Of a stretch of DNA of 64,000 bases, positions 1 through 64,000 are shown in pieces. The DNA lies in contig NZ_CP123228.1 of the NCBI RefSeq assembly GCF_029855045.1, forward strand, positions 124,001 through 188,000, read 5' to 3'. Below the pieces are notes generated by a model. That model ran no database searches and was not told the DNA's origin. It saw only the letters and a list, made by a program, of their open reading frames with translations. Numbering within the stretch: the first letter of the stretch is position 1; every line of letters starts with the position of its first letter. The translations under genes were made by a program, and so were the position numbers. Source of the DNA: Piscinibacter sp. XHJ-5 (GTDB taxonomy: Bacteria > Pseudomonadota > Gammaproteobacteria > Burkholderiales > Burkholderiaceae_C).

Positions 1-573
1 GGCGATGGCGATCTGGTTGACCATCTTTGCGAGCTGTCCTGCACCGCTTTCGCCGAGCAGCGTCACCGCCTTCGAGAACGCCATCGCGACCGGCTGGATC
101 GCCTCGAAGGCAGCCTTGTCGCCGCCGCACATGACGGTGAGCGCGCCATTGATGGCGCCGAGGTTGCCGCCCGACACCGGCGCGTCGATGAACTGCAGAC
201 CCTGCCCGCGGCCGATGGCGCTGAGCTCGCGCGCGACCGCCGCGGATGCGGTGGTGTGATCGACAAGCACGGCTGCGCGCTTCATGCCGGCGAACGCACC
301 GTCGTCACCCAGCACCACCGAGCGAAGATCGTCGTCGTTGCCGACGCAGGCGAAGACGATGTCGGCGCCTTGTGCTGCCTCGGCTGGCGTCGGCGCGGCG
401 CGGCCGCCGTATTCGGTCACCCACTTCGCGGCCTTCTCGGCGGTGCGGTTGTAGACCGTGACGCGGTGACCCGCGCGCGCAAGGTGCCCGGCCATCGGGT
501 GGCCCATGACACCGAGCCCGAGGAAGGCAACGGTCCTGGGAGCGATCGGTTCGTAGGTCTTGGTGGAGTTCAT
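1..573 (-). CDS. 3-hydroxyisobutyrate dehydrogenase family protein, partial
   Basis: NAD(P)-dependent beta-hydroxyacid dehydrogenase that oxidises or reduces short 3-hydroxy acids in the cytoplasm. Only residues 1-191 are in the window; the C-terminal helical domain lies beyond base 1. The Rossmann fingerprint FLGLGVMGHPMA is at residues 17-28, the substrate-binding DAPVSGG at 130-136 and the catalytic lysine at K183 in GAGQLAKMVNQ. The Asn-Gln that follows the lysine is the form I associate with tartronate semialdehyde and glyoxylate reductases, so 2-hydroxy-3-oxopropionate reductase is an alternative to 3-hydroxyisobutyrate dehydrogenase. The ATG is preceded by a terminator-like hairpin that separates it from pilU. 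The family is certain; the substrate cannot be told. Confidence 0.9.
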   Translation of the reverse strand, partial: MNSTKTYEPIAPRTVAFLGLGVMGHPMAGHLARAGHRVTVYNRTAEKAAKWVTEYGGRAAPTPAEAAQGADIVFACVGNDDDLRSVVLGDDGAFAGMKRAAVLVDHTTASAAVARELSAIGRGQGLQFIDAPVSGGNLGAINGALTVMCGGDKAAFEAIQPVAMAFSKAVTLLGESGAGQLAKMVNQIAIA

Positions 574-586
574 GGGGAGTGCAATG

Positions 587-612
587 AAAACGGCCTCGGA
601 AGAGGCCGTCTT
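587..612 (-). terminator. Rho-independent terminator after pilU
   Basis: An 8-bp perfect stem, ACGGCCTC at 590-597 with GAGGCCGT at 602-609 and a GGAA loop, is followed on the minus strand by TTTT (587-590). It lies 20 bases after the pilU stop and before the dehydrogenase start, so it should end the pilT-pilU transcript. Confidence 0.75.
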
Positions 613-631
613 ATAACAGTGCGGTGTGCGG

Positions 632-1768
632 TCACACGATCGTCAAGTGCTCCGTGCCCGCCGCCAGGTCGCTGCTGCGAGCGCGCTGGCTGTGCAGCTT
701 GATCTGCAGGCGCAGGTCGTTCACCGAGTCGGCGTTGCGAAGCGCATCCTCGTAGGTGACCATGTTGTTCTCGTAGAGGTCGAACAGGCTTTGGTCGAAG
801 GTCTGCATGCCGAGCTCGCGCGAGCGCTTCATGATCTCCTTGATCTCCGCGACCTCGCCCTTGAAGATGAGCTCGGAGATGAGCGGCGTGTTGAGCATGA
901 TCTCCACGGCAGCGATGCGCCCCTTGCCTTCCTGGCGCGGCAGCAGCCGCTGCGACACCAGCGACTTCAGATTCAGCGACAGGTCCATCAGCAACTGCGC
1001 TCGTCGCTCCTCAGGGAAGAAGTTGATGATGCGGTCGAGCGCCTGGTTGGCGCTGTTGGCGTGCAGCGTGGCCATGCACAGGTGACCGGTCTCGGCGAAG
1101 GCCACCGCGTGCTCCATGGTCTCGCGGTCGCGGATTTCGCCCATCAGGATGACGTCGGGCGCCTGGCGCAGGGTGTTCTTCAGTGCCGCGCCCCAGCCTT
1201 CGGTATCGAGGCCGACCTCGCGCTGCGTGACGATGCAGTTCTTGTGCGGATGCACGAACTCCACCGGGTCTTCGATGGTGATGATGTGGCCGAACGAGTT
1301 CTCGTTGCGAAAGTCCACCATCGCGGCCAGGGACGTGCTCTTGCCCGAGCCGGTGGCGCCGACGAAGATGACCAGGCCGCGCTTGGTCATCGCCACGTCC
1401 TTCAGAACCTGCGGCAGGTTGAGGCTGTCGATGGTCGGCAAGGTCTGCGGGATGGTGCGCAGCACCAGGCCGACGTTGCCCTGCTGAACGAAGGCATTGA
1501 CCCGGAACCGCCCGATGCCCTGCGGCGAGATGGCGAAGTTGCACTCCTTCGTCCTCTCGAACTCCGCTGCCTGCTTGTCGTTCATCACCGAGCGCGTCAA
1601 TGCCAGCGTGTGCTGGCCGGTCAGCGGCTGTGGCGACACCTTGGTGACCTTGCCGTCGACCTTGATCGCTGGCGGAAAGTCGGCCGTGAGAAACAGGTCG
1701 GACCCGTTGCGCGACACCATGAGGCGCAGCAGGTCGTTGACGAATTTGGATGCCTGGTCTCTTTCCAT
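632..1768 (-). CDS. pilU: PilU, type IV pilus retraction ATPase
   Basis: Hexameric secretion-type ATPase that works with PilT to retract type IV pili at the inner-membrane base (twitching, adhesion, DNA uptake). The 378 residues have the usual PilU length. Visible motifs are Walker A GATGSGKST (137-145), the Asp box ITIEDPVEF (163-171), Walker B VILMGEIRD (206-214) and the His box GHLCMATLHANSA after it. The C-terminal extension past about residue 345, absent from the 347-residue PilT upstream, marks it as PilU. The ATG at 1768 has the ribosome site GAGGAACGT. It is third in pilT / cyclic-nucleotide-binding gene / pilU, 19 bases after the second, and is followed by a terminator. Confidence 0.96.
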   Translation of the reverse strand: MERDQASKFVNDLLRLMVSRNGSDLFLTADFPPAIKVDGKVTKVSPQPLTGQHTLALTRSVMNDKQAAEFERTKECNFAISPQGIGRFRVNAFVQQGNVGLVLRTIPQTLPTIDSLNLPQVLKDVAMTKRGLVIFVGATGSGKSTSLAAMVDFRNENSFGHIITIEDPVEFVHPHKNCIVTQREVGLDTEGWGAALKNTLRQAPDVILMGEIRDRETMEHAVAFAETGHLCMATLHANSANQALDRIINFFPEERRAQLLMDLSLNLKSLVSQRLLPRQEGKGRIAAVEIMLNTPLISELIFKGEVAEIKEIMKRSRELGMQTFDQSLFDLYENNMVTYEDALRNADSVNDLRLQIKLHSQRARSSDLAAGTEHLTIV

Positions 1769-1787
1769 ACGTTCCTCGCAAGACCTT

Positions 1788-2417
1788 TCAATTCTGCGAC
1801 AGCAAGGCGCTCAGTCGCGCGCTCACCTGGCGTAAGCGCAGTGACAACCTGCGTGACAAGGACGCCAGCAGCGCGACGCCCAGCCGCGGTGCCTGGTTGA
1901 TCATCTCGTCGAGCCGCTTGGCGTCGACGACCGCCAGCGTGCACGGCGTGAGCGTGACGCAAGACGAGAAGCGCGCGCCGGCGTCGAGCAGCGACATCTC
2001 GCCGAGCATGTCACCGGCATGTGCCTCGGCGAGCCGCGCCTTGCCGCCCCACGGCTGGCCGCGATCGACCGACAGCGTGCCGTCGAGCACGATGACCATG
2101 TAGTCGCCGAGCTCGTCCTGGCCGATCACCTCCTGGCCCATCGGCACCTGCACGAACTCGAGGTACTGGCTCATGCGCTGCAGCTCATCGGCGTTGAGTG
2201 CCACCACGTGTCGATCCGCGCCCCACAGGCGCGCGAACATCTCCGCGCCTTGGCGCCGGTCGAAGGCCTGGGCGCCGATGCGCGGCGCACGGTCGCGCCA
2301 CGACGAAAGCGTCTGCGGCGCGTCGGGCGGCTCCTGGTACATCGATGAAAAGAAGCCGGCGTCGTCGCCGGCGCCCGAGCCGGGGGCGCGCTTGATGCGG
2401 GCCAGCAGGCGCTTCAC
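1788..2417 (-). CDS. Cyclic nucleotide-binding domain protein between pilT and pilU
   Basis: A 209-residue protein with one cNMP-binding (CRP-like) domain at about residues 70-185. The phosphate-binding cassette is seen as GDMLGEMSLLDAGARFSS. No DNA-binding helix-turn-helix follows; the C-terminus is an Arg/Leu-rich helix (LSRRLSLRLRQVSARL). It is therefore more likely a regulatory partner than a transcription factor. The start is GTG, 12 bases after the pilT stop, and pilU begins 19 bases after its end, so the three genes form one operon. That position suggests it senses a nucleotide (cAMP or c-di-GMP) and adjusts the retraction motors. This is an inference from context. The ligand is unknown. 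Confidence 0.85.
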   Translation of the reverse strand: MKRLLARIKRAPGSGAGDDAGFFSSMYQEPPDAPQTLSSWRDRAPRIGAQAFDRRQGAEMFARLWGADRHVVALNADELQRMSQYLEFVQVPMGQEVIGQDELGDYMVIVLDGTLSVDRGQPWGGKARLAEAHAGDMLGEMSLLDAGARFSSCVTLTPCTLAVVDAKRLDEMINQAPRLGVALLASLSRRLSLRLRQVSARLSALLSQN

Positions 2418-2429
2418 GTGTCGCTCGTT

Positions 2430-3473
2430 TCAGCCGGGGAAGTTCTCCGGGAACTTGGCTTTGCCGCGCGCCTCCGCAGGGGAGATGATGTTGCGGCGAA
2501 CCAGGTCGGCAAGGTTCTGGTCGAGCGTCTGCATTCCCATGCTGTTGCCGGTCTGGATCGCGGAGTACATCTGGGCGACCTTGTTCTCGCGGATGAGGTT
2601 GCGGATGGCGGCGGTGCCCAGCATGATCTCGTGCGCCGCCACTCGCCCGGAGCCGTCCTTCAGCTTGCACAGCGTCTGGGAGATCACCGCCACCAGCGAC
2701 TCCGACAGCATGGCGCGAACCATCTCCTTCTCGGCCGCGGGGAAGACGTCGACGATGCGGTCCACCGTCTTCGCGGCGCTTGACGTATGCAGCGTGCCGA
2801 ACACCAGGTGCCCGGTTTCCGCCGCCGTGAGGGCCAGGCGGATGGTCTCGAGGTCGCGCATTTCGCCGACCAGGATGGCATCGGGATCCTCGCGCAGCGC
2901 CGAGCGCAGCGCATTGGCGAAGCTCAGCGTGTGCGGACCGACCTCGCGCTGGTTGATCAGGCACTTCTTCGATTCGTGCACGAACTCGATCGGGTCTTCC
3001 ACCGTCAGCACGTGGCCGTATTCGTTCTCGTTGAGGTGGTTCACCATGGCGGCCAGCGTGGTCGACTTGCCCGAGCCGGTGGGGCCGGTCACCAGGACCA
3101 TGCCGCGCGGCTTCAGGGCCAGGTCGGCGAACACCTTGGGTGCGGCCAGCTGCTCGAGGGTGAGGATCTTCGACGGAATGGTCCGGAACACCGCGCCGGC
3201 GCCGCGGTTCTGATTGAACGCGTTGACGCGAAAGCGCGCGAGGCCCTGGATCTCGAAGGAGAAGTCGCACTCCAGCGTCTCTTCGTACGACTTGCGCTGC
3301 GAGTCGTTCATGATGTCGTACACCATGTCGTGCACCTGCTTGTGCTCGAGCGGGTCGACGTTGATGCGGCGCACGTCGCCGTGCACCCGGATCATCGGGG
3401 GCAATCCGGCTGACAGGTGCAGGTCCGACGCCTTGTTCTTGACCGAGAACGCCAGCAGTTGGGTGATGTCCAT
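2430..3473 (-). CDS. pilT: PilT, type IV pilus retraction ATPase
   Basis: Main retraction motor of type IV pili: a cytoplasmic hexameric ATPase that depolymerises pilin. The length of 347 residues is typical. Motifs in order are Walker A GPTGSGKST, the Asp box LTVEDPIEFVHES, Walker B AILVGEMRD and the His box ETGHLVFGTLHTSSA. The AIRNLIRE signature needed for retraction is present as AIRNLIREN. The ATG is at 3473. It is the first gene of the pilT-pilU operon and is divergent from the yggS-like gene, with 62 bases between their starts. This pilT/yggS divergence is common in betaproteobacteria. Confidence 0.97.
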   Translation of the reverse strand: MDITQLLAFSVKNKASDLHLSAGLPPMIRVHGDVRRINVDPLEHKQVHDMVYDIMNDSQRKSYEETLECDFSFEIQGLARFRVNAFNQNRGAGAVFRTIPSKILTLEQLAAPKVFADLALKPRGMVLVTGPTGSGKSTTLAAMVNHLNENEYGHVLTVEDPIEFVHESKKCLINQREVGPHTLSFANALRSALREDPDAILVGEMRDLETIRLALTAAETGHLVFGTLHTSSAAKTVDRIVDVFPAAEKEMVRAMLSESLVAVISQTLCKLKDGSGRVAAHEIMLGTAAIRNLIRENKVAQMYSAIQTGNSMGMQTLDQNLADLVRRNIISPAEARGKAKFPENFPG

Positions 3474-3535
3474 GAGGGGGTGTGTGGCGCGCGAGGGCGT
3501 CGAGCGCGAGGGGCCTGCGGGATACTCGACGCATT

Positions 3536-4222
3536 ATGGCGACGATCCCCAACAACATACAACAAGTGCGCGCTCGCATTGCCGCCTCGTGTGCAGAGGC
3601 CCAACGGCCCGTGGAAAGCGTCACATTGCTCGTCGTCGCCAAGACCTTTCCCGCGCGCGCCGTGCGACAGGCGTTCGATGCCGGCGAGCGCGTGTTCGGC
3701 GAGAACTACGTGCAGGAGGCGATCGACAAGATGGAAGCGCTCGCCGATCTGCGCGAGCAGCTCGAGTGGCATCTGATCGGGCCGCTGCAAGGCAACAAGA
3801 CACGCATCGTCGCCGAGCACTTCGACTGGGTGCATTCGGTCGATCGATTGAAGATCGCACAGCGCCTGTCCGCGCAACGACCGATGCAGCTGCCGCCGCT
3901 GCAGATGTGCCTGCAGGTCAACATCAGCGGCGAGCAGAGCAAGAGCGGCCTGGCGCCGGACGAAGTGCTGCGTGTCGCGCGCGAGGTGGTCGGCCTGCCC
4001 CGTGTGCGTCTGCGCGGCCTGATGGCCATCCCCGAACCGGCGTCGACGCACGAAGCGCAGCGGCGGCCTCACGCGGCCCTGCGAGAGCTTTTGCAGCGCC
4101 TGCAGCGCGAGGGCCTCGCGGTGGACACCTTGTCGATGGGCATGACGGCCGACCTCGAAGCGGCGATTCTCGAAGGCGCGACGATCGTTCGCGTCGGCAC
4201 GGCCATCTTCGGCGCGCGATAG
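3536..4222 (+). CDS. YggS/PROSC family PLP homeostasis protein
   Basis: Single-domain pyridoxal-5'-phosphate protein (228 residues) of the YggS/PLPBP family, which buffers free PLP and affects amino- and keto-acid pools; no enzymatic reaction is known. The PLP lysine lies in LLVVAKTFPA near the N-terminus. The other family blocks are FGENYVQEA, WHLIGPLQGNK, LQVNISGEQSKSG, LRGLMAIP and LSMGMTADLEAAI. Upstream in-frame starts exist, but the ATG at 3536 (MATIPNNIQQ) gives the family's usual N-terminus. It is divergent from pilT and convergent with the EamA gene, whose stop lies 27 bases away. Confidence 0.95.
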   Translation: MATIPNNIQQVRARIAASCAEAQRPVESVTLLVVAKTFPARAVRQAFDAGERVFGENYVQEAIDKMEALADLREQLEWHLIGPLQGNKTRIVAEHFDWVHSVDRLKIAQRLSAQRPMQLPPLQMCLQVNISGEQSKSGLAPDEVLRVAREVVGLPRVRLRGLMAIPEPASTHEAQRRPHAALRELLQRLQREGLAVDTLSMGMTADLEAAILEGATIVRVGTAIFGAR

Positions 4223-4249
4223 GTCGGCGGCAAGCGGCGAGCCGTCAAC

Positions 4250-5143
4250 CTAGGCCGATTGCCATCGTCGGGGCGTGCCGCGCCAGAAGACGGCGACGTT
4301 TCCCGCTGCGACGAGGCCCAATCCGAACAGCGCCGACAGGGTCCATGCATACCCCTCGACGAGGGCCGATACGTTCAGCGCCACCACGGGAAACAGCACC
4401 GTGCAATACGCCGCCCGATCCGCGCCCAGGCGGCCGACGAGCGTGAGGTAGGCGGTGAAACCGATCACCGAGCCGGGAATGGCGAGGTAGAGCCACGCAC
4501 CGATGTACTGCATGGAGGTATCGAAGCGCATCGGCTGTCCCGTCACCACCGCGTATGCGGCGATCACTGTCGCGCCCACCAGCATCGCCCAGGCATTGGT
4601 CTGCAGCGGCGTCTGTCCTTGCCGCTGCATCGCGCCTGACAGCAGGTTGCCGAGCGAGAAGCAGCAGGTGCCGGCCAAGGCCAGCGCGAGGCCCCACAAG
4701 GTCTGCGGCCGGTCCAGGTCCTTGGCGACCTCGGTGCCGAACAGCAGCAGCAGGCCGGCGAGCCCCAACCCGCCGCCCACCAGCACGCGCGGTGCCAGCG
4801 GCTGACGCAGGAACAGCCGTCCGTTCAGTGCGTTCCACAGGGGCGCCGTCGAGAAGCAGACGGCGATGAGCCCGCTGGCGATCCACTGGCTCGCGTGCAG
4901 GAAGCACATGAAGTTGACGCAGAACAGGGCAAGGCCTTGCCCCAGCAGCAGCGGCCCGATGCGGCGCGGCGGCAGGCGCAGCTCGCGCCGCCAGGCGAGC
5001 CATGCGACGAGCACCGCTGCGGCAAGCCAGAAGCGGTACGCGATGGACCACGGGATCGGCACCTCGCCGATCTGCAGCTTCAGTGCGATCCAGGTCGTGC
5101 CCCAGATCAGCACGGTGAGCAGGTAGAGCAAGGCAGTGGCCAT
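4250..5143 (-). CDS. EamA/DMT family inner-membrane transporter
   Basis: A 297-residue protein with two EamA repeats and about ten hydrophobic segments, the build of RhaT/YdcZ-type drug/metabolite exporters. The first helix has the family start (LTVLIWGTTWIALK), and repeat two begins near LALALAGTCCFSLGN. Reading upstream from the ATG at 5143 gives low-quality Arg-rich sequence, so I take this ATG as the start. It is divergent from an AraC regulator with 102 bases between starts, a common arrangement of exporter and its own regulator. The substrate is unknown; amino acids or related metabolites are usual for the family. Confidence 0.9.
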   Translation of the reverse strand: MATALLYLLTVLIWGTTWIALKLQIGEVPIPWSIAYRFWLAAAVLVAWLAWRRELRLPPRRIGPLLLGQGLALFCVNFMCFLHASQWIASGLIAVCFSTAPLWNALNGRLFLRQPLAPRVLVGGGLGLAGLLLLFGTEVAKDLDRPQTLWGLALALAGTCCFSLGNLLSGAMQRQGQTPLQTNAWAMLVGATVIAAYAVVTGQPMRFDTSMQYIGAWLYLAIPGSVIGFTAYLTLVGRLGADRAAYCTVLFPVVALNVSALVEGYAWTLSALFGLGLVAAGNVAVFWRGTPRRWQSA

Positions 5144-5245
5144 GGCACCGAGTCTGCGCGCGGGGCGTCGTGCCGGCTGGCAGGAACTTGCGCATTTGCG
5201 GCGGATGCCGTCCCCGGCGCAGGCGCGCGACGTAAGCTCGCGGCC

Positions 5246-6154
5246 ATGGAAGCGGCCATCACACAACTCGACGTCGGCGCCGCGCTGCTGCGCTCGCGCG
5301 CCCGGCTGCGCCGTGCCGCAGCGCTGCCGGCCGGCGTGTGGGTGGCCCACTGGGGCAACGCGGACACCCAGACGGCGTACCTGAAGCCCAGCCACCACAC
5401 CTTGTCGTTCTATCTGGAGGGCGGACACGCCGTCCGCTGTCACCAGGCGCCCTCGGCGCGCGGCGAGCCCGGCAGCCTGTGCCTGCTGCCGGCCGGCCAC
5501 GAGTCGCACTGGGATGTCAATGGCTCGCTGCAGCTATTGCACGTCTACCTGCCGACGCTGCAGTGGGCCCAGGCGGCGGAGCGTTGGTTCGAGCTCGATC
5601 CGCGCTCGGCCACGCTGGCCGAGCGCATCTATTTCCACGACGAGGGGCTTGCATCCTTGTGTGGACGCATCGCGGCGCTCGACTGGCGCGGCACGGGAGA
5701 GGCGCTGTTGCTGCAGCAGCTCACGCTCGACTTGCAGGCCCGGCTGTTGATGTCGCAGACCGTGCATCGGCCGCGGCTCGGGCCGGTACGCGGCGGCTTG
5801 TCGCCGGCGGCGCGGCGACGCGTGCTGGAGAAGATGGAAACCCACCTGCACGAGCGCCTCGACCTGGCCGAGCTCGCACGGGTCGCCTGCCTGTCCGAAT
5901 TCCACTTCGCGCGCATGTTCAAGACCAGCTTCGGCACGAGCCCGCATGCGTGGGTGATGCAGCGGCGGCTCGAACGCGCGCGACGGCTGCTCGCACAAGG
6001 CCATGCGACGCTCGACGAGGTGGTGCAACGCTGCGGCTACGCGCACCTGTCGCACCTGAACGCGGCATTGAAGCGGGCCGGCCTGCCCTCGGCCTCGGCG
6101 GTGCGTCAGATGGCCAGCGCGGTGACGTTCTTCACTTCCTCCATCACCGCGTAG
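5246..6154 (+). CDS. AraC family transcriptional regulator
   Basis: A 302-residue regulator with an N-terminal cupin-like sensing region (about 20-190) and a C-terminal double helix-turn-helix (about 200-295). In the latter, LDLAELARVACLSEFHFARMFKTSFGTSP is readable as two segments, LAELARVACLSEFHFARMF and KTSFGTSPHAWV, with GYAHLSHLNAALKRAGLP as the second HTH. The ATG at 5246 follows a weak ribosome site. It probably controls the divergent EamA transporter. Its last 49 bases overlap, in antisense, the end of the Lrp gene. The inducer is unknown. Confidence 0.88.
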   Translation: MEAAITQLDVGAALLRSRARLRRAAALPAGVWVAHWGNADTQTAYLKPSHHTLSFYLEGGHAVRCHQAPSARGEPGSLCLLPAGHESHWDVNGSLQLLHVYLPTLQWAQAAERWFELDPRSATLAERIYFHDEGLASLCGRIAALDWRGTGEALLLQQLTLDLQARLLMSQTVHRPRLGPVRGGLSPAARRRVLEKMETHLHERLDLAELARVACLSEFHFARMFKTSFGTSPHAWVMQRRLERARRLLAQGHATLDEVVQRCGYAHLSHLNAALKRAGLPSASAVRQMASAVTFFTSSITA

Positions 6155-6588
6155 GTGCGGGTCTCGCGCACGCCGGGGAGGGTCCAGATGACCGATCCGA
6201 TGAACTCCCGATAGGCCGTCATGTTGGCCACCCGGGTCTTCAGCAGGTAGTCGAACCCGCCGGCAACCAGGTGGCACTCGAGGATCTCGGGTCGAACCTG
6301 CACCGCGGCCTTGAAGTTGTCCATCACGTCGTGCACCGTGCGGTCGAGCAGGATCTCGACGAACACCAGCAGTCCCGCCCCGAGCTTCGCCGGGTTGAGC
6401 TTGGCCTCGTAGCCGAGGATGAAGCCATCGCGCGTGAGCCGCTTGACGCGCTCGAGCACCGCGGTGGGCGACAGGTGCACTTCCTCGGCCAGCTTGAGGT
6501 TGGAAATGCGCCCGTCCTTCTGCAGCACGCGCAGAATCTTGGCGTCGATCTTGTCGATGCCCGCCAGGGACGAGGGGTCGTTGGGCAT
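6106..6588 (-). CDS. Lrp/AsnC family regulator, likely proline-responsive
   Basis: A 160-residue Lrp-type regulator: an N-terminal winged HTH (IDKIDAKILRVLQKDGRIS, then LKLAEEVHLSPTAVLERVKR) and a C-terminal RAM domain (about 75-150) that binds the amino-acid effector and forms the octamer. It is divergent from putA with 94 bases between. That PutA lacks its own ribbon-helix-helix repressor domain, so this protein is the natural candidate for the activator of proline catabolism, as PutR/PutP-linked Lrp proteins are in other proteobacteria. The role is inferred from position. The 3' end overlaps the AraC gene in antisense. Confidence 0.92.
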   Translation of the reverse strand: MPNDPSSLAGIDKIDAKILRVLQKDGRISNLKLAEEVHLSPTAVLERVKRLTRDGFILGYEAKLNPAKLGAGLLVFVEILLDRTVHDVMDNFKAAVQVRPEILECHLVAGGFDYLLKTRVANMTAYREFIGSVIWTLPGVRETRTYAVMEEVKNVTALAI

Positions 6589-6630
6589 GCTGAATTTCCG
6601 GAAGTTTAAGCAAGCTTCTTTGGAGATAAA

Positions 6631-6657
6631 TGCTAGACCCGACGAACTAACCTAGCA
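6631..6657. promoter_or_regulatory. Inverted repeat in the lrp/putA divergent region
   Basis: A perfect inverted repeat TGCTAG-N15-CTAGCA (6631-6636 and 6652-6657) with a third CTAG at 6665. The 94-base spacer is much more AT-rich than its surroundings and also holds TTCCGGAA. Lrp proteins bind such AT-rich, phased, partly palindromic sites, so this is a likely Lrp operator acting on putA and on lrp itself. Confidence 0.5.
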
Positions 6658-6682
6658 AGTAATTCTAGCGAGGTGACCTCTC

Positions 6683-9679
6683 ATGTTCTCCGCTCCTGCT
6701 CCGGCCGCGCGGCTTCCCTATCCCTATCGCACCGAAATCGGGGTGGTGGCCGCGCAGCTCGCCGCGCTGGCGGCCGCGCTCGACTGGCAACGTGCGGCGG
6801 CCATGGCGCGACCCTGGGTGGAGGCCGTGCGCGACAAGCCCGCGCCCTTCTGGGCGATGGAATCCCTGCTGCGTGAATACCCCATCTCCAGCGCCGAGGG
6901 CCTGGCTCTGATGCGGCTGGCCGAAGCGCTGCTGCGGGTGCCCGATGCCGAAACGGCGATCGCGCTCACAGCCGATCAGCTGGGCAAGGCGGAGTTCGAC
7001 GCGGGCAGCGGCGGCCCGCACAAGATGCTCGCGCAGCTGTCGGCGAGTGCCATCGCACTGTCGAAGAAATTCCTGCCCGAGAGCGACAGCGAGGCGGGCC
7101 TGCTGAAGCGCCTGGGTGCGCAGACAGTGGTGGCCGCCACGGTGCGCGCCATCCAGCTGCTCGGACGCCAGTTCGTGCTCGGCCGCTCGATCCGCGAGGC
7201 GATGGACGAAGCCGCGTCGGCGCGCAAGGGGCATGCGGCGCTGCGCTTCAGCTACGACATGCTCGGCGAAGGCGCGCGCACCGAGGCCGACGCGCAGCGC
7301 TATCTCGTGTCGTATGCCCATGCCATCGACGCCATCGCCGACCGCAAGGCGGCCGCGAGCCCGGAGGGGGCCGACGGCATCTCCATCAAGCTGAGCGCGC
7401 TGTTCTCGCGCTACGAAGACGCACAGCGCGAGCGTGTGTTCGCCGAGCTGCTGCCGCGGGTGTGGCAGCTCGTGGAGCCGGCTGCGCGCGCCAATCTCAA
7501 TCTGACCATCGATGCCGAGGAAAGCGACCGGCTCGAGCTGTCGCTCGACGTCCTCGAGGCGCTCGCCGGACGCATCGCGCGACAGTTCCCCGACTGGCGC
7601 GGCTTCGGTCTGGCCGTGCAGGCCTATCAGACACGCTCGCTGCACGTCATCGACGAGGTCGCGCGCATCGCGCGCTCGCACGGGTTGCGCTTCATGGTGC
7701 GGCTGGTGAAGGGCGCCTACTGGGACGGCGAGATCAAGCGCGCGCAGGAGCAGGGCCTGGCGGGCTATCCGGTGTTCACCCACAAGCACCACACCGACAT
7801 CTCATACCTCGCCTGCGCCCGCGCGCTGATTGGGCACAACGACGTGATCTACCCGCAGTTCGCGACACACAACGCCGGCACCATTGCCGCCATCCTGCAG
7901 ATGGCCCGGGGCAGCGACGCGAAGTTCGAGATGCAGCGCCTGCACGGCATGGGCGAAGGTGTGTACCGCGAAGTCATGAAGCACACGCAGGTTCCGGTGC
8001 GTGTCTATGCGCCGGTCGGTGAGCACCGCGACCTGCTCGCCTATCTCGTGCGCCGGCTGCTGGAGAACGGCGCCAACTCCTCGTTCGTGCACCAGCTGGC
8101 CGACGAGGCCGTGGACGTGGGCGCGCTGCTCGCCTCGCCGCTGCATGCGGCGCCGGCGCCGGCCTTGCCGATGCCGGTGTCGCTGTACGGCACGGAGCGG
8201 GCGAATTCAAAGGGCGTCGACCTCGCGTGCCCGGCCGAGCGCGAGCCTCTCGAGCGTGCCGTCGAGACGGCGCGGGTCGAGCCCATCGCCGAAGCGCGGG
8301 CCGCCGACGTCGACGCCGCGATGGCCCGGCTGCAGGCCGGCTTCGAGCGCTGGAACGCGACGCCACTGGCGCAGCGCGCCGCGGTGCTGCGCCGCGCCGC
8401 CGACGTGCTGGAGGCGCGCCTGCCCGAGTTCTGCGCGCTCCTCGTCAAGGAAGCGCACAAGACCCTGGGCGATTGCGTGGCCGAGGTGCGCGAAGCGGTG
8501 GACTTCTGCCGCTATTACGCCGAGCAGGCCCAGGCGCGCCTGGCGCCGCAGCCGCTGCCGGGCCCCACCGGCGAGAGCAACGAGCTGCGGCTGCATGGGC
8601 GCGGCGTCTTCGTCTGCATCAGCCCGTGGAATTTTCCGCTTGCGATCTTCACCGGCCAGGTCGCCGCCGCGCTGGTCGCCGGCAATTGCGTTGCCGCCAA
8701 GCCGGCGGAGCAGACTCCAGCGGTGGCGGCGCGCATGGTCGCGCTGCTGCACGAAGCCGGCGTGCCCGGCGACGCGCTTGTCTTGCTCCATGGTCCCGGC
8801 GAGACGACCGGAGCCGCTCTCGTCGCCGATGCACGCACCGCCGGCGTGTGTTTCACCGGCTCCACAGCGGTCGCGAAGGTCATCAACCGCACCCTCGCCG
8901 CCAAGGACGGTCCCATCGTGCCGCTGGTCGCCGAAACCGGTGGCATCAACGCGATGATCGTGGACTCGACGGCCCTGCCCGAGCAGGTGGTCGATGCGGT
9001 CGTGCAGAGCGCCTTCCGCTCTGCCGGCCAGCGGTGCTCCGCGCTGCGGCTCCTGTGCGTGCATGAAAGCGTCGCAGACGGCGTCATCGAGATGATTCGC
9101 GGCGCGCTGGCCGAGTTGAACGTCGGCGATCCGGCCCGCCTGGCCACCGACGTCGGCCCGGTCATCGATGCCGAGGCCTTCGATGGCCTGAGCCGCCATG
9201 TGGCGCGGCTGCGGCAGGAGGCGCGGCTGATCGGCGAGGCGGCCTCACCCGGCGGCGGCCACTTCATCGCGCCCATCGCCTTCGAGGTGGCGAGGGTCGC
9301 CGATGTGGGGCAGGAGATCTTCGGCCCGGTGCTGCACGTCGTGCGCTGGGGCGGCGAACCCGATGCGGTGATGCGCCAGGTGAATGCACTGGGCTACGGC
9401 CTCACGCTCGGCATCCAGACGCGCATCGACAGCCGCGCGCTGCGTCTGGCCCAGGCCGCGCACATCGGCAACGTCTACGTCAACCGCAACATGATCGGCG
9501 CGGTGGTCGGCGTGCAGCCGTTCGGCGGCGAAGGCCTGTCGGGCACCGGCCCCAAGGCGGGCGGTCCGCACTACCTGTACCGCTTCTGCGCCGAGCAGAC
9601 GCTCACGGTCAACACCGCCGCTGCCGGCGGCAACGCCGCGCTGCTCGCCGGGTTCACCTCGACGGTGGCCGGCGAATAG
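6683..9679 (+). CDS. putA: PutA, bifunctional proline dehydrogenase / P5C dehydrogenase
   Basis: Oxidises proline to glutamate in two steps, FAD-linked proline dehydrogenase then NAD-linked delta-1-pyrroline-5-carboxylate dehydrogenase, at the inner face of the membrane. The 998 residues hold a PRODH barrel (about 100-470, ending in the substrate-binding RRLLENGANSSFV) and an aldehyde dehydrogenase domain (about 510-960). The latter has VAETGGINAMIVDSTA and the nucleophile C785 in AGQRCSALR. There is no N-terminal ribbon-helix-helix DNA-binding domain and no long C-terminal extension, so this is the short type A PutA that cannot repress its own gene. The divergent Lrp gene supplies regulation. 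proC follows after 9 bases. Confidence 0.97.
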   Translation: MFSAPAPAARLPYPYRTEIGVVAAQLAALAAALDWQRAAAMARPWVEAVRDKPAPFWAMESLLREYPISSAEGLALMRLAEALLRVPDAETAIALTADQLGKAEFDAGSGGPHKMLAQLSASAIALSKKFLPESDSEAGLLKRLGAQTVVAATVRAIQLLGRQFVLGRSIREAMDEAASARKGHAALRFSYDMLGEGARTEADAQRYLVSYAHAIDAIADRKAAASPEGADGISIKLSALFSRYEDAQRERVFAELLPRVWQLVEPAARANLNLTIDAEESDRLELSLDVLEALAGRIARQFPDWRGFGLAVQAYQTRSLHVIDEVARIARSHGLRFMVRLVKGAYWDGEIKRAQEQGLAGYPVFTHKHHTDISYLACARALIGHNDVIYPQFATHNAGTIAAILQMARGSDAKFEMQRLHGMGEGVYREVMKHTQVPVRVYAPVGEHRDLLAYLVRRLLENGANSSFVHQLADEAVDVGALLASPLHAAPAPALPMPVSLYGTERANSKGVDLACPAEREPLERAVETARVEPIAEARAADVDAAMARLQAGFERWNATPLAQRAAVLRRAADVLEARLPEFCALLVKEAHKTLGDCVAEVREAVDFCRYYAEQAQARLAPQPLPGPTGESNELRLHGRGVFVCISPWNFPLAIFTGQVAAALVAGNCVAAKPAEQTPAVAARMVALLHEAGVPGDALVLLHGPGETTGAALVADARTAGVCFTGSTAVAKVINRTLAAKDGPIVPLVAETGGINAMIVDSTALPEQVVDAVVQSAFRSAGQRCSALRLLCVHESVADGVIEMIRGALAELNVGDPARLATDVGPVIDAEAFDGLSRHVARLRQEARLIGEAASPGGGHFIAPIAFEVARVADVGQEIFGPVLHVVRWGGEPDAVMRQVNALGYGLTLGIQTRIDSRALRLAQAAHIGNVYVNRNMIGAVVGVQPFGGEGLSGTGPKAGGPHYLYRFCAEQTLTVNTAAAGGNAALLAGFTSTVAGE

Positions 9680-9688
9680 ACTCGCCCG

Positions 9689-10501
9689 ATGGACACGATC
9701 GCATTCATCGGCGGCGGCAACATGGCGGCCGCCATCATCGGCGGGCTCTGCAAGAGCGGGCGGTCAGGGTCATCGATCGTCGTCGTCGATCCGGGCGATG
9801 CGCCGCGCGAGCGGCTGCGCCAGGAGTTCGGCGTGCGCGCCCTGCCCGCCGCGGATGCCACGCTGGCCGAAGCCGCGCTGGTCGTGTGGGCGGTCAAGCC
9901 GCAGTACTTCCAGGCCGCCGCGCTGCCCTGCGCGCCGCATGTGGACCGCGCGCTGCACCTGAGCGTGATGGCCGGCATCCGCAGCGAGGCGATCGCCCAC
10001 GCCGCACGCACGCAACGCGTGGTGCGTGCCATGCCGAACACGCCCGCGCTCATCGGCCAGGGCATCGCCGGACTGTACGCACGCGAGGCCGTGACAGCCG
10101 ACGAACGCGAGACGGTCGAGCAGGTGCTGGCCCCGACCGGGCAGACGCTATGGGTGCCGCGCGAAGAGGACCTCGATGCGGTCACCGCGCTGTCGGGCTC
10201 TGGCCCGGCTTATGTCTTCTATGTCGTCGAAGCGATGATGCAAGCGGCTGCCGAGATGGGGCTGCGCGCCGAGCAGGGCAAGCGGCTCGCGCTCGCCACC
10301 CTCAGCGGCGCAGCGGCCCTCGCCGCCGCATCGGCAGAGACGCCGCAGGTCCTGCGCGAGCGAGTCACGTCCAGAGGCGGCACGACACACGCGGCCATCA
10401 CGTCGCTGGAATCCGACGGCGTGAAGGCCGCCTTCGTGAAGGCGTTGAAGGCCGCGCAGCAGCGCGCGCGAGAGCTGGGCGACGAGTTCGGCGCGGGCTG
10501 A
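9689..10501 (+). CDS. proC: ProC, pyrroline-5-carboxylate reductase
   Basis: NADPH-dependent reduction of delta-1-pyrroline-5-carboxylate to proline, the last step of proline synthesis. The 270-residue length is typical. The Rossmann start IAFIGGGNMAAAIIGGL, the VRAMPNTPALIGQG block and the C-terminal signature ALSGSGPAYVF...GGTTHAAI are all present. It starts 9 bases after the putA stop with no clear ribosome site, so it is probably translated from the putA transcript. A biosynthetic reductase linked to the degradative enzyme is unusual, since both share the P5C intermediate. Confidence 0.96.
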   Translation: MDTIAFIGGGNMAAAIIGGLCKSGRSGSSIVVVDPGDAPRERLRQEFGVRALPAADATLAEAALVVWAVKPQYFQAAALPCAPHVDRALHLSVMAGIRSEAIAHAARTQRVVRAMPNTPALIGQGIAGLYAREAVTADERETVEQVLAPTGQTLWVPREEDLDAVTALSGSGPAYVFYVVEAMMQAAAEMGLRAEQGKRLALATLSGAAALAAASAETPQVLRERVTSRGGTTHAAITSLESDGVKAAFVKALKAAQQRARELGDEFGAG

Positions 10502-10588
10502 GCGCGGCGCGCGTCACGCGCCGGTCCACCGATTGCCGATAGACATCCAGTTGCATCGCGGGCCGCCAATGCCCCGGTGTTCCCAGGG

Positions 10589-10617
10589 TTGTCGTACGAC
10601 GCACTCGGGTGTACAAG
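10589..10617 (+). promoter_or_regulatory. Possible sigma-70 promoter for the oxidase cluster
   Basis: TTGTCG (10589-10594) and TACAAG (10612-10617) are separated by 17 bases, each matching four of six consensus positions, and lie 43 bases upstream of the first gene of the cluster. The rest of the 158-base gap after proC shows nothing else I can name. Confidence 0.35.
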
Positions 10618-10659
10618 TGAAGTGCGCGCGGGACCCGCCACCAGCAGAGAGGAGCGTGT

Positions 10660-11175
10660 ATGCGCCGACGCATCTATTGGCTCTTGCCAGACCTGGCCTG
10701 CGCCAGGAAGACGATGGATGATTTGTTGCTTGCCCGGATTCAGGAGCAGCACATCCACTTCGTGGCCCGCGAGGGCACCGACCTCACAGGCCTCCACGAG
10801 GCCAACATCCTGCAGACCTCCGACGTCGTTCGCGCGGCGCAGGCCGGCCTCGTGATCGGCGGCGCCAGCGGCGCCGTGCTGGGCGCGCTGGCCGCGGTGT
10901 ACTTCCCCATCGTCGGTGAGCAGCCGCAGTGGGGCATCGCCGCCGTGCTGGCGATGGCTGGCGCCGTCTTCGGCGCCTGGTCGGCCAGCCTCATCGGCGT
11001 GTCCACGCCCAGCCACCGTCTCGAGCGCTTCACCAAGGCGATCGACGAGGGACAGATCCTGCTGATGGTCGATGTGCCGCGCTCGCGCGTCGACGAGATC
11101 GAGCAGCGCCTGCAAGCATTGCATCCCGAAGCGCATCTGGAAGGTGTCGAGCCGGACATTCCGGCGTTTCCCTGA
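10660..11175 (+). CDS. Small membrane protein, DUF1269-like
   Basis: A 171-residue protein with a soluble N-terminal ferredoxin-like region, two central transmembrane segments (about 62-82 with the Gly-rich GLVIGGASGAVLGAL, and 90-112) and a soluble C-terminal region. It looks like the DUF1269 membrane family, whose function is unknown. The start is well supported by AGAGAGGAG seven bases before the ATG. It heads the cluster that runs into a second membrane protein and the coxMNOP-like oxidase genes, so it may be made together with the oxidase. A direct role there is not shown by the sequence. Confidence 0.75.
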   Translation: MRRRIYWLLPDLACARKTMDDLLLARIQEQHIHFVAREGTDLTGLHEANILQTSDVVRAAQAGLVIGGASGAVLGALAAVYFPIVGEQPQWGIAAVLAMAGAVFGAWSASLIGVSTPSHRLERFTKAIDEGQILLMVDVPRSRVDEIEQRLQALHPEAHLEGVEPDIPAFP

Positions 11176-11247
11176 AGCAAGCGGCCGCGGCTGCGACAGG
11201 CGAGTCTTCGCTGTCGCGGCCCGACCGCCGTTCTTGCGGAGGTGAAG

Positions 11248-11751
11248 ATGGAACTGCACTTGCGACTGCCCCATTGGAGGCAGCATCAGGTCGACTGGGT
11301 CGCGGCCGCCGTCAGCGGCTTCGCTGCCGGCGCTGTTCTGATGGTGCTCGAGCTCCTGTGGGGCGCCTTCGTCTCCGGTGAGAGTCCCTGGCGGACCTCG
11401 CACAGCATCGCGGCGATCCTTCTCGGGCCGTCGTCGCTCAAGGCCTCGGGGTTCGCCGTCGGCAACGTGGTCGCCGCGATGGCGGTCCACTATCTTCTCG
11501 GCATCGCTTTCGGCATGGTGCTGGGCGCGGCACTGTCGGGCTTCGTTCCCGGCTGGGACCTGCGCGAGCTGCTGCCGGTCGGCGCGCTGTTCGGCGCGGC
11601 TCTGTACGTCATCAACTTCTATGGCATGTCCGCCGTGTTCCCGTGGTTCGCCACGCTGCGCGGATGGCCGACCTTCATCGCCCACCTGATATTCGGAATG
11701 AGCGCCGCGCTCATCTACTGGAAACTGCAACGCACTGCGGCGTCCGTCTGA
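11248..11751 (+). CDS. Integral membrane protein of unknown function
   Basis: A 167-residue hydrophobic protein with about four transmembrane helices, at roughly 20-42, 65-95, 100-125 and 135-158. I recognise no motif. The ATG at 11248 has GGAGG five bases upstream; a GTG six bases earlier in frame is less likely. It lies 72 bases after the DUF1269-like gene and 30 bases before the oxidase subunit II gene on the same strand, which makes it part of the same transcription unit. It could be an oxidase accessory or a general envelope protein; I cannot choose. Confidence 0.7.
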   Translation: MELHLRLPHWRQHQVDWVAAAVSGFAAGAVLMVLELLWGAFVSGESPWRTSHSIAAILLGPSSLKASGFAVGNVVAAMAVHYLLGIAFGMVLGAALSGFVPGWDLRELLPVGALFGAALYVINFYGMSAVFPWFATLRGWPTFIAHLIFGMSAALIYWKLQRTAASV

Positions 11752-11781
11752 AGCCGCGGCAACCGACACGAAGGGCCCACC

Positions 11782-12882
11782 ATGGCTATCGCCATCGCGC
11801 TGTTCGTGATCGTCGTCGGCTCAGTGCTGTTCCACGTCCTCACGCCGTGGTGGGTCACGCCGATCGCCTCCAACTGGTCGAAGATGGATCACACGCTGGC
11901 GATCACGGTGATCATCTGCGGCATCTTCTTCGTCGTCATCAACCTGTTCGTCGTCTACACGCTGTGGCGCTTTCGTCATCGTGAAGGCGCACGCGCGGCC
12001 TACGAGCCGGAGAACCACAAGCTCGAGCGCTGGCTGATCGGCATCACGACCGTGGGCATCGTCGCGCTGCTGGCGCCTGGGCTGGTCGTGTACGCCGACT
12101 ACGTGACGCCGCCCGACAACGCGATGGTGCTGGAGGTCGTCGGCCAGCAGTGGCAGTGGCGCTTTCGCTTCCCCGGAGAAGACGGCAAGCTCGGCGGCAG
12201 CGATGCCCGCTTCGTGAAGGCCGACAACCCCCTCGGGCTCGATCCGGCCGACAAGGCCGGCCAGGACGACATCGTCGTGCTGGGCAACGAAGTGCACCTG
12301 CCGGTGAACAAGCCGGTGAAGGTGCTGCTGCGCTCGCACGATGCGCTGCACGATTTCTACGTGCCTCACTTCAGGGCGCGCATGAACATCGTGCCGGGCA
12401 TGGTGTCGAGCTTCTGGTTCACGCCCACGCAGGTCGGCAAGTTCGAATCGATGTGCGCGCAGCTGTGCGGCGTCGGCCATCCGAACATGCGCGGCCTCGT
12501 CGTCGTCGAGGAGCCGGCCGGCTACCAGGCCTGGCTGGCCCGGCAGACCACCTTCCAGCAGTCGGTCGCGGCCGCGCGCCGGGGCGAAGGCGAGGCCGGC
12601 AACCTGGTCGGACGCGGCCAGATGCTGGCGCAGTCCAAGGGCTGCGTCGCCTGCCACTCGGTCGACGGCTCCAAGAGCGTGGGTCCCACCTGGAAGGACC
12701 TGCTCGGCAAGACCGAGCACCTCGAGGACGGCACCAGCGCTGTCGTCGACGAAGCCTTCCTCGCCCGCTTCATCCGCGATCCGAAGCCGATCAAGGGCTT
12801 CCCGCCGGTGATGCCGAAGATGGAGCTCAGCGACGACGAGCTGGCTGCGCTGGTGGCCTACATCAAGTCCCTCAAGGGCTGA
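11782..12882 (+). CDS. coxM: Cytochrome c oxidase subunit II with fused cytochrome c (caa3 type)
   Basis: Accepts electrons at the periplasmic side through the CuA centre and passes them to subunit I. The 366 residues comprise two N-terminal transmembrane helices (about 40-60 and 82-105), a cupredoxin domain and a C-terminal class I cytochrome c. The CuA ligands are readable: the SHDALHDFYVP region gives the first histidine, then C225, C229, H233 and M236 in CAQLCGVGHPNM. The heme site is C288-V-A-C-H292, with a Met ligand likely in FPPVMPKM. The fused cytochrome and gene order match the alternative oxidase coxMNOP of Bradyrhizobium; the symbol is given on that likeness. Confidence 0.93.
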   Translation: MAIAIALFVIVVGSVLFHVLTPWWVTPIASNWSKMDHTLAITVIICGIFFVVINLFVVYTLWRFRHREGARAAYEPENHKLERWLIGITTVGIVALLAPGLVVYADYVTPPDNAMVLEVVGQQWQWRFRFPGEDGKLGGSDARFVKADNPLGLDPADKAGQDDIVVLGNEVHLPVNKPVKVLLRSHDALHDFYVPHFRARMNIVPGMVSSFWFTPTQVGKFESMCAQLCGVGHPNMRGLVVVEEPAGYQAWLARQTTFQQSVAAARRGEGEAGNLVGRGQMLAQSKGCVACHSVDGSKSVGPTWKDLLGKTEHLEDGTSAVVDEAFLARFIRDPKPIKGFPPVMPKMELSDDELAALVAYIKSLKG

Positions 12883-12898
12883 CAAGGAGACAAGTCGT

Positions 12899-14686
12899 AT
12901 GGCTCTCGCCGAAGCCGATGCCGGTCACGATCTCCACGAGCCGAGCAGCTTCATCACCAAGTACGTCTGGAGCCAGGACCACAAGGTCATCGCGGTGCAG
13001 TACGCGAGCACGGCGATCCTCGTCGGCCTGGTGGGGGTGGTGCTGTCGAACCTGATGCGCCTGCAGATCGGCTTTCCCGGCAGGTTCACCTTCATCGATC
13101 CGCAGCACTACTACCAGTTCGTGACGATGCACGGGATGATCATGGTGATCTACCTGCTCACCGCACTGTTCCTCGGCGGTTTCGGCAACTACCTGATCCC
13201 GCTCATGGTCGGCGCGCGGGACATGGTGTTCCCGTACATGAACATGCTGAGCTTCTGGGTGTACCTGCTGTCGGTGATCGTGCTGATGGCGAGCTTCTTC
13301 GTGCCGGGCGGCCCCACCGGCGCGGGCTGGACGCTCTACCCGCCGCAGGCCATCCTGCCGGGCACTCCAGGCAACGAAGGGGGCATCGTCCTGATGCTGG
13401 TCTCGCTGCTGATCTTCATCGTCGCCACGACGATGGGCGGTCTCAACTACGTGACCACCGTGCTGCAGGCGCGCTGCCGCGGCATGACGCTGCTGCGCAT
13501 GCCGCTGGCGGTGTGGGGCATCTTCGTCGCCACCATCCTCGCGCTGCTGGCGTTTCCGGCGCTCTTCGTCAGCGGCATCATGATGCTGCTCGACAAGACG
13601 CTGGGCACCAGCTTCTTCATGCCGGCGCTGGTCACCATGGGCCAGGTGGCCAACTACAGGGGCGGCAGCCCGCTGCTGTTCCAGCACCTGTTCTGGTTCT
13701 TCGGGCATCCCGAGGTCTACATCGTCGCGCTGCCCGCCTTCGGCATCGTGTCCGACCTCATCAGCGTGCATGCGCGCAAGGCGATCTTCGGCTACCGCAC
13801 CATGGTGTGGGCCATCGTCGTCATCGGCGTGCTCAGCTTCGTCGTGTGGGCGCACCACATGTTCGTGAGCGGCATGAACCCCTGGTTCGGCTTCTTCTTC
13901 GCGACCAGCACCCTCATCATCGCGGTGCCCACGGCGATCAAGGTCTACAACTGGACGCTCACGCTCTGGCGAGGCGACATTCATCTGACGGTGCCCATGC
14001 TGTTCGCGATCGCGTTCCTGTGCACCTTCGTGATCGGCGGATTGACGGGGCTGTTCCTCGGCAACGTCAGCGTCGACATCCCGCTGTCGGGCACCTACTT
14101 CGTCGTCGCGCACTTCCACATGGTGATGGGCGTGGCTCCGCTGCTGGTCGTATTCGGCGCCATTTATCACTGGTTCCCGAAGATCACCGGCCGCATGCTC
14201 GACGACCGGCTCGGCCAGTTCCACTTCTGGATCACTTTCCTCGGCACCTACGCGATCTATTTCCCGATGCACTACCTCGGCGTGCTCGGCATGCCGCGGC
14301 GCTACCACGCCTACACCGACTACCAGTTCATTCCGCCGTCGGCACACCTGCTGAACGAGTTCATCACGGTCGCGGCGCTGATCGTCGGGCTGGTGCAGCT
14401 GGTGTTCGTCTACAACCTCGTGTGGAGCACCTTCCGCGGCCGCGTGGCCGGCTCCAATCCGTGGCGTGCGGCCTCGCTCGAATGGTTCACCCCCGACACC
14501 CCGCCCAAGCACGGCAACTGGGGACCGCGCCTGCCGGTGGTGTACCGCTGGGCCTATGCCTACAGCGTGCCGGGTGCGAAGGAGGACTTCATCGCGCAGG
14601 ATGCGCCGCCCGACGAGGGCGGCCATGAGCCCGAGCCTTACAAGAAACCGGAGCCGGTGCCTGCCGGCAAGGGGGCAACGGCATGA
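12899..14686 (+). CDS. coxN: Cytochrome c oxidase subunit I
   Basis: Catalytic subunit of an aa3-type heme-copper oxidase that reduces O2 to water and pumps protons across the inner membrane. The 595 residues contain 12 expected helices. The CuB and cross-linked His-Tyr region is WFFGHPEVYI, which also holds the Glu at the end of the D channel, and CuB histidines follow in WAHHMF. The K-channel lysine is in VPTAIKVYNW, and the heme a/a3 histidines are in YFVVAHFHMVMG. The D-channel entry (ARDMVFPYMN) is intact, so this is an A1-type proton pump. AAGGAGAC precedes the ATG. The stop overlaps the next start as ATGA. Confidence 0.97.
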   Translation: MALAEADAGHDLHEPSSFITKYVWSQDHKVIAVQYASTAILVGLVGVVLSNLMRLQIGFPGRFTFIDPQHYYQFVTMHGMIMVIYLLTALFLGGFGNYLIPLMVGARDMVFPYMNMLSFWVYLLSVIVLMASFFVPGGPTGAGWTLYPPQAILPGTPGNEGGIVLMLVSLLIFIVATTMGGLNYVTTVLQARCRGMTLLRMPLAVWGIFVATILALLAFPALFVSGIMMLLDKTLGTSFFMPALVTMGQVANYRGGSPLLFQHLFWFFGHPEVYIVALPAFGIVSDLISVHARKAIFGYRTMVWAIVVIGVLSFVVWAHHMFVSGMNPWFGFFFATSTLIIAVPTAIKVYNWTLTLWRGDIHLTVPMLFAIAFLCTFVIGGLTGLFLGNVSVDIPLSGTYFVVAHFHMVMGVAPLLVVFGAIYHWFPKITGRMLDDRLGQFHFWITFLGTYAIYFPMHYLGVLGMPRRYHAYTDYQFIPPSAHLLNEFITVAALIVGLVQLVFVYNLVWSTFRGRVAGSNPWRAASLEWFTPDTPPKHGNWGPRLPVVYRWAYAYSVPGAKEDFIAQDAPPDEGGHEPEPYKKPEPVPAGKGATA

Positions 14687-15303
14687 GCAGCAGCGGCAGC
14701 ACCACCTGGAACGCGACCGCCGGCACCCGGGCCGCCCCGGGCCAGGCCCTGGGCATCGGCTTGTGGGTGTTCATGGGTGTGGCGACGGCGTTGTTCTCGC
14801 TCTTCCTGCTCGCCAACCTGATGCGCATGACCGCCGCGGACTGGTGGCCGCTCACGTTGCCATGGCAGCTCTGGCTCAGCACTGCGCTGCTGGTCGCGGG
14901 CAGCCTGTGCCTGCACCAGGCCAGCGCGTCGGCATACCGGGAGCGCGCCGACACCCCACGCTGGCTCATGGCGGGCGGGGTGTGCGCCTTCGGATTCCTC
15001 GTCGTGCAATGGTGGGCCTGGCAGGCGCTGCTGCAAGCCGGCGTGTCGGCCACCGGCAACCCGGCCGGCAGCTTCTTCTACGTGCTGACCGCCTTGCACG
15101 GCCTGCACGTCGCGGGCGGGCTCGTGGCATGGGCGCTGACGGCGCGAGCGTTGCAGCATGGCGCCGACGCCGCCTGGCGCATACGCCTTTGCGCGCGCTA
15201 CTGGCACTTCCTGCTGGCCGTATGGCTGGTGCTGTTCGCCGCCATCGGCCTGCTCACACCGGACATCGCGCGCGCCATTTGCGGCCCGCTGAGGATCATC
15301 TGA
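14683..15303 (+). CDS. coxO: Cytochrome c oxidase subunit III family protein (first copy)
   Basis: A 206-residue, mostly hydrophobic protein with five predicted helices and the subunit III signature around ALHGLHVAGGLVAW and YWHFLLAVWLVLFAAIG. Subunit III stabilises subunit I and supports long-term proton pumping. It overlaps the subunit I stop by four bases and the next start by one base (TGATG), so translation is coupled. It corresponds to CoxO in the Bradyrhizobium coxMNOP order. Two dissimilar subunit III proteins in one operon are normal for this oxidase type. Confidence 0.88.
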   Translation: MSSSGSTTWNATAGTRAAPGQALGIGLWVFMGVATALFSLFLLANLMRMTAADWWPLTLPWQLWLSTALLVAGSLCLHQASASAYRERADTPRWLMAGGVCAFGFLVVQWWAWQALLQAGVSATGNPAGSFFYVLTALHGLHVAGGLVAWALTARALQHGADAAWRIRLCARYWHFLLAVWLVLFAAIGLLTPDIARAICGPLRII

Positions 15304-16004
15304 TGAGCGCCGTCGCCGTTCCCGTGCACGACGAGCCTGCGGGCACGCCCCATTCGCCGCCCGCCGGCCTTCGCGGCCTGATCTCCGACTGGTCCGCCGA
15401 CCAGGAGGCCTTCAAGGTCTCCTGGGGCAAGGCCATGATGTGGATCTTCCTGCTGTCCGACACCTTCATCTTCGGCAGCTTCCTCACCGGCTACATGACG
15501 GTGCGCACCTCCACCACGGTGGCGTGGCCCAACCCGAGCGAGGTGTTCGCGCTGCACGTCGGCTCCGCCAACATCCCGCTGCTGCTCATCGCCATCATGA
15601 CCTTCGTGCTGATCAGCAGCAGCGGCACGATGGCGATGGCGGTCAACTTCGCGTACCGCGGCGACAAGGTCAACGCCGCCGCGCTCATGTTCGTCACCGC
15701 GGCCTTCGGCGAGATGTTCGTCTTCATGCAGGCCTTCGAGTGGTCCAAGCTCATCCTGGAGGGCGTGAGGCCATGGGGCAATCCGATGGGGGCGGCGCAG
15801 TTCGGGTCGGCCTTCTTCATGATCACCGGTTTCCACGGCCTGCACGTGACGGCCGGCGTCATTTACCTGATGGTGGTGGCGATCCGCCTGATCCGCGGCA
15901 AGTACGACAGGAAGGGCTACCAGATCGTCGAGATCGCGGGCCTGTACTGGCACTTCGTGGACCTGGTGTGGGTGTTCATCTTTGCGTTCTTCTACCTGTG
16001 GTGA
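15303..16004 (+). CDS. coxP: Cytochrome c oxidase subunit III (second copy)
   Basis: A 233-residue subunit III protein with five helices. Its core shows the family blocks KAMMWIFLLSDTFIFGSF, FVFMQAFEWSKLI, FFMITGFHGLHVTAGVIY and YWHFVDLVWVFIFAFFYLW. The TFIFGSF and HGLHV stretches form lipid- and subunit-I-facing helices in known oxidases. It starts one base inside the stop of the preceding gene and is followed seven bases later by the small subunit IV. It is closer to standard subunit III than the first copy. Confidence 0.93.
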   Translation: MSAVAVPVHDEPAGTPHSPPAGLRGLISDWSADQEAFKVSWGKAMMWIFLLSDTFIFGSFLTGYMTVRTSTTVAWPNPSEVFALHVGSANIPLLLIAIMTFVLISSSGTMAMAVNFAYRGDKVNAAALMFVTAAFGEMFVFMQAFEWSKLILEGVRPWGNPMGAAQFGSAFFMITGFHGLHVTAGVIYLMVVAIRLIRGKYDRKGYQIVEIAGLYWHFVDLVWVFIFAFFYLW

Positions 16005-16011
16005 GGCGAGC

Positions 16012-16332
16012 ATGGCTTCAGCGACCGGTCACGGCCAACAGCATCCGATCAAGCTCTACCTGCTCGTGTGGGGGCTGCTCTTCGTGCTGAGCGCGATGTC
16101 GTACATGGTCGACTACCTGCACCTGCAGGGGCTGCTGCGCTGGAGCCTGATCATCATCTTCATGCTGCTGAAGGCCGGGCTCATCGTCGCCGTCTTCATG
16201 CACATGGCGTGGGAGCGGCTGGCGCTGATCTACGCGATCCTGCTGCCGCCCGGGGCGCTGATGGTGCTGGTGGGATTGATGTGGGCGGAGGCGGATTACA
16301 CCTTCCTCACGCGGCTGCTGTTCTTCCGCTGA
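16012..16332 (+). CDS. Cytochrome c oxidase subunit IV family protein
   Basis: A 106-residue protein with three predicted helices (about 12-32, 40-62 and 70-92) of the prokaryotic cytochrome C oxidase subunit IV/CyoD-like type, which assists assembly of the CuB site. The AFMLLKAGLIV-type block is seen as IIFMLLKAGLIVAVFMHM. The ATG at 16012 is chosen because it follows the coxP stop by seven bases. It ends the operon. Its stop is one base from the stop of the convergent slipin gene, leaving no room for a terminator. Confidence 0.88.
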   Translation: MASATGHGQQHPIKLYLLVWGLLFVLSAMSYMVDYLHLQGLLRWSLIIIFMLLKAGLIVAVFMHMAWERLALIYAILLPPGALMVLVGLMWAEADYTFLTRLLFFR

Positions 16333-16333
16333 C

Positions 16334-17098
16334 TCACTTGCGCCGCAAGGCATCGAGCAGCGGCCCCAGCACATCGACCGGCAGCGGAAACACGATCGTC
16401 GAGTTCTTGTCGGCCGCGATCACGGTCAGCGTCTCAAGGTAGCGCAACTGCAGCGCCTGCGGCTGCCTGGCCAGCACCTCGGCCGCCTCGGCCAGCTTGT
16501 GCGAAGCCTGGAGCTCGCCCTCGGCGTGAATCACCTTTGCCCGGCGCTCGCGCTCGGCTTCGGCCTGGCGTGCGATGGCGCGGATCATGGTGTCGTTCAG
16601 ATCCACGTGCTTGATCTCGACGTTGGTCACCTTGATGCCCCAGGTGTCGGTCTGCGCATCGAGGATCTTCTGGATGTCGAGGTTCAGGCGCTCGCGCTCC
16701 GACAGCATGTCATCGAGGTCATGCTTGCCCAGCACCGCGCGCAGCGTGGTCTGCGCGAGCTGGCTGGTCGCCTCGAGGAAGCGCTCGACCTGGATGATCG
16801 CCTTGGCCGGATCGACGACGCGGAAGTACAGCACCGCGTTGACCTTCACCGACACGTTGTCGCGCGAGATGACGTCCTGGCTCGGCACGTCGAGCACCAC
16901 GGTGCGCAGGCTCACCTTGACCATCTGCTGGATGCCCGGGACGATGATCACGAGCCCCGGGCCCTTCACCTTCCAGAAGCGGCCCAGCTGGAACACGACG
17001 CCCCGCTCGTACTCGCGCAGGATGCGCAAGGACGACGCCGCGATGATCAGCAGCAGCAACAGCGGCCCGGCCAGGCCGATTCCGTAGTCCATCCACAC
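16334..17098 (-). CDS. Slipin (stomatin/SPFH family membrane protein)
   Basis: A membrane-anchored SPFH protein of 254 residues: an N-terminal hydrophobic hairpin (about 6-25), the SPFH domain (about 30-190, [21 protein letters not shown] region) and a C-terminal coiled coil rich in [10 protein letters not shown]. Slipins form oligomeric rings in membrane microdomains and are the usual partner of NfeD proteases. The GTG at 17098 has GGAG seven bases upstream; the ATG two codons later (17092) is the alternative. It starts two bases after the nfeD stop, so the pair is one operon. It is convergent with the oxidase genes. Confidence 0.93.
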
Positions 17099-17100
17099 GA

Positions 17101-18498
17101 TCAGGCTCCTTCGGCGACAACCTCGGCCACGGCGGCGATCTCGAGTGTGGTCCCCAGCACCCGCACCACGCGGACCTGGGCGCCCGGGCGCAGGTCGCCG
17201 CTGCCGCGAACCTTCCAGTGCTCGCCCTGCACCAGCGCCCAGCCTTCGCCCCCCGCGTATTCGACGAGCTCGCCCCGCACTCCGACCAGCTGGGGCGCGC
17301 CGTGCGCCAGCGGCCGCTGGCGCGACTTCGCCGCCATGCCCGCCACCAGCAATACGAAAGCCGCGGAGCTCAGCGTCAGCACGGCGATCAGCCAGCCCGG
17401 CACGCCGAACCCCGGCGCATCGGTGTCGAACAACAGCACCGCACCGAAGGCGAACGCCGCGACGCCGCCCAGCCCCAGGGCGCCAAAGCTCGGCAGGAAG
17501 GCCTCTGCCACGAGAAAGGCGATGCCGAGCAGGATGAGCGCCAGTCCCGCGTAGTTGACCGGCAGCATCTGCAGCGCGAACAGCGCCAGCACCAGGCTGA
17601 TCGCGCCCACGACACCCGGCAGCACGAAGCCCGGATTCGAGAACTCGAACAGCAGCCCGTAGATGCCGACCAGCATCAGGATCAGCGCCAGGCTCGGCTC
17701 GGTGATCACCGAGAGCAGTCGGCTGCGCCAATCGGCATCGAAGGAGCTGACCGGCGCATCGCGGGTGGCCAGTCGCATGCGACCTCCCACCACAGGCACC
17801 TCACGGCCGTCGAGCTGGCGCAGCAGGTCGGGCACGTCGGCCGCGACAAGGTCGACGACCTTCATCGCGAGCGCATCGGCGGCGGACAGGCTCACCGATT
17901 CGCGAACCGCGCGCTCGGCCCATTCGGCATTCCGGCCGCGCAGCTGCGCGAGGCTGCGCAGATAGGCCGCCGCGTCGGCGATGCGCTTGGCGGTCATCGA
18001 ATCCGCGGGCGGCTCGGCCTGCGACGCACCCGATGCGGGACGTCCCGCCGGTGCGCCGTGCTCCGGCTGCGCGCCGCCGATGCCGATCGCCACCGGCGTG
18101 GCCGCGCCCAGGTTGGACGCCGGCGCCATCGCGGCGATGTGGCTGGCGTAGAGCAGATAGGTGCCGGCGCTGGCGGCGCGCGCCCCGTTCGGCGCGACGT
18201 AGGTGGCGACCGGGATGCTGGACGCCAGCACGTCCTTGATGATCTGGCGCATCGAGGTATCGAGGCCGCCCGGCGTGTCGATCTGCACCACGACGAGCTG
18301 CGCGTCGTGCTTGGCGGCCGCAGCAAGCGCGCGCTGCAGGTGGTGGGCGGTGGCCGGGCCGATCGCGCCGTCGACAGTGGTGACGACCACCGGGCGCCGG
18401 ACCTGCGCCGCTGGCGGCGACACAGCCGGCTCGCTGGCCCCGTGCGCCATCGGCGCCAGCAGGGCCATCGCGAGCAGCCATGTGCCGGCGGACCACAT
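17101..18498 (-). CDS. NfeD family membrane-bound serine protease
   Basis: Full-length NfeD protein of 465 residues. It has a signal peptide ([20 protein letters not shown]), a ClpP-like protease domain (about 40-240), a block of five or six transmembrane helices (about 255-385) and a C-terminal OB-fold NfeD domain (about 400-460). The ClpP domain has [19 protein letters not shown] and the serine region in [14 protein letters not shown]. The ATG at 18498 is chosen because it gives the signal peptide; in-frame sequence upstream does not look coding. Long NfeD proteins cleave hydrophobic C-termini of partner proteins such as stomatin; the slipin gene begins two bases after its stop. It is divergent from gdhA. 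Confidence 0.93.
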
Positions 18499-18692
18499 GC
18501 GATCGATTCTAGGAGCCGGCGCCGCTCCATGTTCGGCTCGGTTCAAGCCATGCAAACCCTGCATGACGAATGGTGAAAAACTCGGCACGCTCGCGCCTAC
18601 AGTCTCGGCCCATGCAGGCGGCACACCCCCGGGCTCGTCACGAGCGGGTGCAAGGACATGCCGCCGCCTCGACTCATCGTGGAGACCCTTTC

Positions 18693-19964
18693 ATGAGCAA
18701 CCTGTCCTACATCACGCCCAGCGACACGAGTCCCTGGCACACCTACCTGTCACAGGTCGACCGTGTCGTGCCGTACCTCGGCCCGCTGGCCCGCTGGGCC
18801 GAGACGCTGAAGCGGCCGAAGCGCGCGCTGATCGTCGACGTGCCGATCGAGATGGACGACGGCAGCGTGCGGCACTTCGAGGGATTTCGCGTGCAGCACA
18901 ACCTGTCGCGCGGACCCGGCAAGGGCGGCGTGCGCTACCACCCCGACGTGACGCTGGAGGAAGTGATGGCGCTGTCGGCATGGATGACGATCAAGTGCGC
19001 CGGCGTCGGCCTGCCCTACGGCGGCGCCAAGGGCGGCATCCGCGTCGATCCGAAGCTGCTGTCGCAGAAGGAGCTGGAGCGCATGACGCGCCGCTACACC
19101 AGCGAGATCGGCATCATCATCGGCCCGCAGCGCGACATCCCGGCGCCGGACGTGAACACCAACGGCCAGATCATGGCCTGGATGATGGACACGTATTCGA
19201 TGAACACGGGCTCCACCGCGACCGGCGTCGTCACCGGCAAGCCGATCCACCTGGGCGGATCCCTGGGCCGCGTGAAGGCTACCGGCCGCGGCGTGTTCGT
19301 GACGGGCCGCGAAGCGGCACGGCGCCTGGGTCTCAAGCTCGACGGCGCGCGCGTCGCGGTGCAGGGCTTCGGCAACGTGGGCAGCGCGGCGGCCGAGCTG
19401 TTCGTCGGGGCCGGCGCCAAGATCGTCGCCGTGCAGGACCACACCGGCACCATCGCCAACCGCGACGGCTTCGACATGCAGGGCCTGATGGCCACGGTGC
19501 GCCGCGACGGCGGGGTGGGCAACTTCAAGGAGGCCGAGCGCATCGACGGCGAGGCGTTCTGGGACGTCGACTGCGACATCCTGATCCCCGCGGCACTGGA
19601 AGGCGTCATCACCGAGACCCGTGCCAAGCGCATCAAGGCCAAGCTCGTGCTCGAAGGCGCCAACGGCCCCACCCTGCCCGAGGCCGACGATGTGATGCGT
19701 GACCGCGGCATCCTGGTCGTGCCGGACGTGATCTGCAACGCCGGCGGCGTGACGGTGAGCTACTTCGAGTGGGTGCAGGACTTCTCGAGCTTCTTCTGGA
19801 GTGAGGACGAGATCAACGTGCGGCTCGACAAGATCATGGTCGACGCGCTGAAGAAGATCTGGGACACGGCCGACCACCACAAGATCACGCTGCGCACGGC
19901 GACCTTTGCGGTGGCGTGCGAGCGGATCCTGATTGCGCGCGAAGAGCGCGGCTTGTATCCCTGA
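18693..19964 (+). CDS. gdhA: Glutamate dehydrogenase
   Basis: Interconverts glutamate and 2-oxoglutarate plus ammonium with NAD(P) in the cytoplasm. At 423 residues it is the small hexameric type. The substrate region is [16 protein letters not shown] and [20 protein letters not shown], where the last lysine is catalytic. The Rossmann motif is [13 protein letters not shown]. The ATG at 18693 follows TGGAG. It links nitrogen metabolism with the put and hut pathways in this window, which both yield glutamate. It is convergent with ubiA, whose stop lies six bases away. The coenzyme preference cannot be read with certainty. Confidence 0.95.
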
Positions 19965-19970
19965 TGGTCG

Positions 19971-20849
19971 TCAACGCAGGGCGTGGTCGACGACCACGCC
20001 GGCGAACACCGCGAACCCAAGCCAATGGTTCAGCCGGAAGGCGCGGAAGCATCCGTCGCGCGAGCGGGTCCGTATCAGCGTGAAGTGCCACGCCGCGACT
20101 GCGCCGCCGACCGCGAGTCCCGCGTAGTACGGCCATTCGAAGCGCAGCTGCAAGCCCAGCGCAGCCCAGATCGCGAGATAGATTCCGTAGAACAGCATCA
20201 CGCCCGCCACGTCGAAGCGGCCGAGCGTGATGGCCGATGTCTTGAGGCCGATCTTGACGTCGTCGTCGCGATCAACCATCGCGTACTCGGTGTCGTAGGC
20301 GAGCACCCAGAACAGATTGCCGATGAGCAGCCACCACGCGAGCGCCGGCACTTGGCCCTGCACCGCGGCGAAGGCCATCGGGATGCCGAAGCTGAAGGCG
20401 ACGCCGAGCACCGCCTGCGGCATCGAGAAGAAGCGCTTGGTGAACGGGTAGAAGACGCTGACAGCCAGCGCCACAAAGCTCCATGCGATGGTGGTCGCAT
20501 TGGTGGTCAGCACCAGCCCGAAGGCGGCGAGCGCGAGCGCGGCGCCCAGCAGCAGTGCTTCCTTCGGACTCACCGCGCCGCTGGTCACGGGGCGCATCGC
20601 CGTGCGCTTCACGTGCTTGTCGAAATCCCGGTCGGCGACGTCGTTGACGGCGCAGCCGGCGCTACGCATCAGGAAGGTGCCGAGCACGAAGACGACCAGC
20701 AGGTGCCAGCCGGGAAAGCCCCGCGCCGCGATCCACAATGCAGCGAGCGTCGGCCACAGCAGCAGCCACGTGCCGGCCGGGCGATCCCAGCGGATCAGGT
20801 TGAGGTACAGCGCCATGCGCGAGGACGGTGCAGCAGCGGACGTCGACAT
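19971..20849 (-). CDS. ubiA: UbiA, 4-hydroxybenzoate polyprenyltransferase
   Basis: Attaches the polyprenyl tail to 4-hydroxybenzoate in ubiquinone synthesis; an inner-membrane enzyme with about nine helices. The 292 residues hold both Asp-rich motifs: NDVADRDFD, and [12 protein letters not shown], which bind the prenyl diphosphate through Mg2+. The ATG at 20849 gives the family N-terminus ([21 protein letters not shown]); sequence upstream in frame is not protein-like. It stands alone, convergent with gdhA. Confidence 0.95.
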
Positions 20850-20928
20850 GGTCCGGATTGTCTCGCTTCGCGCGCAGCGGTGGCCGCACGCAAGTGCTGC
20901 GACCAGAGGCTGCGATGAGCGCCCAGGC

Positions 20929-23900
20929 TCAAGGACCCGACACGACCGGGCACACCGGCGGCTTGGCGGGCAGGCTGTGCGAAAACCCCTTGTCATTGGT
21001 GGCCACTTCCGTCCGCTTGACGATCTCGCCGTCCTGGACGTTGAAGCTCCCCGCTGCGTTGGGCTTGACGACATATGCGAGGACGTTCTGCTGCGCCGGG
21101 GCCGGCAGTTCGTACAGGCGATTCTGGTACGTGTACACCGAGCCGCCGGCCTTCTCGTCGCAGCGCGGTTCGCCGGGCGTGTAGGCGCCGCTCAGTTCGA
21201 CCGAATAGTTGATGCAGCCTTGGGGAGGGCACGAATGGTATGTGTCGAGCTCATCGGCGCCTGGGCATGCGGGGTCGCCGGGGCAGCTGCCAATCGGTGC
21301 GACGCCTCGTGCGTTGTCCGCATCCTGCATGACGTAGAAGTACAGCATCCCGATGTCCCGGTCGTACCAGTACTTGGTGAAGCTGGCGGGAGTCCCGTCG
21401 GCGTTCGTCACCTCGGACAACGAGGAGGCCGCCGTGAGGGTGCTCACGGGGTAGATGCACTGGCGCGTCGCCGCATCGAGGGTCGACGGCGGTGGGCAGC
21501 TGCCGTCAGCCGGAGCGGGCGTGACGCCGTGGGCCGGGCAACCGGTCGCACCGAAGTTCTGCGTCGGATTCTGATGGTCGAGGTTGTGGCAGAACTCGCC
21601 ATTGAAGCGGTTCTGCAGCTGGTTGTAGAAGGGCTGCAGCAGGGGGTTGTTGAAGCTCACCCCGTTGCCTCCCCATGACTTGTAGCCGCGCCGGATGGTG
21701 AAGCTGCCTGTCGGCGTGGCGCCGCCCGCGTCGGTGTAGCAGATGCCGATGCGCACGTAGAACGGGCGCGACGCCATGTCAGGCTTGACCGCGTCGGTGA
21801 AGCCCACCCGCACGATGCTCGGAATGCCCGCAGGGCCGGCCACGACGCCCGGCACGCTCGATGGGAATGCCTTCAGCACCGAATAGCCGAAGCCGCTCGT
21901 GACCTTGGGTTCCCAAATGCCCTGGCCGTTGCGGCCGAACAGGGTCATCGACTGGTGCTTGCCGTAGTCGAGCGAGTCCTTGAAGAAGCTGAGGTCCTGC
22001 CAGTTCTGCCCCGCCGGGCCCCCCGGCCACAGGGCCTCGAACTCCAGGGTCGCCATGTTGCCCGGTGAGATGAGCGACGTCGCCCGGCCCTCGAACTGCT
22101 GGTCCTGTTGCCCGGCAGACAGGCACTCGTCGACGGAATTCGACGACGCGTTGAAAGGGAGATTGTTCAGCGAGATGGGGAAGGAGCCGGGCACTGGATT
22201 GCCGGATGCGTCGACCACCTTGAAGCCGGTGAGCGAACCATCCAGATCGATCAGCGCGGTGTTCTGGTCTCCGTCGCGGAAGTCGCCGAGGTTGACCTTC
22301 GAGGTGTAGATCTGATGCCGCAGATCGACGTTGTGGAACCGCAGGCCCTTCACCGTCGTGGCGGTCGGATAGGCACTCTGGTTGTTCTGGAACCAGCCCA
22401 GCGCGGCATCGCCCTCGTATCCCGTCGTACCAGGATGGGGGTAGGCCACGTAGGCTGCGAGATGGTCGCGATCGTCCTTGGTGAGCAGCGGTGACGGGTC
22501 CCGCAAGAAGTTGACGAAGCGCGTGTCGACGATGCGCACCGGGCCGTCGTAGATCATGTAGCCGGCCGAGTTCCAGCGCGGCGTCTGGTAGCCCTTCTCC
22601 ATGATTTCGTTCGCCAGCGGCTGCAGATCGACGCAACCGGGACCATCGCCGAGGCTGGTGCTCGGGCATGGTCCCCAGCGGTCGACGTTGTTGGCGCTGA
22701 CACCGACCACGACCGAGTCCTTCAGCAAAGCCCAGACCCCCGGCGCGTTGCCGTCGTTGCCTCCGGAGCTGACCAGGGTGACGCTATCGCGGTTGGTGGC
22801 GAAGCGACCGTTCTCGACCACGGACCACATGGGTCGCATCCAAACCCCGCGGTTGCGGTTGCGTGTCGCGGTGAGCCCGCTGAAGCGACCGATGACATTG
22901 ACCGAGGTCGGCTCCGCCGTGCTCAGGCCCCCGACCGTGGGGAACAGCTGGTCCGACACCGTGCCGAAATGGCCTTCGCTGAACAAGCCGTCGTAGCACG
23001 CATGCACGCGGTTGTTCACGAACCTGCCGCTCGGATCGAACTTCCGAGCGCCCGTCGACCCATCCGGCGGCGGCACATACCAGTACCCCTTGCCGACGCC
23101 CTGGCAGCCGCCGATCGAATTGCCCTGCAGCTTTGCCGATGGATGGGTGATCCAGAACCCACTGGCCGGCTCGATATAGAAGTGATCCGTCGCGCACGGG
23201 GCCGGGCCGACCAGGTCGACTCGGCCGTCGCCGATCCCGCTGCGCACGAAACAGGCGCTGTGCGTCGGATTGCCCTGGCTGTCGGTGTTGACGACATTGA
23301 ACGCCGAGTAGCCGTTCTCACGCGCGAGGTTGTCGCCTTCCCAGAAGTTCCTGGGCGAGCCGTCGGTCGTCCTGGCCACGGAGTCGGCAATGCCGAAATG
23401 GTGGCTCATCGCGCCCAGACCCAGATTGCCGACGTAGGCCGTGTCGATCTCGTTGCCCATCTCCTGGTAGAAGAGATGCCCGACCGCGCGCGCACAGACG
23501 TTGTAGCTGATCGTGAGGTTGCTTGTGGCGTGCACCGCGACGCACTTGTTGTAGCTGTGGTGGATGCTGTTGGATTCGATGACCGGCTCGTTGCGCACGT
23601 CGCCGGCCATGTGGAAGTGGATGGGGTATGCCCCCAGCCTTTCCTTGCCGAACTTCTCGAACTCCACGCCACGCACCCTGACCGCGTCGAAGCCGGCGCA
23701 CAGACGCATGTCGCCGCCCCAGTGCAGGCGTGTGTCGTGCGCGGCGATGGCCGGATCGGGCGTCTGCGCGGTCAGGCGGATGTTGCGCGACACGAGTCCG
23801 ACCTCCGCGCGCTCGTCGACCCCGAAGTTTCTCGTGCTGTCCGCGCCGAAGCCATCTGGCCCTGGTACGCCCGGGTCCTGGCTGCCGAAGTGATAGTGCC

Positions 23901-25023
23901 GCAGCGGCTGACGCAAGGTGACGACGCTGCCTTGGACCGCAGGTGCGACGCTCGCGATCTGCACGAACTCGGTTTCGAAGGGACTGAAGCTGGAGGTGGC
24001 GATGGTGATCCAGTCGCCCGCCTTCCACGGGTTCGAGCCCTTGCTCACGTCGCGCGCGAGGAAGATCCTGGCTTCGCCGCCGGCATCCACCGGTGCGCCG
24101 ATTCCCTTGTCGGTAGCCTGATACGCCGGCGGCCCTGCCGGCTTGGCGAGATGCGTCCAGCTGACGCCGTCGGGGGCGCTGGCAACGCCGCGCGCGCCGT
24201 GCATCAGCAGTTGGCCGCCGGCGGTGACGACGATGCCCTTGTCGGCCGCCTCGCAGGTGTGTGCTCCCAGGGACGGCGGTGGCGTGGTCGGCCCTTCGCC
24301 GACGAAGCGCAAGGTCAGCGTGTGGTCCGGGTCGTCGGTGCCGATGGGGCAGCTCTCACTGCCGGCCTGCACCAGGCCCGAAACGGTGAGCGAGGCGAGA
24401 TCCACGCTGCGCGTCTCGTCCAGCAGGTACAGCACTCCTGCGGCCTTGACCGTCACCCGGCCGAGCGCATCCGCGCCGGTGAAATCACGGTCCACGTGTG
24501 CCGACTCACAGGCCAGACCGGGGCCGATCTCGACGTCGCCATTGGGCGCTCGACAGCTCGACAGCGGTTGCGTCGCGGCGCGCAGGTCGGCGTCGCTCTG
24601 TGCGCAGCTGCCCACCAGCTGTGAGGAGCGCACGCGCAGCGTCAGTTCGTGGCGCGTCGCGTGCGGTTCATCGTCGATGTCGGCGGCGACCAGCGTGATC
24701 GGGTACGTGCCGGCGTGGCTTTCGTGCGGGTTCAGCTCGAGAGTGGCCGTGCCGTCGCCGTGGTCGGTGATTCGAGCGAACGCCGGCAGGTTCTCGGCCT
24801 CGAAGCTCACCGGTGCGCCTTCGGGGTCGCTGGCCCGGATGGTGACCGAGGTGATCTGCCCGGTGAGTGCCACTGCATGGAGCGGTGCGACGATGACCGG
24901 CGGCCGATCTGCGCCTGCCGAGCAGGCTGCGACCATGGCCACCACGACGCTCAGGATCCCCAGCAGCCGCCGACCTGATCCGTGGTTGTTCCGGGCCGGT
25001 ATACAAGCGATGGATCGATTCAT
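20929..25023 (-). CDS. Large lipoprotein with G8 domain and CEMIP/TMEM2-like beta-helix
   Basis: A 1364-residue exported protein. A lipoprotein signal ends in VAAC with C34 as lipidated residue. A cadherin/Ig-like fold follows at about 41-130. A G8-like domain (about 190-400) ends in the pattern [21 protein letters not shown] and [15 protein letters not shown] right-handed beta-helix (about 400-900) holds PIHFHMAGD (H469, H471, D475) and [12 protein letters not shown] (487-498). These last blocks closely resemble the animal hyaluronan-binding/degrading proteins CEMIP (KIAA1199) and TMEM2. A Cys-rich C-terminus contains a YHSCPPQGC segment. The ATG at 25023 has GGGAG nine bases upstream; a GTG 18 bases earlier is possible. 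A surface polysaccharide-binding or -cleaving role is inferred. Confidence 0.8.
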
Positions 25024-25213
25024 GCTGGCCCACTCCCGCACGCAAGGTTTGCCACACCTTGCGATGTCCCATTGCGATGCTCGAGCGCAACAGGCCGACG
25101 GCCCCGCGGCGGATCTCGCCGTGTACTGCGCTCAGAGGCAGTAGGCGCGCGACCGAATGACGAGTGGTGACTGATTCGTGACGATTCGGATGCCGGGCGT
25201 GGGGCGCGCCGGC

Positions 25214-26827
<1,614 letters not shown>

Positions 26828-26893
26828 GGAGCTGCAGCCTGCACAGACCGGCTGCCGGGTGAAAGAGCCTCGATTATCGAGGACACTCGCCCG

Positions 26894-27778
26894 ATGCCGG
26901 AGCTGCCCGACATCACCGTCTACATCGAACGGCTGGATGCCAGGATCCGTGGCGACACGCTGCAGCGGGTGCGGGTGCTCAATCCCTTCCTGCTGCGCAC
27001 GGCGGTGCCGCCGATCACGCAGGCCGAAGGCAGGCGCGTGATCGGCATCGAGCGGCTCGGCAAGCGCATCGTGCTCGCGCTGGAGGGCGGCCTCTTCCTC
27101 GTCATCCACCTGATGATCGCCGGCCGCCTGCGCTGGCTGGCGGCCGGCGCCAAGCCGCCGGGAAGGATCGCGCTGGCGACCTTCGAGTTCGGCGGGGGCA
27201 CGCTGCTCCTCACCGAGGCCGGCACGCAGCGTCGGGCCTCGCTGCACCTGCTGCCCGACCGGGCCGCGCTGGAAGCGATGGACCCCGGCGGCATCGACGT
27301 GATGAGCGCCGACCTGGCGGCCTTCGCCGCGCGGCTGCAGGCCGAGAACCACACGCTCAAGCGCTCGCTGACCAATCCGCGGCTCTTCAGCGGCATCGGC
27401 AACGCCTATTCCGACGAGATCCTGCACCGGGCACGTCTGTCGCCGGTGACGCTCACGCGCTCGCTGGACGCCGAGTCGACCCGGCGCCTGTTCGACGCGA
27501 CCCGCGAGGTGATGGCCGAGTGGATCGAGCGGCTGCGCAGCGAGGCGGGCGACTGGCCGGACAAGGTGACGGCCTTCCATCCGAAGATGGCCGTGCACGG
27601 CCGGTTCGGCCAGCCGTGCCCCGTGTGCGGCTCGCCGGTGCAGCGCATCGTGCACGCCGACAACGAGACGAACTACTGCGCGCGCTGCCAGACGGGCGGC
27701 AAGCTGCTGGCGGACCGGGCGCTGTCGCGGCTGCTCAAGGCGAGCTGGCCGAAGCACATCGACGATCTCGAGAAGTAG
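26894..27778 (+). CDS. Fpg/Nei family DNA glycosylase, divergent subfamily
   Basis: Removes oxidised bases and nicks the abasic site. The 294-residue protein begins MPELPDITVYIERL, giving the catalytic Pro after Met removal and the adjacent Glu; the lysine of LGKRIVLAL and the H2TH block NPRLFSGIGNAYSDEILH are present. The zinc finger reads CPVCGSPVQRIVHADNETNYCARCQ in two Cys pairs. In standard Fpg the finger carries an Arg that contacts the phosphate; here that place appears to be Asn (NETNYC). Together with PELPD this marks a separate subfamily from MutM, so the substrate may differ. The ATG at 26894 is fixed by the conserved N-terminus. Confidence 0.9.
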   Translation: MPELPDITVYIERLDARIRGDTLQRVRVLNPFLLRTAVPPITQAEGRRVIGIERLGKRIVLALEGGLFLVIHLMIAGRLRWLAAGAKPPGRIALATFEFGGGTLLLTEAGTQRRASLHLLPDRAALEAMDPGGIDVMSADLAAFAARLQAENHTLKRSLTNPRLFSGIGNAYSDEILHRARLSPVTLTRSLDAESTRRLFDATREVMAEWIERLRSEAGDWPDKVTAFHPKMAVHGRFGQPCPVCGSPVQRIVHADNETNYCARCQTGGKLLADRALSRLLKASWPKHIDDLEK

Positions 27779-28390
27779 TCAGCCCGCCGGCTCGTCGATG
27801 AACGGGCGCACCACCTTCAGCAGCCGCTCGACGTATTCGTCCTTCTCGCCCACCGGCGCCGCGTAGTGCAGCGCGCTCGCCGCGGTCTCGAAGCCCGCGC
27901 GCTTGGCCATCATCCAGGCGGCCAGGTACTGCGACGCAAGGCAGCCGCCGGCCGTTGCGATGGGTCCCTTGGCGTGGAAAGGTGCATCGACCACGCGCAC
28001 GCCCGCCTGCACCACCCACGGCTTGGTGGTGAGGTCGGTGCACGCGGGCATGTCGGCCAGCAGTCCGAGGCGTGCCAGCAGCAGCGTGCCGGAGCACTGG
28101 GCCGCGATGAGCTGGCGCAGCGGATCGAGCTGCAGGCGGTCGAGCAGCGCGCTGTTCTCGGCGATGGCGCGGGTGTAGATGCCGCTGCCGAAGATCACCG
28201 CGTCGGCCTCGTTGGCGAACTCGAGCGTCTGCTGCGCTTCGACGACGACACCGTTCATCGAGGTGACATGCGAGCTGGGACTCGCGATCTCCGCTTTCCA
28301 GCCGTCGGCCTTCAGGCGGTTCAGCAGTCCCAGTGCGATGAAGGAATCGAGCTCGTTGAAGCCGTCGAAGGTCAGGATGGCGATGCGCAT
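27779..28390 (-). CDS. DJ-1/PfpI family protein
   Basis: A 203-residue single-domain protein of the DJ-1/PfpI superfamily with an acidic residue after the first strand (FDGFNELDSF) and the nucleophile cysteine in AAQCSGTLLLA. The family includes glyoxalase III, isonitrile hydratase and the N-terminal domains of GATase1-like AraC proteins; the sequence does not settle which applies. The ATG is at 28390. It follows dps by eight bases on the same strand, so the two are likely co-transcribed below oxyR, fitting a stress or carbonyl-detoxification role. This last point is inference. Confidence 0.9.
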   Translation of the reverse strand: MRIAILTFDGFNELDSFIALGLLNRLKADGWKAEIASPSSHVTSMNGVVVEAQQTLEFANEADAVIFGSGIYTRAIAENSALLDRLQLDPLRQLIAAQCSGTLLLARLGLLADMPACTDLTTKPWVVQAGVRVVDAPFHAKGPIATAGGCLASQYLAAWMMAKRAGFETAASALHYAAPVGEKDEYVERLLKVVRPFIDEPAG

Positions 28391-28398
28391 GGAGACGA

Positions 28399-28896
28399 TC
28401 AGTCCTCCAGCAGCGACCGCAGCATCCAGGCGGTCTGCTCGTGAACCGCGAGGCGCTGCGTCAGCAGGTCGGCGGTGGGCTCGTCGTTGGCCTGATCGGC
28501 CAGCGGGAACACGCCCCGGGCGGTGCGGGCGACCGCCTCGTGGCCCTCGACGAGGATGCGCACCATCTCGAGCGCCTTCGGCGGCGTGGTGGGCACGTCC
28601 TTGATCGAGGCGAGCTGCCCGAACTGGGCGTACGAGCCAGGGGCGACGTGCCCGAGCGAGCGGATGCGCTCGGCGATCGGATCGACCGCGTTCCACAGCT
28701 CGGTGTACTGCTGCATGAACATGGCGTGCAGCGTGTTGAACATCGGGCCGGTGACGTTCCAGTGGAAGTTGTGGGTCGTGAGGTACAGCGTGTAGGTGTC
28801 GGCCAGCAGGCGGCTCAGGCCGGCGGCGATCGCGCCGCGGTTTTCTTCGCTGATGCCGATGTGGATGCCGACCGGGCCTGTCGAGGGAGGGGGCAT
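28399..28896 (-). CDS. dps: Dps family ferritin-like protein
   Basis: Twelve-subunit mini-ferritin that oxidises Fe2+ with H2O2 and protects DNA. The 165 residues have the Dps helix bundle. The intersubunit ferroxidase ligands are seen as H45 (in NFHWNVTG), H57 (in LHAMF), D72 and E76 (VDPIAERI). Little of the Lys-rich N-terminal tail used for DNA binding in E. coli is present, so DNA binding is doubtful. The ATG at 28896 has AAGGAG. The gene lies 91 bases after oxyR on the same strand, and control by OxyR is likely from family knowledge. Confidence 0.95.
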
Positions 28897-28987
28897 GCGC
28901 TTCTCCTTGGTGTTTGCTTGAAATCAGTCTATCGGCTGGGACGCCGGGACGCCAATCACTTGCCGTCATCAAGGCGATAGCGCGACC

Positions 28988-29911
28988 TCACGCGGTGAGC
29001 CGCTTCACTCCCTGCAATTCGCAGGCATAGATGGCGTTGCGCAGCGCGGCGATCGCCTCGTAGCGGGTGAACGTGCGCCGCCATGCCAGCACCACCCGCC
29101 GCGTGGGCGCCGGGGGCGTGAACGGGACGTAAACCACGTGCGACTGCTGGTCCTTGGGCACGCTGAGCTGCGGCACGACAGTGACACCCATCCCCGAGGC
29201 GACCATGTACTTGATCGTCTCCAGCGACGAGCCTTCGAAGCTCTTGCGGATGCCTTCGGCGTCGCTGGAGAAGCGGGCGTATTCGGGACACACCTCGAGC
29301 ACGTGGTCGCGGAAGCAGTGGCCGGTGCCGAGCAGCAGCATCGTCTCCTGCTTCAGCTCTTCGGCGCTGATGCGCTTGCGCTTGGCCAGCGCGTGGCTCT
29401 TGGGGACCGCCACCATGAAGGGCTCGTCGTACAGCGGCGCGACCGCCAGGCCGGTATCGGGGAAAGGCTCGGCCATGATGGCCGCGTCGAGCTCGCCGGT
29501 GCGCAGCATGTCGAGCAGCTTGACGGTGAAGTTCTCCTGCAGCATGAGCGGCATCTGCGGCACGCGCTCGATGGCCTGCTTGACCAGGTCGGGAAGCAGG
29601 TACGGGCCTATCGTGTAGATGACGCCCAGCCGCAGCGGCCCCGACACCGGGTCCTTGCCGCGCTTGGCGATCTCCTTGATGCCGGCCGCCTGCTCGATGA
29701 CCGACTGCGCCTGCCGCACGATCTCCTCGCCCAGCGGTGTCACGCTGACTTCGTTGGCGCCGCGCTCGAACAGCTTCACGTCGAGCTCTTCCTCGAGCTT
29801 CTTGATCGCCACGCTCAGTGTCGGCTGCGACACGAAGCAGGCTTCCGCCGCGCGGCCGAAGTGTTTCTCGCGGGCGACGGCAACGATGTAGCGAAGTTCG
29901 GTGAGCGTCAT
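28988..29911 (-). CDS. oxyR: OxyR, hydrogen-peroxide-sensing LysR regulator
   Basis: LysR-type regulator of 307 residues: winged HTH (1-60, FGRAAEACFVSQPTLSVAI) and a C-terminal sensor domain. The peroxide-reactive cysteines fall exactly at C199 and C208 (TGHCFRDHVLEVC), the numbering of E. coli OxyR, with the surrounding block LLLGTGHCFRD intact. This makes it a redox OxyR rather than a generic LysR protein. It probably activates dps just downstream. The recG gene lies upstream on the same strand. A perfect inverted repeat is found 40 to 62 bases before its ATG. Confidence 0.96.
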   Translation of the reverse strand: MTLTELRYIVAVAREKHFGRAAEACFVSQPTLSVAIKKLEEELDVKLFERGANEVSVTPLGEEIVRQAQSVIEQAAGIKEIAKRGKDPVSGPLRLGVIYTIGPYLLPDLVKQAIERVPQMPLMLQENFTVKLLDMLRTGELDAAIMAEPFPDTGLAVAPLYDEPFMVAVPKSHALAKRKRISAEELKQETMLLLGTGHCFRDHVLEVCPEYARFSSDAEGIRKSFEGSSLETIKYMVASGMGVTVVPQLSVPKDQQSHVVYVPFTPPAPTRRVVLAWRRTFTRYEAIAALRNAIYACELQGVKRLTA

Positions 29912-29950
29912 GGCGGCATGAGCGCGGAGGGGGAGCCGGAAGTATGTCAG

Positions 29951-29973
29951 CGACGTGCAATCAATGCACGTCG
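29951..29973. promoter_or_regulatory. Inverted repeat upstream of oxyR
   Basis: CGACGTGCA-N5-TGCACGTCG is a perfect 9-bp inverted repeat between the recG stop and the oxyR start. It contains TGCAATCAATGCA, which fits the T-N11-A core of LysR-type sites. No T-run follows on either strand, so an OxyR autoregulatory site is likelier than a recG terminator. Confidence 0.45.
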
Positions 29974-29994
29974 GGCGATAGCCGATCTCTGCGC

Positions 29995-32058
29995 TCAGGC
30001 CTTGAGGTACTCGGCCCGGCCCCCGAGCCAGCGCGCGACGTGCTCGCGCGCCGCCGCCGGGTGCTCGTCCAGCATGCGGCCGGCCGCCTGGCGTGCGGCG
30101 CGGACCAGGTCTTCGTCAAGCGTCAGGTCGGCGAAGCGCAGCAGCGGTGCACCGGATTGGCGCGCGCCCAGAAATTCGCCCGGCCCGCGGATCTCGAGGT
30201 CACGGCGGGCGATCTCGAAGCCGTCCGTCGTCTCGGCCATCGCCTTCAAGCGCGCCTTGCCGGTGTCGGACAGGGGGCCGGTGTAGAGCAGCACGCAAAC
30301 GCTCGCCACGCCGCCTCGCCCCACCCGGCCGCGCAACTGATGGAGCTGGCTCAGGCCGAAGCGCTCGGCGTGCTCGATGACCATCAAGCTGGCGTTCGGC
30401 ACGTCGACGCCGACCTCGATGACGGTCGTGCTGACCAGCACCGCCATCTGCCCACCGCCGAACAGCGACATCACCGCTGCCTTCTCCGCCGCCGGCATGC
30501 GACCGTGCAGCAGCCCGACCATGCGGCCCGGCAGCGCCTCGACAAGCTGCTGGTGCGTCGCGGTGGCGTTCTGCAGGTCGAGGTGCTCCGACTCCTCGAT
30601 CAACGGGCAGACCCAGTAGACCTGACGGCCCTGCCCCACCTCGTCGCGGATGCGCTCCAGCACCGCGGCGCGCTTGGTGTCGGCGAAGACCTTGGTGACG
30701 ATGGGCGTGCGGCCGGGCGGCAGCTCGTCGATGGTGCTGATGTCGAGGTCGGCGAACAGCGTCATCGCGAGGGTGCGCGGAATCGGCGTCGCGCTCATCA
30801 TCAGCAGGTGCGGCTCCAGCGCCTGCTCCGCCAGCTTGTGGCGCAGCGCGAGCCGCTGCTGCACGCCGAAGCGGTGCTGCTCGTCGATCACCGCCAGGCC
30901 GAGCTTGGCAAACTGGACCTCGTCCTGGATGACGGCGTGCGTGCCGACCACCAGACCGGCTTCGCCGGATGCGACGCGCTCCAGCATGGCGCGCCGCCCC
31001 TTGCCCTTGCGGCTGCCGGTGAGCCAGGCGATGCCGACATCGAAGGGCTCCAGCCAGTGCACCAGCTTGCGAAAGTGCTGCTCGGCGAGGATCTCCGTCG
31101 GCGCCATCAATGCGCATTGCCAGCCGTTGGAGATGGCGATCGCGGCCGCCAGCGCCGCGACGACCGTCTTGCCCGAGCCGACGTCGCCCTGCAGCAGGCG
31201 GTGCATCGGCGTGTCGCGCTGCAGATCCGACGCGATCTCCTCGCCGACCCGGCGCTGCGCAGCCGTCAGCCCGAACGGCAGCGCGCCAAGCAGCTGCTCC
31301 TGCAGCCCGCCGCCCTGCACGGCGAAGCGCGGCGCGCGCTGGGCCTCGCGCTCGCGCCTGGCTTCGAGCTGCGAGAGCTGCTGCGCCAGCAGCTCCTCGA
31401 ACTTGAGCCGGCGCCAGGCCGGATGACTGTGGTCCTCCAGCGCGGCGAGCGACACGTCGGGCGCCGGGTGGTGCAGCAAGCGCAGCGATTCGCGCAGGCC
31501 GGGCAGGCCCGGCGGCACCAGCCCGGCGGGCACGACGTCGGACAGGTCGGCGTGCGCCAGGCCGGACGCCACCGCCTTGCGCAGATAGGCCTGCGGCAAG
31601 GCCGCGCTCGTCGGATAGACGGGCGTCAGCGCGGCGGCGAGCGGCGTGCCGGCTTCGACGCCGCGAAACGCCGGGTGCACCATCTCCAGCCCGAAGAAGC
31701 CGCCGCGCGCTTCGCCGCGCACCCTGATTCGCCGCCCGACCTCCAGCGCCTTCTGGTGGCTCGGATAGAAGTGCAGAAAGCGCAGCACCAGCTCGTCGCC
31801 GGCGTCGTCGGCCATGCGGACGACCAGCTGGCGCCGCGGACGGAACTGGACGCGGCTGTCGCGCACCGTCCCTTCGACCTGCGCCGTGTCGCCGTCGCGC
31901 ACCGCGGCGATCGGCACGAGGCGTGTCTCGTCCTCGTAGCGCAGCGGCAGGTGCAGCGCGAGGTCGATGTCGCGCAGCAGGCCGAGTTTCTCGAGGGCCT
32001 TCTGCGGCGCGGACTTCTCCTTGTGTTCGGGGACGGAGGGCGGCGGCGAGAAGGCCAT
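29995..32058 (-). CDS. recG: RecG, ATP-dependent DNA helicase
   Basis: Branch-migration helicase that reverses stalled forks and processes Holliday junctions. The 687 residues match the family (E. coli 693). The N-terminal wedge/OB domain (about 60-160) is followed by the helicase core with Walker [15 protein letters not shown], the DEAH-like box [12 protein letters not shown], motif [16 protein letters not shown] and motif [14 protein letters not shown]. The ATG at 32058 is taken because upstream in-frame sequence is not conserved. It is divergent from queA with 49 bases between the starts. Confidence 0.96.
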
Positions 32059-32107
32059 GGGACAATTCTGCCCTCCTTGGCACGGGTCTCGTCCGGCCCT
32101 CAACGGC

Positions 32108-34307
<2,200 letters not shown>

Positions 34308-34311
34308 GCGC

Positions 34312-34992
34312 TCACCAGAAGGTCCAGTTGCGAGTGGCCACCACCCAAACGCCGAGCGCGCCGTTCGTGACCGCGTGGGCGACGATGGGCACCCACAGCT
34401 TGCCGGTGCGCACGTAGAGCCAGGCATAGGCCAGCCCGGCGACGATGGCCGCCAGCCACAGCGTGTGGGCGAGCATGAAGACGAAGGTGGACAGCACCAC
34501 GGCCTTCAGGCCCACCCGCTGCGGCGCCACCGCCTCGAACTGCGGGCGCTCGATCCAGCGCATGAGAAAGGAGCGCCAGAAGAGCTCCTCCATCACCGGC
34601 ACCAGCAGCGCCGCGCCGGCCCAGCGCACGGCAACGAGCGGCCAGTCCACGCGACCGGCGGCGTCGACCGGCAGGAAGGTGGCGGTCGGCGAGCCGATGG
34701 TCATCCATGGCGCGTCGAGGGTGATCCACAACACGAACACCACCAGGCCGACCACCACGGCGAGCAGCGTTTCGCCGCTGTCGGGGCGCGACTGCCGCGC
34801 GAGCTCGCCGTATTCGCGCCGGAACCACCAGAGCGCACCGGCGGCCAGCAGGACGCCGATCGCGTAGGTCCAGCGCGGGTCGACGCCGGCCGAGCCGTCG
34901 GCCGGCAGGCTGCCGCGCACCGCCAGCAGCAGCATGAACAACACGAAGGGAACGACGCGCGCCAGCGCGCCGCGGCTCAACGGCAAGGCCAT
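34312..34992 (-). CDS. CPBP/CAAX-type intramembrane metalloprotease
   Basis: A 226-residue membrane protein with about seven helices and the ABI/CPBP motifs: E135-E136 and R140 in PVMEELFWRSFLMRW, H176 in FMLAHTLW, and H206 with N210 in VAHAVTNGALG. These residues bind zinc and activate water. The MEELFWRSFLMRW form resembles the small CAAX-protease-related family found in exosortase/PEP-CTERM species, though no exosortase or PEP-CTERM protein is in this window. It lies 53 bases downstream of the LplT-PlsC fusion on the same strand. The substrate is unknown. Confidence 0.88.
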   Translation of the reverse strand: MALPLSRGALARVVPFVLFMLLLAVRGSLPADGSAGVDPRWTYAIGVLLAAGALWWFRREYGELARQSRPDSGETLLAVVVGLVVFVLWITLDAPWMTIGSPTATFLPVDAAGRVDWPLVAVRWAGAALLVPVMEELFWRSFLMRWIERPQFEAVAPQRVGLKAVVLSTFVFMLAHTLWLAAIVAGLAYAWLYVRTGKLWVPIVAHAVTNGALGVWVVATRNWTFW

Positions 34993-35045
34993 GGGGGCAA
35001 TCTCCTCGGATGGCGGCGATTGTCTCAGCGCCGCGCCGAGTGCCC

Positions 35046-36932
35046 TCAGCTCGCGAGCAACGAGCCCACCCGGTCGCGCAGCATGGCCGGCGTGACCGCA
35101 TGCGGCGCCACCGGCGCGCCGGCCACCAGGCCCACGCGCGTGAACAGCCCGCGGCGGAAAGGCCGCGTCATCGCCGCGCCCTCGACGCGCGAGAAGAACG
35201 AGCCCCACAGGTTCTGCAGCGCCAGCGGAACGACCGGCACCGGATGGGTCTCGAGCAGCTTCATCACGCCGCCCTTGAACTCGCCGAGCTGCCCGTCGCG
35301 GGTGATGGCCCCTTCGGGGAAGATGCACAGCAGGTCGCCCTGCGACAGCACCTGGCGCGCCTGCTCGAACGCGCGTTCGTAGACCGTCGGGTCGTCGCGC
35401 TGCGGGGCGATCGGGATGGCCTTCGCCAGCTTGAACAGCCAGCCGAGCACGGGGATCTGGAAGATGCGGTGGTCCATGATGAAGCGGATCGGGCGCGGGC
35501 TCGCCGCCATCAGCAGCACCGCATCGACGAAGCTCACGTGGTTGCAGACGAGGATTGCCGCGCCTTCGACCGGAATGTGCTCGTCGCCGCGCACCTTGAA
35601 GCGGTAGATGAGCCGCGTGGCAATGAAGGCGATGAAGCGCAGGAGGTATTCGGGCACCAGCAGGAAGATGTAGAGCGCGACGACGGCGTTGAGCAGGCCG
35701 ACGATGGCGAACACCTGCGGGATGGTGAAGCCGGCCTTCAGCAGGGCGCCGACGCCCACCGCGCTGGCGATCATGAACAGCGCATTGAGAATGTTGTTGG
35801 CCGCGATGATGCGCGCGCGGTGGCTGGGCTGCGAGCGCAACTGGATCAGCGCGTACATCGGCACGCTGTACAGGCCGGCGAACAGCGACAGCAGCGCAAG
35901 GTCGAGCATCACCCTCCAGTGCGCCGCCTGCGCGGTGAACTGCGCCAGCGTCAGGGCCGAAGCGGGCGGCAATGCGCGCGAGGCGAAGTACAGGTCGAGC
36001 GAGAACACGCTCATGCCGATCGCGCCCAGCGGCACCAGGCCGATCTCGACGTGCCTGCGCGACAGCACTTCGCACAGCAGCGAGCCGACACCGATGCCGA
36101 TGGAGAACACGACCAGCAGCAGCGAGGCCACCTGCTCGTTGCCGTGCAGGACCTCCTTGGCGAAGGAGGGAAACTGCGACAGGAACACCGCACCGAAGAA
36201 CCACATCCACGAGATGCCGAGCAGCGAGCGGAAGACGACGACGTTGCCGTGCGCCAGCTTCAGGTTGCGCCAGGTTTCGGTGACCGGGTTCCAGTTGATG
36301 CGCAGCGCCGGATCGGTGGAGGGCGACGCCGGAACGTATTGGGCGGTGATGCGGCCCAGCATAGCCAGCCCGATGCAGGCCCATGCCGCGGCGCGCGCGC
36401 CGACCTCGGGCATCGCGATCAGCAGGCCGCCGGCGACATTGCCGAGCAGGATGGCGACGAAGGTCCCCATCTCGACCATGCCGTTGCCGCCGGTCAGCTC
36501 GCGCTCGTCGAGGTGCTGCGGCAGGTACGCGAACTTCACGGGCCCGAACAGCGTGGAGTGCAGGCCCATCAGGAACACGCAGCCGAGCAGCACGCCGACG
36601 TTCTGCTGCACGAAGCCCCAGCCGGCCACGAGCATGATGGCGATCTCCAGCCACTTCACGAGGCGGATCAGCGCGGCCTTGTCGTACTTGTCGGCGAGCT
36701 GTCCGCTGGTGGCTGAAAAGAGCAGAAACGGCAGGATGAACAGTGCACCGATCGCCAGGCCGGCGAGCGAGGGCGGCAGCCAGCTCACCTGCAGCTGGTA
36801 GGTCACCATCACGGTGAAGGCGAACTTGAACAGGTTGTCGTTGCCGGCACCGAGGAACTGGGTCCAGAAGAACGGTGCGAAGCGGCGTTGCTTCAGCAGG
36901 GCGAACTGATTCGCTTCGTCGTGGTGGCTCAA
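35046..36932 (-). CDS. LplT-like MFS transporter fused to PlsC-type acyltransferase
   Basis: A 628-residue fusion. Residues 1 to about 425 form a 12-helix MFS domain like the lysophospholipid flippase LplT (FWTQFLGAGNDNLFKFA, GLHSTLFGPVKFAYLP). Residues about 435-628 form a 1-acyl-glycerophosphate acyltransferase domain with the catalytic NHVSFVD and the FPEGAITRDG block. The likely job is to bring lysophospholipids back across the inner membrane and re-acylate them. No acyl-ACP synthetase domain follows, unlike the three-domain forms. The start is TTG, with AGAGGAG about eight bases upstream and no ATG close by. The CAAX-type protease gene lies downstream. Confidence 0.92.
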   Translation of the reverse strand: MSHHDEANQFALLKQRRFAPFFWTQFLGAGNDNLFKFAFTVMVTYQLQVSWLPPSLAGLAIGALFILPFLLFSATSGQLADKYDKAALIRLVKWLEIAIMLVAGWGFVQQNVGVLLGCVFLMGLHSTLFGPVKFAYLPQHLDERELTGGNGMVEMGTFVAILLGNVAGGLLIAMPEVGARAAAWACIGLAMLGRITAQYVPASPSTDPALRINWNPVTETWRNLKLAHGNVVVFRSLLGISWMWFFGAVFLSQFPSFAKEVLHGNEQVASLLLVVFSIGIGVGSLLCEVLSRRHVEIGLVPLGAIGMSVFSLDLYFASRALPPASALTLAQFTAQAAHWRVMLDLALLSLFAGLYSVPMYALIQLRSQPSHRARIIAANNILNALFMIASAVGVGALLKAGFTIPQVFAIVGLLNAVVALYIFLLVPEYLLRFIAFIATRLIYRFKVRGDEHIPVEGAAILVCNHVSFVDAVLLMAASPRPIRFIMDHRIFQIPVLGWLFKLAKAIPIAPQRDDPTVYERAFEQARQVLSQGDLLCIFPEGAITRDGQLGEFKGGVMKLLETHPVPVVPLALQNLWGSFFSRVEGAAMTRPFRRGLFTRVGLVAGAPVAPHAVTPAMLRDRVGSLLAS

Positions 36933-36965
36933 GCCTCGTCTCCTCTCGCCATCGGGTGGCGCAAT

Positions 36966-37733
36966 CTACCGCACGGCAAGGGGCGCCGAGCCGAATCCGC
37001 TTCGCTGCAGCCAACTGAAAACCGAATCGACCGTGACGGTTTCGATGCGATCGCTGAATCGTTTCTCGTTCGGGTGATCGTCGAAGGCGATGTTGGCGGC
37101 GGTGAGCCTCGCGCCGAGTCGCGTGAACGCGTTCAGCCGCAGCGTGGCCGGCTGGTAGCCCTGCAGGCGCAGCCATGCCTGCGCGCGCTCGCGGGTGTCG
37201 GCGGCGGGCTCCTGCGCCATCGCCAGCGTCTCGATGGCCCATTGGCTCGACTGCTGGTAGGTCTGCGACCACGGATAGGCGACCATGCTGTAGGCGCGGG
37301 TGTGCATCTGCGCGAGACGGCGGTTGTCCTGCAGCGCCGGGCGCAAGGCTGCCTGCACCGCCGGCGCGAGCACGACGATGCCGGCCTCGTACTCGAACAT
37401 GCCGTCGAGGAAGAACTCGCCCAGCCCCTGCCGGTACACCGAGGCCGTGGCGCTGGCGCAATGGTTCAGCTTGTGCACCACGCGCCAGACGCGGCCCTCG
37501 CGGTAGGCGAAGCCCAGGTGAGAGTAGCGCTGGCCATGGCGGCGCAGGTCCTGTCCGATGCGGGCGAGCGCCACGACCTGCGCGCCGCTGTCGTCCAGCG
37601 CCTTCGCGACGTGCTGCGCCAGCACCATGGCACGTTCGACGTCGAGGGCCTGCGGCGCCTGGGCGTCGCAGGACCGGCCCGCATGGGCCGCGCCGGCGCA
37701 TGCCAGCAGCAGCGCAGCGACGGCGGCCTTCAT
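36966..37733 (-). CDS. DUF2145-like exported protein
   Basis: A 255-residue protein with a signal peptide ending at AGAAHA and a mature domain that resembles DUF2145, a family of unknown function. Visible conserved-looking stretches are YSHLGFAYREGRVWRVVHKLNHC and VAYPWSQTYQQSSQWAIE. The YSHLGF and HKLNHC pieces recall the NlpC/P60-like fold of YiiX-type hydrolases, but I cannot assign a catalytic triad. Its ATG overlaps the stop of the preceding gene as ATGA, so it is translationally coupled to the 136-residue exported protein. It is 33 bases before the LplT-PlsC gene, on the same strand. Confidence 0.75.
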   Translation of the reverse strand: MKAAVAALLLACAGAAHAGRSCDAQAPQALDVERAMVLAQHVAKALDDSGAQVVALARIGQDLRRHGQRYSHLGFAYREGRVWRVVHKLNHCASATASVYRQGLGEFFLDGMFEYEAGIVVLAPAVQAALRPALQDNRRLAQMHTRAYSMVAYPWSQTYQQSSQWAIETLAMAQEPAADTRERAQAWLRLQGYQPATLRLNAFTRLGARLTAANIAFDDHPNEKRFSDRIETVTVDSVFSWLQRSGFGSAPLAVR

Positions 37734-38140
37734 CGCGTGACGCGCTCGTTGTACAGCAGCGCGTTGCCGATCTCGTTGGGGATATAGGCGATCGCCCTGC
37801 CGGCGGCCGACAGCACCCAGCCCGCACTGAAGGCGCTGACCATGACGGCGGTGCCGGCTGCGACCGACAACCCGCCGGCCGCTTCTGCGCCCAGCGTGAC
37901 ACTGGCGCGCGCGCCGTCGGACGCTCGCTCCAGCACCCAGACCGTCCCGGCGCTGGTGGCTTCGACGGCGACGATGGTCAGCGCGGCGCCCGCCGACACG
38001 ATCATCACCGGCGCCGCGAGCGACACGGCGATCGGAAGCGTCGACAGCGCGCTCGCATCCGACAGGGTGGGCGGATGCGCCCTGGCGGAACCCAGGCTGG
38101 CGGCCAGCACGGCCGCTGCCAGAAAGGCATGCAGTCTCAT
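37730..38140 (-). CDS. Small exported protein of unknown function
   Basis: A 136-residue protein with a signal peptide (MRLHAFLAAAVLAASLGSARA) and two Ala/Val/Gly-rich hydrophobic stretches that look like membrane segments (about 34-66 and 88-120). I recognise no family. GAGGAG eight bases upstream supports the ATG at 38140 rather than the ATG 18 bases earlier. It lies between the YiaA-like gene (14 bases upstream) and the DUF2145-like gene, with which it shares four bases. The coupling suggests the two exported products act together. Confidence 0.65.
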   Translation of the reverse strand: MRLHAFLAAAVLAASLGSARAHPPTLSDASALSTLPIAVSLAAPVMIVSAGAALTIVAVEATSAGTVWVLERASDGARASVTLGAEAAGGLSVAAGTAVMVSAFSAGWVLSAAGRAIAYIPNEIGNALLYNERVTR

Positions 38141-38154
38141 CACGGATCTCCTCT

Positions 38155-38691
38155 TCATTGGGCGTCGCGCGGCGTGCGCATCGCCATGCCTTCGAGACGG
38201 GCCTCGGCGATGAGTGCTTCGTGCGCATCGCGCAAGGTCTTGGCCAGCGTGAACACCGTCGAGATGAGGAACAGCCAGCACACGCCGAGATAGGCCTTGT
38301 AGGTCGGATTGATGCCCATGCGCAGCAGGCCCCAGCCCGTGAGGGACATGGCGAAGGCGAAGCCGCCCCAGACCACCAGTCCCCACATCGGCGTGTCCGT
38401 CTTGCGCAGCTCGTTGTCGCGCACGTACTTGGCGAGCGCGAAAGCGGTGGACATGCAGAAGACGTAGCCCATCACCATGAAGGCCCGGTCGAGGTCGTCG
38501 CCGGGTAGGTAGGCCAGGCCGGTGGCGCACAGCGTGACGGCGGCGCCGAAGGAGATCCAGACCTGGGCCTTCCAGGCCTTGGTGTCTTGGCGGATCGGGG
38601 AGGTCTGCATGGGGGCTTCGTGGTGGTTGAACACGGTCGCCATGCTGAGGAAGTCACGCTGCGGTATCAAGCGCTCCTGGAATGGTTGCAT
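38155..38691 (-). CDS. YiaA/YiaB-type inner-membrane protein
   Basis: A protein with two copies of the YiaAB two-helix unit (AWKAQVWISFGAAVTLCATG ... GYVFCMSTAFALAKYVRD, then a second helical pair ending in TVFTLAKTLRD). The family is of unknown function, sometimes tied to envelope stress. Start choice is open: the ATG at 38691 (178 residues) has GGAG four bases upstream, while ATGs at 38643 and 38610 give shorter forms; the last gives the N-terminus most like E. coli YiaA. It is first of a three-gene set with two exported proteins and is divergent from the HTH regulator. Confidence 0.8.
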   Translation of the reverse strand: MQPFQERLIPQRDFLSMATVFNHHEAPMQTSPIRQDTKAWKAQVWISFGAAVTLCATGLAYLPGDDLDRAFMVMGYVFCMSTAFALAKYVRDNELRKTDTPMWGLVVWGGFAFAMSLTGWGLLRMGINPTYKAYLGVCWLFLISTVFTLAKTLRDAHEALIAEARLEGMAMRTPRDAQ

Positions 38692-38739
38692 GCGGCTCCA
38701 TCACAAGTACCATCAGCCGATACCGAGCGGGAGGAACCG

Positions 38740-39492
38740 ATGAGCACCACGCACGACCTGGTCAGCGCGCTGAAGGCCGAGCTGAAGGCCGCCGGCGTGA
38801 CCTACGCGGACCTGGCGGTGCAGCTGGGCATGTCGGAATCGAGCATCAAGCGCATCTTCGCCAAGGCGGACATGCAGCTGTCACGCGTGGACGACGTGCT
38901 GCGGGCGCTGAAGCTGGACTTCGCCGACCTGGCGCGGCGCATTGCCGATGAGCAGCCGGCGAGCCGCGAGCTGACGCTGGAGCAGGAAAAGGCCGTGGTC
39001 GCCGACCGCAAGCTGCTGCTGATGGCCATCTCCTGCCTCAGCCTGTGGACCTTCGAGCAGATCGTCGGCACCTACACGCTGAGCGAGGCCGACTGCGTGC
39101 GCTACCTCGTGGCGCTGGACCGGCTCGGGATCATCGAGCTGCGGCCACTGAACCGCTATCGCCTCAAGGTGGCCAAGGGATTCCGCTGGCGGCCCAACGG
39201 CCCGGTGATGCACTACTTCCGCCAGCACGTGGTGCACGACTACTTCAGCGGGGGCTTCGACGACGAAGGCGAGCTGCTGATGCTGGTCCACGGCGAAGTC
39301 AGTCCGAGCGAGGCATCCGCGCTGGTCGAACGTCTGCAGCGCGTGGGCAGCGACTTCGCGCAGCAGCATCTGGCCGACCAGAAGCTGCAGCCCGCACAGC
39401 GGCGCGCCTACACGCTCGTGGTGGGCATGCGCTCGTGGCTGTTCGCGGCGTTTCGGGACCTGCGGCGCCATCCCGATCCGCAGGACCGGTAG
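38740..39492 (+). CDS. XRE-type helix-turn-helix regulator
   Basis: A 250-residue protein with an N-terminal Cro/C1-type HTH (residues 5-60: YADLAVQLGMSESSIKRIF) and a larger helical C-terminal part with the block YLVALDRLGIIELRPLNRYRLKVAKGFRW, which looks like a winged-helix segment. No ligand domain is recognised. The ATG at 38740 has GGGAGGAAC. It is divergent from the YiaA-like gene with 48 bases between starts and may control it. Its stop is 10 bases from that of the convergent lipoprotein gene. Confidence 0.85.
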   Translation: MSTTHDLVSALKAELKAAGVTYADLAVQLGMSESSIKRIFAKADMQLSRVDDVLRALKLDFADLARRIADEQPASRELTLEQEKAVVADRKLLLMAISCLSLWTFEQIVGTYTLSEADCVRYLVALDRLGIIELRPLNRYRLKVAKGFRWRPNGPVMHYFRQHVVHDYFSGGFDDEGELLMLVHGEVSPSEASALVERLQRVGSDFAQQHLADQKLQPAQRRAYTLVVGMRSWLFAAFRDLRRHPDPQDR

Positions 39493-39502
39493 ACGCCCTC
39501 GT

Positions 39503-40651
39503 TCAAGGCAGCGTGACGGCCGGCGGCGGCGTCACCGCGGCGACGCTGCCGACCGCTGCGGCGGCCGCCGTGACAGGCGGCAGCGTGCTGGCCCGGCCGG
39601 CGAGCACCGGCACGTCCAGCAGTGCCAGCGACGGACTCTTCAATTGTCTGGCGTAGCTCACCACCGAATGGGCCGGATCGTGGGGCAGCGAGCGCGACGG
39701 ATCCGCGCCGCGCGAGATCAGGTAGCTCACCATCTCGCCCTGCCGCTCGGGCTGCGCCAGATAGGCGGGCGTGATGACACGCGCCAGCGGCACCCAGGGA
39801 AGCTGATTGGCCTGCCGCGATGGAACGCGATTGGCGAGGTCGGGGGCGCGCAGGAACCACCAGTCGAGGGCCGCGCGGTCGCCGCTGCGCAACGCCAGGT
39901 CGAATCCGCCGGGCAGCGTGCCGGCGTAGGCGCCCAGCGACGCCCGCGCCGTGTGGCCCTGCGCCTCCAGCGCGCGGGCAAAGTCGGAGTCGAGGTAGCC
40001 GGGATGCAGCGCACCGAGCACGCCGAAGCTGAGTCCGCGCGCCGGCAGCTGCCCCTGGGCGAGCCAGCCCTCGAGCGCGGAAGAGAGCCCCGCCTCGCGT
40101 GCACTGGGGCAGCTCAGCATGCGCACGACGTCGTGATCGATCGAACGTGCGTCGGCCTCGGCCAGCCAACGCAGGGCGGTCAGCGATTCGGCAGTGGCAC
40201 GGGTGAAGTCGGGACAGGGTGTGGCTTGCGCGAGCGCGACCAGCGGGGCCACGTGGCAGGTCTCGGGCACGGCGCCCTTGGCCAGCAGCTCCGGCAGCAC
40301 CGGCCAGGTCCGCGCCTCGCGCGCGGCCAGCGTCAACGGGCATTGGGGAAGACCCGAGGCAGTGACGTCTTTGGTCAGCAGGCTGCCCGGCTGATAGGGT
40401 CCGCAGCGACCTTCGATGGCCCGCTCGACGCTGTTGAGCTTGTGGCACGGCGTAGGATCGCCCTCGGTCGCCTTGTCGATCGCGTGCTTCAGCATGGCCA
40501 TCGACGCGCAGCCGGCGCTGATGCACTGGCCTTCATTGGCCTGCTCGTAGGCGAAAGTCAGTACCGACGTCGCCGCGCAGCCGCTGAGCAGCCCGAAGGC
40601 TGTCAGCATGCCGGCGACTCCCAACCCCCAACGTCCCGACCTTGTATTCAT
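39503..40651 (-). CDS. Lipoprotein with ankyrin-like C-terminal segments
   Basis: A 382-residue exported lipoprotein whose signal ends in LLSGC (Cys at about 25). The mature part is Cys-rich (about ten Cys) and helical. The stretch SYLISRGADPSRSLPHDPAHSVVSYARQLKSP has the pattern of an ankyrin repeat unit (in two pieces here), so an ankyrin-like scaffold is likely. Function is unknown. The ATG at 40651 follows a long nested inverted repeat that separates it from rlmJ. The C-terminus is Ala/Val/Pro-rich and of low complexity. Confidence 0.75.
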   Translation of the reverse strand: MNTRSGRWGLGVAGMLTAFGLLSGCAATSVLTFAYEQANEGQCISAGCASMAMLKHAIDKATEGDPTPCHKLNSVERAIEGRCGPYQPGSLLTKDVTASGLPQCPLTLAAREARTWPVLPELLAKGAVPETCHVAPLVALAQATPCPDFTRATAESLTALRWLAEADARSIDHDVVRMLSCPSAREAGLSSALEGWLAQGQLPARGLSFGVLGALHPGYLDSDFARALEAQGHTARASLGAYAGTLPGGFDLALRSGDRAALDWWFLRAPDLANRVPSRQANQLPWVPLARVITPAYLAQPERQGEMVSYLISRGADPSRSLPHDPAHSVVSYARQLKSPSLALLDVPVLAGRASTLPPVTAAAAAVGSVAAVTPPPAVTLP

Positions 40652-40659
40652 GGTCCGGC

Positions 40660-40730
40660 GATTCACACAAGAAGCGTGCCTTGGGGCTGAATGACAGCCC
40701 GCGTCGGTCTTCTGTAACGCGGTGTGAATC
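40660..40730. other. Nested inverted repeat between rlmJ and the lipoprotein gene
   Basis: Three nested arms: GATTCACAC (40660-40668) with GTGTGAATC (40722-40730), AGAAG (40670-40674) with CTTCT (40709-40713), and GGGCTG (40684-40689) with CAGCCC (40695-40700). As RNA this would be a branched hairpin of about 71 bases. No T-run follows on the minus strand, so a simple terminator is unlikely. Confidence 0.45.
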
Positions 40731-40734
40731 AGGG

Positions 40735-41577
40735 TCAGGCGGGGCGCTGCTCCAGCAGGTAGCTCGCGTCGTCGATCTGACCCAGCACGTCGACCAGGTA
40801 AGGCAGCACGTCGAGCAACTGGTCGTGCAGCGTGTAGGGCGGGTTCAGGATGAACACACCGCTGCCGGCCAATCCGAAGCCCTGGGCGTCCGGTTGCTGC
40901 ACCGTCAGACGCGCGTGCAGCCATCCCCTGGGCGCCAGCGCTTCCAGCCGCTTGGGCAATTGCGCCGCCTCCAGCTTCTGCACCTGCGGATACCAGACGA
41001 CATACACGCCCTCCGCGAAGCGCTGCAGCGCGTCGCGCAGCGTGGCGACGACGCGGGCGTAGTCGCCATTGCCTTCGTAGCTCGGGTCCAGCAGCACGAC
41101 GGCTCGGCGTGTCGACGGCGGCAGCTGGCTCTTCAAGCCTTCGAAGCCGTCGGCGTTCCTGACTTCCGCGCGCTTCACGCTGCCGAGGTAGGCTTCGAGG
41201 ATCCGGTGATCGGTGGGGTGCAGCTCGAACAGCCGCATCTGGTCCTGCGCCCGCAGCACCATCTGCGCGAAGGCCGGCGAGCCGGGGTACTGCTCCAGCC
41301 GTCCCTGCGGGTTGAACTGACGCACCAGGCTGACGTAGTCGGCCACCGCCTGCGGCAGATCATCCCGCTCCCACAGCCGGCCGATCCCCTGCTCGAACTC
41401 GCCCTTCTTCTGCGCGTAGCGGCCTTCGAGCGAATAACCGCCGGCCCCGGCGTGCGTGTCGACGTAGCGGTAAGGCTTGTCCTTCTGGTTCATGTAGCGC
41501 AGGACCAGCGCGAGAACGGTGTGCTTGAGCACATCGGCGTGGTTGCCCGCGTGGAAGGCATGTCGGTAGGCGAGCAT
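40735..41577 (-). CDS. rlmJ: RlmJ, 23S rRNA (adenine-2030-N6)-methyltransferase
   Basis: Methylates A2030 of 23S rRNA using S-adenosylmethionine. The 280-residue length is typical. It starts with the family block LAYRHAFHAGNHADVLKH, has the SAM-binding VDTHAGAGGY, the catalytic VLLDPSYEG (DPPY-type motif) and ends with SGVFILNPPYTL. The ATG at 41577 is fixed by the conserved N-terminus. It lies 27 bases after the MOSC gene on the same strand. Confidence 0.96.
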   Translation of the reverse strand: MLAYRHAFHAGNHADVLKHTVLALVLRYMNQKDKPYRYVDTHAGAGGYSLEGRYAQKKGEFEQGIGRLWERDDLPQAVADYVSLVRQFNPQGRLEQYPGSPAFAQMVLRAQDQMRLFELHPTDHRILEAYLGSVKRAEVRNADGFEGLKSQLPPSTRRAVVLLDPSYEGNGDYARVVATLRDALQRFAEGVYVVWYPQVQKLEAAQLPKRLEALAPRGWLHARLTVQQPDAQGFGLAGSGVFILNPPYTLHDQLLDVLPYLVDVLGQIDDASYLLEQRPA

Positions 41578-41604
41578 GCGATGGACTGTAATCGCCCCGG
41601 GACG

Positions 41605-42186
41605 CTAGACCTTGGCCCGGCTCATGCGCGAGCGGAAGATCTCCGTGATGCCGATCTCCCGCGGACCGGGCACCAGCTCGAAGTGTTCGCCGGCGTGCAG
41701 CGTGCCGGGCGAACGGACGGCCAGGTAGAAGCCGCACCAGGCGTTCTGCGCCATCAGCCTGGCTGCTTGGGAAAAGCCCATGGCGGCGTTGAACTTGAAG
41801 CAGGGAAAGCGCGGCTCGCTGACCGCCAGCTCGCAGTCGGCAAAGCGCAGCACGTCGCCGATGAAGACGTCGCGCTCGACCAGGCCCTCGAGGCTCAGGT
41901 TCTCGCCGAGCGCGCCCGGCGGCAGCGGGTCGTCCCATGCCGCAGCGCGCGCCTGGGCGCGCACGGTCTGCCAGAACGGATAGTGCTCGAGCGGATAGGC
42001 GTACACCGCCTTGGTCAGGCCGCCGTGCACCGACAGATCGGCCTGCTCGTCGCCTTCGAGGCCCAGCGGCCGCACCTGCACCGGCCCCGCGATGCTGCGC
42101 TTGCCGATCGCGCTGAGCACCTCGCGTCCGTCGATCTGCCAGGCACGGGCCCGGGCGACATTGACGCTGACCAGGCGGCGCGGCAT
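41605..42186 (-). CDS. MOSC domain protein, YiiM-like
   Basis: A 193-residue protein with a MOSC domain, the fold that carries a Moco-interacting cysteine; the block EPRFPCFKFN holds the Cys, and VHGGLTKAVYAYPLEHYPFW and GALGENLSLEGL are typical of YiiM. YiiM detoxifies N-hydroxylated bases such as 6-hydroxylaminopurine in E. coli using molybdenum cofactor. It lies 17 bases after a tungstate/molybdate-type binding protein gene on the same strand, which fits a metal-oxyanion theme. The role here is inferred. Confidence 0.9.
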   Translation of the reverse strand: MPRRLVSVNVARARAWQIDGREVLSAIGKRSIAGPVQVRPLGLEGDEQADLSVHGGLTKAVYAYPLEHYPFWQTVRAQARAAAWDDPLPPGALGENLSLEGLVERDVFIGDVLRFADCELAVSEPRFPCFKFNAAMGFSQAARLMAQNAWCGFYLAVRSPGTLHAGEHFELVPGPREIGITEIFRSRMSRAKV

Positions 42187-42202
42187 GACCGGGTTCCTGA
42201 CC

Positions 42203-43009
42203 TCAGGCCCTGGGCGCGAGGTAGCCGCGCAGCGATGCCATCGCGTGCCGGCCCTTGGGGCCGCTGATCCAGCCGACGAAGAGCTTGCCGGCCGGGTGCT
42301 GGCGTTCGGCGCGGAACGTGCGCATCACGTGCACATCGACGGCCAGCCGCGGGTCGCCCTCGGACAGCACCGCCATGCCCTTGCCGCCGCCTTGCGCAGC
42401 CCAGACGCCACGCTCGACGATGGCGCAGGCCTGCCGTTCGCGCGCCTGCGCCAGCAGCGGCTTGCCCGCTTCGGCCCTCAGGTACCACTCGCCGCCGGGC
42501 GCTGTCGCGGCGGCACGCCAGGCGACCTGCTCGGCGAGGTGGGTGCCTGAACCGTCGGGACGGGACATGAATGGCGCCTGGGCCTGCGCCAGGCGCGACA
42601 GGGCGAGCGCGACGTCGCGGCCGGCCGACAGCGGCTTGGCCAGCGCGGCGGGTCCGACGAGAACGAATTGGCTGCCGACGATGGCGCGCCGGTCGTGGAT
42701 GAGACCCTGCTTTTCGAGCCCGAGCTCGACCTCGGGCGCATTGGTGAGCGCTGCGTCGTGCTCGCCGCGTTCGAGCGCGCCGAGCACGACGGTCGCCGGA
42801 CCGTGCAGCAGCTCGACCGCGACGCCGGTGTCCTGCCCGAAGCTGCGCTGCAGCAGTGGCGCGAGGCCCGAGTCGATGAGGGCGTCATCGGCGGCCAGGC
42901 GCAGCGGATCGGCCAACGACTGCCTTTGCGCTGCGAGCGCGAGCGCGGGCGTGGCCAGCCAGGCTGCGCCGGCGCCGAGGCGGATCAGGCTGTGGCGTCG
43001 GGAGCTCAT
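42203..43009 (-). CDS. TupA-like substrate-binding protein, probably Tat-exported
   Basis: A 268-residue periplasmic binding protein. The N-terminus SSRRHSLIRLGAGAAWLATP has a twin-arginine followed by a hydrophobic stretch ending in ALAA, fitting Tat export. The mature part follows the tungstate-binding TupA pattern: FMSRPDGSGTHLAEQVAW, GGEWYLRAEAGKPLLAQARE, and KLFVGWISGPKGRHA. Permease and ATPase partners (TupB, TupC) are not beside it; the genes upstream are a MacB-like exporter. The MOSC gene follows after 17 bases. Tungstate or molybdate is the likely ligand by family, not proven. Confidence 0.82.
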   Translation of the reverse strand: MSSRRHSLIRLGAGAAWLATPALALAAQRQSLADPLRLAADDALIDSGLAPLLQRSFGQDTGVAVELLHGPATVVLGALERGEHDAALTNAPEVELGLEKQGLIHDRRAIVGSQFVLVGPAALAKPLSAGRDVALALSRLAQAQAPFMSRPDGSGTHLAEQVAWRAAATAPGGEWYLRAEAGKPLLAQARERQACAIVERGVWAAQGGGKGMAVLSEGDPRLAVDVHVMRTFRAERQHPAGKLFVGWISGPKGRHAMASLRGYLAPRA

Positions 43010-43044
43010 GCGCCGGCATCTTACGGGCGCTTTCCGCCGGCGTG

Positions 43045-43085
43045 CCTCGGCCGGAGCGTGACGGGCATCACGGCTCCTGCCGAGG
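43045..43085. other. Long hairpin between exporter operon and TupA-like gene
   Basis: CCTCGG-cc-GGAGC-GTGA-N6-TCAC-g-GCTCC-tg-CCGAGG forms a 15-bp interrupted stem between the last permease stop (43099) and the next ATG (43009). It has no U-run on the minus strand. It could be a processing or Rho-linked end of the exporter transcript. Confidence 0.45.
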
Positions 43086-43098
43086 GAGCCGCGTCGGA

Positions 43099-44415
43099 TC
43101 AAAGCTCTCGCAGCGCGGTGGTGACCGGCAGCCGCGCGGCCCGCACCGCGGGGAAGAGGCCGCCGATGAACCCGATGGCGAGCGCCCATTTCAGTCCGGT
43201 CCACAGCAGCTCCGGGGTCACGTGGAGCTGGAAGCTGAGCTGGCCCACCGTGCCGGCAGCGAGCGTGGAAGCACCGTAGCCGTTGAACAGCAGCCAGGCC
43301 AGCACGCCGCCGATCAGGCCGCCGGCCAGCGCGAGCAGCATCGTCTCGAGCATGACGGCGACGACGACGGGCAGGCCCGAAAAGCCGATGGCGCGCAGTG
43401 TCGCGATCTCGCGGGCGCGCGCGGCGACGGCGGCGAACATGGTGTTCAGCGCGCCGAACATGGCGCCGATCGCCATGATGACGCCTACGGTGATGCCGAT
43501 GATGCGGATCACCTTGGTCATGCGTTCGGACTGCTTGCTGAAGTAGTCGAGCGTCGTGCTGACGTCCACCTTGAGCTGTGGATTGGCCTCGAGCGCGGTC
43601 TTGAAGGCGCCGAACGCCTGCGGATCGGCCAGGCGCACCGTCACCGAGGCGCGGCTGCTGCCGCGGCCATAGGTGTCGGCGACCACGTTGGCGTCGCCCC
43701 AGATCTCGGACTCCATCGCATCGCCTGACGCGAACACACCGGCCACCATCCACTTCTGGTTGCCCAGGCGCACCTCGCGCCCGGGCACCAGGCCGGCAAA
43801 CTGTCGCGCGGCGCCGCGGCCGACGACCAGCTCGCGCAGGCCCGGCTGGAAGCGCCGGCCGTCGATCAGCTTGATCTGCGGCCGCACGGCCCAGGCCTGC
43901 TCGCCGACGCCGCGCAGCTGCACGCTGCCTTCGTCGTCGGGGCCGCCGTTCTTGAGCGGCAGGTTGGCCGCGACCACCAGCTCGGGTGACGCCAGCGGTT
44001 CGCCCTTGGCGTCGCGTGCGATGCCGGCGGCCTGTGCAATCAGCACGACGCTGTCGTGGTCGAGGCCGGACATCACCTCCGAGGCCGAGGCGCCGCGCAT
44101 CACGATGCCGGTGTCGCGGCTGCCCGTCTTGCGCAGCGTCTCGCTGTAGCCCTCGGCCATCGCCAGCAGCGCAACCAGCACGCCCACCACGCCGGCGATG
44201 CCGACGACGATGACGGCCGACGAGCCGAGCCGCTGGCGCAAGGTGCTGATGCCAACGCCGGCCACCGATCCGGCCTGGCGGCCGCGTCGCGTCAGCAGGA
44301 GCCAGGCGGCCAGCAGCACCGCGAGCAGCAGCGCGCCGGGCCAGGGCAGCACGACCCACACCGCGATCGAAGCGACCACGACCACCACCAGCAGCAGATT
44401 TCTCACGAATGCCAT
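43099..44415 (-). CDS. ABC exporter permease, MacB/FtsX type (second permease)
   Basis: A 438-residue permease with two N-terminal hydrophobic helices (about 5-42), one before the periplasmic domain (about 65-90), a MacB-type periplasmic core (about 95-285) and a C-terminal FtsX domain with three helices (about 300-430). The FtsX start VIRIIGITVGVIMAIGAMFGALNTMFAAV and TLRAIGFSGLPVVVAVMLETMLLALAGG are clear. It is last of four genes (adaptor, ATPase, permease, permease). Such systems use mechanotransmission to move substrates from the periplasm; the adaptor suggests export across the outer membrane with a TolC-type partner not found here. Confidence 0.9.
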   Translation of the reverse strand: MAFVRNLLLVVVVVASIAVWVVLPWPGALLLAVLLAAWLLLTRRGRQAGSVAGVGISTLRQRLGSSAVIVVGIAGVVGVLVALLAMAEGYSETLRKTGSRDTGIVMRGASASEVMSGLDHDSVVLIAQAAGIARDAKGEPLASPELVVAANLPLKNGGPDDEGSVQLRGVGEQAWAVRPQIKLIDGRRFQPGLRELVVGRGAARQFAGLVPGREVRLGNQKWMVAGVFASGDAMESEIWGDANVVADTYGRGSSRASVTVRLADPQAFGAFKTALEANPQLKVDVSTTLDYFSKQSERMTKVIRIIGITVGVIMAIGAMFGALNTMFAAVAARAREIATLRAIGFSGLPVVVAVMLETMLLALAGGLIGGVLAWLLFNGYGASTLAAGTVGQLSFQLHVTPELLWTGLKWALAIGFIGGLFPAVRAARLPVTTALREL

Positions 44416-44424
44416 GGATCCTCC

Positions 44425-45591
44425 TCAGCGGCCGGCGAGCGCGTCGACGATCTTCAGCCGCATCGCGCTCGAGGCCGGCAGGGCGCCCACCAGCAGTCCG
44501 ATGAGGACCATCAGCGCGATGCCGAGCATCCAGCTGTCCAGACCCACGACCGGCAGATTGAGCATGCCGCCGCTGCCTGCGCTGACCACCGGGATGATGA
44601 GGCTGGCGAGCGCGAGTCCGATGACGCCGCCGATGAGCAGCAGCAGCAGCGACTCGGCCAGCACCATCGCCAGCACGCTGCCGTTGGAGAAGCCGATGGT
44701 CTTGAGAACTGCGAGCTCGCCGGTGCGCTCGCGCACCGCCTGCATCATCGTGTTGCCCGACAGCAGCAGCAGCGTGAAGAACACCGCGCCCATGATCGAG
44801 CCGACGATGAGCCCGATGTCGGCGAGCTGCCTCATCCAGCTGGCCGTGGCAGCCTGCTCGGTCTGCGTGCGCGTCTCGTGATCGGAATTGGCCGACAGTG
44901 CATCGATCGCCTTGGCGACGCGGTCGGCCTGGCTCACGTCGGCCACGCGCGTGACGTACCAGCCGACGCTGCCGCGGTTGTACGGCGTGGTTTCATCGAA
45001 GTACTTCCAGTGCAGCAGGAACATCTGGTCGAAGAAGCCGCCCGACTTCTTGTCGGTCGCATGCAGGATGCCCACGATGTCGAACGACCAGTTCTTGCTG
45101 CCATTGCGGTCGGGAAAGATGGTCGACTGCAGCGGCACCTTGTCGCCGACCTTCCAGTTGAAGCGCCTGGCCAGCTGCTCGCCCACCAGCGCGCCGGTGC
45201 GTGTCTCGGCGAATGCCTTGCGGTGCGCGTCGCTCACCGACACCTCCGGGTACAGGTCGAGATAGTTGGGCGCCACCGCGAAGCTGAACACCTGGTTGTG
45301 CGGGTCCTGGTAGGCGCCGCCGAACCAGTTCGCGTGGGTGACCATCTTCACGCCCGGCACCTGCTCCATCTGCTGCTGCAGCGACTTGGGCAAGGTCTGG
45401 ATGAACGACAGCTTCGACCCGGTCTGCAGGCGCTCGGCGCCGTTGGCGCTCTGGCCCGCCTGGTTGAACGAGCTGCGAACGGCATCGAGCAGCCCGAACA
45501 GGAGGAAGGCCGCGATGATCGAAACCAGGGTGAGGAAGGTGCGGGTCTTGCGCCGGAACAGCGACGCCCAGACGAGGTGGAGGTATTTCAT
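44425..45591 (-). CDS. ABC exporter permease, MacB/FtsX type (first permease)
   Basis: A 388-residue permease with one N-terminal helix (about 15-35), a MacB-PCD periplasmic domain (about 40-250) and an FtsX domain (about 260-380) with LLSGNTMMQAVRERTGELAVLKTIGF. It pairs with the 438-residue permease nine bases downstream to form the heterodimeric membrane part of the exporter. The ATPase gene is 12 bases upstream. The substrate is unknown. Confidence 0.9.
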   Translation of the reverse strand: MKYLHLVWASLFRRKTRTFLTLVSIIAAFLLFGLLDAVRSSFNQAGQSANGAERLQTGSKLSFIQTLPKSLQQQMEQVPGVKMVTHANWFGGAYQDPHNQVFSFAVAPNYLDLYPEVSVSDAHRKAFAETRTGALVGEQLARRFNWKVGDKVPLQSTIFPDRNGSKNWSFDIVGILHATDKKSGGFFDQMFLLHWKYFDETTPYNRGSVGWYVTRVADVSQADRVAKAIDALSANSDHETRTQTEQAATASWMRQLADIGLIVGSIMGAVFFTLLLLSGNTMMQAVRERTGELAVLKTIGFSNGSVLAMVLAESLLLLLIGGVIGLALASLIIPVVSAGSGGMLNLPVVGLDSWMLGIALMVLIGLLVGALPASSAMRLKIVDALAGR

Positions 45592-45603
45592 CGCACGCGT
45601 TCC

Positions 45604-46299
45604 TCAGGCCGCGGCCGCCGCCGACTGCTCGACCAGCGCGCCCTTGTCGAGGTGCAGCGTGTGGTTTGCGTAGCCCGCGGCCTTGGGGTCGTGCGTGACC
45701 ATCAGGATGGTCTTGCCGTGATCGCGATTGAGCGTGCGCAGCAGGCCCAGAACCTCCTCGGCAGACTGGCGGTCGAGGTCGCCGGTGGGCTCGTCGCACA
45801 CCAGCAGCGTCGGGTCGGAGACGATGGCGCGGGCGATGGACACCCGCTGCTGCTGTCCGCCCGACAGCTCGGTCGGCTTGTGGCTGGCGCGATCGCCCAG
45901 CCCCACGAGCTGCAGCGCGATGCCGGCGCGCTTGCGGCGCTCGGTCGACGACAGCCTGGTCAGCAGCAGCGGCAGCTCCACGTTGCGCTGCGCCGAGAGC
46001 ATGGGCATCAGGTTGTAGAACTGGAACACGAAGCCCACCCTGGCCGCGCGCCACTTGGCAAGGTCGCTGCCGCCGAGCTGGTCGATGCGCTGTCCGCCGA
46101 CGGCGATGCTGCCGCCCGAAGGCTTGTCGAGCCCGCCGATCAGGTTGAGGAGCGTGGTCTTGCCCGAGCCCGACGGCCCCATCAGCGCGAGGAAGTCGCC
46201 CTGCTCGACATCCAGGTCGATGTGGTGGAGCACCTCCACCTTCTGCCGGCCACGCTCGTACACCTTCGACAGGTCGCGGATCTCGATCAGCTTGCCCAT
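45604..46299 (-). CDS. ABC exporter ATPase, LolD/MacB type
   Basis: A 231-residue ATPase with Walker [11 protein letters not shown], the Q-loop in [18 protein letters not shown], the signature [15 protein letters not shown], Walker [13 protein letters not shown] and the H-switch MVTHD. The FQFYNL(M/L)P form is typical of LolD/MacB exporters. GGAGG nine bases before the ATG at 46299 supports the start. It energises the two permeases encoded just downstream; the adaptor gene is 44 bases upstream. Confidence 0.93.
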
Positions 46300-46343
46300 G
46301 GAATGACCTCCTTGATTCGTTGTCGGTGGCTGGCGCGCGTGCG

Positions 46344-47567
46344 TCAGCGGTTCGCTTCCTCGACCGTCACGCGCGTGCCGTCGCGCAACTCGGCGGGCGG
46401 TGCCAGCACGAGGCGGTCGCCGGCCGAGATGCCTTGCGGGACCAGCTTCATGCGTCCGACATCCTGCGCTGCCGGCGTGACGTTGCGCTGCACCGCCTTG
46501 CCGTCGGCCACGACGAACACGACCGTCGCCCCGTCGCGTTGCGCCAGGGCCTCCGGCGGCACGAGCACGCCCTTGAGCGGCGCGGCGGCCACAGGAGGCT
46601 TGCGTCCCAGAAAGGACACGCGCACCCCCATGTTGGGCACGATGCGCGTGTCGCGCTGCTCCAGCGCCACGCGTACCCGCACCGTCGCCTTGCCGCGGTC
46701 CGCGGCGGGCACGATGGCCACGACATGCGCCGGGATGCGCCAGTCCGCGTACGCGTCGAGCACCGCCTCGGCCGGCATGCCGGCCGAGACTTGCCCGATG
46801 TAGGCCTCGTTGACGTCGACATCGACTTCCAGCGACTCCATGTCGACGATGGTGCCGACGCCGGTGCGGGTGAAGCCTCCGCCGGCGGAGAGCGGCGAGA
46901 CGATCTCGCCGACCTGTGCCGCCTTCTCGGTGACCACGCCGGCGAAAGGCGCGCGCACGACGGTGAAGTCGAAATTCACCTTGGCCTGTGCGAGCTGCGC
47001 GCGGGCCGCGTCGGCTTCGCGGCGGCGCGCCTCGAGCTGGGCCGTGGCGGCGGCGAGCGAGGTGCGCGCCTGCTCGGCGGCCTGGCGCGTCGTCATGCCG
47101 GTGGCGACCAGTTCGCCTTGCCGTTGCGCGTCGGCCTGGGCCTGCGCCAGCTGGGCCTGCGCATTCGCCACCTGCGCCTGCGAGGCCTGCACGGTGGCCT
47201 GGGCGCCATGGAGCGCCGCGCGCAGCGCGCTGTCTTCGAGGCGGGCGATGACCTGACCTGCTTTGACCCGGTCGCCGGCCTCGATCAGCACTTCGGTCAG
47301 CGTGCCGGTGATCTGCGTCGATACCGTGGCCTGTCGGCGTGCCGTGACGTAGCCGGTGGCCTGGAGCACCGCGCCGGCAGCCGCCGCGCCCCCCGGTGCG
47401 ACAGCCGTCGCGGTCTGGACGCTGAGCGGGCGCTCGCCGAGAAACCACCATCCCGCCCCGGCGAGCGCAGCGAGCAGCAGCGCAATGGCAGCCAGCCAAG
47501 GCCAGCGGGCCGGCTGGCCCCCGTCATGGTCTTCACGCTGGTCGTGCGCGATGCGCAGCTCTTTCAA
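46344..47567 (-). CDS. MacA/HlyD-type periplasmic adaptor
   Basis: A membrane-fusion protein of about 407 residues with one N-terminal helix (WLAAIALLLAALAGAGWWFLG), a lipoyl/barrel-sandwich domain, a long coiled-coil hairpin (about 110-205, rich in AQAQLAQAQADAQRQGE) and a beta-barrel (about 225-300). It bridges the exporter to an outer-membrane channel. Start choice is uncertain. The only in-frame start codon near the N-terminus is TTG at 47567 with no ribosome site. The frame is open a further 15 codons upstream without ATG or GTG, so the true start may differ. It is first of the four-gene exporter operon. Confidence 0.85.
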   Translation of the reverse strand: MKELRIAHDQREDHDGGQPARWPWLAAIALLLAALAGAGWWFLGERPLSVQTATAVAPGGAAAAGAVLQATGYVTARRQATVSTQITGTLTEVLIEAGDRVKAGQVIARLEDSALRAALHGAQATVQASQAQVANAQAQLAQAQADAQRQGELVATGMTTRQAAEQARTSLAAATAQLEARRREADAARAQLAQAKVNFDFTVVRAPFAGVVTEKAAQVGEIVSPLSAGGGFTRTGVGTIVDMESLEVDVDVNEAYIGQVSAGMPAEAVLDAYADWRIPAHVVAIVPAADRGKATVRVRVALEQRDTRIVPNMGVRVSFLGRKPPVAAAPLKGVLVPPEALAQRDGATVVFVVADGKAVQRNVTPAAQDVGRMKLVPQGISAGDRLVLAPPAELRDGTRVTVEEANR

Positions 47568-47902
47568 CAGATCGGCGTCGATTTGGCGGACCTCGGAAAG
47601 CGGGGCGCCATCCTACGTCAGCGCGGGCCCGCCGTTTGCCCGCATCGCTTCGGGAACCCGAGCCCCGCGGCGTGCATGGAGTCATACCGGATGCGCATGA
47701 CCCCCCGGGGTCCGGTGGTTACACCGACATTACACTCGCCTCACAATCGTTCCCAGTGAGGTGACCGTCCGATCGGGGCGGCACTTTGGAAACCCGGCGT
47801 AATCGACGCGATTCACCAGGGTCCCAAAGCGGCATTGGGCAAGCCTTGACGGTGCAAGGCTTGCCCAATCCCGCTTTTTTGACTTTGATGATTGGAGCCG
47901 AC
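47568..47902. promoter_or_regulatory. Divergent intergenic region, exporter operon / pckG
   Basis: 335 bases without a gene. It should hold the minus-strand promoter of the exporter operon (TGTAAT at 47734-47729 is a candidate -10) and the plus-strand promoter of pckG (CACAAT at 47742-47747 is a weak candidate -10). It ends in a strong terminator-like hairpin at 47826-47880. I see no other gene in it. Confidence 0.4.
47826..47880 (+). terminator. Terminator-like hairpin in the pckG leader
   Basis: A perfect 15-bp stem, ATTGGGCAAGCCTTG (47834-47848) with CAAGGCTTGCCCAAT (47855-47869) and a 6-base loop, extended past one C:C mismatch by AAAGCGG/CCGCTTT and followed by TTTTTT (47875-47880). It has all parts of an intrinsic terminator yet ends 22 bases before the pckG ATG. 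It could be an attenuator of pckG or the end of a short RNA of about 130 bases. Confidence 0.7.
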
Positions 47903-49768
47903 ATGAACCGTCCCTTGCTGGAAGGGCTGCGCCTGAACACGCCTGCCTATATCCGACACACGCGGTTGATCGAATGGGTGGCGCAGGTCGCGGCGCTCAC
48001 GGAAGCGCGGGACGTGTACTGGTGCGACGGCAGCACCGCCGAGTACGACCGGCTCTGCGCCCAGCTCGTCGCGGCGGGAACCTTCAAGAAGCTCAATCCG
48101 GAGCTGCGGCCGAACAGCTACCTCGCTTGCAGCAGTCCCAGCGACGTGGCGCGGGTGGAGGACCGCACGTTCATCTGCAGCGAGCGCAAGGAAGACGCCG
48201 GCCCCACCAACAACTGGATGGATCCGGCCGAGATGCGCGAGCTGCTGCAGACCGGCGACAAGGCGCTGTTCCGCGGCGCCATGCGCGGCCGCACGCTGTA
48301 TGTCGTGCCGTTCAGCATGGGCCCGCTCGGCTCGCCGATCGCGCACATCGGGGTCGAGCTGACCGACAGCCCGTACGTCGCGGTCAACATGAAGATCATG
48401 ACGCGCATGGGCCGCCCCGTGCTGGAGGTGCTGGGCGCCGACGGCGAGTTCGTTCCCTGCGTCCACACCGTGGGTGCGCCGCTCGAGCCCGGCCAGAACG
48501 ACGTGGCCTGGCCATGCAACACGACGAAGTACATCGTCCACTATCCCGAGACGCGCGAGGTCTGGAGCTACGGCTCCGGCTATGGCGGCAATGCGCTGCT
48601 CGGCAAGAAATGCTTCGCGCTGCGCATCGCCAGCACGATGGGCCGCGACCAGGGCTGGCTGGCCGAGCACATGCTGATCCTGGGTGTCACCAGCCCCGAG
48701 GGCCGCAAGCGCCATGTCGCGGCCGCCTTTCCCAGCGCCTGTGGCAAGACCAATTTCGCGATGCTGATCCCCCCGGCCGGCTTCGAAGGCTGGAAGGTGA
48801 CGACCATCGGCGACGACATTGCCTGGATCAAGCCCGGACGCGACGGTCGGCTCTACGCGATCAATCCCGAGGCGGGCTATTTCGGCGTGGCGCCGGGCAC
48901 CAACGAGAAGACCAACTTCAACTGCATAGCGAGCCTCAAGCGCGATGTCATCTTCACCAATGTGGCATTGACCGATGACGGCGATGTCTGGTGGGAAGGA
49001 ATGACCGATCAGCCTCCGGCGCACCTGATCGACTGGCAGGGCAAGGACTGGACGCCTGCCATCGCGAAGGAGACAGGCGCCAAAGCCGCGCACCCCAACG
49101 CCCGGTTCACCGTGGCAGCGACCAACAACCCGGCGCTCGATCCGGAGTGGGACAACCCGACGGGTGTCCCGATCGACGCCTTCATCTTCGGCGGCCGCCG
49201 CTCGACAACGGTCCCTCTGGTCACCGAGGCGCGCAACTGGGTCGAGGGCGTGTACATGGCCGCCACGATGGGCAGCGAGACCACCGCGGCGGCCGCAGGC
49301 CAGCAGGGCGTCGTGCGCCGCGACCCGTTCGCGATGCTGCCGTTCGCCGGCTACAACATGAGCGACTACATCCAGCACTGGCTGGACATCGGCAAGCAGC
49401 TGCAATCCCGCGGCGCGGCGGTGCCGAAGGTCTACTGCGTGAACTGGTTCCGCAAGGGTCCGGACGGCAAGTTCGTCTGGCCGGGCTACGGCGAGAACAT
49501 GCGCGTGCTGAAGTGGATGCTGGATCGCGTGGAAGGCCGCGCTCACGGCGTCGACAACGTCTTCGGCGTCACGCCCAGCTACGAAGACCTCACGTGGAAG
49601 GGCCTGGCGTTCACGCCGGCGCAGTTCGAACAGGTGACCAGCATCGACACCGCGGCCTGGAAGGCCGAGCTCGCGCTGCATGGCGAGCTGTTCGACCAGC
49701 TCGCGTATCACCTGCCGGCGGAGCTCACCGAGACCAAGGCGCGGATCGAGGCTCGCCTGGGCGCCTGA
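47903..49768 (+). CDS. pckG: PckG, GTP-dependent phosphoenolpyruvate carboxykinase
   Basis: Converts oxaloacetate and GTP to phosphoenolpyruvate and CO2, the first step of gluconeogenesis from organic and amino acids. The 621 residues match the GTP family. The P-loop FPSACGKTN holds the catalytic C280 with K282, and the substrate and nucleotide regions include [19 protein letters not shown] and the [11 protein letters not shown] block. The ATG at 47903 has GGAG seven bases upstream; an in-frame ATG five codons earlier is less likely. A terminator-like hairpin lies just upstream and a normal terminator follows. It serves the organism when it grows on proline, histidine and C4 acids handled by neighbouring genes. 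Confidence 0.97.
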
Positions 49769-49792
49769 AACGGCTTCGCGCCAGCAAGGAAG

Positions 49793-49818
49793 AAAGCCCG
49801 CGCTCAGCGGGCTTTTTT
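49793..49818 (+). terminator. Rho-independent terminator after pckG
   Basis: AAAGCCCGC (49793-49801), loop GCTCA, GCGGGCTTT (49807-49815) and TTTTTT, 24 bases after the pckG stop. Confidence 0.85.
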
Positions 49819-49841
49819 CAAGGCGCCAGCCATGTCGAAGG

Positions 49842-50093
49842 TTAGCGCTCGCTATCAGCCAGATGACGGTCGGCTGCGGCGCGAAGGTCCGCGGCGAAGC
49901 CGGGCTGGCGGCCTTCGTACCGATTGGCCAGGCTGCGCAGGCGGGACGCCGCTTCGGCAGGACTCTCCTGGCGCGGACGCATCCAGGCCGCGACGCTGGC
50001 GACGAGATGCGCCACGGCCCGGCCGATGGGTTGCGCCAGGCGGGGGGCGTTGCGGCGGAAGCTGCTTTGCAGCGAAACGGTGGTGGTGGTCAT
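49842..50093 (-). CDS. Small basic protein of unknown function (83 residues)
   Basis: A short Arg/Ala-rich protein with no membrane segment or recognised domain; the C-terminal half (SPAEAASRLRSLANRYEGRQPGFAADLRAAADRH in pieces) is likely helical. The start is strongly supported: AGAGGAG six bases before the ATG at 50093, and a near-consensus -10 box TATACT in a pair of palindromes about 40 bases upstream. The dedicated promoter suggests a regulated small protein. It is convergent with pckG and divergent from hutU. No function can be given. Confidence 0.65.
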   Translation of the reverse strand: MTTTTVSLQSSFRRNAPRLAQPIGRAVAHLVASVAAWMRPRQESPAEAASRLRSLANRYEGRQPGFAADLRAAADRHLADSER

Positions 50094-50109
50094 TTCAAAC
50101 TCCTCTGCT

Positions 50110-50148
50110 AGGGTAAACCCGTAGATGTGGAGTATACGGGTTTTCCCT
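50110..50148 (-). promoter_or_regulatory. Palindromic promoter/operator of the 83-residue gene
   Basis: AGGGTAAACCCGTA (50110-50123) and TACGGGTTTTCCCT (50135-50148) form an inverted repeat with 13 of 14 matches and an 11-base spacer. Each arm has its own GGG(T/A)..ACCC symmetry. The minus-strand -10 candidate TATACT (50136-50131) lies in the spacer and edge of one arm, so a bound protein would block the promoter of the small gene. Confidence 0.6.
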
Positions 50149-50219
50149 TAAGCCTTGCCTGGACAGATGTCACGCTCGACCGCGCCGTGTCCAGGCGACG
50201 GTGGCGGAAGTCCCCAGGC

Positions 50220-50248
50220 TTGACGCTCGTAGCGTCTTCCCGCATGCT
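50220..50248 (+). promoter_or_regulatory. Possible hutU promoter
   Basis: TTGACG (50220-50225, five of six to consensus), a 17-base spacer and CATGCT (50243-50248, three of six). A repressor at the palindrome 50255-50272 would cover the expected start of transcription. The weak -10 keeps this tentative. Confidence 0.35.
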
Positions 50249-50254
50249 GCCCCG

Positions 50255-50272
50255 AAGTGGTCTAGGCCACTT
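50255..50272. promoter_or_regulatory. Operator-like palindrome upstream of hutU
   Basis: AAGTGGTCTAGGCCACTT is an 18-base palindrome with one mismatched position pair, ending 20 bases before the hutU ATG. Ten leading bases (AGTGGTCTAG) recur in the hutG/ABC divergent region. The GT-N-TA-N-(A/G)C core is like operators of GntR/HutC-family repressors. Confidence 0.65.
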
Positions 50273-50292
50273 TGTCTTTCTCGAGGTTCCGC

Positions 50293-52019
<1,727 letters not shown>

Positions 52020-52023
<4 letters not shown>

Positions 52024-52598
52024 GCGCGCAACTCGTCGACGTGGCGCGCATTGCGCCGCAGCCGTGGAAGAACGGCGCCGGGCTCACGCGCGAGCTCGCG
52101 GTCCATCCGTCCGGCGCCACGCCGGATGACTTCGACTGGCGGCTGAGCCTCGCCGAGGTCAGGCACGACGCGCCGTTCTCCGCCTTCCCCGGCATCGACC
52201 GCTGCATCGTTCTGTTGCGCGGCGCGGGCATGGTGCTGCGCTCGCCCAGCGGCATCATCGAGCGGCGACTCGCCACCCCCGGCGATCCGTTCCATTTCGC
52301 CGGTGACGACAGCGTGAGCGCGCGGCTCATCGACGGCCCCAGCGTCGATCTCAACGTGATGGTGCGCCGCGGCCGCTATCGCACCGAGGTGAGAACCATC
52401 GTGGCGGAGACGGAATTCGCCTCCGCCGCCGCGGGGCTGCTGCTGGTGCTGGCGGGGCAGTGGCGCGGCGGCGGCGAAGCGGCGGTGGGCGAGCCCATGC
52501 AGGCGCTGCTGTGGCGCCACTCGATGCCCGCCGGCCGCGTCGTCCCGCTGGCGGCGAAGAGCCGCGCGCTGCTGGTCAGGCTGGAGCGCACGGCGTGA
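52020..52598 (+). CDS. hutD: HutD family protein
   Basis: A 192-residue cupin-fold protein of the HutD/Ves family with the conserved [25 protein letters not shown] and DLNVMVRRG blocks. HutD has no known reaction; in Pseudomonas it limits how far the hut genes are induced, perhaps by binding formylglutamate. It starts at GTG four bases inside the hutU stop and ends four bases inside the hutF start (GTGA in both cases), so translation is coupled. Confidence 0.93.
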
Positions 52599-53968
52599 GC
52601 GCCGATTCGCGCCTCATGCTGCTCGCACCCCACGCCTTGCTGCCGCAGGGCTGGGCGCGCGACGTCCTGTTGGCGTGGGACAGCACGGGCCGGCTCACCG
52701 CCGTCACCCCCGAAGCGGCCGGCCTTCCCGACGTGCAGCGGGCCGACGGCCCCGTGATCCCAGGCATGCCCAACCTGCATTCGCACGCCTTCCAGCGCGC
52801 CTTCGCAGGCCTCACCGAATACCGCGGTGAAGGCGGAGACAGCTTCTGGAGCTGGCGCGAGCGCATGTACCGCTTCGCAGCCGCGATCACGCCCGAGCAG
52901 CTGGAGGAGATCGCGACGCATCTCTACATCGAGATGCTGCGCGCGGGCTACACCAGCGTCTGCGAGTTCCACTACCTGCACCACGACCAGCGCGGCGCGG
53001 CTTACGCCGATCCAGCGGAGATGGGCTTGCGCATCGTCGCGGCCGCGCGCCGCGCCGGCATCGGGCTGACGCTGCTGCCGGTGCTGTACCAGGCGAGCGG
53101 CTTCGGCGCACAGCCATCGCTGCCGTCGCAGCGCCGCTTCGTCAACGATGTCGACGCGCTGCTGCGCATCGTCGAGGGCCTGCGCAGCACCGAGGCGCGC
53201 GTCGGCGTGGCCCCGCACTCGCTGCGCGCGGTGCCTGCGCCCGCGCTGGAGGAAGTCGTCGCCGGACTTCACGCCCTGGACGCCGGCGCGCCCTTGCACG
53301 TGCACATCGCGGAACAGCAGCGCGAGGTCGACGACTGCGTCGCATGGAGCGGTCAGCGTCCGGTGCAGTGGCTGATGGCGCATGCGCCGGTCGACGCGCG
53401 CTGGTGCCTGGTGCACGCCACGCACGCCGATGCGGACGAGCGGCGCGCCATGGCCCGCTCGGGCGCGGTCGTCGGGCTGTGTCCCACCACCGAAGCGAAC
53501 CTGGGCGACGGCGTGTTCGACGCCGCCGATCTGTCGCAGCACGGCGGGGCCTGGGGCATCGGCTCGGACAGCCACGCGAGCGTCGACGCCGCCGAGGAGC
53601 TGCGCTGGCTCGAGTACCTCCAGCGCCTTGCCGCGCAGCGGCGCAATGTGCTGGCGACGGCCGAGCGCCCCCAGGCGGCCGACCAGCTGTGGCTGGCCGC
53701 GGTGGCCGGGGGCGCGCAGGCCAGTGCACGGCCGGTGGCCGGCCTGCGCAGCGGGCAGCGCGCCGACTTCGTCGTGCTGAGCCCGGAAGAGGGGCTGGAC
53801 CCGGCGTTCACGTTGGCCAGCCATGTGTTCGCCCGAGGGCGGCGCGACACGATCGCCGAGGTGTGGGTCGGCGGCCGCTGCCGCATCGCCCGGGGTCGCC
53901 ACGAGGCCGGCGACGAGGCCCGGCGGCGCTTCGTCGATGCACGCGGCCGGCTGCTGCGCGAGGCGTGA
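52595..53968 (+). CDS. hutF: HutF, formimidoylglutamate deiminase
   Basis: Hydrolyses N-formimidoyl-L-glutamate to N-formylglutamate and ammonia, the branch step of the five-step Pseudomonas-type histidine pathway. The 457-residue amidohydrolase has the metal site [15 protein letters not shown], the [13 protein letters not shown] block, later histidines in [10 protein letters not shown] and LVHATHAD, and the final Asp in [11 protein letters not shown]. The start is GTG at 52595, overlapping hutD by four bases. It pairs with hutG, which removes formate. Confidence 0.96.
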
Positions 53969-53972
53969 GCGC

Positions 53973-55175
53973 ATGGACCTGCTGATCCGAAACGTGCGCA
54001 TCGTCACCGGTACCGACGACGCCATGACGCCGTCGGCGGCCGGCTTCGTCGCCATCGAGGCAGGGCGGATCGCGCAGGTGGGCGCGGCGGTGCCGAGCGG
54101 GCTGCAGGCCGCGCACGAGATCGATGGCGAGGGCGCGCTGCTGACCCCGGGCCTCATCGACTGCCACACCCATCTCGTCTACGCCGGCAACCGCGCGCGC
54201 GAGTTCGAGCTGCGCCTGCAAGGCGCGAGCTACGAGGAGATCGCGCGCGCCGGAGGCGGCATCCGCAGCACCGTGCGCCTGACGCGCGAGGCGGACGAGC
54301 CATCGCTCGAGGCTGCGTCGGCACAACGGCTGCGCGAGCTGATGCGGCACGGCGTGACCACCGTCGAGATCAAGTCCGGCTACGGCCTGTCGCTCGACGC
54401 GGAGCTGAAGTGCCTGCGCGTGGCGCGGCGGCTTGCCGAGCGGCATGCCGTCGACGTGCGCACCACGCTGCTGGCCGCGCATGCGCTGCCCCCGGAGTTC
54501 GAAGGCCGCGCCGATGCGTACATCGACGAGATCGCCGGCCGCATCCTGCCCGAGGCCGCGCGGCTCGGCCTGGCCGATGCGGTGGATGCCTTCTGCGACA
54601 CCATCGGCTTCACGCCGGCACAGACACGGCGGGTGTTCGAGGCTGCGCATGCGCTCGGCCTGCCGGTCAAGCTGCATGCGGAGCAGCTGTCCAACCAGCA
54701 CGGTGCCGCGCTGGCGGCGGAGTTCGGCGCCTTGTCGGCCGATCACCTCGAGCATGTGGACGAAGCCGGTGTCGCCGCCATGGCGCGCGCCGGCACGGTG
54801 GCCGTGCTCCTGCCAGGCGCCTACTACTTCCTGCGCGACGCCACGCCGCCGCCGATCGCGCTGTTGCGCCGCCACGGCGTGCCGATGGCGCTGGCCACCG
54901 ACTGCAATCCCGGCACCAGCCCGACGACGCACCTGCCGCTCATGCTGAACATGGCGTGCACGCTGTTCCGAATGACAGCGGCGGAGGCGCTGCTCGGCGT
55001 GACGCGTCATGCCGCGCGGGCGCTCGGCCTGCAGGCCAGCCGCGGCACCATCGAGGCGGGCAAGCAGGCCGACCTGTGCCTGTGGGCGGTGGACCACCCG
55101 GCCGAGCTGGCCTACGCGATCGGTGCGAGCCCGCTACGCCGCCGCTTCCACCACGGCCGCGAGCAGCTGCCGTAG
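53973..55175 (+). CDS. hutI: HutI, imidazolonepropionase
   Basis: Opens the imidazolone ring to give N-formimidoyl-glutamate. The 400 residues match the family: metal motif [48 protein letters not shown] and LATDCNPG. The ATG at 53973 follows hutF by four bases. It ends the plus-strand hut operon. Its last 42 bases overlap, in antisense, the end of hutG. Confidence 0.97.
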
Positions 55176-55925
55176 CACGGGCTGCACCCGCGCTGCCAGG
55201 TCAGGCCGGTATCCGAACGGCGGCTGCTCGTCCATGTAGGTGGCGTGGCACATCTCCAGCTGCAGCGCGTGCGAGCCTTCGGTGGGGCGGCCGTAGTGCC
55301 GCGTGATGTAGCCCCCCTTGAAGCGCCCGTTGGTGACGTGCGTGAATTCGCGTTGCGCCTGCAGCACCGCTTCGGCAGCCTTCTGCACCGGCGTCGCACA
55401 GGCGTGTCCGTCGGCGGTGCCGAGGTTGAGGTCGGGCAGGCGCCCTTCGAAGAAGCGCGGCAGCTCGCTGGCGATCGAATGCGCATCCCACAGCACCACG
55501 CTGCCGTGCGCGGCGTGCAGCCGCTCGAGCTCCGCCTCGAGCGCGTCGTGGTACGGCTTCCAGTACAGCTCGCGGCGCTCGGCGATCTCGGCAGCGTCGG
55601 GTTCCTCGCCGGCGCGATAGATCGGCTGCTTGCGGAAGGTGTCCGTGGGCACCAGGCCGGTCGTGTCCTGGCCGGGATAGAGGTTGGTGTCCTCCGGCGG
55701 ACGGTTCAGGTCGATGACGTAGCGCGAATGCAGCGGCACCAGCGTGCTCCCGCCCATCTGCTGCACGAAGGCATAGAGTTGGGGCAAATGCCAATCGGTG
55801 TCCGCACGCAGCAGGCCCGCATCGGTCATGCGCCGGGCGATACTCGGCGGGATGTCGGTGCCGGCGTGCGGAAAGGACACCAGCAGCGGGATGCTGCCGC
55901 GGGTCAAGGTGCAAGGGTCGGCCAT
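55134..55925 (-). CDS. hutG: HutG, N-formylglutamate deformylase
   Basis: Zn-dependent hydrolysis of N-formylglutamate to glutamate and formate, the last hut step. The 263 residues hold the N-formylglutamate amidohydrolase blocks [50 protein letters not shown] and [11 protein letters not shown]. The ATG at 55925 is preferred to a TTG 30 bases upstream. It is convergent with and overlaps hutI by 42 bases, so it is on a separate transcript, yet the shared palindrome 17 bases upstream would put it under the same control as hutU. Confidence 0.95.
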
Positions 55926-55941
55926 GGCATCTGGTGACACG

Positions 55942-55957
55942 AGTGGTCTAGACAACT
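55942..55957. promoter_or_regulatory. Operator-like palindrome between hutG and the ABC importer
   Basis: AGTGGTCTAGACAACT is a 16-base palindrome with one mismatched pair, sharing AGTGGTCTAG with the hutU site. It lies 17 bases from the hutG ATG and 77 bases from the ATG of the divergent ABC operon, so one repressor could govern both. The GTCTAGAC core fits GntR/HutC-type operators. Confidence 0.65.
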
Positions 55958-56033
55958 GAAGGAATCAGTGTAGGCCGGCGGCACGGCGTTTGCATCGCCG
56001 GCGATTCGCAACCATCCGAAGGGGTCAGTGAAG

Positions 56034-56987
56034 ATGAACGCATTGCATCGAATCATGTGGGCCGTGGCCGCCTGCGTCGCGCTTTCGCCGGCTTCGGCGC
56101 AGGAGACGCCGGTCGCGATCGGCCTGTCGGGCTGGACCGGCTTCGCGCCGCTCACGCTGGCCAAGGAAGCGGGCATCTTCAAGAAGAACGGACTGGACGT
56201 GTCGCTGAAGAAGATCCCGCAGAAGGACCGGCATCTGGCCATCGCCTCCGGCGACGTGCAGTGCGCGGCCACGACGGTCGAGACCTGGGTGGTCTGGAAC
56301 GCCAACGGCGTCGCCACCACGCAGATCTTCCAGCTCGACAAGAGCTACGGTGCCGACGGCATGGCGGTGCGCAACACCATCCAGAAGATCGCCGACCTGA
56401 AGGGCAAGACGGTGGCGGCGTCCGCGCCCGGCACGGCGCCCTACTTCACGCTGGCCTGGTTCCTCAAGAAGAACGGCCTGTCGGTGAAGGACGTGAAGGT
56501 GGTCACGCTCGAGCCCCAGGCCGCGGCAAACGCCTTCGTCGCCGGCACCGGCGACCTGGACGCGGCCATGACCTACGAGCCCTACCTGTCGGCCGTGCGC
56601 GCCAAGCCTGAAGCCGGCAAGATCATCGCGACGACGCTCGACTATCCGATGGTCATGGACACCTTCGGATGCACGCCCAAGTTCCTGAAGGACAACCCCA
56701 AGGCGGCCAAGGCGCTGGCCGACAGCTACTTCGAGGCGCTCGAGATGATCCAGCGCGACGCGAAGAAGTCCTTCGAGATCATGGGCGCCGACGTCAAGCA
56801 GACCGGCGAGGCCTTCGAGAAGTCGCAGGCCTATCTGCGCTGGCAGGACAAGGCGGCGAACCAGAAGTTCTTCGCCGGCGAGCACGCGACCTTCACCAAG
56901 GAGGCCGCCGATCTGCTGCTGGAGATCGGCATCATCAAGCAGATCCCCGACCTGAAGGGGCTGGCCGACACCCGCTTCATCCAGTGA
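56034..56987 (+). CDS. ABC importer substrate-binding protein, NMT1/TauA-like
   Basis: A 317-residue periplasmic binding protein: signal peptide (IMWAVAACVALSPASAQ), then an NMT1/SsuA-like fold with GLSGWTGFAPLTLAKEAGIF, DLKGKTVAASAPGTAPYF and MTYEPYLSAVR. Relatives bind taurine, sulfonates, nitrate or thiamine precursors. The ATG at 56034 follows an AAGGGG ribosome site. It heads a three-gene importer (binding protein, permease, ATPase). Its start is divergent from hutG around the hut-type palindrome, so the substrate may be histidine, urocanate or a related compound. This last point is inference. Confidence 0.88.
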   Translation: MNALHRIMWAVAACVALSPASAQETPVAIGLSGWTGFAPLTLAKEAGIFKKNGLDVSLKKIPQKDRHLAIASGDVQCAATTVETWVVWNANGVATTQIFQLDKSYGADGMAVRNTIQKIADLKGKTVAASAPGTAPYFTLAWFLKKNGLSVKDVKVVTLEPQAAANAFVAGTGDLDAAMTYEPYLSAVRAKPEAGKIIATTLDYPMVMDTFGCTPKFLKDNPKAAKALADSYFEALEMIQRDAKKSFEIMGADVKQTGEAFEKSQAYLRWQDKAANQKFFAGEHATFTKEAADLLLEIGIIKQIPDLKGLADTRFIQ

Positions 56988-56991
56988 AGCG

Positions 56992-57749
56992 GTGAAGCCG
57001 CTGCGGCCGGTCGCGACGGGCCCGCGCCTTGCGCTGGGCCTGCTGTTCTTCGTGCTGTTCTTTGCCCTGTGGGCCGCGGCCACGCTGGGCGGCTTCGTGT
57101 CCAGGACCTTCCTGGCCGACCCCATCACGATGGTGCAGTCGGGCTGGACGCTGCTCACGGAGCAAGGCTTCGCCAAGGACATCGGCATGACGGTGTGGCG
57201 GGTGGTCGGGGGCTTTGTGCTGGCCGCACTGCTGGCCGTGCCGCTGGGCGTCGCCATGGGCGCGTACAAGCCGGTCGAGGCCTTCTTCGAGCCCTTCGTC
57301 TCGTTCGCCCGCTACCTGCCCGCCTCGGCCTTCATCCCGCTGCTGATCCTGTGGGCCGGCATCGGCGAGGCGCAGAAGCTCGCGGTGATCTTCATCGGCT
57401 CCTTCTTCCAGCTCGTGCTGATGATCGCGATCACGGTGGGCCAGACGCGCCGTGACCTGGTGGAGGCGGCGTACACGCTGGGCGCGCGCGACTGGGGCAT
57501 CGTGCGGCGCGTGCTGATCCCGGCCGCCGCGCCGCAGATCGCCGAGACCCTGAGGCTGGTGCTTGGCTGGGCCTGGACCTACGTCATCGTGGCCGAGCTG
57601 ATCGGCGCCTCCAACGGCATCGGGCACATGATCACCGACAGCCAGGCGCTGCTGGCCACCGACCAGATCATCTTCGGGATCATCACGATCGGCGTCATCG
57701 GGCTGGTCTCCGACCTGGTGTTCAAGCGGGCCAACCAGGCGCTGTTCCG

Positions 57750-57765
<16 letters not shown>
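56992..57765 (+). CDS. ABC importer permease
   Basis: A 257-residue inner-membrane permease of the BPD_transp_1 (TauC/SsuC) type with about six helices. The cytoplasmic EAA loop is readable as VEAAYTLGARDWGIVRRVLIPAAAP. The start is GTG at 56992, five bases after the binding-protein stop, and its end overlaps the ATPase gene. It forms the channel of the importer. Confidence 0.9.
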
Positions 57766-58544
<779 letters not shown>

Positions 58545-58644
58545 AGCCGGGGGAATGAAACAGGGGGTGCGCACGTATTCCCTGCATGCGTCCGCCGTCG
58601 GGGGCAGCCTCGTATGTCTTCCGTGAACCGACCGCATCAACGCC

Positions 58645-59199
58645 ATGTCGCCTCGCTACACCCGCACCGCCATCGCCCTGCACTGGCTGCTCGCCGCAGC
58701 GATCGCGACTTCGTTCGCCGTCGGCCTGTACATGACCGGCCTGCCGCTGTCGCCGCAGCGCCTGAAGCTCTACAACTGGCACAAGTGGGCCGGCATCGCC
58801 ATCCTCACGCTGTCGGCGGTGCGCCTGCTGTGGCGCCTCGTCCACCGGCCACCGCAGGACATCGCGATGCCGCCGTGGCAGCGCCGTGCGGCGCATGTCA
58901 CGCACAACCTGCTGTACCTGCTGTTCTTTGCCGTTCCGCTGGCGGGCTGGGCCTACAGCTCGGCGGCCGGCTTTCCGGTGGTCGTGTTCGGCATGCTGCC
59001 GCTGCCCGACTTCGTGCCGGCGGACAAGGCGCTCGCGGAAGCGCTCAAGCCATGGCACCACCGCCTGGCCTACGTGATGGCGGCGCTGGTGCTGGGCCAC
59101 GTCGCGGCGGCGCTCAAGCACCACTTCATCGACCGCGACGGCGTGCTGTCGCGCATGTGGCCCACCCGGCCTGATTCAACCCCGCTGTCATCGCCATGA
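58645..59199 (+). CDS. Cytochrome b561 family protein
   Basis: A 184-residue four-helix inner-membrane protein with heme-ligand histidines in the first helix (IALHWLLAA), in NWHKWAGIA, and in the fourth region (KPWHHRLAYVMAALVLGHVAAALKHHF). The family is the CybB (YodB) type, which passes electrons between quinol and acceptors such as superoxide. It overlaps the first of three yceI genes by four bases (ATGA), a common pairing. Together they may handle membrane quinone redox stress. The 100-base gap before it shows no clear promoter to me. Confidence 0.92.
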   Translation: MSPRYTRTAIALHWLLAAAIATSFAVGLYMTGLPLSPQRLKLYNWHKWAGIAILTLSAVRLLWRLVHRPPQDIAMPPWQRRAAHVTHNLLYLLFFAVPLAGWAYSSAAGFPVVVFGMLPLPDFVPADKALAEALKPWHHRLAYVMAALVLGHVAAALKHHFIDRDGVLSRMWPTRPDSTPLSSP

Positions 59200-59759
59200 A
59201 ACGACTCACCTCGGCGCTCGCATCGACCGCCTTCTTCTTGTGCGCCGCGGCGCAGGCGCAGCAGGCGCTGCTGCCCGGACAGAGCGAGATTGCCTTCACC
59301 AGCCGCCAGATGGGCGTGCCGGTCGACGGCACGTTCCGCAGGTTCGAGGCGCAAGTCGCTTTCGATCCGAAGAAGCCGGAGGCGGCGAAGATCGCCATGA
59401 CGATCGATCTGGCCAGCGTGTCGCTCGGCGTCGCCGAGACGGAGGCGGAGCTGGCCAAGCCCGACTGGTTCGCGACGCGGCAGTTTCCGCAGGCGACCTT
59501 CCAGTCCACCGCGGTCAAGCCGCTGGCGCCCGGCAAGTTCGAGGTGGCCGGCAAGCTCGCCATCAAGGGCGCCTCGCGCGACCTCGTCGTGCCGGTCTCG
59601 CTCGCGCAGGCGAACGGCCACACCACCGCGATCGGCGCGTTCGTCATCAAGCGACTCGACTTCAGGATCGGCGACGGCGAATGGAAGGACACCTCGATGG
59701 TGGCCAACGACGTGCAGGTGAAATTCAAGCTCACGCTGGCCGGCGTGCCGGCGCTGTGA
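59196..59759 (+). CDS. YceI family exported protein (first copy)
   Basis: A 187-residue lipocalin-like beta-barrel with a signal peptide (ASTAFFLCAAAQAQ). YceI-type proteins bind polyisoprenoids such as ubiquinone-8 in the periplasm. It has IAFTSRQMGVPVDGTFRRF and the C-terminal IGDGEWKDTSMVANDVQVKF blocks. It lacks the Cys-containing KREVCGGDFEA motif shared by the next two copies, so it is a different branch. It is coupled to the b561 gene by a four-base overlap. Confidence 0.92.
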   Translation: MKRLTSALASTAFFLCAAAQAQQALLPGQSEIAFTSRQMGVPVDGTFRRFEAQVAFDPKKPEAAKIAMTIDLASVSLGVAETEAELAKPDWFATRQFPQATFQSTAVKPLAPGKFEVAGKLAIKGASRDLVVPVSLAQANGHTTAIGAFVIKRLDFRIGDGEWKDTSMVANDVQVKFKLTLAGVPAL

Positions 59760-59761
59760 CC

Positions 59762-60331
59762 ATGAACCGGGCCGCCTCTCTCCTCGCCGCGGCCGCGGCC
59801 GCCGGCCTTGCCCACGCGCAGGCGGTGACCTATCAGGTGGATCCGACGCACACCTTCGTCACCTTCGAGGTGAGGCACGCCGACACCTCCACCTTGCGCG
59901 GGCGCTTCGATCGCAAGGAGGGCTCGGTGGTCATCGACCGCCAGGCGCGCTCGGGCACGGCGGACATCGAGATCGATGTGGCGTCGGTCAGCACCGGCGT
60001 GGCCGTGCTCGACGACAAGCTGCAGGGCAAGGACTTCTTCAACGCGGCCGAGAGGCCCAAGGCGCTGTTCGCCGGCGATCGCTTCAGCTTCGAAGGCGAC
60101 AAGGTGACGGCGGTGGCCGGCACGCTGACCCTGCTCGGCAGGTCGCTGCCCGTCACGCTGAAGGCGACGCACTTCAACTGCTACACCAATCCGCTGCTCA
60201 AGCGCGAGGTGTGCGGCGGCGACTTCGAAGCCACCATCCTGCGCAGCCAGTGGGGCATGGCGTATGGCGTCGAGCAGGGGTTGCCGGATCGCATCCGCCT
60301 GCTGATCCAGATCGAGGCGATACGCCAATGA
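59762..60331 (+). CDS. YceI family exported protein (second copy)
   Basis: A 189-residue YceI protein with a signal peptide (MNRAASLLAAAAAAGLAHAQ) and DPTHTFVTFEVRHADTSTLRGRF at the start of the barrel. It has the motif FNCYTNPLLKREVCGGDFEA with two Cys 11 residues apart that could form a disulfide. It starts two bases after the first copy and overlaps the third by four bases (ATGA). The likely ligand is a quinone or other isoprenoid. Confidence 0.93.
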   Translation: MNRAASLLAAAAAAGLAHAQAVTYQVDPTHTFVTFEVRHADTSTLRGRFDRKEGSVVIDRQARSGTADIEIDVASVSTGVAVLDDKLQGKDFFNAAERPKALFAGDRFSFEGDKVTAVAGTLTLLGRSLPVTLKATHFNCYTNPLLKREVCGGDFEATILRSQWGMAYGVEQGLPDRIRLLIQIEAIRQ

Positions 60332-60909
60332 CACACGCCCGCATCCTCTGCCTGGTCGGCGCGGCCCTGCTCGGGCTCGCCGGCCCAGCCGTCCGGGCCG
60401 AGCCCGTCGGCTATGCGATCGACCCGTCGCACACCAAGGTCTATTGGGAGACGCGCCACTTTGGCACGTCGACCCACCGCGGCCGCTTCGACGACGTCCA
60501 GGGGCACATCGTGCTGGACCGTGGGGCTGGCAGCGGCGAGGTCTCGATCAGCATCGCCACCGCCTCGGTGTCCAGCGGCGTGCCCGCGCTCGACAAGGTC
60601 CTGCGCGGCTCGGGCTTTCTCGCCAGCGAAGCGCATCCGACGGCCTACTTCGTCGCGCGCCAGCTGCGCTTCGATGGCGAGAAGCTGTCGGGCCTGCGGG
60701 GCGAGTTCACGTTGCGCGGCGTGTCGCGTCCGCTGGAGCTGCGCAGCGAGCACTTCACCTGCCGCGTCGACGGCATGCGCAAGCGCGAAGTCTGCGGCGG
60801 CGACTTCGAAGCGGAGATCCTGCGCAGCGAGTTCGGCAGCACTTTCGGTCTGCCGTTCGTCGGCGACAAGGTGCGCCTGCTGATTGCCGTCGAAGGCGTG
60901 CGCCAGTGA
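60328..60909 (+). CDS. YceI family exported protein (third copy)
   Basis: A 193-residue YceI protein, signal peptide MTHARILCLVGAALLGLAG ending before AEP, barrel start DPSHTKVYWETRHFGTSTHRGRF and FTCRVDGMRKREVCGGDFEA. It is clearly the sister of the second copy (shared KREVCGGDFEA-EILRS), pointing to a local duplication. It ends the b561-yceI operon; no terminator with a U-run follows, though a short GC-rich stem is present. Confidence 0.93.
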   Translation: MTHARILCLVGAALLGLAGPAVRAEPVGYAIDPSHTKVYWETRHFGTSTHRGRFDDVQGHIVLDRGAGSGEVSISIATASVSSGVPALDKVLRGSGFLASEAHPTAYFVARQLRFDGEKLSGLRGEFTLRGVSRPLELRSEHFTCRVDGMRKREVCGGDFEAEILRSEFGSTFGLPFVGDKVRLLIAVEGVRQ

Positions 60910-60985
60910 GCGCGGTGCGCGCTGCGCACTGCATGCACGCGGGTCAAAACTGATTCGACCGCGACTCATCGTGCCAAGGGGTTAG

Positions 60986-60999
60986 ACCTACTTGTCGGT
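60986..60999. promoter_or_regulatory. Possible TetR-type operator upstream of the TRAP operon
   Basis: ACCTACTTGTCGGT reads as ACC-N-AC-NN-GT-N-GGT, an imperfect palindrome of the form seen for many TetR-family operators, 90 bases before dctP. Its edge contains TTGTCG, a possible -35. The rest of the 179-base gap shows nothing more I can name. Confidence 0.3.
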
Positions 61000-61088
61000 C
61001 GTCAGACGACGCCCGACAGTGGGCAAGTCGTGGGACGGACACCCTGGTCCGCGCATCGTGCGACCGACGAACCTCAAGAGGAGACAAG

Positions 61089-62207
61089 ATGAGCACCACC
61101 TCGCCGACCCAGCGCCGACGCTTCCTGAAGAAGGCCGCCACCAGTGCTGCCACCGCCGGCGCGTTGGCCACCCCGATGATCGCCACGGCGCAGACCACCG
61201 CGCTGCGCTTCCAGAGCACCTGGCCGGCCAAGGACATCTTCCACGAGTACGCCAACGACTTCGCCAAGAAGGTCAACGACATGGCCGGCGGCAAACTCAA
61301 GATCGAGGTGCTTCCCGCGGGCGCCGTCGTGCCGGCTTTCCAGCTGCTGGAGGCCGTCAACAAGGGCACGCTCGACGGCGGCCACGGCGTCGTCGCCTAT
61401 CACTACGGCAAGAATTCCGCGCTCGCGCTTTGGGGCTCCGGTCCGGCCTTCGGCATGGATCCGAACATGGTGCTCGCGTGGCACAACTACGGCGGCGGCA
61501 AGGCGCTGCTCGAGGAGATCTACAAGTCGATCAACATGGACGTGGTGTCGTACCTGTACGGTCCGATGCCCACGCAGCCGCTCGGCTGGTTCAAGAAGCC
61601 GGTCGCCAAGGTCGCCGATCTGAAGGGCCTGAAATTCCGCACGGTCGGCCTGTCGGTCGACATCTTCACGGCCCTGGGCACCGCGGTGAACCCGCTGCCG
61701 GGCGGCGAGATCGTGCCGGCCCTGGACCGCGGCCTGATCGACGCGGCCGAGTTCAACAACGCTTCCAGCGACCGGGCCCTGGGCTTCCAGGATGTGGCGA
61801 AGAACTGCATGCTGCAGAGCTTCCACCAGAGCGGCGAGCAGTTCGAGATCCTGTTCAACAAGGGCAAGTACAACGCCCTGGCCACTGAGCTCAAGGCCAT
61901 CATCGACTACGCGGTGCAGGCGGCCAGCGCCGACATGAGCTGGAAGGCGATCGACCGCAATACCAAGGACTACGAAGAGCTGAAGAAGGCCGGCGTCAAG
62001 TTCTACAAGACCCCCGACGCCATCCTGCGGGCCCAGCTCGAGGCCTGGGACAAGATCGTTGCCACCAAGTCCTCCGAGAACGCGCTGTTCAAGAAGGTGA
62101 TCGAGTCGCAGAAGGCCTTCGCCCAGGCAGCCGGGCAGTGGCAGAGCGACTACATGGTCGACTTCAAGATGGCCTACAACCACTACTTCGCGAAAAAGAA
62201 GGGCTGA
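61089..62207 (+). CDS. TRAP transporter substrate-binding protein (DctP family)
   Basis: A 372-residue binding protein with a Tat signal (QRRRFLKKAATSAATAGA). The DctP fold shows GLKFRTVGLSVDIFTALG, where the Arg is the carboxylate anchor, and PLPGGEIVPALDRGLIDAAEF. Blocks such as GSGPAFGMDPN and PMPTQPLGWFKKPV recall the 2-oxoacid-binding TakP branch, so a keto- or hydroxy-acid ligand is likely. A GAGGAGAC site precedes the ATG at 61089. A strong hairpin lies between it and dctQ. Confidence 0.93.
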   Translation: MSTTSPTQRRRFLKKAATSAATAGALATPMIATAQTTALRFQSTWPAKDIFHEYANDFAKKVNDMAGGKLKIEVLPAGAVVPAFQLLEAVNKGTLDGGHGVVAYHYGKNSALALWGSGPAFGMDPNMVLAWHNYGGGKALLEEIYKSINMDVVSYLYGPMPTQPLGWFKKPVAKVADLKGLKFRTVGLSVDIFTALGTAVNPLPGGEIVPALDRGLIDAAEFNNASSDRALGFQDVAKNCMLQSFHQSGEQFEILFNKGKYNALATELKAIIDYAVQAASADMSWKAIDRNTKDYEELKKAGVKFYKTPDAILRAQLEAWDKIVATKSSENALFKKVIESQKAFAQAAGQWQSDYMVDFKMAYNHYFAKKKG

Positions 62208-62235
62208 ACCCGCTTCCCGCTTCCCGCTGCACTCG

Positions 62236-62268
62236 CGCCAGTCCTCCGGCAGTTCCGGAGGACTGGCG
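62236..62268 (+). other. Hairpin between dctP and dctQ
   Basis: CGCCAGTCCTCCGG (62236-62249), loop CAGTT, CCGGAGGACTGGCG (62255-62268): a perfect 14-bp stem 29 bases after the dctP stop. The following bases are not U-rich enough for an efficient terminator. It probably stabilises dctP mRNA or partly reduces read-through, giving more binding protein than permease. Confidence 0.6.
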
Positions 62269-62286
62269 TCGCCTTTCGTTCACTGC

Positions 62287-62958
62287 ATGAGCCTGCCGAT
62301 GGACGTTCAACGATTGCTTCACACGGCCGACCGCATCAGCACGTGGGTGGGCAAGATCTTCGCCTGGCTGATCGTGTTGCTGATGCTGGTGGTGTGCATC
62401 GAGGTCTTCAAGCGCTACGCGCTGAATGCGCCGACCGCGTGGATCTACGACATCAACAACATGATGTACGGCACGCTGTTCATGATGTGCGGCGCCTATA
62501 CGCTGGCGCACGACGGACATGTGCGCGGCGACTTTCTCTACGGCAGCATGAAGCCGCGCACGCAGGCCACCCTGGACCTCATCCTGTTCATCGTGTTCTT
62601 TCTGCCCGGCATCGGCGCGCTCACCTGGGCCGGCTGGGACTACTTCAACGACTCGCTGGCCATGCGCGAGCAGACATTCAACGCCACGCCGCTGCCGGTG
62701 TATCCGTTCAAGTTCGTCATCCCCGTGGCGGGCGTGATCGTGATGATGCAGGGCCTCGCCGAGATCATCCGATGCATCGTGTGCCTGCGAACCGGCGCGT
62801 GGCCCGAGCGGCTGAAGGACGCCGAGGAGATGGACGTCGTGGCGCAGCAGCTCGCCGGCAGCACCTATGTCGACGAGGAGGCGCGCCGGCAGGCGATAGA
62901 CAACGCCAAGCGCATCGACGAGGCGGCGCGGCAGCGCGGCGCCGGAGCCGGTACGTGA
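62287..62958 (+). CDS. TRAP transporter small permease (DctQ family)
   Basis: A 223-residue membrane protein with four helices (about 20-40, 60-80, 100-120 and 145-170) and the DctQ core TAWIYDINNMMYGTLFMMCGAYTLAHDGHVRGD. It has a longer C-terminal cytoplasmic tail (about 180-223) than usual, rich in Asp, Glu and Arg. The ATG at 62287 is 79 bases after dctP. The large permease follows after 25 bases. Confidence 0.93.
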   Translation: MSLPMDVQRLLHTADRISTWVGKIFAWLIVLLMLVVCIEVFKRYALNAPTAWIYDINNMMYGTLFMMCGAYTLAHDGHVRGDFLYGSMKPRTQATLDLILFIVFFLPGIGALTWAGWDYFNDSLAMREQTFNATPLPVYPFKFVIPVAGVIVMMQGLAEIIRCIVCLRTGAWPERLKDAEEMDVVAQQLAGSTYVDEEARRQAIDNAKRIDEAARQRGAGAGT

Positions 62959-62983
62959 GCGCCGCAGCGCGGAGGGCAGCCCT

Positions 62984-64000
62984 GTGAGCGACGCGGCACT
63001 CGGCCTGTCGATGCTCGGCCTGATCGTGGTCGTCATCATGCTGGGCTTCCCGACCGCGTTCACGCTGATGGGCCTGGGCATGTTCTTCGGCTTCATCGCG
63101 TTCTACAACCCGTCGCAGCACTGGATCGACAACCGCGTGTTCGACCTGATGGTGCAGCGCGCCTACGGCGCGATGACCAACGAGACGCTGCTGTCGATCC
63201 CGCTGTTCGTGCTGATGGGCTACGTGATGGAACGCGGAGCGCTGGTGGACAAGATGTTCCACAGCGTGCAGCTGGCCTTCCGCCGGCTGCCGGGCTCTCT
63301 GGCGGTCGCGACGCTGATCATCTGCACGTTCTGGGGCATCGCCAGCGGCCTGGTCGGCGCGGTGGTGGTGCTGATGGGCGTCATCGCGATGCGGCCGATG
63401 CTCAACGCCGGCTACGACACCCGGCTGGCGGCCGGCGTCATCACCGCCGGCGGCACGTTGGGCATCCTGATACCGCCGTCGGTGATGATCATCGTCTACG
63501 CGGCGGTCGCCGGGCAGTCGGTCGTCAAGCTGTACGCGGCGGCAATGTTCCCCGGCTTTTTCCTCGCCTTCCTGTACCTGGTCTACGTGATCGGCTGGGC
63601 CATGATCCAGCCCAAGGTCGCGCCCCGGCTGCCGCTGGAACAGCAGCGCGCGCCGGTCTCGCCCTGGGTCAGGCAGGTCGCCGACACCCATGGCGGGCGC
63701 ATGCTGCCGGCGCTGCTCAAGGCGGTGGTGGCACCCGGGCGTGTTCTCTCCGCATCGGTGGAGGGTGTGCGGGTCACCTGGTGGCTGCTTCTGCGCAACC
63801 TCGTGACCGCCCTGGTGCCGGTGCTGCTGGCGGCGGTGACGCTGGGCGCGGTGTGGTGGTACGTGACCATCTATTCGCAGAAGGACAGCAATCCGGAGCC
63901 GGCGGCGGCGGAGCAGGTGCAGAAAGCGCGGGAGCCGTCCGCCGGCGGCGTGCAGGAGCCTCCTTCCTCAGGGTCGGAGCCGCAGTCCGGCGGGTTGCAG
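62984..64000 (+). CDS. TRAP transporter large permease (DctM family), partial
   Basis: The 12-helix channel subunit that drives Na+-coupled uptake; 339 codons are in the window and the C-terminal part is beyond base 64000. The start is GTG at 62984 with GGAGGG upstream. Residues 1 to about 205 are the normal DctM N-half (GFPTAFTLMGLGMFFGF, ETLLSIPLFVLMGYVMERG, TFWGIASGLVGAVVV, GTLGILIPPSVMIIVYA). From about 206 the sequence departs: a soluble stretch, an extra helix at about 265-295 (NLVTALVPVLLAAVTLGAVW), and a Pro/Ser/Gly-rich tail to the window end. This is an insertion of more than 130 residues in the middle of the family domain. Confidence 0.92.
   Translation, partial: MSDAALGLSMLGLIVVVIMLGFPTAFTLMGLGMFFGFIAFYNPSQHWIDNRVFDLMVQRAYGAMTNETLLSIPLFVLMGYVMERGALVDKMFHSVQLAFRRLPGSLAVATLIICTFWGIASGLVGAVVVLMGVIAMRPMLNAGYDTRLAAGVITAGGTLGILIPPSVMIIVYAAVAGQSVVKLYAAAMFPGFFLAFLYLVYVIGWAMIQPKVAPRLPLEQQRAPVSPWVRQVADTHGGRMLPALLKAVVAPGRVLSASVEGVRVTWWLLLRNLVTALVPVLLAAVTLGAVWWYVTIYSQKDSNPEPAAAEQVQKAREPSAGGVQEPPSSGSEPQSGGLQ

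Follow-up and report, generated by a model that had tools for sequence, protein, structure and literature searches.

The window analyzed here is the whole 64,000-nucleotide stretch of the Piscinibacter sp. XHJ-5 genome (6.65 Mb, one contig) to which all positions below refer. On its minus strand an open reading frame spans 20929-25023 if started from ATG (1364 codons) or 20929-25041 if started from GTG (1370 codons); the plus-strand frame over 20929-25023 is interrupted by stops. A prior reading of the letters without database searches (hereinafter the sequence-only reading) had placed a 1364-residue product at these positions, and its coordinates fit once the minus strand is specified. Its further remark that the gene adjoins housekeeping genes is borne out by Pfam searches on the neighbors, which identify a Glu/Leu/Phe/Val dehydrogenase, UbiA, release factor 3, a formamidopyrimidine-glycosylase, a DJ-1/PfpI protein, a ferritin-like protein and a LysR regulator. 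A genome-wide search recovers a single copy of the gene. The features of the locus are as follows:

20929..25023, minus strand: gene for the G8/CEMIP-type lipoprotein, 1364 residues (open reading frame, Pfam, homologues)
25214..26830, minus strand: prfC (release factor 3), upstream flank, start estimated (Pfam RF3_C and GTP_EFTU)
19971..20852, minus strand: ubiA (UbiA prenyltransferase family), downstream flank, start estimated (Pfam UbiA)
20823..25217, no strand assigned: prfC-ubiA interval whose content has no equivalent in four other genomes of the genus (genome comparison)
24922..25023, minus strand: predicted signal peptide and lipobox, Cys34 with Ser at +2 (pattern match)
24598..24921, minus strand: probable Ig/cadherin-like N-terminal domain, residues 35-142 (weak Cadherin_4 and Big_9 matches, giant-frame matches in relatives, coverage)
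24148..24465, minus strand: G8 domain in its Pfam extent, residues 187-292, start of the beta-helix (Pfam PF10162)
23281..23721, minus strand: CEMIP_beta-hel, first Pfam stretch, residues 435-581
22990..23172, minus strand: CEMIP_beta-hel, second Pfam stretch
23425..23817, minus strand: proposed catalytic stretch, residues 403-533, with D403, R405, R413, E454, Y466, H469, H471, H498, H516, E521, E525 and N533 (invariance, TMEM2 alignment)
23611..23628, minus strand: YPIHFH, residues 466-471 (joint alignment)
23530..23568, minus strand: 13-residue block, residues 486-498 (joint alignment)
23461..23481, minus strand: GHLFYQE, residues 515-521 (joint alignment)
22234..22275, minus strand: 14-residue block common to TMEM2, residues 917-930 (sequence comparison)
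21079..22146, minus strand: C-terminal beta-sandwich region, residues 960-1315, matching TMEM2 974-1184

The protein begins with a hydrophobic signal followed by a predicted lipobox. In E. coli, a serine at position +2 of a lipoprotein is expected to direct it to the outer membrane, and we infer a placement at the outer membrane or cell surface for the Piscinibacter protein. The succeeding region, residues 35-142, recovers Cadherin_4 (E 0.01) and Big_9 (E 0.013), both below the Pfam cut-offs. Of the cadherin/Ig, G8 and beta-helix lipoprotein architecture first proposed for this gene, the lipobox, G8 and beta-helix stand, while the cadherin/Ig portion is weakly matched. Relatives also contain stretches resembling this domain, within open reading frames some 3,000-14,000 codons long that are perhaps giant adhesins. 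Judging by coverage, four relatives (P0002-P0005) that align over 99-100% of the query retain the domain, and most others listed cover less of the protein. The G8 model PF10162 gives a match that is marginal for a single sequence, with 21.2 bits (E 2.7e-4) in hmmscan, just under the cut-off of 22.9, and 25.8 bits, above it, in a six-frame search of the whole genome. The CEMIP_beta-hel model PF24606 scores 130.6 bits against a cut-off of 27.3 over residues 435-581, and both models are matched at E <= 0.01 in all 32 proteins scanned (24 of the long form described below, including that of the window, and eight of the short form). Modeled with AlphaFold2, residues 150-1349 (mean pLDDT 90.2, pTM 0.91) are predicted to form a right-handed, TMEM2-like beta-helix, with TMEM2 as the top structural match.

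The protein is related to the animal CEMIP/TMEM2 group. In the structural comparison the next chain trails TMEM2 by 10 Z units, and TMEM2 is also matched by sequence alone, on which grounds we reject a chance resemblance between beta-helices. The aligned residues are 25% identical between the two proteins, and the alignment covers most of the TMEM2 ectodomain. The two beta-helix motifs that had originally called CEMIP and TMEM2 to mind both align with TMEM2 counterparts: PIHFHMAGD (residues 467-475) with PVHFHLCGD, and residues 487-498 with IHHSFSRCITVH. The human TMEM2/CEMIP2 ectodomain (PDB 8c6i) and CEMIP/KIAA1199/HYBID share with the Piscinibacter protein, in the same order, the G8 domain, a beta-helix with YPxHxH, IHHSxxxCxxxH and GHxFxxE blocks, and thereafter a DGDxN...DxDGS block and a beta-sandwich. 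In contrast to them, it carries the extra N-terminal Ig/cadherin-like domain and 26 cysteines after the anchor cysteine, a predicted lipid anchor takes the place of the transmembrane helix of TMEM2, and the GG (lectin-like domain 1) is missing. The alignments stop at TMEM2 1184-1194, short of the last part of the ectodomain, the region of its second, C-terminal lectin-like domain. Fibrocystin (PKHD1) and similar proteins, set beside it here by description only, also have G8 domains followed by parallel beta-helix repeats, but are much larger multi-domain animal receptors (PMC13424714).

The absence of the GG domain is consistent across the bacterial proteins compared. Positions 194 to 215 of the long-form profile are matched to TMEM2 chain 163 to 332, and positions 177 to 183 of the short-form profile to chain 167 to 337. 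Thus, about 170 chain residues separate the two matched stretches in TMEM2, as against 22-54 residues between the equivalents of W289 and W333 in 114 bacterial proteins (24-54 in long-form proteins, 22-23 in the others), which leaves no room for a GG domain; the three Pfam families matched in the 32 proteins scanned likewise include no GG-type model. The reported point mutations that abolish TMEM2 or CEMIP activity sit in this very domain (TMEM2 R265C, D273N and D286N; CEMIP R187C/H; the mouse TMEM2 pair H248N/A303F; PMC10206443, PMC10276149). Niu et al. argue that a catalytic role for Arg265 of TMEM2 is unlikely (PMC10206443). As the bacterial protein lacks the site of these inactivating mutations, hyaluronan cannot simply be transferred to it as a substrate. 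A recent transfer of the gene from an animal is not favored, given the 25% identity to TMEM2, the bacterial source of the relatives where named (among the best 120 of 383) and the missing GG, the sole eukaryotic sequence compared being the TMEM2 PDB chain.

The gene is no isolated bacterial version of an animal protein but belongs to a large bacterial family. A search with the window's protein yields at least 383 long-form relatives among 7992 candidates scored, of which the best 120 were listed, the closest at 82% identity. An 859-residue Sphingomonadales query recovers at least 5247 relatives among 7996 scored (best 120 of 5247 listed). Some bacterial members already carry the CEMIP name in JGI and NCBI records. 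The short Sphingomonadales proteins (e.g., from Alteraurantiacibacter, 859 residues) share PF24606, G8, the same invariant residues and the lack of a GG domain, but are about 500 residues shorter than the Piscinibacter protein, with fewer cysteines (median 6, against 27 in the long form). By pattern, a lipobox is found in none of the 120 listed short-form proteins, compared to 37 of 120 long-form ones, some of which may lack their true start. Nineteen cysteines (residues 494-1288 of the window protein) are each conserved in at least 109 of 117 long-form members and probably form disulfides. Against TMEM2, a profile of 28 short-form proteins scores 381 bits over 862 positions and the long-form profile 231 bits over 1334, so the long-form branch is the more distant cousin and not the closest bacterial branch to TMEM2. 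The long proteins of Xenophilus, Variovorax and metagenome-assembled genomes (MAGs) of several phyla belong to the same subfamily as that of the window, but most appear, from coverage, to lack its N-terminal Ig/cadherin-like domain.

At least 22 long-form loci carry a name, a lower bound since they were found by patterns from two conserved stretches only. They derive from Xenophilus, Variovorax, a Rubrivivax MAG and MAGs labelled Deltaproteobacteria, Burkholderiales, Proteobacteria, Binataceae, Methylomirabilota, Gammaproteobacteria and Nitrospirota. Best-segment identity to the window protein is 38-58% in 20 of them and 73% and 31% in the other two. Most record titles give no habitat; those that do name groundwater or a lake. 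In the closest named relative, from the Rubrivivax MAG (L017:9491-13637), the gene is split into two overlapping frames of 935 and 508 codons, reflecting either a disrupted gene or an assembly error. One MAG labelled Deltaproteobacteria has a second, divergent CEMIP-type gene of 1418 codons about 3 kb from its long-form gene (L028:16778-21034, minus strand). Short CEMIP-type proteins are multi-copy in two genomes of the same phylum (L048-L052), with three matches in G424 and six in G452, some of them two per protein. Among matches listed from the open-licence PMC literature, we found at the title and abstract level no paper with a bacterial G8/CEMIP protein as its subject, and no report of activity for a bacterial member; a 2026 review of microbial hyaluronidases, in the portions available, treats CEMIP and TMEM2 as human proteins (PMC13113925).

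Counting the XHJ-5 genome itself each time, PF24606 occurs in one of five genus genomes (its own), nine of a 299-genome family sample and three of a 398-genome phylum sample. Across Burkholderiales, the long-form model matches three of 399 genomes in the order sample, at full length only in XHJ-5; the family also holds a long-form relative of 49% identity (G051). Both prfC and ubiA are present in all four other genus genomes, at DNA identities of 86-89% and 79-82%, respectively. The gap between the two matches there measures 76 bases (G004), about 120-140 (G003), about 190 (G002) and about 1550 (G001), versus about 4.4 kb in XHJ-5. The original suggestion of an acquired or lineage-specific gene is thus upheld, because all four genomes that lack the gene keep its flanks close together. 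The most economical explanation is that a block with this one gene was gained between prfC and ubiA; losses in four lineages could also account for the pattern, but less economically. The G001 gap instead contains a gene for a reverse transcriptase (L067:3416-4582; RVT_1, 64.5 bits), and the interval therefore looks like a site for varied cargo.

The genomic context of the family offers little further guidance. Among the 25 largest protein clusters in 37 loci (22 long-form and 15 further ones; simple gene caller, with L027 and L032 nearly the same stretch), none but the CEMIP-type proteins themselves occurs in more than four loci. The 62 neighbors of 110-1100 residues scanned around the long-form gene (two nearest on each side in 20 of the 22 loci, L024 and L027 omitted) have MFS_1 as their commonest Pfam family, with three occurrences, among 25 of 89 families listed. 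Of 41 neighbors in five short-form loci, three CEMIP-type ones were dropped, and the remaining 38 show no Pfam family more than once among 25 of 47 listed. We accordingly reject an operon or polysaccharide locus around the gene, for which no conserved partner is seen in the neighborhoods examined. A role in surface polysaccharide biology is possible, the neighborhoods examined being uninformative in this regard.

Conservation was read from a joint alignment of 60 long-form proteins (every second of the 120 listed), 40 short-form proteins (every third of the 120 listed) and 14 other bacterial proteins. Thirty-eight positions are at least 90% identical in each of the three groups, 21 of them polar or aromatic: W289, W333, D337, D403, R405, R413, E454, Y466, H469, H471, H498, H516, E521, E525, N533, W624, N635, N671, N838, D926 and C967. 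Twelve of the 21, including all four histidines, fall within residues 403-533, and all 12 are identical in TMEM2, as read by eye from the profile alignments. Residues 400-535, which make up 126 of 634 well-filled columns, hold 10 of the 12 charged or histidine positions, with a binomial p of 4e-6 that serves as a guide, the columns not being independent and the stretch having been picked after looking. In the AlphaFold2 model, E454 lies in strand 453-456, H469 and H471 in 468-475, H498 in 495-501 and H516 in 516-520. As such strands stack in a beta-helix, an exposed ladder of histidines with Tyr466 and Glu521 alongside would result, and this strand pattern suggests that the invariant residues of 403-533 may share one pocket. 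Accordingly, we propose this cluster as the catalytic site of the CEMIP/TMEM2 family.

On balance, we lean slightly toward reading the protein as a carbohydrate-active enzyme of the G8/CEMIP beta-helix superfamily that is exported, anchored by a lipid and rich in cysteines; its site would be in the helix, its core would be ancestral, and its gene was inserted. The analysis itself shows the kinship, the predicted fold, the invariance, the lipobox pattern and the insertion, whereas the enzyme's activity, the location of its site, its substrate and the ancestry of its core are what we infer in the following scheme. The G8 region would start the right-handed beta-helix, along whose outer face a polysaccharide would lie, its chain most likely containing uronic acid or N-acetylhexosamine. 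The chain would be cut, or modified, at Tyr466, His469, His471, His498, His516 and Glu521 on consecutive turns, with the preceding turns contributing Asp403, Arg405, Arg413 and Glu454 to the site. The GG domain would be an add-on of the animal branch to an ancestral enzyme core, since it is absent here though reported to be needed for hyaluronan breakdown in animals. The gene itself probably arrived alone, inserted between prfC and ubiA.

Several observations weigh against a helix-site enzyme. Two studies found human TMEM2 inactive (PMC10206443, PMC10276149), while a third describes it as a bona fide hyaluronidase (PMC10474455). Niu et al. (2023), who report the inactive form, set TMEM2 beside helix enzymes already known, in which the site is close to the middle or the C-terminal portion of the helix, and were unable to assign an active site to TMEM2 (PMC10206443). 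The published data also do not point to the helix alone, because the C-terminal tail of mouse TMEM2 and, in work cited alongside, the G8 domain of HYBID are reported as needed (PMC10276149). Moreover, the loci examined show no conserved gene partner, and residues may be invariant because they are needed for folding or for binding a metal rather than for catalysis. The last point leads to the main rival, a non-enzymatic cell-surface adhesin or glycan-binding scaffold whose helix binds a polysaccharide or partner protein and whose invariants hold a structural metal or the fold. The kinship of the Ig/cadherin-like domain with stretches of giant frames, the conserved cysteines that favor a rigid extracellular body, the presence of the non-enzymes Vag8, NosD and adenovirus LH3 among structural beta-helix matches, and the two negative TMEM2 studies all accord with it. 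However, His, Glu, Asp, Arg and Tyr abound among the invariant residues on successive turns, the usual make-up of an active site, and the set persists across branches of 25-28% identity; we consider such a scaffold the less expected, if serious, outcome.

Two enzymatic readings differ in what is done to the chain or in the chain itself. It appears improbable that the enzyme modifies a polysaccharide without cutting it, as a uronate C5-epimerase of the AlgG/AlgE type would. Among known systems, the lyases, hydrolases and epimerases built on a beta-helix (PL6, K1 capsule lyase, AlgG, polygalacturonases) share the right-handed fold, and PDB searches with the window-protein family returned no sequence match to them. 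A hyaluronidase acting on animal hyaluronan, as the database name CEMIP implies, draws on the homology across most of the TMEM2 ectodomain, but the GG domain that is home to TMEM2 R265, D273 and D286 and CEMIP R187 (PMC10206443, PMC10276149) is absent, and the habitats of the named loci, where recorded, are groundwater or a lake. Because the animal GG module is missing, this substrate is not favored, and we regard the reading as very doubtful.

Returning to the helix-site enzyme, a broader version can be put forward tentatively, as possible rather than probable: the cluster at residues 403-533 would be the catalytic site of the whole CEMIP/TMEM2 family. In bacteria it would work without GG on a uronate-containing polysaccharide of bacterial or plant origin, and the hyaluronan enzymes of animals would combine an ancient bacterial-type core with a GG positioning module. 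The GG-less bacterial core could be produced in E. coli and tested for activity, and the residues common to bacteria and man provide a short list for mutation. If the cluster is indeed the family site, the bacterial proteins would settle by experiment whether TMEM2 is an enzyme, and an assayed activity would extend to a bacterial family of thousands, some of whose members carry an untested animal name.
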